Positions 1-64,000 of a stretch of 64,000 nt of DNA are shown in pieces (the first letter of the stretch is position 1; the number at the start of each line of letters is the position of its first letter). The position numbers and the translations under genes are program-made. Origin of the DNA: Acanthochlamys bracteata (Eukaryota; Streptophyta; Magnoliopsida; Pandanales; Velloziaceae); the NCBI GenBank assembly GCA_019914995.1, contig CM034126.1, forward strand, positions 14,513,001 through 14,577,000, written 5' to 3'. Under the pieces are notes generated by a model. The model was not told the DNA's origin. It made no database searches and was given only the letters and a program-made list of their open reading frames with translations.

Positions 1-253
1 TCTTTTTTATCCTTTAGAAGGCCATATATGTTCTTTTCTTTTCTTCTCTGACTGAAGACGTGGTTTTTGGATGGAGCATAATGTCATACAAGGATCCATG
101 TATAACCCAACATAGTGAAGTGAAATTCCCACCCCAACCCATAAGTTGAAGTCTACCAAATTTTTCAATAGTTTGGCTGTTGAATTACTTCCTCTCATTT
201 AATTGAGCAGTACATATGTTTTGCCCTATTCATATTTCTTCTCTTGCCTGCAG

Positions 254-3200
254 AGGGTAGATTTCAGTAAAAGTTCAATTTCTGCTGAAGGAATGAGTAG
301 CATCGCTCATTTGTTCAGGTGTATTGTGGAGTCTCATCTAAATGGTAACTGTTAGCACCTGTATAATGCTTCTTTCATTTTCTTAAAGGGTTCTCTTTTC
401 TCTTCTTAAATACTTTCATGCTAACTTCTGAGCTGCATTGTGGTCACAGCTTCTGCTCAATCAGCCTTTGATGATGACGATGACTCTGATTATTTTGTGG
501 CATCTGTTTTGCGTATGTTTCTTGGCTACATCTCGTCTTAAACGGTTTTAAGTGTTTGTTTCTATCACGTGATCTCTTTTATTCTTACCTTGATTTTCTT
601 TTCGTATGCAGAAAGAGATGAAAGGTTGAGGTCATTTGCTCTAATTGCTCGAGCAGCAGCTGATGTTACTGTTCCTTTTCTCATAGGGTTATTTGCCCAA
701 CGTGTTTCTTTACTTTCTCAGGTGGACCTCGGACTCTTGACCTATTGTCACTATTTGCCCTTCTTTTTAAGGGAGATCTTGGTTGCAATTGGTACATGTG
801 AATTTACATGAAACAAGTTCTTATGTGCTCTTAAGGATGCAGATGTTGCATCTTCATGGTACTTTGGTATCTAACATAAGATAGTTGCTGGATTATTGCT
901 TGTACGTAAGTTTATTTGATTCTCTAGGTAATACAAGATAATTTCTTGTGGGATTACATTATTGGCTTTTAATAGGTCTAACTTGCACTATATGATCTGA
1001 GAAAATGCTGATCAAACGGATTTACAATTAGTTTGTATATGCTTCTGCCATTGATTGAGACTGGAAATTCATAATTGGTGTGGAGGAGCCCCTCTTGGAT
1101 AAGTTGGACGAAAAGGCAATGTTCTGTTGGTGTGCCTGGTGGCATACTTCAGATAGTTTTGAATCTCTTGATGTGAGGCTAGCTCTAGATACATATGTCA
1201 TGCATCTTTATTACTGGTTGTTAGTTGATTTAACTTCTGCTGCAAAAGCTTGTGGAGAATTTGAACATGTAGAAGCTTTTATTTATGGCATGTTGCTGGC
1301 AACTAGCTGCATCTATTGCATCAACAATCATTAATCACCTTCACATTTTCATTGTTCTTAACTTCATTTATGACTCTTTTTTCTTTCTATTGTCTAGGGT
1401 ACAACTGGTGCTGATCACACTAGTGTCTTGGAAGAACTATACTGGTTCCTTTTGATGGCTGGTCATGTTCTGACAGATTCAGGAGAAGGGGAGACAGTAC
1501 TAGTAATACTATACTTTCTAATCTTCTTATGTACTTTGCGTTCTCTCATAGAATCTGGGATTGCTCTCAGTTTATGAATCAAAGGGTGCTAAATTATATT
1601 TAGCACTTGTGTCACAAGTTGCTAGTAATGTTTTACTTTCTAATCTTCTTATGTCACAAGTTGCACTTTTCAACAAAACTTTTGCATCTATCTACTAGGT
1701 GGCTTTCCTCTTCATAAATAGCGTAGTGGGCACTACCAGACCATTTAGTTAACGATTTTGATGATGCCTGACCTTTTCTCAAGCTTAATATGGCAAACTG
1801 CAATCAGCCATAAATATAGAAATGGGAGTGATACAAAACTATTGTGTTTCATCAACGAAGTCTTATGCAAATATATGTCCTTAATTTGCAAGCCTCTCTC
1901 TGTGGCATTTGTAGGGAATGTACTATTGTTTGAGAAATTATAATACAAGAAACTTAAGAAAGAAAATGATGATATTTTATGTGGTTGCAGAAAATTTTGG
2001 TGTCATAGTGTTTACACCAATGGGCTCTTTTGACATTTATGTTCCTTTTTACTGAAACCAGATGATGATGTATATCTTTGATGAGCAGGTTCCAGAAGCG
2101 TTGTTGATTTCCTTTTTGGGTGTCTTAGAAGAAGCTCAGCATCCTGTGGTTGTCTTGTCATGGTATAATGTTTGATCATCAGATGTGTACTTATGTAAAT
2201 TCTTTAGTAAGATTTTAGGCAATTTTGATTTTTAAAGAAATTTATATTCATACATCCACTTACAACTTGGCTTTCATTATTTTTGGTTATATTCATATCA
2301 ATTTCTGATTGTAGTTAATATAAAGCAGCTTGTGCTGCCTTGAACCTTTGACTACGTAAAGTAAGCAGCAAAGATCTCATATTGATTATTTTTGTCTACT
2401 TATTTTGTTTATGCTCTTGTAAGAAGTTGTTGAGTGTTTTTTCTTGTGAGTTTTGGTTGAGTCTTGTGAATAAGAAATTTTTTGTTTCAAATCTGTTTAA
2501 TTGTTGTCTGAAAATCATGACTCATAACATGTCCTCATCTTGCACCCGCTGATCAGCTGCCACTAATCAGCCATGCCTTATTGCTTTATAACTTCATTTT
2601 GATGTTAGTGATGGTACGGATTTGCAAATTCTGCCTATCCTAAGAACCCAAAGGATCTTCATCTCTAATTGAATAATCCGACTTTCTTCAGGAGGAGACA
2701 TGTATTGGAATGTATTCTGAAAGTCATGTGTATCCTTACTCTTGCAATATTGAAGGAAGTTCTTTATCTTTGGTGGTGAACAGAGTATATGAAATTTCAA
2801 TTTAAATTATTTGGATGGGATTTCAAATTACCATGCCATAATGTGTTCAATAATCTGTCTAGTTTCGCTTAGGTCTGTGCAATTGCACCAAACTGAGTTG
2901 TGAAGGAACCCCACTACCACTGAAGTGGCTTGGGTTCAAATCCCGGCTGTTTGGGATATCTCAAAAGAAGATTTTCTTGTGTATCATGACGTGTCTATGA
3001 GCCATCTTGCTGCTGTTGACAATTTTGTTTTTTGGATTGTTTATATTCAAACAGGTCAATCTTGGAATTTGCTAGACGGAGCTTAGATGCAGAAGCAAGA
3101 ATGAGAAACTTTAGTCCACGACTTATGGAGGTAAGTTCATTTTTCTCAGATTGGTGAGTTGTCTTTAGGATCCATAAGTACATTGTCATACTCATATCCA

Positions 3201-6200
3201 TGTTATGGTAGATTTCACCTTAATCACCTGGAGTATAAATTTTTTGATCACTGTCTCTCAAATATGAGAAATATAATTTATAGTAGCTAGAGTGAGACCC
3301 ATTTATAACAATGTGCTCTGAGATTTCTGTAAAAGTTTTATCATCTTGTGTTATTGAAGTTGGACGTGGACAAAAAGAGTTCTTCTCTGTAACAGACATC
3401 CTTGCAGTTCCATATTTCAGAGCTGAGGGTCATACATCAAGTACCTTTACTTTAGTACCTTCTATCATTTATGACTTTTTTTTCTAAATCTTGCCCAGTT
3501 TTCTTTCTTTTCTTTTTCTCTATGGAAACATCAGGGAATCTTGATTTATATCAAGTATGCAATATTATATAATTGTCTTTCTGTTACGTTATTTCTGTAA
3601 TTTAACACCTTTGGAGTTATGTATAGGTATTAGTATAGCCTCAAAGTAGTTGACCTCAATGGTATCGGCATCTTTCATTAGTAGTATTCATGCAATAACT
3701 TTGGTGGTGTTTCCTCTCAATGCAGGCAGTCGTATGGTTTTTGGCCAGGTGGGTTGACACATATCTCATGCCACTTGATTCTGGCAAAGAACATGACAGT
3801 GCACCCACTCATGGAGATGGGCAGTCTCATGGTGAACTACGCTCTAGAAGGATGTTGCTCAGTTTTGCTGGTGACAATGACCAAGGAAAACATGTGCTTG
3901 ATATAACTGTCCGTGTGGCCATGACAGCACTTACCTTCTATGCTGGGGAGTTTGAGCTCCAGGTGCACATTTACATATTCTTAAAATGGCTTTAGTGGTC
4001 CAAGGCTCATTTACTTTTCTAGTGAGCTGTACAAAATTCATAAATACTATTTGATGGGCTACGTGAGTTATTTCAGTTGATGGAATTGATTTTCACTTTC
4101 TTGGCAGGGTCTCACTTGTAACCAACTTCTAGTTGCATTGGTTCGTCGAAGAAATGTTTGTGCTCACCTAGTAACATTGGTGAGTAACTAACTGACTTTT
4201 GCTTCTTATTATAGATTTCTTACTGTGCTGTGTTGTCTTGGTTCCATGATGGATGTGGTTGGTTTGAAATTTTTATGTAGCAATTTTGTTTGTGGAACAT
4301 CTAGTTTGTAGGTGAATGAATGTGAGCTGGATGAATTGTGGTTAGCAAGCTGTAACTAAACAAAATCAATTGTGTTTGTTCTTGGCTTAGGTTCATTTGC
4401 CTTTCCTTTTGTTAAGCAAATTTGGCTGGCCTTTAGTTTCTAATGTTGCAAATTCTATGTTCTGCAGGATTCCTGGCGTGATCTAGCAACTGCCTTTGCA
4501 CATGAGAGGAGTTTTTCACTAAGTGCTCGTCTGCAAGTAGGTTATTCACACTAAAACACATACGCACTATCGTTTGTTCTTTCAAGTGTTAAAACCATCT
4601 GCTTAATTTTCTTTGGTAGCGCTCTCTTGCCAGAGCACTTGTATGTGCAGCTTGTGGTATGAGAGATCCAGAAGCATCCAATCAGTTAGTTGATGTTACC
4701 CGATATATTACATTTCTAATTTGTTTGATACAATAATCAATGTCTGATTATAATGTTTTGAGCGTCCTGCAGGTATGTTAGGGATCTGATGGGTCCAACA
4801 GCAGCCTATATAGTAGAAATTTCTGCTCGTAGTGACCTCAGGGTTGTTGCCCAGCAAGCTGATGCGATATATATGGTAAGACAGCATGTCAGGCACAACA
4901 GTGATACTCGTTAACTTCATATTAGTAAGACTTTAGGTTCAAGGTTGTCAAAATCGGAATTTTAGGTAGGATCATTCTGTTTAAGTAGAATGGTAAAATC
5001 AGAATTTTAAGTAAGATTGTAAGATTGAAAAAGCATTTTTTTAATAACTACAAAAATTAGGTAATATTTATTAAAATCTTTTTAGAAACTTCAAATATTA
5101 TTCTTAATACCTCAAAAAAATTAAATAAAATTTTATAGAAAACCCCTCTAAATTTAACAGAAAATTCCTTCAAATTTTACAAAAAAAATCCTCTAAATAT
5201 ATGTAATTGTAAACTTTTATTAAAAACCCTTCCAATTTTACAAATAATCCATAAAATCTGAAATTGTAACGATTTTAACGATCTTACGATTTAAATCCTG
5301 ATCTTTCTACTATCTCACAAAAAATGTGATTTGTGGGAAACAAGATCGTTTTGTGGATATAAAATCATAAAATTTTAGGATTTTAAGATTCAAATCGGGA
5401 TTTTGATAACCATGTTTAGGTTAGTTGCTTGTTGGAACGCTTGAGAGGAGCAGAAAGGGCCACACAACCACGAACTCAGAAGGGTACTTTTGAGATAGGT
5501 CAAGCTGTGATGAAACCTCTCTTGATTCTTCTTGAAGCTTATAAGAATCAGGTACATCTGTTTCTTCACATCATGTATTCATAGAGTATTGACCTAGTTA
5601 GCATTTACGGTTACAGTGATAGACTGATAGTGACTTCCTCAATTTATAGTAGCAGGGCTGAATATAAGTTATTTATGTAATGTTGCCATGTCTAGTCTGC
5701 AGTTGTGTACCTGATACTGAAATTTGTGGTTGGTTTTGTGGATGCACAAGTTGCATTTCTAAATGCTAAAGATACAGCATTGTTGGTTAGCTTTTGTTTG
5801 AGGTTGCTGCAAATATACTCATCTCACAACATTGGCAAGGTAAGGCTCTGTCTCAATTCTTTGGATCTTCTACTAGTCAGCTATAATGCAAATTTCATGT
5901 AAAAGCTTTAGCTGTTTTTAGATCTATCGATATATCTAGCCAACACCCCAACTCCTACTCTGAAGTGTTCAATACCAAATCATGTAAAGCTTTACTACTG
6001 CTTCTTCTTTTTAGAAGTGAAGGTTCAGGCAGAAAAGATGGTTTGGTTACTTGGGTACCATCTTGCTTTATCCATCTGGACATGATTCTTTCTAATTATG
6101 TAAACAATCATTATCTAATCTGGGTGGTGATTCCATTCTATTTCATCTTATTAGTCACATATCATCATGCTTGGTTTGCCAGGTTTTGTTGACTCAATCA

Positions 6201-7912
6201 ATAAGCCTGCAGAATGAGGCGCAAACAGAAAAATACAAAGATATACGTGCCTTACTTCAGCTCCTCACCAATATATGCTCTAAAGATCTGGTATCAAATG
6301 CTACTTTCATTCTGGATAAAGATTTCTGACTGAACTGGACGTCTTAATCGTGGTGGCATTGTTGCAGGTTGACTTTTCATCAAGTTTTAATGAGGCTGAT
6401 ACCCCTGATATTGCTGAGGTAAGCTTATGTTATTTCTTCTGCAATTTAAGATCTTAATGGATCTCTGCAAAAGCTTTTGAGGGATCATAACATGCAAAGT
6501 GATTGATGATGTACAGGTCATTTATGTTGGTCTACATATTGTTACCCCTTTAATATCATTGGACCTTCTCAAGTACCCTAAACTCAGCCATGATGTAAGT
6601 CCATTTCTTGTTCATGCATTGCAAAATATCTGGTGAACATTAGTGCCTATGTTTTCTCTTTTTGTGTTCAGTATTTTGCGCTCATATCACACATGTTGGA
6701 AGTGTACCCCGAGAAGGTTTCCCAGCTGAGTAGGGAAGCCTTTACATGTATAGTCAGAACCCTCGACTTTGGAGTTCAGCATCAGGTATGTGTATTTCCC
6801 AAAAGCTTACCGTTTTAGGTTTTGCTATTTGATGTAAATGTGAATGTATGCAATTCCCCTTATGAGGATGCTACCAAATATTGTGCAATACTTCAATTTC
6901 ATTTAACATTTTCTTTCTGCGCTTCCACAAATTAATTTACTAAGCTCAAATAAGAAATTGCTCCTTGATGTGATCCTTACAGAATGTCAAATCATGCTCA
7001 GAATTTCCTTAGTAGGAAATAATACCTAAGGCATCACTATTCTTTACAAGGAAAAGAATTTTGAAAGAAATTTTGTGTTAGTCTCTACTTCCGCCCATGT
7101 AAAATAGATGTTGTCTGTAATATTCTGTAGAACTGATGTATATGGAAAAGCATAACAGTATATGGTGGGTATATATCAGTGACATTATTTCCAATTTCTG
7201 GATACTGATATATTGATATGTGCTTTCCAATTTACAGGATACTGATATTGTTGATATGTGCTTGAGAGCAATAAATGCACTTGCTTCCTACCATTATAAA
7301 GAGAAACTATCAGGCCAAACAGGATTAGGAACACATGTTATGGAGTCTCAAGGAGTGAACGGAGAGGCTCAGGAAAGTAGTGTACTCGGCCATTTCTTGC
7401 AAGTTCTTCTACAACTATTATTATCTGAAGATTTCAGGTAAATTACCTAAGCAATTGGCAAGATGAAACTAGTTGATTTGTATTAGGCTAATTTCGATCC
7501 CCTTTTGTAAACCTATAACTGTTACTTTTTAACTTATGCACCCACTGTACTGATGACACTTTGATTTAATCACAGAATGGAACTAGCCAGTTCTACAGCA
7601 GATGCTCTCTTTCCTCTGCTATTGTGTGAACAAAATCTCTACCAGGTACTTATATTGTGTACAAGTTGTGGTTGGCGTTGTCTTTTCTCACTGGAGATTA
7701 TTGATCATCTTTGCTGCATACAGGGCCAGCTACACAACTTGCTGGAGAGGCAGACGAATCCAGTAGTTATAACTAGACTGGCTAATGCATTCCACGCGTT
7801 AACAAGCTCAAATCAGCTGTCGTTTTCGCTTGACAGAATAAACCGTCAAAAGTTCAGGAAGAACATCCATGCCTTTCTGACAGAAATTTCTGGTTTCATG
7901 AGGATATTTTGA
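254..7912 (+). CDS. XPO4: Exportin-4-like nuclear export receptor (5' part outside window)
   Basis: This is the C-terminal part of a beta-karyopherin that exports cargo from the nucleus with Ran-GTP. Twenty exons are visible: 254-344, 450-512, 612-721, 1398-1502, 2089-2162, 3055-3130, 3726-3962, 4108-4179, 4468-4536, 4620-4684, 4773-4875, 5420-5551, 5696-5839, 6183-6290, 6368-6418, 6517-6594, 6672-6785, 7238-7437, 7576-7645 and 7724-7912. All junctions are GT-AG, phases agree throughout, and together they encode 716 residues to a TGA. Family-like stretches include an acidic run before DYFVAS, then RLRSFALIARAAADVTVP, SVLEELYWFLLMAGHVLTDS, ACGMRDPEA and LLERLRGAERATQP. These match remembered plant and animal exportin-4; the rest is helical, HEAT-like sequence. 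About 60% of the usual length of roughly 1150 residues is present. I saw no lesion. One intron (4876-5419) carries a MITE that ends at the acceptor. Confidence in the family is high; cargo is not known from sequence. Confidence 0.9.
4940..5414. mobile_element. hAT-type MITE with perfect 8-bp target duplication, in an exportin-4 intron
   Basis: A 475-bp AT-rich, non-coding element. The left end reads CAAGGTTGTCAAAATC. The right end, reverse-complemented, reads CATGGTTATCAAAATC. It is flanked by identical 8-mers TTTAGGTT at 4932-4939 and 5415-5422. Terminal inverted repeats plus an 8-bp duplication are the signature of hAT insertion. The right-hand duplication holds the 3' splice site of the next exon: intron end TTTAG, exon start GTT. 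Confidence 0.8.
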
Positions 7913-9112
7913 ATTAGGGGAGGGGATGTACGATATAAACAGAGTTGCACCAGATCATGGAGGTAATTGCTTTTTGACTCTAGTTGACCTGGGCTTAGGA
8001 TGGTGGGCTCAGGTTGATCACCTTCCACAATCGAAATTGTACCAATGTTTTTAACAGGAGGGTACACCATGCCTTGCTCCCATCAGTTTAGATCTTGTAG
8101 CTCATCGCAACGATTGTGAATTTAATCTGTTATCGTTGTTGTAATTATTGTAATTATGAAGACAAACAGACTGCAGTCAGGATTAATTGAAGCATAGAAT
8201 CCGGTTGTGATGCCTTAAGGTTCTGAATTGTTATGATAGTATAGTCTTCATATCCTATACGATGCTAACATCAAGCATACAAAGTGGGAAGCACTTTGCG
8301 TCAAGACAGTGCCGTCGCTACAACGCTTCTGTATTCTTAAGAAAGGACTCGAGTACTATTACATAAATCTCGACTGTTTTCCAGTACAATACAATTATAC
8401 GGACTGGAAGGCAACACTAGGCGTATTATTCCACAGTTTTTTATTAATGAGTTTTGCGGGAGTTCCACTATACAGATGATAACCGGTAGGATGTAAATTT
8501 GCCAACTGGACGGCGACGCTACAGATACACTTGCATACTTTTTTGACTAATGTGCTTTCTACCCGCGGACACGCTCTGACCTCATAGGTGACTGCCAGAC
8601 GCATGAGATATCAAGTAACTAACGCGCATACAACTGCACCACCATGATCAAAAACAGATGTACGTCTCTTTTTCAGAAATTGGAAATAGGCAGGAAGTAT
8701 AATCAGTCTTCAAAATAACATACTAAATGGCATTATACACAACTTAAACGACCTTCATACAAATTCCAGGGAGACGGCTTTCAACAGCGTATCTATACAG
8801 AAACCTATAACTATCAATTATTATCACATATAAGAAGCCCCACATACAGCCAGCAACTAGTTAAAGGTGAATGTTACTAGAAGGAAAGACCTGTTATACC
8901 TTCACAAGAAGAATAACTGAACCATCTTCCATAGTAGCAAATCTGTTCCTGTCAAAGTTTTATAACCAATAATCACAAACACAAAATTAGAAGGGGAGAA
9001 ATGAAGAAAAAGAAAACACGCACGATAATAACAAGCATCCTAAATTCATTTTCTCCAGTTAGGCTACTGACCCAATGTATACCAAGGTCAATAGCACTAG
9101 AAGCCCACGCCT
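7913..9112. other. Exportin-4 3' flank and intergenic stretch
   Basis: This holds the exportin-4 3' UTR, whose end I could not fix, and then sequence without a recognisable gene. The part around 8300-8640 is richer in CpG than its surroundings and has a 69-codon open frame on the minus strand (8395-8604), but its translation resembles nothing I know. Confidence 0.4.
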
Positions 9113-10060
9113 TCATTTATGCAATATTCCTTTCTTCAGTGGCTTGGATTTCTCCGCCGGTACAGTCTGAAAAATAATACCAAACGCTGTGTCAGGGAAA
9201 AGTAATTTGGATGAGTTGGGGCGGGAGGGGGAGAGAGAGACCTTTTGTTTTTCTAGTGCTTCGTATTCTATCCTGTCCTTCCAGTTACTCTTCCGCAACT
9301 TTATCGGCTGACTGCCGACATACTTGCCTGCAAATATTATTATGATAGCCACAGTCGGTCACGCAGAAATTGCAAACATGCATCTGACCTTATATGAGGC
9401 ACAAGAAATACCTACCATTCATTTCTTTCAATGCTGCATAAAGGTCAGACGCATTTGCAGAACTCACAAATCCATAACCTTTAGTTTTGCCTGTTCTTTT
9501 GTCTCTCACGACCTGCAGAAGACGTACCAGGTTTGACAATTAATATTAGCTAGGACCAAGGCACATGATTATTTGAAAGGATTTAGAAGAACGAAGAAAT
9601 CATGCCTCAAACTGTGGCGGGTGACAAAAACGCACTCATGCTGAAACGAAGTTAAATGAATACCTTCAGGCCACAAACTTCAAGCAATTCATAAAACAAA
9701 TTGCAGATAAGGCAAAATCAAGCATTATAAATTATATACAAAAATAAAAGTCTGGTACATACATCTGGAACCCTAGGATATCAAACAGTACATCACGGTA
9801 TCCACGAAGATACACAATGTGTATGAATAACAAAGTTAGGGATCAATGACAATGAGTTACATATTAGAAGGCAAAAGTGGAAGGGATAACTCAGAGGGTA
9901 CAATCACAGCTTCAAGAACTTAACTTTCACTAAAACTGTATAAACATTCACAACTCTGCAGTTGAAAAGCTATCATGCCACTCTAAAATTGAAAGTCAAG
10001 TTGAGATTTTGAACTCACCCTTGCCATGTTGAAAGAAGAAAATTTTGAAAATCTTATTTT
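9113..10060 (-). pseudogene. 5'-truncated RBM42-like RRM gene remnant that keeps its introns
   Basis: Minus-strand exons at 10019-about 10052, 9416-9512, 9242-9327 and 9113-9166 join in phase. They encode the second half of an RRM and a basic tail: FSSFNMAR, then VVRDKRTGKTKGYGFVSS, EMNGKYVGSQPIKLRKSNW, EYEALEKQK and a C-terminal KSKPLKKGILHK before TGA. RNP1 (KGYGFV) is present. The order matches RBM42-type RNA-binding proteins, whose RRM lies at the C-terminus. The RNP2 strand and the proline-rich N-terminus expected upstream are absent: the first exon meets an in-frame TAG about a dozen codons upstream, and the NAC gene starts soon after. Because the introns are kept, the piece came from duplicated DNA, not from reverse transcription. 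A short expressed transcript cannot be excluded. Confidence 0.7.
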
Positions 10061-10773
10061 ATTCAATCCACTCTAAAATTTAGTTCGCGTCAAATTTAAT
10101 TTACAAAAAAAAGAACGCTCTGCTAGAATGCATGTATTAAAAAAATTTAGTCTCATATTACTTATCAATGGTACTGAGATGATATTCATATAAACTTTGG
10201 CTCTTTTTTTATAACCAATTGATTTTGAGAAAAATTCTAAATTCATCACACTTGCCAACTTATGTCAAATTTATGATAGTTATCCATTTATATGAGAGGT
10301 TCTTTTTCCCGTTATTGCCCACTGACATATGTTTAAGTTTAGTTGCTTATTAAAATACCCATTTATCGCTGATTCATCCAATTATTTGGCTCATCAAAAT
10401 TCATGAGATGATCTTCAGATGATAAATGCCATGATTGCCTTAATTTAATTAATTAACAAACAAAACAAATAATTAACAAACTATATACTAGTATATATAA
10501 ATAAATGAAGAAAATAAATATGTATATAAATTAGTGAATAGTTGAGCATGCTGTTTAAGCACGTAAGAATTGGTCGACTACCTAAACACTAGACCTACTC
10601 AAATCTTTCAACGCCCTGCAGATCCTAATTAACGAAATAACATATATATATATAACCTACTTCCAAGCTACTTATGATCCTAAAAAGAATAAACCAAGTG
10701 CTTAATTACAATAGCAACCACTATTTAATCCCGATATATATGTACATATAAACCTATACATAAACTTACAAAA
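10061..10773. other. AT-rich intergenic stretch
   Basis: Low-complexity A/T sequence with short TA runs near 10640 and 10735. It includes the 3' flank of the NAC gene on the minus strand. I see no coding sequence. Confidence 0.5.
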
Positions 10774-13322
10774 CTAAATCTTCAGTTCTCCGTCACCCAT
10801 TGGGTAGTCTTCGTGGCCAAGGTCCAACAGGAGGCCATAAGAATCTCCGCACTTGTATCCAGTACTGCTGTCTGCTTCCATAGGATAGTCCAAGAAACTG
10901 CTGTAGTTGAACACTGACGCGTTGTTTGAGAATGAACTGTTGCAGCTAATTAGGTCCTCTTGTTGTTGTTGTTGTTGTTGAACAGCAGCAGCAGCAGTCG
11001 ATGAGTTCGTGAATGGAAAAGACATTTGTTCCTGATCATAGTAGTAATCTTCATGTATGGGCTGGCATGTAGATTGGGTATTGGAAAGTGAATGATCATC
11101 ATGAGCTGTTAAGTGGTAAGCAGGTGGGTCTAGTTCATTTTCCATGATGTTAAAGGTTGTTTCACCTTTTCTCTTGTTGAACACTCTGCAGAGCACCCAG
11201 TCTTCCTGTTCTCAATCAGAACAAAGCTAGTATTAGATATAGCGATAGATGGATTGGACTTGACAAGATTGGAATATATAATAATGGTTATCAGAATATA
11301 AGATTTAACATTTATTAGTGACTGTTGCAGTGCTGAGAGTTAACTAAGTCCCCCATAATTAAGCTAGCTAGCTCGTTTTCTTCAGCAGAAGAGCTCCCAG
11401 AACCAAAATTTCACCCTGAGTTCATTAATTGTCTGAAGAATTTCATTTGAAAAGCGAGTCGGACTAAATTCATCATTTCTTCAGTGCAAATTAAATGGTT
11501 ATATCGATTTTTCTCGCACATTATTGGACGCCGAAAGACAGCCTTCCTGTATATATAACTAATTAAGCCAGACTTGTTTCTGGATATGGAGCAGTAGTCT
11601 TTATACTGCTAACTTGTTAATGCAATTTTCTTCTACATATGTTACGTTCGAGAAAGCACGCTCGATCCTAGCACGAACTTAATTATGTTTAACGCGAAGA
11701 GATGATACCTTAGGGGGGCAATGGGGAGTCTCTAGTCTGAACTCGTGCATCACCCAACTTGATTTGATACCATTTGGTGCTCTGCCTCGGTAGAAGACCA
11801 AAGTTTTCCTCATGCCAACAATGGAACGCGTCAGAGCATCGTAGATGATTCTATCTTTCCCAGTTGCCTTCCAGTACCCAGTCTTTGTAGCTCGATTTGT
11901 ACGCGAACCAGTAGCATATTTCCTGTCACGGAAGCTGAAGAAATACCACTCATTGGCACTGAGCTTTGCTACCTCTGAGACGCAAAGAAAAGCATTATGT
12001 AATCAATCAATTTTTGGTTCAAGCATAATAATGAGAATAGAACAATAAAGATATGCTGTTCTTCATGTGATTAGAGAATAAAAATAAAAAATTTTTGGAG
12101 ATTCTATTAATCATGTGATGCCATGCTATCAGAAAATTTGTACTTTTATGGGAGATATTGACAAAATGTTACATTGCTTGATTTAGAAGGAACCAATAAA
12201 TAAAGCAGCTAATACTGTTTGATAGGACTGATAAATCCCCATAATTAATTAGCAAATACTTGTGGGTATAAAATAAGTTCAGTTAGCATCAAGATTGATT
12301 ACTGTTTGCATCTCCACGAAATCACATTAATTATTTAATTATCATGCCGTATCAAGGCATAGAGAGTATGTTAAACCTTCTAATGATTAATGTCATATAT
12401 ACATTTATTAGTTATGCTAAAGTTATCCCCATACGTTTAAGCGTACATAGAGTGAAATCTTATCATTCACTATAAAAAGGATCATTTTTGTGCTGTTACT
12501 AAAAAACTGGTAATGCACTAAGTGTTTAAACCAATTTATTTATCCCGACCATCTGTTCAACTCACCAAAGTGGTAATATTTTTGCTGCGAAAATGTCGAT
12601 ATCACAGTCTAATTAAACACTGGCGTGTATCAGAATACAACAAACTACCCAACTAATTATTAATTAGTGTGTGAAGAGTTACATCAGTTCTCTTGAAACA
12701 CAGAGTAAATAGGAAACTTAAAGCATCTGTGTTAAGCCATAATTATGCTCAAACAAAGATTGTTTGGGGTCGGAAAAATAAAATTCTCTTCTGTGGATGC
12801 TTTGAGTATTAAGAAATGATTGATATTGGTTATCTAGGGTTTCCTGTCAAGTTTCAAATACATGCAGCAAATCTGATACAATCCTGTGTTCATGAACTAT
12901 CTAGTAGTCATGAGAAGATAACAAATAACGAAGAAGAACGGTACCAGAGACGAACTTTCAATCACGATCTCTTTGTGACAGTGTAACAAATTATGTGAAG
13001 ATATACAAAGCATACACGCCATACAAGGATAACAGGGAAGCACCTCTCTGGTGAATAAAAATCACACAGCAATTCCAATATTTCAAGGAGGCAAGTTTTG
13101 GGATCATCACATTGAAACACTTTAATCAACAAGTAAAAGAGATGACTGAATACCTGGAAGCTCCCAGGGCTCTCTAGTGTGCAGATCTACTTCCACCAAA
13201 CTTCCCTCAGAAACTCTCACATTTGCCACCTTCTTGGTGAGATAGTGACAGACCAGTTCTTCATCACTAGGGTAGAACCTGAAGCCTGGTGGCAGCTTTG
13301 ACTCTATATCCCTCAATCCCAT
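10774..13322 (-). CDS. NAC-domain transcription factor (NAC21/22-like group)
   Basis: A plant-specific DNA-binding factor with exons 13322-13154, 11974-11709 and 11205-10774; phases agree and give 288 residues. The NAC domain fills about residues 9-160 with its subdomains in order: [73 protein letters not shown], and [20 protein letters not shown] followed by [11 protein letters not shown]. The C-terminal activation region is low-complexity, with an Ala run, a seven-Gln run and an acidic end. The start [14 protein letters not shown] is the family-typical one; an in-frame ATG seven codons upstream (13343) would add MFFIEDQ and looks like leader. Intron positions are the usual ones for NAC genes. 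I see no miR164-like site in the last exon, which argues against the CUC/NAC1 targets. The exact subgroup is by memory only. Confidence 0.92.
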
Positions 13323-13343
13323 TTGATCTTCAATAAAGAACAA

Positions 13344-16300
13344 TCTCCAAAGAAGAAGAACAAGGGTAAGAATGAAAGACTGAAGTCAAGAAGGCTTATC
13401 AGAAAACCATTCAGTTGATGTTCTATAGCAATAGATAGATATATACATATATGTATATGTTTATTACAGGTAGAGCTTTTTGTTTCCTATATATAAGAGT
13501 TCTGGTTACATCTAGTGGCTGGGGGCCTCTGAGTATGTAGCACTGCTTCCAATCTTGAAGCTTTATCCTACACGGCGACGGGCGTGTCTGGCAGTCACAA
13601 TCACGACATCGCATTCTCCGGGAAGATGCTATAGCTAGGACCTCTCATGCTTGTATTACAAGATGAAGGAAGGCCCAAGGTCACAAGTAATCTCCTATAT
13701 ATTATCCAATTTGATGGAAAAAATTAAGGACCACTTTTGAATTTCGATATGTCATATAATTATCTCATACAGGAACTTACATGGAATTTAAGGTTGTTAA
13801 ACAGTTTATACTCTTATTTAATTTGTTTGTAATTTAAGTCTTCTTACTATAATATAACATGGATTGAGGTGATCTTCTTGTGGATGCAACTAATGTTCAC
13901 ATGGGAAGTTTGCATTGGATAAGATAGATAATATGACATAATAGAAAGATTTTATGAAAGTGCAACAATTATGATAAATTCATTTACTTTTTTTTTTTTT
14001 ACATAAACAATCAGAAACAACAAAAACTAGAAAAAAGACCTTACCTGTTGTGTATAACAATATCTGTATAGTTGGTTTTTTTTTTTTTCTTTTTCCTTTG
14101 GTTATTCTTCTTGGTTGGTTTTGCTTCGCGTTTGAGAATGCCTTCAACAACAAAATTAAACAAACAAATGCATGTTTGGAATAGCTTTATAAAAACCTTT
14201 TTTAAAATATTTTTCAGAAATTTTATAATTTTTTGAAACAAAAAATGTATGTATAATAATTCAATAGCATACAAGTTATCAGTATGTTTAAAATTTTGAA
14301 TCTTTTTGAAATATTATACAAAGTTTTTTGGGTTTGAAAAGTAAGTATTAAAAGTACCTAAAATGTGATGCCAAGCGTGTGTTAAAGCAATTCAATTAAG
14401 GAGTAAAAACAAGAAAGCTCATATCTTGTAACATTATCCTAAAGAGGAAAAACTTGGATATTTGTGAAGAAAAAATGTAATACTGCAACAGTATTGCAGT
14501 TGTGATTTAGATATGTATCTACTACTCTTGTTTCCGTGCATGCAAAGGCAGAGGGGATTATGTGGAGAACAGTCATTAGTTCTGCCATTATGCGAATCAA
14601 TAATCTTAATGCAGAATTATAAAAAGATGACGATTTTTAATTGCTATTACAAATAAAATAATCACAGACTAACAAAAACAATCGGTAATTGCAAAAAATT
14701 CTATCGTTAAAAATAACTATCGACTGAATTTTTGTATGACACTAATGTCAAGAATGAATGAGACTAGTTTAGCATAAACATATGAAGCTTAATTAAGCTT
14801 TCTTTGCGAAGGGTACAATTGTGGAGTCACAAGAATGAAATGTCTGAAACAACCTTGGCTTCGACATCTCAGGCCAAGAATATCAACCATATTTTCATGA
14901 GCTAAGTTCATTGACAAGAGCAGTAAATATCAACCAGTAACCTCATTCGCGAAGTAGTTTGTCACCCAGCTATTCAGAACTGAAATTGGAATTTGCATAA
15001 AACAAAATAAACTTCTGTGAAGTATATGTAAGTATATGGCTTAAAGATTCATTAGCATTTTACATGCTGATAACAGCACTTACGATCATTCATTCTAATG
15101 CTCACATCAGAAAAAGGGCGGTTCTGTCATTTCTGCAGCGGTTGTTTATCTTTAGTTTTCACACGCGAATCATAAAAACTCAGGAAATCAGAAATTCAGT
15201 ATTAATTTTCAAAGGATATATAGCATTGAGTGAAAATCTGTTAGAAAAAAGAAACCAGGATAATTATTAGAGCTCCATGATTGGTGAACTCTTGTTTAGA
15301 AAGTAACATCTTGTTTTGTAGAAAGAGTGACGGCTCAGTTCTCTACTTTCCTCCTGCAATTGCTCTATAATTGACTCCCTGAAGTTTTTTGCTCTCTCTC
15401 TCTTTCACTCAGGTCCAACAAAGAATCAGGTTCAGCAATTTGACCCCACCCACCAAGTAATTGCGCGACACCTGCCACCCTCTTGAAATCACTTCTGCAA
15501 AACAAGCCTGCCCTTCATGGTCCAAATCAATACAATGATGGTGTCATTATGTGAAGTAAAAGAATATCCACAAAAAAAAAGGGAGGGACTGAGAAAAAGT
15601 TTGAGATCATCAAGTTTGGCTATTGCAATTTGTTGAATGATACAATCCATGTCCATGTCATTTCTCTGTGACATGTGCAGGGTTATAGAAGTAATATTAT
15701 GCATGAAAACTATGGACATGAGAAGAATTATTTTGGTGCCGTGGTGCATAAAACTCCTTACTCGAGGGATTCTCAGTAAAAAATCTTCTTACCAATTGTG
15801 AGGTATGAATGTGCCATTGTCAGCTAAGTACTAAAGAAAATCAGCTCCCGTAGATGGTACGCCACTTGCCCGGTTATAGTTATAATGGCCTATATCACCA
15901 ATGGCACCACCAACAAGTACTTGGCTCTTGCAACAACAACCGCTCTTACTTCTTAGCCAGTCATATTGTCTGTATCCTGGTTATCCAACCAGGTTCCGGT
16001 CATGTTCATTCAGAAATTCAGATTAATTTGTGAGTCCGTAATCGAAGTAATGAAGTCATCAGTAAGTTTCCATTCAAATAAAATTATATAAAAACACACA
16101 TAATCGTTTTGTAAGAGTTGTAGAAGATATGAGACGCAAAAAATCTCAGAAAACCTGATAACCTTTGAAGCAAACATGTTGATTGATGTTCGCCGAATAT
16201 TTTACTCCACCTGAGATATGATTGATCAGGCAAAAAAGCAAGTACGCACTTTTTAATCCTTTAGTTATTTAAAATTCTTTGCGCAAGCCAAAACATATCC

Positions 16301-18575
16301 ATTGATTGGGTTGCCATGGCCCGATAGAATGATCGTTGTTTCAATTAATTCATTGTTTAGCATTATCCGTCCATCCAAAAAATCCACTGGTCTGGGATGC
16401 ATGCACAACAGAAGAGCATATTCTCAGAACTTAGTTAAAAAAACTCAACATGATACTCTCTTGACATCTTAATTGTCTCGGATTGCGCAACAGAATAGCG
16501 AACCTTTTCTAAGAAAATAAGAAGATGGAGTTCAAAATAAACCAAAGAATAACATGTTGCTGCTTCCGATTGGGCAGATGCGCCACATACATGAGAGTAT
16601 TTCAGATACGTTACTACTTGCTGAGATGTGATTCTAAGGCTACACACTCCACAGTCCCTGAAAAGATTGCAACTGAAAGCTTATCTTATAGTACCACTCC
16701 AAAAATTTCTTAAAATAATCGGCATCATTTACGTCAAGGATGGACAAAAATCATTGTTAATTAGATCTGCAATATATTCACAGGAGTATCTGGATGCTTC
16801 AAATGTAAGCTCTGTAGTTGGCAATATGTGGTCGTCCAAAGAACCATTTGATAAGTACTATAAGAGGTCGAAATATGAAATCACCGCTTACCTAAAAGCA
16901 AATTTATGTCCTTCAACTTCTGATTAAGTTGATGAAAATATCACCATGGATGCAACGATAAAGCAAATAATTGAGATTACAAAGGTCTAGTTTAAACAGA
17001 ATGGTTGAGGTAACATTGTTGGTTTATTAAAGAGAGTTAAGTTGCTGCATTTAACATTGAGATGGACTTAATTTCTGTATTACCAATTAACAACTACACA
17101 GAAAATATCAAAGTCAGAAACTATGATAGTCATTGGTTGGTAAGCAACAATTTGCTGCCTTGACTAAGGTGGTAAGTGGCCGGATTTCAACATTGATAAT
17201 GGATAATTTGCAGTGTTGTAGGGCGTCAGTCAGTGGTTGGCAATGGTCGACGTTGGGTGAACGCCTGAAGTAGCATATCCTCCTCAAACTGGATTTGCAA
17301 GTTTTACGTGAGAAGAAGCTCCGAGCATCAGACTGACGGTAAATCTTCTGGGTCGCATCAGAGTGAAGTAGCATATAACCCATTATCCCATCATCACACT
17401 TTTATTGAGGTGGGGATCTTTGTTTCTACATCCAGCAATGCTGAAGGCAGCTATTTTGTATGACTCTATTAACTAATCAAGTACAATTAATAAAGGAAAG
17501 GGCCCTAATAAGTTGGCTTTATTCAATTAAAGATTGATGCAAGCAAACTCATCATAAAACACCAAAATTATTTCTTGTCATTTTCCCTAGAGGCGGATAT
17601 TATACTCCAATCACAAATCAATGTACTTTCCGTTAAGAAAATAATTAATCGTAGTCTTGTTTCTGCTTGATGCATGCTGCTTACAGCGCTAGCAGCCATT
17701 AAACCGGAATTGTGTTATGTAATAGCTTGACGAAGTAGGAAAACATTGTCTACAAGCATTGTTTCGTTGTTATTCTACATGATTCTTGAAAGAGAAACAT
17801 GTTGAGTGCACTAAAGAATATATAAAAAACAAATGCACGCTCCCAATCAGTTCATTTTGGTCCCGGAATTGGCTAATTGCGATTGCAAGAATAAAGCAAT
17901 CCGGTGTTACTTACAACTGAATAAGACCTTTTTGCCGTAGTAGTGTAACTGCTTGGCACTTAACCTGATGAAAAAACTAATGTTGAGACTGAAAGCCTTC
18001 CGCTAGCTAATTTCCATATACTTCAAGTCAGATAGTTCTGCTTTTCTCCTTCTTTTACTTCTGGCAAAAAGTTTTATGGAAACTTGGACGAACAGTATAC
18101 CGGACAAGAAAGATAATTAGTAATCTAAATATTGGACTGGAGTATCTGATTTTAATATTTGAACTAAAACCTATGAGTTCGCATATCTCCACAAACAAAA
18201 GTATAGAATGTGGTAGGTATAATGCCTGTGGTCGAAAATTATATACCAACAAGGTAAAACACATTCATGCACAAGTAGAATGACTATAATGATCATATAT
18301 ACTGGTTTAGTGGTTTCTATAGAACATTCAATGGAACACAACCAATTTATGATAAGAATGTGAATACAAGTTGTAGCAACAAAATCTTTTACCCGAATAA
18401 CAAAACTCATGAGAATTGGCTTTTATCCGCAGCGGCGCCTTTTGTCGAGCAGCTTGTCTTCAATCCAAAGCTGTCCGCTCAAGATAGGGGAGATAAAATT
18501 TTCGGTCTCTCGGTAAAACTCAGCGTAGAGTTAGAGCAGTTTAGCTCGGTTTTTGTTCGAACTTTCGCCAATTAA
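13344..18575. other. Long intergenic stretch upstream of the NAC gene, no recognised gene
   Basis: The NAC promoter should lie in the first 1-2 kb. A TA-rich microsatellite lies near 13431-13460, with poly-T runs near 13989 and 14080. Short open frames occur at 15.5, 16.4-16.9 and 17.1-17.4 kb. Their translations match no family I know and have no supporting exon structure that I trust. Confidence 0.4.
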
Positions 18576-18804
18576 GAGATGTTTAGAAATGATTATGAAA
18601 TAAAGTTTTTTTTTAAATAAAAAGTATTTTGAAAATATTTTATAAAATAAATTTTATTTTTATAAAAATAATAGAACTAAATAATAATAAAATTTTATAC
18701 TACACAAATCTTTTGTATATTTAAAATTTTAGATAAATTTTATAAATGATTGTAGAATGTTTATAAAAAATACAAAAGTTGAACCAAAGACTCTTCAAAC
18801 ACGT
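18576..18804. mobile_element. Probable AT-rich MITE
   Basis: An AT-rich, non-coding block bounded by AGATGTTTAGAAATG on the left and, reverse-complemented, AACGTGTTTGAAGAG on the right. The interior of A/T homopolymer runs resembles blocks at 32750 and about 50 kb. The ends are only loosely inverted and I found no clear target duplication. Confidence 0.4.
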
Positions 18805-19486
18805 TGCCTAACGAGCTCTAAAAAAATCTCTCCGAGAATGAGAGAACTTTTCTATAGATATTAATGGGCCGTAAATTTTGCTATGCAATTCTAGGGCCGT
18901 GGCCCACGAAAATAGCAATACTTCTAGATATATAAATTGTTAGTGTGGCGAGATAATTTCATTTGTTCTTCAACTAACAGAGAAACTAGAAGTTGTGGGT
19001 TAAATATTGATAAAAGATATATTAGATCATTGAACTTTAAAATAGAATAATTATTTTGCAAGTACAACTAATGCCTTGCAATTATGATATTAGTGAATGA
19101 TCGTCTATAATAGAAGCACTGCGTCATGTAATGAAATAAATTTATTAGAATCACATATAAGTCATTTATTAATTCTCAAAAATAATATTATTGTTACTGA
19201 CAACTGGGCCTTATCATGATTTTGCTGACTTAGGCCTGATAATTATCCGCAAAGCACAGGATGCCATGTGAACAGGCTGCGCCCGGTCCAATATTGGCCC
19301 GCTATCTTCCTTCGATTTGATTTGATTGCACTTCGAACCGAATCCAACTCAACCCAACCATCACTGCTGACTCTCTTCTTCGCTCTCTTTCTTCCACCGC
19401 TTATCTTCCACCTGTGTTGTTGGTTTTCAAACTTCGATCTCTCGTTAAAAAGCTTCCAAGCGGGAAACAAATTTTCACAATCAACA

Positions 19487-19494
19487 AAACCCTA
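19487..19494 (+). promoter_or_regulatory. Telo-box-like motif in the leader of the MOS14-like relic
   Basis: AAACCCTA lies about 140 bp upstream of the relic's old ATG. Telo-boxes are common near transcription starts of plant housekeeping genes. This suggests that the old promoter or leader was carried along with the coding part. Confidence 0.4.
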
Positions 19495-19633
19495 GCTCGA
19501 GGTTTAATCAATTCCTGACTCGAAATTTGAGGATTTCTTCTCCTTGTTTCTTCTCGTTCTGTCTGGTAGAATTTTTTCAGATTCTGTTTGGAATTCTGCT
19601 GGTTTAATTTGGTTTAGTCGAGATGTAGGCGTC

Positions 19634-22600
19634 AATGGAGCTAACACGGTTGTGGAGGTATTGAACGCTCTCTATCGTCACCTTGACGTTGCAGTTCGAT
19701 CGCAGGCTGATCGATGGCTCCAGGAATTTCAAAGAACTATCGATGCTTGGCATGTTCGTTCATTACAGTTCGAATTTCTAGTTTGTTTAGCTCGAAATTT
19801 ACCTGTTGTTTCTTGTGACTCTAATGAACTTATCAACTCCTGTGCATCGGTAGTAATTCTGCCGTGATTTCTGCTTCTATTTTAATCAGGTTAGGTTTGT
19901 GATAGATGCAACTACATAGTGCCTGTTTATGAAAATTGATCACATGAATTTGTTTTTCTTTTGGCTTCCTTGAAACCGAATTGGTCCAGAGTGGAATGCT
20001 ACTTTGAATCAGATACCTTTCGCCAGTGTCGAGATTGCTCATGCTCAAGGTTTAGATCTTCTGACTAGCTGTTATAGTGTTTAAGAGTTGATTTATATTC
20101 ATAGTAAACAATACTCCTCCATGGGTAGTTGAAATGTTGCATTTTCTCTAAATATTACAATTTTCTGCTTATTCTTACCCTTTTTTTTTTTTTATATGTA
20201 TTTTGCTTCAGGTTTCTGATAACCATGATCCATGTTCTAGTTTACTTTAAGAATTTCATATTTACCGCCATGTAAAATTAACCATTCGTGTTGTGATTTC
20301 CACCAAATTATGATTTAGTTTTACAGTTAGTATCGCCTCTTTTGGGAGTTCCGGATTCACTGTACCAGTTTATCATAAGTTACCTCTATGCCTGTGCATG
20401 TTTATGAGAATATGACATTCCTGTTGTAATTTGAGTGTCTTTGTAGAACATTCGAAGAAGAAATGAGGTTGTGAAGTATTGGCATAAAGTGGGTCACATA
20501 CTAATGATAACCTCATATCCAGGAATAGGTATCAAATCTTTTAAAGTATGTGATTCTCAATTCTTCCTGGGGAAAAGCAACTTGATTTTCTGGGTTCCTA
20601 ACCGATATTTTAGGTGGGTCTGTTACTTAGATTGCAGCATTATCAATTTCTTTGATCTACGATCTAGTAAAAGCATTTATCTTCTATCTAGTACTTGGGA
20701 GTAAATATCTCTATGTTATCAATATTTATGCCTTCGAAATGTGTGATTGGACTTTTGTTTATGGAAACTGACAGTGGACAGAATAGACATAGCAATCTAC
20801 GGCTACTGTGCATACTGTATTACTACTAGAGTGTATTGTGTACCCACATAGTTTAGCACGCAACATTGCCCAATGTATACCATGTGCTGCACTGAGGTAG
20901 CATTTGCTGACCTTCTGAAGAACAGATGCTTGTGCAGAGGTCATGAGGGTAATAATGGTAGATCAAGAACTTCTTTTTCTGTTATATTTGTGTTTTCTCA
21001 TTTGTCTTTAAACCGTACCTAGTTGCTCTGAGCTAACAGGCATTTGTGTATTCTGTTTTCTTTGCTTTGAAGGATCTACTTGCACTTTGATTCTTATACT
21101 GTGTTTGCATCTAGATCGCAGAAAAAATTTCTCTACTTAATGGATGGTCTATTTCATATTTATCACAAATCACTCAGTCGGGAAGGGGACTATAAGGTTT
21201 CTGCAGATGACGCCATACATTTAGTTGAAGCATTGAGGTACAACTTTCAAATATTTTATGACTTTGAATTGTAGTCACCTATTTAAATGCTGTTTTCTCG
21301 TATATGTTCCATGTGGTAGATAAAACGGGTATCAGTTATACGTTGACTTTGTTTGTTGAAGCTCTATTTTGCAGTGTTGTTATAACTGAGCTTCCACCAG
21401 AGCATACCAAAAAGACTATGGAGTTGGTTTGCATGCGCGCTATTAGTGCTTTACAGGTAGATTGAAAACCTCTTGTTTATTTTGGTTCTTGTAAAGGTTT
21501 TCACTGCTTTTTTTCATCATTTTTCCTTGTGAAAAACAGGCCCTTAATAAAGATGGGGAATGTCACCAGCAAGTACCTGCAAGACAGCTCACCGTTCATA
21601 TTGACAGGCTTGCATGTAACTTTAGGTTTGGGATTTTCTTTTGCAGGCGTAAATATCTTTTTGTGTTATTTCTTTTTCAGGAATGTGAATCTACCTGAAG
21701 TTGCGGGTGATGCTATTCACAGATTTGAGCTATCTTTCAATTTACCTTTGACCACTAAGACCAAAACAGACCATCCACCTTTTCGTCTACTTTAACTCAA
21801 ACCCTGACAAGACTTGGTTAGGTGTTTCTGTTCTTATCTAACTTTGGTGCAATGTTATGGAATGCGTGCTTCGGACATGCGGACATGGAATCTCTGCGAC
21901 GAGCTTGCAAATACGCTGTGAGTTTCCTGCTTTGCTTTTACCATGTGCCATTTTATGCCATTTTGTAGATTATCAGGTCGTTTTGGTGTTTCTTGCTTCG
22001 TCTCTATGCAGCATTTTTTTATTAACTTCTGTCACCAAAAAAATTTGAATAGGTGAGGCGATTGAATTTCAACCTTTTGCAAGTATTATTGTATATTTTT
22101 TGCTGCATTTCCTGTAGTTCTATCTTCCAGCCTTCTGTTTGTGATCATAGGATTGGGGTTATAATTATCACATGATGCGATCGAGGACATTTGGGGAGCG
22201 AAGTAAGGCCGTACTGGCAATGGCCTTTAGAATGGACAACCTCGTGACCTAGTTGATCTAGTTTATAGATTAATAAGATGTTAGGCGTTCAATTCATATA
22301 TCTCTATATCTATGATCCACCGGCTAGTGCTCTATTATGTGTTTGTTGTTGTTGGCTTGAACTTTTTTATGGAACCAGATAATACCTGTTTAGCTTTTAC
22401 CTGAATTTAATCAGATTCAGGCATTAATATTCAAAATACTTTTGAAGGTAAGAACATCTTGGATTTATCTAGTTACTGCCCAGATTTGTTTTGTCCCTTC
22501 CCTATATTTTCACCTTTCGTTGATTGCTCAATGGTCGGAGTTACTGTCCAGCACCGGTAATCTAGTCACCTTCTTATCCTTGATTACTGAAACTGCTTGT

Positions 22601-23924
22601 ACTGCTGGACAAAATTGATTGCTACATAAAATTTTCTGAGACCTAGTAAATCTATGTAGATATTTGGTGGGTTTATCTAGTGCTAGAAGCCAAAATTTAT
22701 GAATGCTTACGTAAAGAAGAAAGTGAAGGGCAGTGGCAGCCGTTTTTTCCTTGGGGTGTGTTCTTTTCACCCAAGAACTCACTTCCTTTTATTTTTAACA
22801 ACTCATTTCTAAATACAAAATAACACAAAAGAACACAAGAACTCACTTCTAACTTACTTTTATTTATAAAAAGAATATAAAACTTCAATCCACATTTAAT
22901 AATACTATTTTTAAGAACTCACTTCTAAAAAACTCACTTCCAAAGTCAAAAGAACGCACTCTTGCTCAAAATTCTTGCCTAGATTAGTGTAGTAGGTTGT
23001 TCCCAACCATATCCTTTGGACTAGTGCTATGATTACATAGTAGTAATTTTATTACATGTGAAGAGATATAAACTATGTTTGGCTTAGGAGGAAGTAGGGA
23101 AAAGAAAAGAAAGTACAGATTGTTCTAGTTTTCTCTTGTTTTGTCAGATGTGAGATGAAAGAGAGAAGAAAATGAAGGAAACTGGATATTTTCATCACTG
23201 TTATTTGTTGTCTACTTGAGCTTAGAGAAAATAGGAGAGTTTCTGGAAATCCACTAAGAAAAGCTACTTGTTTGACACAAAAATTGTAAGAAGACAGCAG
23301 ATGGGGTCACTGGACCCTCGACTGACTGCTGATCAATTCCATCTTATGGATTAATGATGTTCTTTGTATTCTATATTGAGTGACAGAGAGGCTTGCAAAT
23401 CTATATTGACATTCTTGACAGACATTTTTGACCTCGCCAACTCATCTCCTGGAAATAAGTACCAATCTATTATAAACAATGTAATACTTCCATGTGGTTT
23501 GATGCTCACGAGAATTCTGATAGCATCCTTAACTGTAGCACTTCCATATTCTAACTGGAAAAGTGATTTTTCTTTCAACTTTATTGACTTTCTGGAGCTG
23601 TTTACTAAGACTTTGCTACCAATTCATCAAAATAAAAACAAAATTTTAAAAAAATAGGTTTTTTCACAGATTTTTGCTTCTCTTACTGCCATAGGTTGGA
23701 TATCTGCTGCTATCCTTGACAAGAACTTCGTGGCATTGCAGTATTGGAATGGGTAAGGAAGCATTCTATTAATTCCATCATCTGAGGTTACAGATTTTGC
23801 AGGAGGATCTGACGGCTCTTCTCTGACAAATACACTAGAGGACTCAGAGGTTTGTCGGCGGAATAGAACAGTCCAAGACATTGTCCAAGATGCACCGAGG
23901 CCTCTTGACATTCCTCTTGACATA
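19634..23924 (+). pseudogene. Relic of an SR-protein importin (MOS14 / transportin-3)
   Basis: Scattered exon-like pieces follow the order of plant MOS14, the importin-beta receptor for SR splicing factors. The first exon (19634-19753) has ALYRH and VRSQADRWLQEFQRTIDAWH, but 4 nt are missing just after ATGGAGCTA, so its ATG is out of frame. Residues from about 42 to 590 are not found. Then come GDYKVSADDAIHLVEAL (about 21110-21238), VITELPPEH and MELVCMRAISALQ (21375-21458), ARQLTVHIDRLA (21540-21616), a decayed piece with stops (21682-21795), DMESLRRACKYAV (about 21855-21920), REACKSILTFLTDIFDLANS (23385-23560) and a C-terminal VCRRNRTVQDIVQDAPRPL (about 23800-23924). Several pieces keep splice sites, so this decayed from a genomic copy. 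It cannot make the roughly 960-residue receptor. Confidence 0.8.
22753..22961. mobile_element. MITE with subterminal AACTCACTTC repeats
   Basis: The left end GGTGTGTTCTTTT pairs with the right end read in reverse, AGTGCGTTCTTTT. Inside, AACTCACTTC occurs four times in one orientation (22776, 22840, 22916 and 22931). There is no coding content. It sits in the gap between decayed MOS14 exons. No convincing target duplication was seen. Confidence 0.6.
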
Positions 23925-26900
23925 GAAGTAAAGTATCATAGCTTCATCATGAAATGGATAACTTTTGAAAGAATGCAGATATGTTGTGCCAGTGAACTAG
24001 GAGGCATCATCAGTTTAGGTATGCTTGAGGTTGCGGTGACTATGTATCATTATGCACGATGTATTTTGGCTGATGCAAATGAAGATCACTGCTATCATGC
24101 AAGAGTCCATCATCAACTCGTGCGGCCTTGCAAATTCAATTTTTTTAGTTTGTTGTTGTATATGTTTGTGTAGATTTGATTGTTGAGATTGTAAAACGGA
24201 CGTCCAGCTACGTTGGGCAATTCGATGAGGTGCAATATATAATTCCTTCACATGTCCTACTAAAATATAGTTCTAAGTATTCTATGGTTGATACTTGCTT
24301 ATTGCGTTCTCATTTTTACTCTAAAGTGCATGCAATTTGTAGGTGTAACTCTCGATGCCACCAAAATTATTTACCTGTTGTATATACATGCAATATATGT
24401 TAATTATTGACATAGAGCTCATAACTGAAACTTGGATGTTTACTTTAACGTGGAAACTATGGTGTCGGATCTTGGACAGTGCACCGTACGGTATCACTAA
24501 ACTTTATATACTTCATTGCAACGGCTGCAATTCTTTACTCGTTTAAAATGCAGCGTTTCTAAACCTTAATGATAAATTTTTAAGTAATTGCCCTTCTCTC
24601 TTCTCGAAAAGAAAGATTTGTGCTATATCAAATTTTAGTTTGGTAAGACAGAAAACTTTTTATTATTCTAACCCATCTTTGTGTAATGTTTTTAATTTAG
24701 CTCCATTTTGATATACTTTTTTCTCTCAAGTTCAAGTACCAATACATCAAACTTCGAATGTACTATTTCAGTATTGAAAGATTTCTTATTCTTCTTAAAT
24801 CTTCAATTTGAAATCGCAAGTTCGCAGACTGGGTGTTGAAAATAATTGTTCACGAGCAGTGTTAGTACGGGATGAGCATATCTATGTATGCCACTGTTTG
24901 TCCAGGGTAAAATAAAATGGCTGATAGATAGATTGAGATGGTGAATGAAGGAAGAGAGGAGGCAGTAAGTACTCTTTACACGACTTCTTGTCTGGGGTGA
25001 ACAACAAATAAGTCCTCAATCTTAGGGCCCCCCCAATCCCTCTCCCTACCCTACAGTATCTCTGTATTATTTCCCAGTGTTTTTTTTGGGGTCAGGGTTT
25101 CTTGGCTCCTTCAAGCAAGAAAGAAGAGGTAAGTCCATTATTAGCATTGCTCACTCTTCTACCGTCCAATGAGCTAGCAAACATCTATTGAGTGGACAGG
25201 GATAGAATGCGTAACATGAACAACTAATATTAGGAAATATCAAATTATTAAACTGTCTAAAGATGACTAAAAGAAAGATGTTTTTCAACTGATTTTTAGA
25301 AAAAACAGAAAAAAAAAAAAAGTTTCTTTAACTAAAACAAAAAATTCAATTGTAAGGTGAAAGTAAAAATAAGTTCTAGATAATGGTTTAAAGTGGTTTT
25401 CATGATAAGATCATATGTTATGGTTACGCACTTGGCTAGCATGTAATTTTATATAATATATAAACGCTAATTAATGCAACCTTGTGATCACATGTTCGCG
25501 TATGTTCTTACCATAAATAAAAATAGGCAATGGATTAAAGATTGGCACCAGACCAGAAAATTTTCTCACTTACAGCTGGAGTGCTGCATTCAATATAGTT
25601 AGAATAAAATCATATTCGTATGAAAATGTGTTTTTATTTTATATACTTATACATATATATCACCATATAAAACTTACAGAATACATGCAAGCTATCAGAA
25701 ATGAAAAAAAGAAAGGATCTGTGAAGATCTTTCTATTTCTTTTCCCTTCCTCTGAACGGATCATGATCAAATTAAGGGGTTGTGTTGATAGATGTCTCAT
25801 GCCTAGCTACAAACCTTGGTCACGTTTATAGATGTGCCATTACCTATTGCCTACACACTCCCCCTCTATATAGCTAGAATCAAAAGGTACAGAAAAAAAA
25901 ACATTAATTTACAGTAGACCCTGTATCACCCACATGCTATTTCTCTACAGTCTACAATTTGTCCTCTTTTTTTTTTTAACCAAAGCAAAGATCTTCATTA
26001 ACTCTTCACGATACGTTAATATAATTTTTTACCAAAATAATTATCATAAGATTCTCATTTATGTTAGTTAATATCAGGAGATAAAATTTTTTGATAATTA
26101 CCGGCTATAGTATTAGGTCAAAGATGATAAATATTCCACGTACGATAGAGATGCGTTTGGCAAAACTTTTAAAAAATAATTTTTAATTTTTTAATATATA
26201 TTTTTAATATATTTTTATAAATAGTTAAAAAACTATTTAGAAATAAAAAAATTACAAAATAAAATATTTTATAACTTATTTTTAAAAAATAAAATATTTT
26301 TTATTATTTAAATGCACTTACAAACGCACTCTGAATTTTCATAAAGAAAACAATTAACAAACTTGCGAGCATTGAGAAAAAAGTTAACTAGAAGTTTCGT
26401 TATCATCCAGTTGTGCTGATTCACTCTGCGCTGATGTGCACTGCTGTATCTGAGCAAAGCAATGCCGATGCATATATGGAACAGAATAGAATGAGATTCA
26501 TCTTTTGGACCACTGAATAATAATGAAAATGAGGGAAAGCAATGCAGTCAGATTACATGCATGAGCATGAACAATGACAGAAAATTTGAAGTGAAATGAA
26601 ATACCTGCAGACACCTTGATAATTTTATACTATAAAAAGACCAAAAGACAATCGATCGCTTTAACTACTTCTGAAAAACAAAAGAAAACAGCCAGGAGAA
26701 GTGAGGCTGATCAGATGAAGAGAGAAAGTGACATATCATGACCAACCAAACCAAACCAAACCCAAAACACACTTCAAGTTAAATCCAGCCATCTTTTCTT
26801 TTTTTCTTCTATCTATAACATTTGCCATAAATACCAACAACCAGAAAAACAACCAAACGAAAATGCATCAGGTCATGACACTTTTCAGCTGCACAAGTAC

Positions 26901-27552
26901 ACGGACTTACTGAGAACTGAACCATCAACTTCAGTCTTGCTCTGCAACTTCAGTCAAGTGCAGTACAGCTCCTCTATTAATTTCAATACTGCTGCTGCTG
27001 CTACTGTATTTCAACAAAGTTCTAAACTTTTGCAGACCTACCGTTGGCTTATATTATCAAATATAACGAGATTATCTGAACCTAATAACAGAATCTTAGA
27101 GGCATAGCAGCAGCTGCTGCTTGCAGAAAACACTATTAGCCACAGATTAAACAGAAAAAAATACTAACATACAACTAAGGTTGAATAGCAAACACATGAA
27201 TATAATTGAAGTTATGATGACGCTAACAGTAATTGAACACCCAACTTAATTAATCTCCCAATACTTATATATCCTTCAATAATGGAACTGTAAGCACTAG
27301 AATCTACAGCAACAACAAGCAGCTCAACATCATGCCCATAAATCCAAACTATCTCTCTATATATATATATTGGAAAACCTAGCTCATCAGATATATAACT
27401 AGTTGATATATTTCTCAGAGACAACAAATACTGAGAGATCGATGATCTACCAATGCTGCTAATTAACGAACAAGCTAGCTAGAGTTTTCTTTTCGCAAAC
27501 TCGAACTCACCAATTCATAGGGATAGGGAGAGATTCATTCATCAAGTGATCA
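23925..27552. other. Intergenic stretch, no recognised gene
   Basis: AT-rich, with a C-run at about 25028 and poly-A runs near 25310. A probable MITE lies at 26148-26331. The last few hundred bases belong to the 3' flank of the LSH gene on the minus strand. Short open frames here have no recognisable translation. Confidence 0.4.
26148..26331. mobile_element. Probable short MITE
   Basis: Outer ends AGATGCGTTTGGCAA and, reverse-complemented, AGTGCGTTTGTAAGT form an inverted repeat around an interior of A/T runs. It is 184 bp and non-coding. The GTGCGTTT core is shared with other MITEs in this window. Confidence 0.5.
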
Positions 27553-28649
27553 TCAGGTTGCTCCGGCAAGTGGCGCGGGAGGCGGAGGTGGAGGTGGATC
27601 AAGATGATGACCTGAAGGACCAGGCCCGCCGATCTGTGGTGGCTTCTTGCGTTTCTTCTTCTCGTAGCTTATTCCTCTTGCCTTCGCCTGAGTCTCTCGG
27701 ACTTCCCGAAGGTAAAGCCGAACTGCGCGTGCTCCAAAAGGATTTGATTCAGGACGGCCTCCGTTTTCCTCGTAAGCTGCACGGAGACGACCGATAAGCG
27801 CATCCAACGAGCCCCACGCTTGACGAAGGGGGCACGGGCATGGCGCTGGCGGGTTCGGGTGCCCGAAGAACGGGCACAGAGGCGCGTGAACCTGCAAACA
27901 TGTTCAACAAGAAGTCATATACACAAACTGTTAACAAGGAGAAAGAAAGAAAGAAGAAAACTAATAAATTTCTGAATCATTCTAAGTTCACTACATATAT
28001 GGAAAAAAGATTGAACATATACATAGGTTTCAACCTAGTTCAACAAAATCATGCCGTTCAAAAAAAAAGGAAAAAGGAACTTTAGAAGAAAGGAATGCGA
28101 TCAGATTTTGTTTATAGTATAATTTCAAAAGCAAGAAGAAGAAGCAGAAGATAATATATTGAAGGATGTATATATCGATATAGTGGTCCCAATGAAATGA
28201 AAATGTATATAAATGAATGGAAGAATTAGCTAGGTAGATAGTTCACTTTCTTTTCAATCTGAAAAAAAAAAAGGAGAATATCATCAGCTAGATAGAGATA
28301 TAGCTAGAGAGACCTTAGTTTTGCCAAACTGATCCAAGTAGCGAAGGAATTCAAGAACATGAGCTCCGCTGCAGCGACCAAGAGATAGCGGCGGGCGGTG
28401 GTTCTTGAGATACTGACCAAATGTGTTCCAGTCGCGGCGTTTCTGCGATTCGTAGCGGCTCGGAGAAGGTGCACCGGAGGAGGAAGAAGACCCGCCGCCG
28501 ATTGAAGAAGTGACGGTTAATATCGAAGAGGAAGAGGAGGAAGATGAACTGCTGTATGGGTTTATAATGTTGTTGTGGAGATTGCCTGCTATACCGCCGC
28601 CGTTGTCAGAGAGGGGGCTTTCAGGGCTTGGAACGATATCCATGTCCAT
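27553..28649 (-). CDS. ALOG-domain protein (LIGHT-DEPENDENT SHORT HYPOCOTYLS family)
   Basis: A nuclear regulator of organ boundaries and growth. Two coding exons, 28649-28314 and 27891-27553, encode 224 residues. The N-terminus is Ser/Gly-rich with a ten-Ser run (residues 33-42). The ALOG domain covers about residues 64-190: [48 protein letters not shown], a Cys/His insert ([16 protein letters not shown]), then [20 protein letters not shown] and [17 protein letters not shown] basic nuclear-localisation stretch KKKRKK follows at 190-195, and the protein ends in a proline run. The fold derives from tyrosine-recombinase DNA-binding domains. The single coding intron after GKTK is the family position. 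Upstream, splice-like sites near 29172 and 28702 suggest an intron in the 5' leader. It resembles the LSH3/LSH4 group, but I do not assign a member. Confidence 0.93.
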
Positions 28650-31644
28650 TAATGTTGCTGAAAATTGGATTGCTTGATTGATTCTACCCGATAATCAGCT
28701 CCCTGAAAACAAAGAGAGAACAAATCAAAGAATGATGAATAATCAATGTATATATAGCTTAAGCGATTTAGTTTCTTAAGAGATTTGTGCTATTCAGTAA
28801 GGAATCAGAGCTACAACAAAGTTCATGATGTTGGTGTTTGATCAATACTTGCTTGTAAACTAGCTACCTAAACTAGAAGAAGATGAACAACAAGAAATAA
28901 AGAGGAGCAATTGGGGAAGATTTGTATGCTCTTCTTGGGTTGTAGAGTTGATGATCATGATACCGTGATGATTAATTACAGTTTGAACTTGTTGTTGAGA
29001 ATTGAGATCAATCTAGCAAGCTAGCTATGAAATGCTTCTCCTCTCACTAACATTTCTATGTAGTGTTTAAAAGTCAAAGATCATAACAACTTAAGAAGAT
29101 ATCAAAGAAAGAAAGAAAAAAAGATAACAAAATGTTGCAAACTAATTTCAACTTGTTGAACAGTGAAAAGCTTACCTAACTAGCTAATTAACTGATGAAT
29201 CTGGATATCTTTGATCTTGTTAGATTCTTCTTCTGTCTCCAGCTGCTTTGTCTTCTCAAGTGTGTTCTTTGTTCATCTGGTAGCTAACTGATCTTAATTA
29301 TCAAGAAGCTGGAGAAGCCAGCTAACAGTAGCTAGCTTAGCTTGTTCTTCTGATTCTGACGGAAAAAAACATAGAAGAGTAAAACAAACTTAATCAAATA
29401 AATTCTAATTGTAACAAGAACAACACGATGATACATGTGATATATTGCAGCAGAGGTTGAGATTGAGATTAAAAGAAACACCAAATTTTATCAGTGGAAG
29501 TGCGTCTAACGTGCAAAGACAGAAGACGCCGCAGAGAAAGCAGAAAGAGAGAAGGAGATCTCACTGATCATTTGCTCTTAATTTGTCTCTTTTGAAGATC
29601 TCCCTCATATATTATTGATCTTCTCCATATATATCGATTAGATAAGTAGTGCTCCTGTTCTTCAATAAACACACTAGCTAGATCTACTACAAAGATTGCT
29701 TCTTTCTTTCTTAATCGGAAAAAGAAAGATGAAGAGAAGAAAAAGAGAGCTATTAGGGCGAGCTAGGGCTTGGGTTTGATTTTGAAGAAGAGGAAGGAGG
29801 ACGGGAGATGGTGGGGGAGCAGGTGACTGCAGTGGAACGAGCGATGATTTGACAGGAAGAAAGAACGAAAGAAAGAAAAGGTACGTTATAGAGAGTTGAT
29901 TATTAAGGTGTGTATTAAATTACTTAAATTATAAATAAATTATATAAACAGCATTATTGAAAACAAATTTATGTTTAAATTATTTTTAGTATAAACTGAA
30001 ACTAAAACTTTTAACAAAACAAGAATAAAAAGAATGACCACCATTTTGGCCTTTACCTTTCATTACTGTGCTAGTTCTTACCTTGCACCTTTGTTTCCAA
30101 CAGATAATAATAAAGAAATGCACCTTCCAGAATACCCAGCGTCAATTTTTTTATTCAAATATGTTTATTTGTGAATTATACTTAAATGTTTCGAGCTTTA
30201 TTAATTATTTAATAATTTTGGAGAATCTTGCTTGCTCACAAGCAAGAAAGAAATAAAAGAAAAAAAGAGTCTCCATTCTTTTGCTACCTTAATAGTAGCA
30301 TGTCATGAAATTCGTATACAGTTTCAAATTATTTATATTAGCAATCTGAAACTATGGAAACTATGTACTTATACTTTTCATTTCTAATAATTTGTCATAG
30401 AGATCATAGTTATAAAAGAAGAAAAATGAAAAGGCTACAGAGCGATTATGTTATGAATTCAACTAAAGTTGCTATATACTTCTGTCCATATTTTGTAGAC
30501 GTTGATGAAAAATAAATTCAACAATCTATATTTCTAAGATAATTATTTTTCAAATGTTAACATTATCTTCCAATTGATTTTGATGTAATATTTAGAGATC
30601 ACAAAGGCACGTTCCATGTACGTCCCTGGCTACAACCGAAACTTGCATTTGTTGTTATGCATATAATTAAAGGATGGTTAAATAATATATTTTGAACATT
30701 TTAATAAACAAATTTAATTTTATTATATATATATATATATAGCACATACTATTAATTTTAGTTTAGAGCATGATGCACACGTTAATAAAATTATGAAAGT
30801 ATACTATTAATTTTAAAAAATAATTTTACTATTGAAAATAATTACAATAGAATGTCTTCTTTGTTTTACATTTCATTATAAAAACAATATGTAATATTTA
30901 CTATTTAAAAATGAATGACAGTGAAAAAGAGCACTAACGGACTCGACCATCGACCGTTGGATTAAGTTATCAATTGCTTAATTACTACGAAAACAAGAGT
31001 TTAGTTTATTGAAGATGGTGTCTTGTTCTTGCAGTGTTGCTATATCTTTGATTAATTAATCAAGATATTGTCTTTTTTCTTTATAGTACAATAAAAAATT
31101 TTAAAATAATTCTATAAGAATTGGAAACTAGACAAACTGATCAAATCAAACCCGGTAGCTAGTTGGTTAGCTAATTGATATCAAGGTTGGTGCGTTCCAT
31201 CAATTAACAACAATAAACACTCTTTTCTCGTAGGAGGAAGGGAAGAAAAAATCAATACTAATGGGGTAGCAAATTATTTTTTTTATTATTACATGTGTTT
31301 CTTCACTTGGTTTCTGTCTAAAATATTGATGAAAGATCTTTCACTTTTCAGTACAAGATTGTATTTTCATCAACTCTATGACTTTATCATGAATAATAAT
31401 ATTAATAATAAAGAACAATTTTATAATTCCTATGTAGAAATTTAAAAAGAAATGGATAGAACAACAAATGATGTACCGGAAAATCTTTCGGAAAATCATT
31501 GAAAAATTTAATCAAATCCAACAGGGGTATAGCAATTTGTGGTCGTTTAATTTTATTTTATGTCGATTCTTCATTTAAAAGTGCATCATTAACTTGTTGA
31601 AACCCATATTGATCATTGATTTAATAGAACATTTGCTAGCTCTG
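28650..31644. other. LSH leader, promoter and AT-rich intergenic stretch
   Basis: The first 1.2 kb should hold the LSH leader (with a possible intron about 28702-29177 on the minus strand) and promoter; it is rich in GAAAGA and CTAGCTAG-type runs. Beyond about 29.9 kb the sequence is AT-rich with short TA repeats (30722-30742) and no coding signal. Confidence 0.4.
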
Positions 31645-31652
31645 TAGCTGGT

Positions 31653-32165
31653 TAGAGGTAATAAATTTTGATTCGATTTAAAAATTCGATCCGAAAAAAT
31701 TAAATTCGGATCAATTTCGGATCGATCCGAAAATGATCCAAAATTTTGAAACGAGTTCAGATTGATCCGAAATTAATTTATTTAATCCGTATAGTTATTT
31801 ATATTGAATATATTACTTAATAATTAAAAAATAATAGTAAAAAATTTGAATTAATTTATATATATATATATTTTTATTTATCTTAATTTACTATTTTTAT
31901 TTAATATATAAATTTTGACAAAATTAATATTTTTTTAAATATATTATAATTAATAATTTATATATATTATTTAAAAAGTTAATATTTATAATTTTAATTT
32001 TAATAATTAAATAGATCGATCTGAATTTGATCCGATTATAAATAAATTGAGTTATAGTTGATAATTTTGACTTATATAAATAAAAAATTAGAATTAAATA
32101 ATTTTGATTCAATTATTATATGAGTCAATTTAAAATCTATTCAGAAATTTGAATTGCCACTCCTA
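31653..32165. mobile_element. hAT-type MITE with 8-bp target duplication
   Basis: The element is 513 bp. The right end, reverse-complemented, is TAGGAGTGGCAATTC, close to the common plant hAT MITE end TAGGGGTGGCAATTC; the left end is TAGAGGTAATAAATT. Flanks are TAGCTGGT (31645-31652) and TAGCTGGA (32166-32173), an 8-bp duplication with one mismatch. The interior has GATCCGAA-type repeats and long A/T runs but no coding sequence. Confidence 0.75.
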
Positions 32166-32173
32166 TAGCTGGA

Positions 32174-32749
32174 TTGGAAAATTTTTACGATTCCCTCCAG
32201 AGGCAGATGCAAAGAAGATCTGGTGGTCTATGAGTTTGCTTAACATTCCTCATAGCTGGGTTGATTTTTTTAATCCAAACAAAATGGTTTGGTTGAACTA
32301 CATCGTACAGGATATTATACTTTTTGGTGCAATAGATAACAATTTCGTCCAACTACAACGTGAACTCTTCTATGAATGGTATGGTTTTTAAATTTTTGCA
32401 AATTATCATACTTTTCTCTTATGATTCAAGTAAGGCAAGGGTCCGTAAGTCCAACCACAGCCAGCGGTTATTGCTATTCAGTTAGAATCATGTATAAAAT
32501 AATTAAGGAGAAGCTAACTCCTCTTTTAAGATTTGAAAATATTTGATTTGAAAAGAAAATTCATGAGAGTATAAAAATAAAAATATTATATGTATTGTTT
32601 ATCATATATGAGTTATTTATATTTTTTTATTTAAAAAATTATATCTGATCGATGTCGACGGCGCAATTGTCAGGCAACCTTTTGCTCATATAATGAAATA
32701 GTTGAATAATTAAAAAATGAGATGAGAAAGTTAGTAAAAACTATTTAGT
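32174..32749. other. Intergenic stretch beside the hAT MITE
   Basis: An 80-codon frame (32149-32391, +) runs from the MITE end into this stretch; its translation resembles no family I know. The rest is AT-rich with no feature seen. Confidence 0.35.
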
Positions 32750-33003
32750 CTGTGTTTAGAGTACATTTTTCAAAAAAAATGTTTTTTAATATTTTTTAAT
32801 AAATTTTGTATAATATTTTATAAAATATTATTTAAAAATTTAAAAAATATAAAAGAATTTATGCTATAATAATAAAATTTATATTACTTATTTTTAATAT
32901 TTAATTTTGACGTTAAAATATAAAATTTATTTCTTAAAATAGAAAAAATACTTAGGCAGGTAGGGTTAAAAAATATTTTTCAAAATTATATCCAAACATT
33001 CAT
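32750..33003. mobile_element. Probable AT-rich MITE
   Basis: The left end TGTGTTTAGAGTACATTTTT is loosely inverted against the right end, which reverse-complemented reads AATGTTTGGATATAATTTTG. The interior is A/T homopolymer runs like those at 18.6, 50.0 and 50.5 kb. No target duplication is clear. Confidence 0.45.
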
Positions 33004-33910
33004 TAATTCTTATTTGACAACAACCAAAGCCTATGCTCCGAACAGCTTCTAACAGTGAACTCTTTAAACATTAATCAAATATTAATAAGTAAAATACATA
33101 ATCAGAAAAAAATACTATTGTATTAATTTTTAAATAAAACTATTTGATAAACTAAACCTGCCTTTATAATTCTAACAATCTAAAAAAACTAATGTTTGAG
33201 AATGCTCATTAAAATATGTTTTTATATTTAAAAATCTTTATTACGAAATAAAAATTAAAAATTAAAAATAAACAACGCAAATAATCTCCTAAAACATATT
33301 CATGGTAGGGTAATCCTTCATATATATGTATAGTAGGCTATGATAATGTTATAGGCTTTTAACTTGTAGACAGGAACGTGATTGTCGTACAATCGCACCC
33401 GAGTGGTTTCAAGATGGCTCCTAACTAAGGTCCCTATCAATGTGGGACTCGAGTCATTTAATAGCAGCAACTTGATTTACATCTACTGTTGTTATAACTG
33501 TCGCTATTATATAGATTTTGACCGCCTGATTAACGTACGATAATCGGAATCAGAATCGAACTACCCCACATATAAAGATTTGTTTATTTCTATCGCGAAT
33601 AATTTTTTCAGACTTCATATTAACTATTTCAAATAAGCTTTATATTTTATTTTTAATAGATTAATTTTTTTTAAAACTTACTTTTTTTTTTGTTTACTAA
33701 ACGTTTCCAAAGGAAATATAGAGATTGGAACGACTGCTGATCTTGAGAGGCGAACACGTTTTTGCAACGTTATCATAATACTGTAAGTCCGAAGAAATGG
33801 GCTTCTTGTGAGATTTGGAGGGACACTTACAGGCCCAAATGGCTGATGCCAAAATTAAAAAAATAATAACTCGCACAATAACAGTTTCCATAAAATCATA
33901 TGCATTCGTA

Positions 33911-34074
33911 GAGTGTGTTTTTTTAATCAAAAAACTCACTTTTTTTTACTTTTAATATCTCATTTTCAAACACAAAAGAATATAAAGATTCACTTTCAAC
34001 TCACTTTCAATTTCAACAACACTAGTTTAACAATTTATTTTTAAAAAACTCACTTCTAAAATAAAAAACGCACC
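33911..34074. mobile_element. MITE of the AACTCACTTC-repeat family
   Basis: The left end GAGTGTGTTTTTTTAATC and the reversed right end AAGGTGCGTTTTTTATTTT form an inverted repeat. Inside, AAACTCACTT motifs recur, as in the element at 22753. It is 164 bp and non-coding. Confidence 0.55.
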
Positions 34075-34127
34075 TTAATACTATAGAAAAATCGAATATT
34101 CTCCAATCGGAACAATTTTTATGTATA

Positions 34128-34349
34128 GAGTGTGTTTACCTACTATTCAAATTTCACTTTTTTCAACTCATTTTTAATAATAAATAAAAATTTTAAATAA
34201 AAGTTTTCTATCAAAAAATATTTTTCAAAATTTTAATTTAAAATTTACTATTAATGCAAAATTAATATATAAATTTATATTTTATTAAATTTTTTTAATT
34301 TTTTAAATTCATTTTAAAAAAATTGAGTTTATTTCAAGATAAACACATT
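34128..34349. mobile_element. Short MITE
   Basis: The left end GAGTGTGTTTACC matches the reversed right end GAATGTGTTTATC. The interior is AT-rich and non-coding. It lies only about 50 bp from the MITE ending at 34074. Confidence 0.55.
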
Positions 34350-34544
34350 CATAATCCCTCAAGCATTTCCTTTCCCATAGCCATTAACAAACATCTGATT
34401 AACAGCTAGCTGCAGAGAAAAAATAAATGGGACAACGTAATAAGTAAACTAGATTTCAAGTGTGATCTGGGAAGTATTTACTTATAATAATATGTTAATA
34501 TCACCATAATTCATCCCAGTGTGTAGTGAACATCTGTTGTAGTC

Positions 34545-34795
34545 TAGGCATATTAGCCTACTGATTGGGTAGTACAGAGCTTCTTCTGGTTCTCGGATAG
34601 CTTCCTTTAGTGAGGGCACTGCCCAGTGTTGTTCTTTACTGTTCTTGCTGAACGCCACCAATCGTGGAGATACCTCCATTCTCATAGACATGGATATGGG
34701 ATTTGCACCGAAATAAGGTTGCCCATGGTTCCAGATGGCACAAAACATTGTTGCCTCCTTTCGCATTACCTTCGCCATCTCAGCCTCAAAAGGTT
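34545..34795 (-). pseudogene. L-threonine aldolase gene fragment (relic)
   Basis: Read in two frames on the minus strand, the piece follows plant threonine aldolase, the PLP enzyme that cleaves threonine to glycine and acetaldehyde. The order is EAEMAKVMRKEA, FVPSGTMGNLISV, HIHVYENGGISTIGGV, RTVKNN, then AIREPEEALYYPISRLICLD. Each stretch lines up with the remembered family sequence (for example FVPSGTMGNL, YENGGISTIGGV and RTVKNN). The segment that should lie between GNLISV and HIHVYEN is missing, frames change at least twice, and nothing of the PLP-lysine half is found. It covers perhaps a quarter of the enzyme. Conservation of motifs across frames makes chance unlikely. Confidence 0.7.
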
Positions 34796-34799
34796 ATCC

Positions 34800-35651
34800 A
34801 TGCAAGATGTATCCAGATCATATAAAAAACATTCCAAGGGAAATTTTCAATTAAAGAGAGAGCCCTCTTGGTTATACATAGAGACAAAAAAAAAAAGCAA
34901 TAGAGATTTCACCATAATTTTCTTTACTTTCTTCGGTGGGTTCGAACTTGTTGCAATTTCATTGACCACACTCAGAACTGAAGTGGAGCTCTTTGTTAAT
35001 ATGCAAATTTTTGTTTATTATATACTATTTTTTGCATAGTTTTTTATTCAATACAAAAGGTTTGATATTTCAATTAGATGGAGATGATTCATTCCAACGT
35101 CTGCGAATCATGAAAACTTTTGACCTGCTGATGGATGTGAGATAAAATACTTATATAAAACCCCTGTCCAAGTTAGTGGAAATAAAATACAAGCAATCTA
35201 ATTCCAGAATTGAAGTTCCTGAAAGCCGCAAGAAGATATCAGTGCAGGTTCTTTGACGGACACTTCCCAAGCTAAAAATATCTATCACAGCACCAGACAT
35301 TCGGGCAAATAACATTGTCACCAACACTTAAAATCTCACTTACAGGTGCTTTTTCAAGTATTGGAATGAAAAATATACATATAAAATTTCCTCCTTGTAC
35401 AAGTTACGATAACTGCTGATATAGGGCTAGCAAACTTCATATATTACGTTATGGTAGCTGCTGATATAGAGCTAGCAATATATATTACCTATCCATTGGT
35501 CCATAAATGACCATTTCTTTCTACAATCTGAAGCAACAATCCTCATCCGTGCTTCTGCATACAACACACTCACAGTACTTCATTCCCTACTGAAGATAGG
35601 TGCAAGAATTTACAAAACATCCAAACATGATAAATAACAAGCTCCACAGTC
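34800..35651. other. Intergenic stretch and 3' flank of the XBAT35-like gene
   Basis: Nothing recognisable except probable 3' UTR of the minus-strand gene that ends at 35652. A 137-codon frame at 34626-35039 is the antisense shadow of the threonine-aldolase relic run on into AT-rich sequence. Confidence 0.4.
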
Positions 35652-38600
35652 TCAAACGGCATAGATCTTCACAACCTGATCTATCTTGGTCCGACAAACT
35701 GGGCATCCCCATCCCTTTTCTTTGATCTCATTCAGACAAGACATACAGCCAGCCATATGACCACATGGAATGCATGCACCCTCTACCGGAGCATCTAAAC
35801 ATATCGCACAAGAACCAGAAACTTCATTATTTTCTTTGATTCTGCTGCTCGGGGGCTTGTTCTCTAAGGAAGATGCAGTCAGATTGACCGGACTAGAATC
35901 TATTGAAGGGTAGTGAATTGGCATATCATACAAGGCCTCTTCAGAAATTGGTGGGGCCGATGGAGGTGCAGCTGCAGGAGGAGCTGGCACTGATGCCACT
36001 TCTTGAGTTGGTGTAGTAGAATTTGTCTGGCTTCCTTCAGGTGCTGTGGGATCTAGTACGTCCCATCCACTATAGGTGCTAGTTTCCGAAGTTTGAGACT
36101 CTTTTGAACAGCCCCAACCATTAGTCCTAATAGGTGGTTGAGGTACATCCCATCCATTGAATGTCCCTTGTGTGCCGCTATTGGACGGCTGAACTCCTGC
36201 AGTTCCCCAACCATTATGGGTGGCATTAGACGGAGGGTTTCCCCATCCGCTTGAGCCACTGTTTACATGAGTACTTGACTGGACATCAGAAAGAGGCGCT
36301 CCTTCTGCCATGGCAGACTGAATAGAGGCTCTAAGAGCCATTGCAAGCACTTCATCTTCTTTGCAAGAGGTGGATGAAGCTGTTGATGGTCCTGAGGTTG
36401 CTGTGTGTGTCTGTATTTGTGTTGACATGGGAGCACTCGCTGCAAATTCCTGAGTGTGCTGCAAATGCAAAAGTATGAACTGTCAATTCATTCAAGTCAA
36501 AGGCAAAAAAGAGAAATTCAATACAAGCTTCATCATGGAAATTAGAATGTACAAGAAGAGAAAAAATGAAGTACCTGAGATGCTCCTTTACAAGCATTGT
36601 AAAACCTTTGCAATTGTTGCTTGTCACCTTCATCTGCAGAGAAAAACTTGCATTCTGTGGAAAAAGGAGATAAATGAGTGAACTGAATGCCATATACAGT
36701 GTATGAACCTAAGATGAGCTAAATGATTGGACAGAATGCCATGTCTATATCCACTTAAAACATGTCCAATTAGGGAAAAGAACCATATCATATGTTTGGT
36801 GCCCACTAACTCTTGCTTACGATCAGGCAACATAATGCAACATCAATCCACAATTCTTTCTTGATCAGCTTAAGCGGCCATCTGGGTCTCCACCAAACCG
36901 TGATCTGTCTTTGGTTCACCTTCTAGATTTTTATTTAAGAAGTCATTTTGGTCTTCCAAGTTCCAACTGCTGCACTGAAAACTAGCGACAATTTTGCCAA
37001 TGTGGATGAGCTATTACCATACAGTGGTCTACTATTTATAGGAGAACTGACAGCTGATCTAAACATTGTATTTACAGAAGAAACGATGTTCCATATAATT
37101 GGTTGTCTATTTATTACCGTTCTTTGTGTTCACAACCTACTGCAGTAACAATCTTTTTCCCGTATTTTCTGTTTTTCCTACTTGTACCTTTCCTCTTAAG
37201 GAGCATTTTAATATACATTAAAAGAACCACATAATAATGATGACAAAATGAATGCCTTGATTTCCTAGCAAAGCAATAAGAATGCAGATTCACAATTAAA
37301 TGAAAGCTATTCCTTATCTTACTAATACAATTAAGTAAGACATTGAAGTGAATTATTTTGATAGGGTACATACTTCTGGTTTTATCCATGATGATCACAG
37401 AAGGGTCTGTCAGGCTAAAGTTTGGTTCTTCAATCTGAACCTTCCAGAGGGCAAAAACTGCAGTCGGCTTGGCAGTCTGGTTAACAGCAAAAGCTATTCA
37501 GTATAATCAGAGTTAGAAAACAACAGCAGTAAATATTGCAATCACCAGAAACCCCTGCAACAAGACACCAAAAGGTAAATTCCAATTATACCTGCAGATC
37601 AGGATATATGGCAAGTTTAAACTTGCTAGGGTTTGTAGGATTACGTGGATCATATGGCACGACCACAGCCCATCTGAAAGGACAAAAATAAGAGAGGATA
37701 ATAAGCAGCAAACTTAAAGCTACATGCAAACCATCTATGCAACTCTTAATTTGATATTTTGTAGTTTCAATCTCTTATCATGAAATATAGAAACCTACAT
37801 CTTTCTTGTAACCAGCTTCTTTGCAAAAGGTTCCAGAAAGCTTGGCCCATATAGTTCCCGGAGCCAACCAGAGAAAAGGCAAATGCGGCTCTGCAGAAAA
37901 GTTGGGAAAATTTACAATGACCACAAGCATATATATAGTTTTCACATCGTTAAAGAAGATAAAACAAAGTTAAGATGTAATGTAGTTCAAAATACAAATG
38001 TGAGTTTAGTTAAAAGAATGCGATCTTGCTCATATATCTTATGGATAAAAATTGGGTATCCCTCCTAAAGTCCCTCTTGGATAATTTACCATCCATCTTC
38101 AAACCGTCCCAAGGAGTTGCATAAGCCAGTCCATACCATACACCAAGAAAAAAGGCGACCATAAGAGACTCTTTGAGGTACTCACAGTAGTACCGTATCT
38201 TTATCTAGTTCTAATCATCTAATATCAAAACTTAGGCTTCTCGGATCATCTTTACTCTCTCCCTTCATCACTTACAAGCGAACATATCTGCTTTAAATCA
38301 TGCCTAATAACAAGTGTACAATTTAATCAAACAAACTACAACACAGTAAAAAACAGATTGTGCCGCATGTACCAATTAAAGCCTAAATGCTTATGACTAT
38401 TACAACAAATATCAAGCGGAATTATTTCGAGAAATCTCCTAGCTTCTAGTTTTTATTGCACCCAGCTTATTTATTTATTAGTTGTTCTCTAACATTAACC
38501 ACAGAGGGCGAAAAAGTGCAGAGATTTCTAAGAGACCAATAAGCACGTAATTCATTGCATTACAGTCACCTAAAAGAAAAGTAGTACATCAAAGCTACCT

Positions 38601-39702
38601 CAATTGTGCGGACAACACCATGGTGCCCCTTATCTCTAGCTAATTCAAGGGCCGTTTGGCAGTCGTCATTCATCAGAAAGGGGTTCGCTGAAACTCACAC
38701 AAGGATGAAAAAAGTCAGTCTACAAGCTACATCACATAACAGCAGAACTAATCAAGAAAACATGAGATGTACCTCCATGAGTAAGAAGTAGATTAACTGT
38801 CTGGTCAAGGCCTTTTTTAGCAGCATGATGTAATGGAGTTCCGTTAAGAGAGCCTACATTAGAAAAATAAACATCATAATAAGTATGCAAATAAGTTACC
38901 AGTGTTAAAAACACAGTCAATCTTCAGTGATTTGAGGCACTTAAATAAGAATTAAATTATTCAAATAAAGAACAAATCTGAAATAGGTTATAACACCACA
39001 AACAGAAGACATCATAGAACCAGGACTTCCCTTGAGACTATAAGATTTCTTGCAGCTGGCTCTAATGCTACGAGCTTACCAGGAAAGTGATAGTGCTCAT
39101 GATATCTGCTATGGAAATAATTAAGATGACACGATAATAAAACGTGATTTGGTTTTCCATGCAGCACACAAATTCCATCTCATAAAAAAATATCAACAAC
39201 AAATTGTCAACTCATAAAAAACTTCATAAACCGACCCCATGGTGTATCCACACAGCCAAGAAGCATGTTTACAAAATAAACTCTATACTTTAACACATAA
39301 ACATAACCAATCAATGTGTACCAATTACTAGAAGCAAAGATGACGAAATGCAAATATCATAAAAGGGCGCACCAATTTTTCCTTCTAGGCCTCTTACCAG
39401 GGCGGTAAGCATTGACATTTGCACCAAGATCAATCAATGTCTTTGCAACTAGCAGAAGGTCTTCTCGCATGCAAGCCAGAATCAGCGGTGTCCTCCCTTC
39501 ATTGTCAATCCACTGCATAGATTACAAATCACTGTAAACCATTATATCACAGTAATCAAAACTCTTATGGTAAAATCATAAAGAACAGGAATTGACTAAC
39601 TTCAAGGCCGGCGCCCTCGCGGTGAAGGGATTTAATCCCTTCGATATTTCCGTAGTTGACTTGCTGGTAGAGAAGCTGGTCTTTGGATTGACGAATCCCC
39701 AT
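35652..39702 (-). CDS. XBAT35: RING/ankyrin E3 ubiquitin ligase (XBAT34/35 type)
   Basis: Nine exons give 516 residues: 39702-39601, 39512-39398, 38853-38773, 38687-38599, 37890-37799, 37673-37592, 37476-37374, 36654-36575 and 36458-35652; every junction keeps phase. The N-terminus MGIRQSK looks like a myristoylation site. Ankyrin-like repeats follow (WIDNEGRTPLILACMRED, NGTPLHHAAKKGLDQTVNLL, TALELARDKGHHGVVRTIE). The middle has LWKVQIEEPNFSLTDPSVII, then a ubiquitin-interacting-motif-like helix (EDEVLAMALRASIQSA, about residues 283-298), a Trp-Gly-rich linker with repeated NGWG/GWD, and a C-terminal C3HC4 RING at about 465-504 (CAICLD, CIPCGH, CPVC). Known members act in ethylene and cell-death signalling. 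The gene name is by architecture. It is somewhat longer than the Arabidopsis protein because of the linker. Confidence 0.88.
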
Positions 39703-40717
39703 ATTGCTCCAAACGCACCAAACAATCACCCTTTATCCAACACACCAATGAAACCCGGATTTGCCTCTCAACGAAATCAATCAATCAGCCAACACAATCC
39801 GAATCCCCCAAAATTGTTTGCCTGAATAGAAATGCTTCTGGTGGAAAACGAAGTAAAAGATACAAAGATCGAAAGTTCTACAAGAAAATTCTAACCAAAG
39901 ATTGATCAATCAATCAAGGAAGAAAACACGAAACAACAACTTCGGGATATTTCCCTCTGAATAACACTTTCAAGTTTGCAAGAAGGATAAAAAAGCGAAA
40001 TTTAATCGTGCTGTGAGAGGAGCCCGTTAAAGATTTTTTCAGAATAGAGAGTTAAAATGGAACGCTTTCTGTTATACCACTCAAGAACTGGAGTGTCAAA
40101 AATTCTAGAAATCTATAAACGAATTGAAAATTATCTCGATTTCATATTTCGCAATTTACATTTCTTAGAGACAAAGACAAGCCTACGTGGTTTGTGAAAC
40201 GCAAAAGATAAAGTGATAATATTCCTCGATTTTTAGAAGTTTATTTCTCAACAAAATTAATGACAGTGTTGGATTTTTTAATCTGGATTTAACGAGAAGT
40301 TTACCAGCGGAGACAGCGGGTAATCCAACCGTCAACAATCCTTAGCTCAGCCGTTAACCCATTTAACACAGAATTAAAAAAAATTTAATCCATATAAATA
40401 TATAAATTAATTAAAATTAAATAAATTTGATTTGATTATAAATAAATCTAATTTATTTAAAATTGATTTATTAATCTGAATTATTACTGTTAAATAAACT
40501 TTATTTTTATCTTGTTAGCAATATTTTGGAATGTTGAGTTGGGAAAAACTTGATTTTTACAACACAGAAGATCCATTGCTGATTGCAGTTTAGAAAATTA
40601 GGTGCAACTTCATTCTCATCATTTTAAAAAAAAGTTTTGCGGAAAAATACTCTCCATTGATTCGATTTGTTACATGCAATGAAAACTTGTTACAAGCTCG
40701 TTTTAATTGATCTCTTC
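39703..40717. promoter_or_regulatory. Left part of the divergent XBAT35-DLST intergenic region
   Basis: The two ATGs are 1.6 kb apart and face away from each other. This part should hold the XBAT35 leader and promoter. It is AT-rich and I picked out no specific motif. Confidence 0.4.
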
Positions 40718-41006
40718 GGGCGTATTTCAAATATTCGTAACTGAGTTTTATGAAAATAAAAAATAGAGTTTCTTAAAAAATAAAATAGAAATAAAGTTTA
40801 GTATTTGTATTTCAATAAATTTTAAAAGTATATTAAAAATTAAAAAATATAGTTGTATTAAAAAATGTGTAAATAAAAAAGTTAAAATTAGAGTTCCGCA
40901 TATAAAAGTAAAATTCTAAATTTTTTATGTAATTAAAATATATGAACTATTCGAAATTTAAAATCTGATAGAAGAAAAAAAATTACTGATATTTAAAACA
41001 CGCAAA
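40718..41006. mobile_element. MITE, same family as the copy at 63803
   Basis: The left end GGGCGTATTTCAAATATTC is inverted against the right end, which reads GCGTGTTTTAAATATCAG on the other strand. The right half, reverse-complemented, aligns with 63803-64000 over its whole visible length (shared ATCAGATTTT/ATTAGATTTT, CGGAACTCTAAT and TTTTATTTACACA). It is about 290 bp and non-coding, and lies in the DLST promoter side of the divergent region. Confidence 0.65.
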
Positions 41007-41079
41007 TAACGAAAGAAGATCTTCTCGATAATATTCAAAATATATTAATAAATAACAAAGAAAATTGGCAGTTTTTATC

Positions 41080-41137
41080 GGCCCAACCCAGAAAGCCCAA
41101 TATTGATTGGGCCAAGTGAATGATCAATAATTGGGCA
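41080..41137 (+). promoter_or_regulatory. Cluster of site II (TGGGCY-type) elements upstream of DLST
   Basis: Within 60 bp lie GGCCCA (41080-41085), AGCCCA (41094-41099), TGGGCC (41108-41113) and the weaker TGGGCA (41132-41137), about 180-240 bp before the DLST ATG. Site II elements bind TCP factors and are known to be enriched in plant nuclear genes for mitochondrial proteins, which fits the gene downstream. Confidence 0.55.
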
Positions 41138-41317
41138 TGTGCTGAAAAAGCAACACACGAAATAATTTAAAATATTATATTCATTTTATTGTTCGCGAGA
41201 TTCTTTGTTTCAATTTTTATTTATTTATTTGATTATTCTGTCGCAAGTCAAGATCGCGCAGCTCGAGATCGCTGGCTCGCTCCCGAACAACTAGGTAGAC
41301 TGTAGTTCTGTCCAACG

Positions 41318-44300
41318 ATGGCTTCCACCGTTGTTTCCCGCTTGATTCGCCGCCCTACCGCCGTAAGAAAATCTTCTATTAGTCTTTTCGTTTTCTGTAG
41401 TCTTCTTTTTATGGATTCGATTTGTTCGCTGTCGTGCTAGTTGCTGTGTTTTTTCCCCCTCCTTGCTTCTGGGGAATTTTCGGTTTTGCTTGTGGGCGAT
41501 TTGAAAGTGTTTATGAATTTCGGTTTCTCTTCGAGCTGAACGAGATCGGGTACTGCTTAGACTGTAATAGGATCTGTTTTTTCTGTTGCATTTTAGGATT
41601 TTGTTTAGCTCTGTTAGGTTTCTGGAATTGTTTAGGTACCAGAGTAACAGATTTAGGAACTGAAGCTTAACTCTCTGTTTGGAATGTTCGAAAACAAGCT
41701 GGGGACAAATCTTAGTTTAGGTAGGCAATCCTTGGTAGTTAGGTAGGTAGATGGATTTAGTTGATGACATTAATTGTAAGAGAGTGGTACGACAAAATGT
41801 TGATTAGAGATGTTAGAATTATGTAAAATTAATAAGTTATCAAAATAGATTAAAAAAATCACTAATTGGTTATTTGGAATATCATGAAAAGAGTTTTGGA
41901 GCCAGTTAGCATCTGACAAGAGAAGGACCATTCTTCAATAAGCCAAGTAAGCAACCAACAATTCCACTATACCCAAACTTGTATCGGATGACAAAAAAAG
42001 ATCTGTGTTGTTTTTGCTGGTGATACTGAGTTTGAAACAGAAAAAGGTCTTTTTTCTCAAGTTTAATAAAGTTGATGCCTGTACATTATGTTTGAGTTGA
42101 GATCATTGTTTTTTCCTGTACATCATTTTTAAGGAGTCCTGTCTTCTCTTGGGGGAAGCTTCTTAATAGTAATGCTGCCATAACCTTTATATAGGGCCTT
42201 CTCTTACTTAGAAGTTGCAAGCATGTCAGAAGCTTCAGTCATCATGTATTCCCAGGTGATTGTACGTGGTGTCATACGTTGGGAGTTAAAAGATGATACA
42301 TTTTTAATATATTCTAAATCTGTTGTTCATACATTTTGCAGGTGGTTCTGCTGTTTCAAAACCAAGAAGGTTAGCACTTTTGACATGCTGATTTTCTTTT
42401 TTTAGTTATGAAAATAGTCCTTGTGGATTCTTGAATTTACTTGGCGCTGAAGCCATCTGTTTCTTCGTATCACTAATGGGGTTTGTGTTTTATTATATCT
42501 TCTTGTTAGCAGTTTTCCAATCTGTCTTGAAATGTATAAAGACTCCTTCAGCTTAATTTAATTATCCCTTTAGTTCTAGTGCATTAATCTGCAATGAATT
42601 TTTTCTTGGTTTTAGCGTTTTAGGAAGTCCTGATCCATGGTGAGTTCTCACATCGTGTTGTAAGTTTAGGAGGAGTTTTTTGGATTTTAAATCTCAAAAG
42701 AGTTAAGAGTAATGATCGAACACTTCAATGAAGACTCTTAAGAAAGATCTCGGTACTTAGGATTTAGGAGATATTTTGATATAGGACAAAGTTGAGCAAA
42801 AATCTAAGCTGTCCATTCATCCAATTGATATAGGCCTGGTTGCTGGTCATCATTGTGCGTGTTTAGTTGATGTGAGCTATGGCAGGACTCAGTGAAATAC
42901 TTGCACGAAACTCGATCGGAAGTGAGTTTTCAGAACTGAGCAAAGTGAGTTTTGTCGTTCACATGTCTGAATGTTAGTCTGAAATCATAGAAGTGTGTTT
43001 CATAAGAAGTGAAAGATAATTAAATTGGAGTTAAATGACTTCGGAGCTTTTTGAGTTAAAGTCACTTTGCTGTAATGTGAATTAATTGAATACTATATAC
43101 TTTTAAATATTTTTTATGAACATTTAAAAATATAATATCGTGACTTTCTACTCACTTTACCAATACAAGTTAACACCAAAACTTTTCTCTCGCTTCTCTA
43201 AACTCATTTTTCCAACATTTCTCGAAGTCATTACAACATTTCTTCACTTACGTGCAAGTGAACAACCCCTTGATGTAGTACTGTCAGGCACAGTTATTAC
43301 GATATTGATTATTAATGTTTGACCTTCACATGACGATGGACGTGGTAAGGTTGTGACTTCTTCCTTGGTTAAGCATAGGTGGAATTGAAGTTGAAGGATT
43401 TTCTTACTGCATCACAGAGATTGTGTTTAGGTGACAACAGATTGGGCTCACTGAAAAAATACAGCAACAATCCAAGTTCGACTTCACCAACATTAGTTAT
43501 TGATACCCCACAACTTTTGAGGGTGATAGCGGCTCTTTTAGTTGTAACCTATAGCTGCCTTTTGTCATGTTACACTTGTTTATGGCATTTTTCTCACCAA
43601 AGGGCGTCTTATGTAGGTTGTTCTAGAGTAGCATAGAATACTCTAGATAACCAAGATGTTTTGGACTATGTTAGATACTTTAAAGGTGGAGATATTTTGT
43701 ATAAATATTATGTACTTTCTGGATCAAGTGTTCTCCACCGTCCGATCAAAGTCATATTCACTGTCCTTTGAGGAGGGTGGCAAGGCTATTAATAGGAGGG
43801 AGAATCCTCATCTGTAAGCCAACAAGCAAGAGTTGTAACCAGCAAAATATTGTAAAGCTTCCATTCCAAAAGCTTTCTTTCAAGTATTGTTCCACTTTTT
43901 CCTTAGCCTTTTTACCTACCAAGAAGTGTGACTAAGTGCCGCACGAGTCAAAGTAGAAATTCTAGGCCCGTGACAATTTTCATGTATGACGTTTGTTGGA
44001 CCGGAAGCCTGTCGCTCACAGGAGTTATAATTCGTAGAACATTGTCTCCTCACTGCTTTCACTACTTTGAAATGCAGGGAAGTGACTCGCCTTTTTCTGA
44101 AGGATTCACCGTACAGCATATGGAGTAGGACTTTTGCCTCAGATGCTGGTGGGTCATTGTGGAAACCTAAATTCTTTGAACTTGAGTATCTCTACATCCT
44201 GGGGAAGAATATATCTGCTTCCAGTATGCTGACGTGGATAAATTTTGTTCTTGCAAAGGTGATGTATTTGATGCTGTTGTGCCCCACATGGGTGAATCCA

Positions 44301-46320
44301 TATCTGATGGGACTCTTGCAACTTTTCTGAAGAGTATGTAGCTTCTAACTTGCCCAACTATGATGTTCACATGTACACATGACCTGTGCTTTGCTCACAA
44401 CTCTAATACTAATAGTGGGTTTGTTTTCCATGTCTGGGACCAGAACCTGGTGATAGAGTTGAAGCTGGTGAAGCAATTGCACAGGTGGAAACTGACAAGG
44501 TACTTCAGGAAAGCTGGTCTTTGGATTTTCAAAAGAAAAGCTGGTCTTTGAATTTTCGAACTTATATGAGGTTGGTTGTCTAACTTGTAATTTTCGTTGT
44601 AGGTGACTGTTGATATCAACAGCCCTGATTCTGGGGTTATTGAAAAGGTAAATTCTTTTTTTTATGGTATGCCATTCAAAATACATTCTCTATGCACTAG
44701 CAACACTTCCTTGCATTCTCTGTCCATTAATTACCTCTGTTCATTGACAGGTTTTAGCAAAAGAGGGTGATACTGTAACACCAGGAACAAAGGTCGCTGT
44801 CATATCTAGATCAGCTGCACCAAGTGACACACACGTCGCACCATCGGAAGAACAGAAGAAAGATGCTTCACCACCACCCCCTCCACCAAAGGAAAAACCC
44901 AGTCTAGAGAAGCCTAAAGTTGAGCCTGTCAAGACAGAATCACCAAAGGCATCTCCACCTCCTACTCCACATAAATCTTCTCCCACAGAACCTCAACTTC
45001 CTCCTAAGGAAAGGGAAAGACGGGTAGGTTTTCTGTAAATTGCCAAAGCTGTTGATGGATAATGCGTACTAAAAACATGCATGTGACTCTAGGTGCCCAT
45101 GCCAAGGCTTAGGAAAAGAGTAGCTACTCGCTTGAAGGACTCACAGAACACATTTGCGATGCTAACCACCTTTAATGAAGTGGATATGTAAGTCCTTGTT
45201 GGCACTCAATCTTGATGTCTCCCTCATGAAGTTCATCATTTCGGCACCAGCATCTTCTTAATTACTGAAGTGACATATCACTTTTCAGACCTGCTTCCTC
45301 AGCATGAGTACAACTCGTATTGCATTATAATTTTTAGAACACCTAGTCCATTTTTACATGGTGTGGCCCTTTTGTGTAGGACAAACTTGATGAAACTTCG
45401 TTCTGAGTACAAGGATGCTTTTGCAGAGAAGCATGGGGTGAAGTTGGGCCTCATGTCAGGTTTTGTGAAAGTATGCCATCTGTTGTTTTCGCCACTTTTT
45501 GGTTTGGCGTATTTCTTTGTTCTTTTTTTCTTATGAAATAATGCCATTTTTTTGTGTTGATAGGCTGCGGTATCTGCTCTTCAACATCAGCCAATTGTGA
45601 ATGGAGTCATCGATGGTGATGATATTATATACAGAGACTACATTGATATCAGTGTTGCTGTTGGCACATCTCGGGTTTGTCTCAAAATCTTGTCTAACGC
45701 CTAAAGCTATTTGTTTGTGATGATTTTGCATAGTTTCTTATCACTTCATTAATTATTCACATTTTACTGTATGTAAAAACAAAATGGGAAACGTGATATA
45801 TACTCCTTTTCTTCGGTAGGGCCTTGTGGTTCCTGTTATCCGTAATGCTGATAGGATGAATTTTGCTGAGATTGAGAGAGAGATCAACGTCCTTGCCAAG
45901 AAGGCTAGTGATGGTACCATATCAATAGACGAAATGGCTGGGGGCACATTCACAATTTCCAACGGTGGAGTATACGGGAGCCTCTTGAGTACACCTATCA
46001 TCAACCCCCCGCAAGTAATACATTTGATATGCTCTATTTATTAACTTATTTGATTAACCATGAGACACCTTAGGCATGAATATGAGGATGACTTTCTGAT
46101 TTAATTCTTTTTTTATCTCATTTTGCAGTCAGCTATCCTGGGAATGCACTCCATTGTGAGCCGCCCCATGGTTGTCGATGGCAACATAGTTCCTAGGCCC
46201 ATGATGTATGTTGCTATGACCTATGATCATAGATTGATCGATGGAAGAGAAGCCGTCTACTTCCTGAGACGCATAAAGGATGTTGTTGAAGACCCTCGTA
46301 GGCTTCTACTTGATCTATAA
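41318..46320 (+). CDS. DLST: Dihydrolipoyl succinyltransferase, E2 of mitochondrial 2-oxoglutarate dehydrogenase
   Basis: The E2 core of the 2-oxoglutarate dehydrogenase complex, which transfers succinyl from lipoate to CoA in the TCA cycle. Thirteen exons give 445 residues: 41318-41362, 42195-42255, 42342-42369, 44078-44148, 44259-44333, 44444-44499, 44603-44647, 44751-45023, 45093-45187, 45380-45470, 45564-45674, 45820-46014 and 46129-46320. A basic, Ser-rich mitochondrial presequence ([13 protein letters not shown]...) ends near [10 protein letters not shown]. The lipoyl domain (about 73-146) has [20 protein letters not shown] and the lipoyl-lysine motif ETDKVTV with Lys112. A Pro/Lys-rich linker follows. 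The catalytic domain contains [34 protein letters not shown], and DHRLIDG with His416 and Asp420. The peripheral E1/E3-binding domain is absent, as usual for plant DLST. Intron 3 (42370-44077) is long and holds repeat-like sequence. Confidence 0.95.
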
Positions 46321-47767
46321 ATGGCGGTGTTTTTGGCACTGTTTTTTCTGCATCGAAATAATCTCGCGCAATGTGATTATGATTTTATTGCTATGAGGTC
46401 AAATGGAGAGTGAACTATGAAAACAATTTTCCAGTTCATAATAGTTGAAGTCCATTTTTTTCGAACTAGTTATTATTTATGTGATAACAGGAAAAAAAAG
46501 TTTTTGAAACTATATGATCTAAGAATAAGCCAGCAGAAGATGATGATTGATATCACTGTCTAATGACTGCTGAGCGGCTCTATCCTTAGTGTAATAGTGA
46601 ATGCGGCTTGTTCTTCTGTTGTTATTTTCCTTTTGATATGAATCCTTTTCGCCAGATATACACCGTGAATCTGTGTGCTCTCTACCGTTGTTTGGTTGTA
46701 GCGGGGTCGACGAACAGCTATACCGCGTTGCTAAGATGGACCAATCATAGTTTCGACATGCACAGACAGCGTGCGTTGTTCTTAATGCACTGGAACTAAT
46801 GTTCTTGAGAGAGGGCAAGATAAACTTATGGCGCAGCGCACCCTCTATCAATTCCCACCTATCCCCCTCTAATCAATCAATGGTTCTCAAATCTAATTTT
46901 AGCCTTCTAGTGTGTGACACTTGATGCTCTTCTGCAGCCTGCCAACCCTCGACAGCTTTAGAAATGATAAGGAAATTATGATGATATGCTTGGATGTTAT
47001 GAAAGCTGGAGTGCTGTTTGAGCTAGCTGGTTAATTTGTGATCAGGTGAAAATTACTTGGTGTGGTGCAAATTGGTGGATCAACATGCGAGGTTCTCTTG
47101 ATTATGTGATCATTGTTTGTGTTTTATGTTTTTTGTCAGCTTGGAGATGCCAAAAGCAAAGGGAAGGAACTGGGAAGCCGAAGAAGTAGAATGCAGAAAT
47201 GCAGATAAATGGAGGTTGTTGGTGATAAGGTTTTTGGAAGTAGCATGTATGTCGACATTCTAGAAATTGGCCTTGTTGCTTACAGAATTTACCTGCTCTT
47301 GTTGAGGTTGTCTTAACGCGTTATGCTTATTAGAGAATAAAATATATCAGCTTGTCAGAATCAGTAAACATATATCTACGGCATGTTTATTTGCTACCTC
47401 AAGCACTTGTGCAAGGGCTTTTTCTTTTATACACTCTTCATTTTTGGAAGTACCATCGAATTGTTTGATCTACGGCTAGAATTTATACTGGAACTGTGCC
47501 TTTTCCCCCATCCCATAGTACGCCACTGCAAGACCATTCGTGTGACTCCTAAAACAACATACACAAGCACATTCAACAAAAGTGAAAAGTAAGATAAGAT
47601 CTCAATTTTCTGCAGCTACAATAATTATTACTCAAAAACACAACAAGTAAATTGTTGTCGCAACCAATACCACTACATCCGAAGACTACAATGACATTTG
47701 ATGCAAACTCTACAACTCGTACAAAAATAACCCAGTATAGTAAAGCAATTCTGAAACTACACATTAC
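46321..47767. other. Convergent intergenic region between DLST and NAA10
   Basis: The 3' UTRs of two genes that face each other lie here. No conserved coding sequence was seen; short frames at 46.5-46.85 kb look like chance. Poly(A) sites cannot be fixed. Confidence 0.4.
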
Positions 47768-49685
47768 CTATCTCATGACCGAACTCGTCTTCCCCTCCTT
47801 TGCCTGGGAGGATCCAGAAGCTTCTGCTGCGGCTGACACAGTTCCCCCTCCATCTTCGCCACTAGTTATTGATCCTGAGCAGCACCCTTGGTGATGATGG
47901 TGATGATCTCGTTGGCGTACCTTAAGCTGCTTTCGCATGTCATAGGCATCTTCACCGTCAGCATAGTACTTGACCTCTACATCATGGATACGGTACCCAA
48001 GTGTAGATGTGTAGAGATTGAAAGCTGCACGATTGCTCCGGCGGACATGAAGTGAAACATATTCTGCCCCAAACACCTAAAAGCCAACCAAATTCAATGG
48101 TGTCAAAGGTCATACGGTCATTCTTTTGTTTAAATGAAATCTTAAAACATCAAAGCAACAACCAAGAAAAGTATATGTCAAGATTTTAGTGGTACTATAA
48201 TAGCATTGTCACATGGTCAACTTGAAGCTATTCATCATAGATCTCCGCTGCAAATTAATGCATCAATCTACTGCATTCTTGGCAATTTAGGTTATTAAAC
48301 ATTGCTGCCAAAAGTGCATTTTGGTTTATTAAAAAGAAACAAGCTCAGCAAGTATGCATCAACAATTGACAACTTCACAGAATCCAAACCATTAGAAACC
48401 TCAATGCAGTTCACAGTTATACTTTGCCTAATTCAAACCATTAGAAACCTCAAATGCAGTTCACAGTCAAGACTTTTCCTTGAACATCTAACAGCATGCT
48501 ATGCACTGAGAGACATTCTAGAGAGAATTCCCAAGAGACAGAGTCAAAGCACCCTAACTAGGCAAGAAAAACAGTTCAGGCACTCCATCAGAAGTGATTC
48601 TAGCTAGAGAAAACAGATAAGAGAAGTGAATACAGTTCCATTCACCAATGAGACAAAGACAATTTTGGCAAGTACGCATCAGCAATTTCAGAGAATCCAA
48701 CCATTCCAATCTCACTTAACATCAAACATGTAGCACACAAAATCCCAGCCATTAAGTTTGAGAACACAATTCAATTCTCAGGAAAAGAAAAAGAAGCAAC
48801 TTTTGGAAGTACCTATCAACAAAGGACGGGTTGGTGGAGAAGGTCACAGAATACTTTACATGCATTTCATCGAACAGGTATGCAAGATACTAGACAAGTA
48901 GAGAGTGAATGCAGTCCAATTCACTAAAAGAACAGAAAAAACAGCAACTCCTGTAAGCATAAATTAACAATTCCACAGAAGACAGTTCAGGGATTCCGTC
49001 AAAGATCTGGCAGTCAAGATTCTATATAGACAGGTAATGCTTATTTATTATTATTTTTTAAAGCAACTTTCCACAGAACACAGTTCAGGCATTTCATTGA
49101 TACCTAGTACGCAGGCTCCTAGATAGATAGAGAGGAAACAAAGTAACTTTTGCAAGTAGGCATCAAAATTCCAGAGGACGCAGTTGAGGCATTTCGTCGA
49201 ACATCTGGGACGCAAGATCGGATACAGAGAGAAAAAGAAAGCAACTTTTTGCAAGTACACATTAAAAATTCCAACAGAAACCAGTTGCGGAATTTCATCG
49301 ACCACCCTGGTACGCAAGATTCTAACACAGACAAATTCAAAAAGTGATCCAACAATCTAGCTATGGATCACCTCACCTGTTCCATGGCAGTCTGTGCAGC
49401 AGACATCAACCTCGTAGCAAGCCCTAACTTTCTGTGTGTCCGCACCACAGCAAGCGAAGTGATGTGTCCGTGAGGCGGTGAATCCCCAGAAGTTTCTTCT
49501 TCCATCTTAGCAAGGACGTAACCGACAATCTTACCACCGTAATCTTCAGCAACGTAGAGAAGCTGCGGCCACGAGAGGATGTGGTACAGATAATATTTCA
49601 TCTGGTAGTTCTCCGGTAAACATAGCAGGTTGCAAGCCTGCATCGAGAGCAAGTCTTCAACTTTCGCGGGCCTAATGCAAACCAT
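47768..49685 (-). CDS. NAA10: Catalytic subunit of N-terminal acetyltransferase A
   Basis: NAA10 acetylates the N-termini of nascent proteins whose initiator Met has been removed, working with NAA15 at the ribosome. Two exons, 49685-49377 and 48076-47768, give 205 residues. The GNAT fold is nearly complete: [79 protein letters not shown] with the acetyl-CoA loop RKLGLA, then [19 protein letters not shown] and [19 protein letters not shown]. The C-terminal tail is variable and has a five-His run and Ser/Gly/Glu stretches. I chose the ATG giving MVCIRP because it is the start in yeast, animals and plants; an in-frame ATG at 49703 would add MSSGGE. The 1.3-kb intron holds a decayed tandem array. 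TGGGCC and AGCCCA lie about 100 bp upstream. Confidence 0.94.
48340..49340. repeat. Diverged tandem repeat array in the NAA10 intron
   Basis: At least seven related units begin near 48343, 48659, 48797, 48942, 49063, 49142 and 49241. Each better copy runs GCAACTTTTGCAAGTA, CATCAAAAATTCCACAGA, CAGTTCAGGCATTTCATCGA, then CTGGTACGCAAGATTCTAGA. Spacing is 80-140 bp with indels; the last copies (49142 and 49241, 99 bp apart) are the best preserved. There is no coding sequence. The array lies fully inside the intron. Confidence 0.75.
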
Positions 49686-49703
49686 CTCGCCGCCGCTGGA
49701 CAA

Positions 49704-51671
49704 GAACTACAGATATTGGTGTTTTGCTGAGATTCGTGCAAAGTAAGCGCTGAAGAGAGAAGAAGACAAAGCTATCAGTATTGGGCCTGATAGATTGAAA
49801 GCCCATTATATCTTTCATCCGTTAAAAATGTGAAAGACTTAATTTGATACAGACCAATGGTTGGCTAGCTACTTATCGAAGTAACTTTAGATATAATTTA
49901 CTTCAACTTGTTTAGATCTTACTTTCAAGTTCGAGGTGGTGCTTCGTTCAATCTTAAGTAGATTTACGGGAAAAGCTTTATAAAAAAATTTCACTCTGAT
50001 TTTTATTTTATACTTTCTAATAAAACTTCTAAAAATTTTATAATTTTTTTAATTTAAAAATATAAAAAAATTTACATAAAATTTTATTATTAATTATTTT
50101 TATTTATTTTAAGTCAAAAAAATAAATTTTATTTTTAAAACATTTTAAAATATATTATTTTTAAAAAAATGGTTTTTGAATAAATATTTTCAAATTTTTT
50201 ATTTAATTTTTAGGGCTGAGAAAATTTTATATTAGTCAAATCCGAAGCAGATAACCTGTAGTCGGACTGTCAACTTGGATGTTTAACATAATTAAAAAGA
50301 ATAATGAATTTCACTCCACGTCATTTTAAAAATACCAACAATTAAGGTTGCATTTCTTTTACCTTTATAACTTATTGTTTTAATTAAAAAATTACTTCTA
50401 ACTTATTTTTATATACACGAAACATATAAATAATCACTTTAGGGTAACCTTGTTTGATGCAGAATCACGTAGAAGGTGTGTTCTTTTAGGGTCATTTTAA
50501 AGTACATTTTCCTCCATTTCAATAATTTTATTTTATTTTATATTTTTTAATATTTTTGAATAATATATTATATACTTTATTTAAAATAATATAAAAAAAT
50601 TATGTTATAAATTTTATTATTATTTATTATTTATTTTAGATAAAAAAATAGAGCTCGTTTCGAATAAAATAAAATTATATTTTATTTGACAAATTTTTTA
50701 TTTTAAAAACACTATCAAATATTTTCTTTAAACTGAAAAGAGATTATTAGAGTTAAATTATTATAAATAGTATTATCACAAGTGGAATTAATTTTTGTAT
50801 TTTTAAAAATAATTATTATATTTGTTTATGTAGTTGAAATAAATAAATAATACTGTTTAATAGAAAATTGTAATTATAAGAATAACAAATAGAGTTAAAA
50901 AAGTTAATAAAAGTAAATTTTAACTATTATATATTCAATTATACTTTAAAAAATTAAAATAATAATTAAAATATATAAAATGACTGTGAATTTTAAATTT
51001 GATAACAAAAATAAGTTCGGCAGAAACGCACTGGCAGTAGACTTCACAAGATATTAATTATTAATTAGGGGTGTTTGGTTAAGTGTTTTTCTAACGCTTA
51101 TTTCTAATTTTTAATTTTATATTTTTTAATATATATTTTATAAGTGTTTAAAAAATTTATTTAAAAATTTAAAAAATATAGAAAAATTTTCCGTAATTAA
51201 AAAAAATAAAACTTATTTTAAAAAAAATAAAAATATTTTTAATTTCAAAAAAGCTAAATTCAATGCAGAGACGGAAGTTGATTATGTCTTTCATGCTTGT
51301 CGGCAAGTCACCATTTCTCTAGATGCATTGATGAACATTTGAGATCTGTAACCGTAGAACATGATCTGAAATAGTTTTGCCTGCTATTAAAATGTCAGAA
51401 TAACAGTACGGGAATTGCAATTGAAAGTTTTGAGAACCTGAATATGCGAAATACTAAAAGTTTGCCTCATCCCAACAGAGAGATGTCAGCTATCTTAAAA
51501 TACTCTGGTTTGGGTTCAAAAACAGAATCTAGTAAACGGCTCGTTTCAAAGTTTCCTAGAAAAACTAAAAGAAAAGACTCTCTTATTGTTTCTTGTTTTT
51601 ATTCTTCTCAGCGGATATAGAGAAAATTTCCGAATAGTTAGAAAATTTCCTTGTTCTGTAGCTATACAGAA
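49704..51671. other. Promoter-side and AT-rich intergenic stretch
   Basis: The first 100-150 bp hold the NAA10 leader and site II motifs (TGGGCC 49782-49787, AGCCCA 49800-49805). The rest is very AT-rich with runs like those of the MITEs elsewhere. A possible element spans about 50472-51032 (AGGTGTGTTCTTTT at the left; AGTGCGTTTCTGCC reversed at the right). No gene was seen. Confidence 0.45.
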
Positions 51672-51672
51672 A

Positions 51673-51700
<28 letters not shown>
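51672..51700 (+). repeat. GA microsatellite directly before an ATG
   Basis: An almost pure AG/GA run ends only a few bases before the ATG at 51703. In the leader of a plant gene such tracts can bind BPC/GAGA-type proteins. It also keeps an upstream in-frame ATG (51586) open by coding for Arg-Glu repeats. Confidence 0.8.
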
Positions 51701-51702
<2 letters not shown>

Positions 51703-51703
<1 letters not shown>

Positions 51704-53683
51704 TGGGTGTTTTAATGCTGTTGTTCGTGCAGTTGTTGTTTGTAGCATGCGGATTTCGGAATCCAGCTGAAGTATCAGCGGATGGAGAGCAGAAGAAGAG
51801 AATGTCTGAGATGAGAGGACCAGGATTCATCTACACTAGAACTCCAGGAAGATGCACTCCCCAGTGAGTTGTTGTTACAATCTCTCTTATTATTGTTATT
51901 ATTTAACCATTTTTCTCTTATATCTCATTTTTTTTCCCTTGAATTTTCTTCTCTTATTTTCTGAAATGTTGGTATTATAGGGTTTCTAGCCTTCTAGGAA
52001 CATTCTCAGGTTAAAGTTCTCATTTTTGTTTACTTTACTTCAAATAGACTGTTTACTCGTTTCAAATTGTTTCTACTTCAACCATTTTTAAACCTATTTT
52101 GGAATGGTCAGACAAATTTGAACTATTTCTTAATCATTTGGTGGATGATAGGTTTCTGTATTGAATAAAACCCTGACAAGTGAAAAGGCAAAATTCAAAC
52201 TTCCCATTTTTAACTTTTCATCATGTAGTCGTACTATTTCCCAATACCTGTTTATCAATTTGGTTACTGGACTTCTAGTACATATGCTCGATTTGTAACT
52301 CCATTTGTCTTTGGGGTATTTGGTCATGCTGTAATACAATCTCTTCATGGTGTAACTATTAAATTTTGTTTGATTAGCAGCAATGACATGTTGTTTGAAA
52401 ATTTTATCTATGTCTGGATAAAAACCATTAGAAAGGTTCAAACCATGGGCATGTTGTTTGAATATTTTATCTACAATTACTAATATCACGATTCTGCTTA
52501 TCATGAGAGTGATAAGCAGAAGAAGGTCTGATTAACAACCAGTGGCATAAATTTCCCTTAGTTTGTCTATGCGGTGATAGGATAGCAAGCTCTCTACATC
52601 TAGAGGTTGTCACCTCAAATATCAAGGACTAATTCTAGCAGACTCATCGTCATCATAAGATTAGGCTTGGAGCTTTTGCTGTTGACGTGCAGTAAGAATC
52701 TTTAGAGCCTTTCCATAGTTCCATAATAAGTATTCTTGCAGTATCACTGATGCTTGGTTGCCTGATAAGTACATAGCGAGTAAAAGAAGTTTCTTTCATG
52801 GCCAGGGAATGTGAACATCTGACAGTTGACAACTTTAGATGAGGGAGACTTTACAAAAAGTTGTACTCTCTGAGGCTGTTGAATGCAATAGTATCTCTTG
52901 ATAGTACTATTTTTTCGGTGACATTCTTGTGAGTTCTTGTGAATTCATCTTGGCCTTCACATCTTTGGTGAAGCGAATTTATCTTACTTGCAAGTTGATA
53001 GGAATTGAGGGCTCAATTGTTCATTAAAATCACGTGAACCAACTTTATTGTTCGATGGCCCCAGCAAGGCAAAGCATATCTAGAAATTACTTCTTCTCTG
53101 CTTCACTCCTTATGGCTACTAACATGTAAATCTCATGTGGGAATTACATCTTTCTTGCTTTCTTGCCATCATGTGGAAGAGTTGAAATTTTACCAATGTA
53201 TTACTCAAATCATGGGATTATACTACTATGCTAGTAGAAAAGCCAAAATGTGTTAATTCATCGTCATATTCTGAATGTAGAGGTTCCTTTAAAAAATAAA
53301 AAATCTCTATCACAATCCTTTTGTATCATCCTAATTTCTATATCCTAAAATGTAGGTTCTGGTGTAGTGGGAGGGAGCCATGGCCTAAGATGGTCCCAGA
53401 AGGATCATCAGTCTCAAGAATTTTTGGTTCAAGGACACTAGAGAGGTATGAACCACAACTAACGCTGCTGGAAGCTACACAGAGGAATGACGAGATCGGA
53501 GGCAGTCCATTCTCTAAACTGGTGAAGCAGTCAAGTGCGGCTCTTCTGAATGCGTATGTGAGGGAAGGCTTTCCATACACTGCTTGGGAGGTGAAGTCAA
53601 TGCTCCTGGAAGCTATAGTCTCAGAGGAGGCTGCTGCTGCTCAGGCAGATCGCTTCGAGCAGCTTAACAATTTGTGCTCTTAA
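51703..53683 (+). CDS. Small secreted plant protein of unknown function
   Basis: Two exons, 51703-51863 and 53356-53683, join inside a Gln codon and give 162 residues. Residues 1 to about 18 (MGVLMLLFVQLLFVACG) form a clear signal peptide. The mature part has PGFIYTRTPGRCTPQFWCS, REPWPKMVPEGSSVSRIFGS, RYEPQLTLLEATQRND, then ASAALLN-like SSAALLNAYVREGFPYTAWE and a helical C-terminus SEEAAAAQADRFEQLNNLCS. Cys residues in GRCTPQ, WCSG and the last NLCS could form disulphides. I recall similar plant proteins without a known function and give no name. An in-frame ATG at 51586 would put 39 residues, including an Arg-Glu run from the GA microsatellite, before the signal peptide; I prefer 51703 because a signal peptide should be N-terminal. 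The 1.5-kb intron holds only short open frames. Confidence 0.75.
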
Positions 53684-54401
53684 TTTGCCTTTTGTTAGTC
53701 TTTCTTCTGTAGCTTGGTGGAGTGGTTGTCTTTAGTGATCCTTTCTCTTTGATCTAAGACAAAGTTGCAACCAGGTTCTTTTTCTGCTAATCTTCTGTGC
53801 TATGAAATGGCAAGCTATATGACTCTTTTGCCTGGTGCTTTATGTATTTGCTTGTCTTGTTCATGAATATATATTGCTTCTTAATTCATTTAATTTTTAG
53901 ATTTTTTTTTATAAAAGTTTTATCTGCAAAAAGTCGGTCCTATTTCTTTAGTTTGTCGAAGTCCAGTGGTCTGTGATCATAGTGTATTCATCAGGCCTGG
54001 TGATTTTGGGACATACATTTCTAGTGGTTGGATGTACTACTCTTCAACTATTTTCTTTCGTCCATCTTGTTTCCGTGTCCAATTCATTCCAGGCTGAAAA
54101 AATGGTTCAACAGCTAATGGCAGACGTGTCCATTCTGGAATGTGGGAAGTATACATCCAGATCAAGGATCAGTACCTATTTATGTGTTACAAATAAAACA
54201 TTCTCATCAATAAGGCACTACAGGATGGTCCAGCAACATTATTGCTCAACTGTTCTTCACCAGATCTTGGATGACCGTTCTTTTCAATCTGTCATGATCT
54301 GCTATATCATTTATATCATACAAAATGAACAACTTCATAATTTCAACTACCCATAACAAGAATATTTTAAGAACACTTGACTTATGTCCCTGATAAGAGG
54401 A
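53684..54401. other. 3' flank of the secreted-protein gene
   Basis: The probable 3' UTR and intergenic sequence. A 127-codon frame (53973-54356) has no recognisable translation and no codon bias that would support it. Confidence 0.4.
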
Positions 54402-54422
54402 TTTTTTTTTTTTTTTTTTTTT
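54402..54422 (+). repeat. 21-nt poly-T tract (poly-A on the minus strand)
   Basis: An uninterrupted T run. On the minus strand it lies about 66 bp downstream of the stop of the legumin-like fragment, where a poly(A) tail of a retrocopy would be expected. Confidence 0.7.
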
Positions 54423-54488
54423 GGGGTGGGAGGGCAGGAGGAGGGAAACAAGTAGTACTAAACCAGTCCCGCAAAAGATTCAAATACA

Positions 54489-54720
54489 TCAAATTGGAGC
54501 AAATTTTTCTTCTTCTGGTGATGGGAAAACAGTCCTGTGATCACCCCTCCTGGTCTTGATAATCTTTGCTTCATCCCTTGATACCTTATACGAATGCATA
54601 ATCACATCCTCCGAAAGGCTCCGCAGCACTGACTTCGCTCTGACTGCGATCGTTGCTCTTGATGGATGTTCAGTTGAGTCCTTCATTGCCCGCATGCTTC
54701 ACGACTCCATGGAACTGCAG
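54489..54720 (-). pseudogene. Legumin / 11S globulin C-terminal fragment (relic)
   Basis: Two minus-strand frames together follow the end of the second cupin domain of legumin-type seed storage proteins. The first is VVKHAGNEGLN, an in-frame TGA, then SIKSND. The second is SVLRSLSEDVIMHSYKVSRD followed by EAKIIKTRRGD. Compare the family pattern VVKRAGNEG..W.SFK.ND and SVLRALPEDVL.NSY.ISRDEAK. Only about 70 codons are left; the rest of the gene is not found upstream. A stop and a frame change break it. A poly(A)-like tract follows downstream, so it could be a 5'-truncated retrocopy. The match is from memory. Confidence 0.6.
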
Positions 54721-55029
54721 CAAGATTAAGGGTGGGGGTGCCCCTATCCCCACCCCTCATCAAATCCAAAAAATTGCAACACTCAAATTCAAGCTGTTCT
54801 AAACTCCTCCACTATATATCAACACAGCCTCATCAAGGGAAGTAAACCCATTGCCTACCACTATGCCAGGACAAACACATTATCATACAGTCAGTTAGTT
54901 ATACATTAAGAGATTTCCACTTCCAACAAGGAGTAAGAACGACTACAAGAGGGAGTATGGACAAGGTTTGCAACTCGATTCTGAGCCATAGCACCAAAAA
55001 GTACAAATCCATCCTCAAAGTGTCCATAA
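54721..55029. other. Gap between the legumin relic and SLU7
   Basis: About 300 bp that should include the 3' UTR of SLU7 on the minus strand. Nothing else was seen; I found no matching short repeat that would serve as a target duplication for the legumin fragment. Confidence 0.4.
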
Positions 55030-57352
55030 TTAATGCAGGAAATCCTTCATCGGGTCATCATGGTGGATCTTCTTCATACGATATGCTTCCATATCCTCTT
55101 CAGTTACCTGCATAAGCAGAACTTATTCAGAATAGACTGATACTTTTATGAGGATCCGATATAGCCAACAGCAACTATTTAGCACCTCATCGTTCCATTT
55201 TATGTTATATTTCCGCTTCCTCTCATCTTTCTCTTCCTTCTTCCTTTCATCCTCCTGCAGATTTACAATGTGCATTAAATCATCCACTAGCATGAATAAC
55301 ATAAAATGCAATTACTAGAGGCAACCCACCCTCTTTAGAGCTTCTGCAAGCTTTTTCTGGTCAAGAACCAGTTCTGCAGGAATATCAGTTCCCCATGAAG
55401 CAAGGTGCTTCTCTTTGGTATCCGCAGATTTTTCTGCAAAATTTACAAAAGAATGAAGGTCCATACGAGGAATTGAAAACACAACTATGGTTAGACTTTA
55501 CTATTGCAACACTGATAAAAAACACAAGGTAATTCGAAGTCAAGCATATTCCATACAAACGAATTATTCAGTGACTTGGACTACTAACCTTCCTCGGCCT
55601 CTTTGCGTGCCAAGTTCTCCTTCATAAGATCTGCTGAAGCTTCAGCTGCCTCAATACCTGCAGAACCAGTGCAGTAGCTGTTGCGTATTGTTTGCTTGCA
55701 GCATCTGTAACCCCATTGGTGATCCTTCCACCAAGAACCCCAGACAGTTGTATGATTATTGATAAAAACATCTTCTTCATACTTGCTCCTTGGAAGAGAT
55801 GCCTCCTGGCCTTTAATTATCCTCCCAGCACGGTCATACTCAACTTCTAGCTCGGTCTGCCCAAGAAGAAGCTCCCTCGGTAGCTGCTCACCATCGGCTG
55901 CGTTCCCATATTTCTCCATGATTGTATCCTTCATTTTCGACTTCAGTTTTTCCTTGATAACCTTAAAATTCTTATGCAGTAATTCAGCTTGAGAGGGAGC
56001 AGCTTGCATGTGTATGTCTTGCCCTTTCTCAAAAGCTTGCAATGCATGGATATTCAGCTGCTTAAACTCTAAAGCTTGGCCACTAAGCCGATATTGGTTA
56101 TCACCCTGAAACACAGTCGATCAATCAGTAAAAGGGTATAATAACTGATGCTTCAAAGCACAGTATACTCACTTCATAGAATTTCTCATTGGGATTAGCA
56201 TCTGGCAATGGATCCTCTCTCATAGAGCGAGTCTTTGGGTCATAATATGCAGAATTTACATCCAAATTCAAGAGATATTTAGCAGTATCTTCCCGAATAC
56301 GCAAGTTCCTGGAAAAGAGCATTAACATGATTGATATCAGCAAAGAGCAAATAACTAAAACAGGAAAGATAACAGCAAAGTGGATTATATATAATATTAA
56401 AAATCAACATTTAAAATTTTAATCAGAAGAAACTAAAGGTCCGCACAGCTTGGAAAGTATTTTACCTAACAGTACCCGTGCTTCCACCACCTGTAGTTCG
56501 TACACGTTTCTCAACCTTGGCGAAGTCCATCTGTTTACTTTCATCAACCTTAGCCTCATCAACCTGTAGATCATCGTCCTCATCATCATCACTGCCTTTG
56601 CCTTCACTGTTCTGAGTATTGCTATTCTTCTCCTCTAACTTTCTAAGTCGCTGCTCTTTCAGATATTTCCTTCTTGCTTCATTTACAGCTTCATACTGTT
56701 CAACAACACGAGAATAATCGGATGGGTCATATCCATTCCATCGGTCACGCTTCCCATCATAATCAAGCTCAAAAGTCTCAATCTTCTCATCGGGAGCTAT
56801 ATGCATGTTTGTCAATTTAGCCCCAATCTTCCTTGGTCTATCCATGCAGGACTTTCTATCATGAGTCATTGCCCCACAACTGCACAAACAAGAATCTTAT
56901 CAGGTCAGGTCATGTTTTAATATATATATATATATATGGATAGAATATAGGCATCCATGTGCTATATGCACTCCATCGGTTTCTCCGGTCATATTTGGCC
57001 GGAGAGATCTCAAAATCCGATCTTCACCATTGAATAAGTAGAACTATGAGTTGTAAACATGCTTACAAAATTTCATTTCAATCGGACCACAAATCGATCT
57101 CCATCCGGCAACTTGATTAAGATGACTCAAATAGTAAAAGTTGACAAAATATATATTTTTTGCTATTGAGTCATCTTGATCAAGTGGCTGGATGAAGGTC
57201 GATTCGTGGTCCAATTGAACTAAAATTTGATAAGTATGTTTCTAATTCATAGTTCTACATATCCAACAGTGAAGATCGGATTTGAAAGTCTCTCCGGCCA
57301 AATATGGCCGGAGAAACTGATGGAATGCCTATAGCACATGAAGTGCCTATAT

Positions 57353-57410
<58 letters not shown>

Positions 57411-58264
57411 CATGATTCCATAAAAAAGAAACAGCTTTGATACAGCAAAATTAATTTTGGTAGAGAAGATAAGGATCCACTTACTTCTCACAAGCACCTT
57501 TCCTGTACCTATCGGCCTGAAATATCTTGGCACCTCTATCATACCATGATTTTGTATAATTTGGATCTGATTTCCATTTCCTTTGATGTTTCAAACTCTA
57601 CAGAAGACAAAAACTGATCAATTTAAACAAGAACCAACAACAAGTTGAACAAGCACAAAACCAAAATAGTCCACTAAGAAACTTGAATTACTTAAACTGA
57701 TAACTTACCGGTCTCTCCGCATTGAGATACCATGGTGCAGAGGACATGTACTGAGGAATGTGGGGATTGATTTCCTTTCCATCTTCATCCACTTCAGCTG
57801 GAGCTAGCCCAGCTTTACGGGCTTCTTCTAGTTCAAGTTGCTTCCTATGATCTTCACGTGATTTAAAAGACACTGAAATTGACAAGATAACAGTTACAAA
57901 ACCCTGGGAAGCTGAAGTTTTAATCAACACAATGCTACCCTACTCCACAAAACCAAGCATTACTTAATAAAACAAATTGATAAATAAACGATTTCAATAA
58001 TGTACTTAGACATCAACAAAACCATGAATTCTTGCTATCCGAGTTTCTCTAAATCTTTAGAATTGCAAAATCAGAAACAAAAACTTACATTAACTTTCAT
58101 CACAAAACTATGTAACTCAACGGCAAGATGAAGCAAAAAATCCACACAATACCCAAAAAATCTCAAGACAAAAAGCTTGATATCAACGAAGAAACTACTC
58201 TGGGGTAAAAGAAGAAACAGAAAACAAATTCAAGAACCACTAGCATACCTGAAGCTGTAGCCAT
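55030..58264 (-). CDS. SLU7: Pre-mRNA-splicing factor SLU7
   Basis: SLU7 acts in the second catalytic step of splicing and helps select the 3' splice site. Nine exons give 536 residues: 58264-58249, 57872-57709, 57597-57485, 56879-56466, 56308-56173, 56105-55589, 55433-55330, 55254-55186 and 55107-55030. All phases fit. The sequence follows plant SLU7: [36 protein letters not shown], a CCHC zinc knuckle (Cys96, Cys99, His104, Cys109 in [14 protein letters not shown]), [40 protein letters not shown], an acidic run, [53 protein letters not shown] and the C-terminus [13 protein letters not shown]. Exon 1 codes for only five complete residues. Intron 3 (56880-57484) holds a large foldback element and a TA microsatellite. 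The gene diverges from MDH on the right. Confidence 0.95.
56938..57356. mobile_element. Long foldback (hairpin) MITE in SLU7 intron 3
   Basis: About 419 bp form two arms of roughly 190 bp that are inverted copies of each other. Matching pieces on left and (reversed) right include CATGTGCTATA, TTTCTCCGG, ATTTGGCCGGAGAGA, ATCCGATCTTCAC, GTAGAACTATGA and AAGATGACTCAA. The loop is short and AT-rich, near 57135-57165. TA repeats flank both sides, so insertion into a TA tract is likely, with TA as target duplication. There is no coding capacity. Confidence 0.8.
57356..57406. repeat. TA microsatellite
   Basis: About 25 uninterrupted TA units at the right border of the foldback element; a shorter TA tract (about 56920-56936) lies at its left border. 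Confidence 0.9.
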
Positions 58265-58748
58265 CGAGAATTAGCGAAGAACAACAAAATCAAAGAGAAA
58301 ACAATCAGAACCAGTGATGAAAATCAGAAGAAGAAGAATGGGAAGAAGCGGAACGCGGGTGGAGATCGAAGAATGAACGATTGGATGCGTATTATCAGGG
58401 TGCTCTTAAGCGTCGACATTTTTCGTCGAGAAATCAGAATCGTTATTACTCTCCAAGTAAGGTCAGATATTAATGGGCTTGGCAAGGCTCACACTTAAGT
58501 CGGCTTACTATGAGGCCCGCGTGCTTAAGATTACTTTCACGTGACTGTTGAAGGCCTATTAAAGCACATGGGTTTTGAGGCCCGCTAATCGGCATAACCG
58601 CCGCCCGAATTCTATTCTCGTTCTCGCATGCTTGTATAAATAGAGAACTCACACATGTAGTAATGCTCCTAGCTCAGTTGCCAACGATCACAAACGGCAC
58701 TTTCTTTCCGTCTCTCGATTTCCTCTAGAAGTTTCCCAGTCAACGGCC
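58265..58748. promoter_or_regulatory. Bidirectional promoter region between SLU7 and MDH
   Basis: Only 484 bp separate the two ATGs, which point away from each other. Toward MDH there is a TATA box, TATAAATA, at 58635-58642, about 107 bp before its ATG. A site II-type TGGGCT lies at 58474-58479, and GGCCCG/GAGGCCCGC repeats lie around 58513-58587. No TATA box was picked out on the SLU7 side. Confidence 0.6.
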
Positions 58749-62744
<3,996 letters not shown>

Positions 62745-62796
62745 TTATTGTTATTATTATAACAATCATCTCTTTGAGCAGTAGCAGAAGCCTCTT

Positions 62797-62802
62797 AATA
62801 AA
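62797..62802 (+). terminator. AATAAA polyadenylation signal after MDH
   Basis: A canonical AATAAA 53 bp after the MDH stop codon, in T-rich sequence. It is a plausible near-upstream element for poly(A) addition. Confidence 0.4.
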
Positions 62803-63802
62803 TCAGCTTTAGTATCTAGAGCTGTTTACAAAAGTTAACTTTTGGCATCTGAGTTCTTAAAACCTTACTGTTATTACTTGGCTTTTGCTCCAATTATTTT
62901 CTAGTGGTTAGTGACATTTACGTTGGCTGTTTCTATAGGTGTGGAGGATTCAGATCTAAAGAATATTCAAGCACTTGAAAGCTGTTTGAATAACTGTTGG
63001 CTATAGAATGGTACAAGTGCTTTGTTCAATTAGAGAGAGTGTAATTGTGACAATAAGCCTAGGTTTCTCTTTACTTGATGATATGCAGAACAAGTGCAAT
63101 AACTTAATCCTAACAGTTTGCAAATTGAACATTGATATTATTATTTTGGGACAGGACTAGTTTCAGACGTGCGGTATTATCTTGCTCAGATAATTAAGTA
63201 ATCAAAAGTTTGCCTGATTCAATTCAATCATGGTGAGCTTGTCAGAGTCAGTATAGACTATAGTGGTATCTGATTTCAGCTTCGGAAAAATTGGTCTGTA
63301 CTCTTTTACCAGCATGTGCCCTTGAATCTGGTGGCTTTTGTCTCTCTTCTGCAACTTGGATAACTTTTGAGCTGTTCTTTTTGGCGCACATTTCGTGTTC
63401 TTAATGGTCATAAGAATAGTTTTGTAATTTTTCCGTCACATATCCATCTATCCTGATACTTTTTGACATTTGCGTTACCCCCGGTAGAATGAGTCCATTC
63501 TGTCTCACTAATCTGAGACGCTCAAACTCCCAAAATGTTTGAATTTTGATAAGTTTCGAGTATTTCAGTGAATGATAGACTATTTGGTTGAGACTTTGAG
63601 AATTCGGAGTGTTTGAAAATACTTTTAAAATATAATTTTTTTAAAATAAAAATATTTTCATTTTTTTTATTTTAAAAACTAATAAAAAATATATAATAAT
63701 TTATATATAAAAAATTTTAAATTTTTAATAAAATTTTTAATTTATAAAAATTATATTAAATATATATAATTAAAATTGAAAAAATTATTTTTGTGGTAAG
63801 CT
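62803..63802. other. MDH 3' flank and AT-rich intergenic stretch
   Basis: No gene seen. From about 63590 to 63800 the sequence is A/T homopolymer runs like the degenerate MITEs elsewhere, but I could not find paired ends. Confidence 0.4.
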
Positions 63803-64000
63803 AAGGGTGTGTTTCAAATGCCGATAATTTTACTTTCTTCCATTAGATTTTGAGTTCCGAACAATTTTTATATTTCAATTACACAAAAAATTCAGAATTT
63901 CACTTTCACATACGGAACTCTAATTTCAACTTTTTTATTTACACACTTTTTAATATAATTAGATTTTTCAATTTTCAACACACTTCTAAATACTGAACTT
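63803..64000. mobile_element. MITE cut by the window edge, second copy of the 40718-41006 family
   Basis: It starts with GGGTGTGTTTCAAATGCCG and then follows the reverse complement of 41006 back toward 40860, with shared TTTTATTTACACA and CGGAACTCTAAT. Its right end lies beyond the window. Confidence 0.65.

Follow-up and report, generated by a model that had tools for sequence, protein, structure and literature searches.

A hAT-type MITE insertion duplicates a 3' splice site of an exportin-4 gene in Acanthochlamys bracteata

Introduction

Insertions of maize Ds elements in genes get spliced out like introns. Ds resembles the element described here in belonging to the hAT elements, in making an 8-bp target-site duplication (TSD) and in being spliced near its ends, but Ds insertions of this kind lie in exons and are often imprecisely spliced, whereas the present insertion lies at the end of an intron.

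A second group of related systems consists of introners, whose splice sites come from TSDs according to the part of Gozashti et al. 2022 (PMC9860276) that was available to us. As that part describes them, introners are, like our element, DNA elements, with terminal repeats in some families, whose TSD gives a splice site, and mRNA length is unchanged in most families; introners make new introns in many genes, whereas the element studied here enlarged an existing intron at its acceptor. MITE-associated splice-site changes have also been described in mulberry (PMC6593561) and, in a review, in carrot and other plants (PMC12595863). In the available portions of these two sources, the MITEs are similar to ours in being genic, with hAT-like ones in carrot among them, and tied to changed splice-site use; they differ in that the acceptor of the present case is a TSD copy of host sequence, as opposed to a motif of the MITE, and that the main product is expected to be normal. 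Twin introns (PMC12403724) were considered as a further parallel and do not fit, no TSD being reported in the accessible part of that paper. Among the titles and abstract openings of the open-licence literature we recognised no report of the same event, and found no paper there that combines recursive splicing, or a tandem acceptor, with a TSD.

Here we analyse an insertion in a 64,000-nt stretch of A. bracteata contig CM034126.1 (positions 14,513,001 to 14,577,000; hereafter, the window). Coordinates are positions in the window, and features lie on the + strand unless stated otherwise.

Results

The gene that received the insertion was reconstructed from 14 exons joined by GT-AG introns (3726 to 7913), which give 543 codons and a stop. 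Its 543-residue product matched residues 618-1110 of exportin-4 in PDB 5DLQ (5dlq_B; E 8.3e-57), which we take to be the mouse protein, and the identification as exportin-4 made in an earlier note on this DNA is thus borne out. The exon upstream of the insertion (4773..4875) ends in ...ADAIYM within the open frame that matches 5DLQ, and the downstream exon (5420..5551), also covered by the match, begins with VSCLLERLRGAERA. The joined product is fixed because the alignment with exportin-4 is gapless across the junction ...ADAIYM/VSCLLERL, and the right-hand AG at 5418-5419 gives that product, reading from 5420 being in frame as the earlier note had stated. A 78-residue query found no match in PDB, where the 543-residue query did match; in the plant's own genome the shorter query pointed to one exportin-4 locus; its third match, the sole one at another place, lay on contig C446 and had an E-value of 1.24. 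A Pfam scan of one unrelated frame returned no match.

At the boundary between these exons the octamer TTTAGGTT is found twice, at 4932..4939 and 5415..5422, in copies that are identical at 8/8 bases and lie 483 bp apart. Two given 8-mers would match by chance with a probability of ~3e-5 at the local composition, and five copies of TTTAGGTT are present on the window's + strand, which makes the 8-mer alone no rarity; we count the pair as a TSD because both copies abut ends that are defined by other elements. The left copy is the old acceptor and would end an intron of 61 nt, the left remnant of the old intron (4876..4931) lying between it and the donor. The right copy carries the acceptor taken to be in use, which would end an intron of 544 nt and start the exon at 5420. 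The 5' splice site of the host intron (ATG/GTAAGA, GT at 4876..4877), presumably the one in use, had a matrix score of 5.9, within the range of -1.7 to 10.6 obtained for 15 other donors when each was left out in turn. An own-genome DNA search detected, at its sensitivity, no second copy of the element's flanks.

The sequence between the two copies (4940..5414) is an AT-rich, 475-bp hAT-type MITE that belongs to an own-genome repeat family with the same ends, and 4940-5414 contains no open frame of 120 aa. Its 16-base terminal inverted repeats are CAAGGTTGTCAAAATC at the left (4940..4955), which is the exact family pattern, and, on the other strand, CATGGTTATCAAAATC at the right (5399..5414, - strand), which differs from that pattern once and has the form found in the nearest subfamily; the bases that immediately precede the right acceptor come from the right repeat. 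The terminal inverted repeats of hAT elements are short and have the general form CA(A/G)NG, with which the termini here, CAAGGTT(G/A)TCAAAATC, agree. Elements of the hAT superfamily typically combine an 8-bp duplication with termini of this kind; the P and Merlin superfamilies, which also make 8-bp duplications, stay as candidates. With a perfect TSD at family-defined ends, the MITE and the 8-bp duplication spanning the AG proposed in the earlier note hold. Between 5126 and 5240 the element contains four degenerate copies of a 31-nt repeat, spaced 22-39 nt apart, and its middle may have grown in part by tandem duplication.

We examined the family in the genome assembly of 195.5 Mb in 557 contigs. 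Contig C1 has 14.9 Mb, C20 has 6.4 Mb and C21 has 40 kb, a step in size that suggests about 20 chromosomes. The terminal pattern CARGGTTNTCAAAATC, with two degenerate positions, occurred 83 + 83 times, compared with 1 + 1 for a reversed control. Fifty matches, including the window itself, were obtained in the own-genome DNA search; the 49 non-self matches started at query positions 62-66 in 28 cases, ended at 535-543 in 29 and did both in 15 (query 65 corresponds to window position 4940 and 539 to 5414), the others being partial or shifted. A scan for paired termini in the window and 67 loci yielded 55 distinct elements, a selected set in that exact terminus matches guided the choice of 38 of the 67 loci and the scan keeps, for each locus, the end pair with the fewest mismatches in termini and TSD. 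The flanking 8-mers showed no difference in 23 of these elements, one in 14, two in 3 and at least three in 15, the last class including wrong or decayed ends; thus 37/55 differed at one base at most, while control 8-mers, taken 20 bp farther from the element, differed at three or more positions in 55/55. The 23 elements with perfect TSDs were 433-533 bp long, a range that includes the window copy. Only the window element had AGGT or ACCT in both TSD copies, one other among the 55 (L057) having ACCT in one copy.

Compared with a consensus built from its 14 nearest relatives the window copy differs by 11.5%; compared with that of all aligned elements, which is dominated by a younger subfamily, it differs by 25.6%. 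The family is two-layered: one layer consists of many elements of ~480-533 bp (L034-L071), which differ from the overall consensus by 5-10%; the other, older one (L002-L015) includes the window copy and differs from its own consensus by 12-20%. Two partial family copies (L017 and L020; G000:C6:2543164-2544055) are adjacent in the same orientation within ~900 bp. For the hAT dimerisation domain, 150 matches were scored in the genome, several of them in long open frames; within ~1.5 kb on each side of 30 hAT loci, a search for an autonomous partner of the MITE found no family terminus at up to 3 mismatches.

The reading that we favour, and regard as very probable, is that an exportin-4 intron was hit at its boundary with the exon, TTTAG/GTT, by a non-autonomous hAT-type element, and that the 8-bp staggered cut copied the acceptor such that the right copy kept an AG joined to the exon. 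The element would then have become part of the intron, now 544 nt long, and splicing would join the donor at 4876 with the right-hand AG at 5419. The left copy would be a relic whose 61-nt intron is too short for plant splicing, and the left remnant would most likely have been shortened after the insertion made its length irrelevant.

How the right acceptor might obtain a branch point bears on this reading. The sole YTNAY motif 8-80 nt before the right AG is TTGAT, 13 nt away, leaving 14-60 nt before the AG free of YTNAY, as in 1 of 15 comparison introns. A native candidate, TTAAC (4911..4915, with its A at 4914), lies 22 nt before the left AG, its distance to the donor being 38 nt. When 4876-5425 is folded in silico, pairing between the terminal repeats is predicted with probabilities of 0.957-0.987 at 13 of 16 positions and of 0.56-0.57 for the outer two pairs, one position being mismatched. 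The stem buries the A of TTGAT (unpaired 0.02) and places the native A at 4914, measured across it, ~30 nt before the right AG. It is conceivable, though doubtful, that the element is looped out in this way and that the native TTAAC serves the right acceptor: the left AG precedes the stem and would be met first, the distance from donor to native branch point would stay at 38 nt, the outer two pairs reach no more than 0.41-0.57, such a fold is predicted for every long inverted repeat, and the fold of the whole intron is only moderately better than shuffles (z -1.67, 3/100). In a longer fold (4773-5551) the stem was kept, but both the donor GU (unpaired 0.00-0.01) and the right AG (unpaired 0.29 and 0.12) were mostly paired, which speaks against the favoured reading. 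With the native TTAAC brought so close to the right AG by the predicted hairpin, the branch point could lie outside the element, and the earlier claim that branch point and pyrimidine tract must be MITE sequence was too strong; a native branch point with a looped-out element and a weaker branch point within the element are both possible on these models.

Acceptor strength was scored with a matrix built from 15 introns of the exportin-4 gene that we modelled ourselves. The set includes 345-449, 513-611 and the donor side of 3131-3725, which lie upstream of the 5DLQ-checked frame, and excludes acceptors 254, 1398, 2089 and 3055 and donors 722 and 1503, to which no partner was assigned. The right acceptor scored 3.7 and the left -0.3, values equalled or exceeded by 14% and 42%, respectively, of the 504 AGs in 100-9000. 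True acceptors left out in turn ranged from -1.9 to 10.0, and the left copy scored above 2 of the 15; the matrix separates poorly, and its scores leave the left copy in play.

The highest score among 23 AGs scanned in 4896-5439 belonged to an AG inside the MITE at 4968..4969 (4.4), above the right acceptor. This candidate cryptic acceptor would give a 94-nt intron with the native branch-point candidate 55 nt upstream, and the frame would stop after the four codons DHSV. That a fraction of transcripts uses it, the right acceptor remaining the main one, nevertheless seems rather unlikely to us: the score comes from a small matrix, and TTTTAGGTAGGAT is present in both consensus sequences, so that nothing marks the AG as selected. 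The same neighbourhood (4960-4972, TTTTAG/GTAG/GAT) combines a donor at 4966 (6.0) with the acceptor AG ending at 4969 (4.4), both scored with small matrices, and cryptic splicing inside the element is possible on these models.

Were both duplicated acceptors live, as the earlier note had suggested, use of the left one would produce a truncated transcript running into the MITE. All 8 bases are preserved in the left copy, which also has the good branch-point candidate TTAAC at 22 nt; its score lies above those of two real acceptors, and the frame from 4937 reads VQGCQNRNFR and then stops, these 10 codons agreeing with the early stop that the earlier note had predicted. Intron length argues against such use. 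The 15 other modelled introns of the gene measure 77-595 nt, and 90 kinesin introns from the same genome, estimated from profile coordinates (150 listed of 159 matches), are all at least 68 nt, the 43 with the tightest coordinates all being at least 71 nt; a smaller kinesin sample of 96 hand-picked rows gave 59 pairs, the shortest at 68 nt. Thirteen single kinesin matches carry 21-51 extra bases and none carries 52-68; these extra bases could be protein loops or short read-through introns. The minimum for plant introns is given as 70-73 nt by Goodall and Filipowicz 1990, as quoted in the available parts of PMC3095359 and PMC1626468. Because 61 nt falls below this quoted minimum and below all the modelled and estimated introns, leakage at the left copy is improbable and the copy is probably not usable today, which weakens the case for it as a live mis-splicing site; the AG at 4969, with its 94-nt intron, is the more plausible candidate for mis-splicing. 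Splicing of the ancestral intron must have worked, which makes a greater original length probable; bases would then have been lost from the left remnant after the insertion. The element itself has one 20-base deletion relative to its consensus, indicating that such base losses occur.

The state of the coding frame suggests that the gene still works with the element in place. At a divergence of 11.5%, 6.8 stops would be expected in 543 codons without selection, with 5.0 at 8.5% (half of the distance between the window copy and its nearest relative) and 3.0 at 5%; the corresponding probabilities of zero stops are 0.001, 0.006 and 0.05. About 27 frameshifts would be expected without selection at the element's crude indel rate. 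Neither stops nor frameshifts were found in the 543-codon frame. As the frame is open despite the 11.5% divergence, splicing across the element most likely works, and this reading of the sequence makes it most likely that exportin-4 is correctly made. If the source copy had already diverged, the insertion would be younger and the open-frame argument weaker. The right acceptor's want of a branch-point match in the usual range would suit a gene in decay, with splicing broken by the insertion and the open frame a remnant, but we consider this very improbable in view of the 543 codons that stayed open despite the divergence of the copy and of the genome search with the 78-residue query, in which no second locus was found.

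Recursive splicing, in which the left AG/GT would be a zero-length exon spliced first and the rebuilt donor would then join 5420, was rejected as scarcely credible: recursive splice sites do have the AG/GT form that the TSD holds, but the rebuilt donor ATG/GTTCAA is weak, its score of 0.2 being about the median (it is equalled or exceeded by 51% of the 548 GTs in 100-9000), and the first step needs a 61-nt intron.

Discussion

We return to the favoured reading, an acceptor-copying insertion with the right-hand AG in use. The AG of the right acceptor, presumably the one used, sits in the TSD and amounts to an introner-like supply of a splice site.

A further reading, which we advance tentatively and think less likely to be right than wrong, is one of neutral lock-in. 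The takeover of the acceptor by the element could have freed the old part of the intron to shrink below a spliceable length; the MITE would now be needed, as its clean loss would leave an unspliceable 61-nt intron. On this reading the predicted hairpin of the element may even keep the native branch point near enough to the copied acceptor to serve it.

General knowledge of MITEs or of splicing is unchanged by this case, which is a neat instance and not a new kind. Nature here provides a clean example of an insertion at a splice site that a target-site duplication can render harmless, and the case is also a testable one of an insertion that is perhaps hard to lose, as the intron surrounding it probably shrank.
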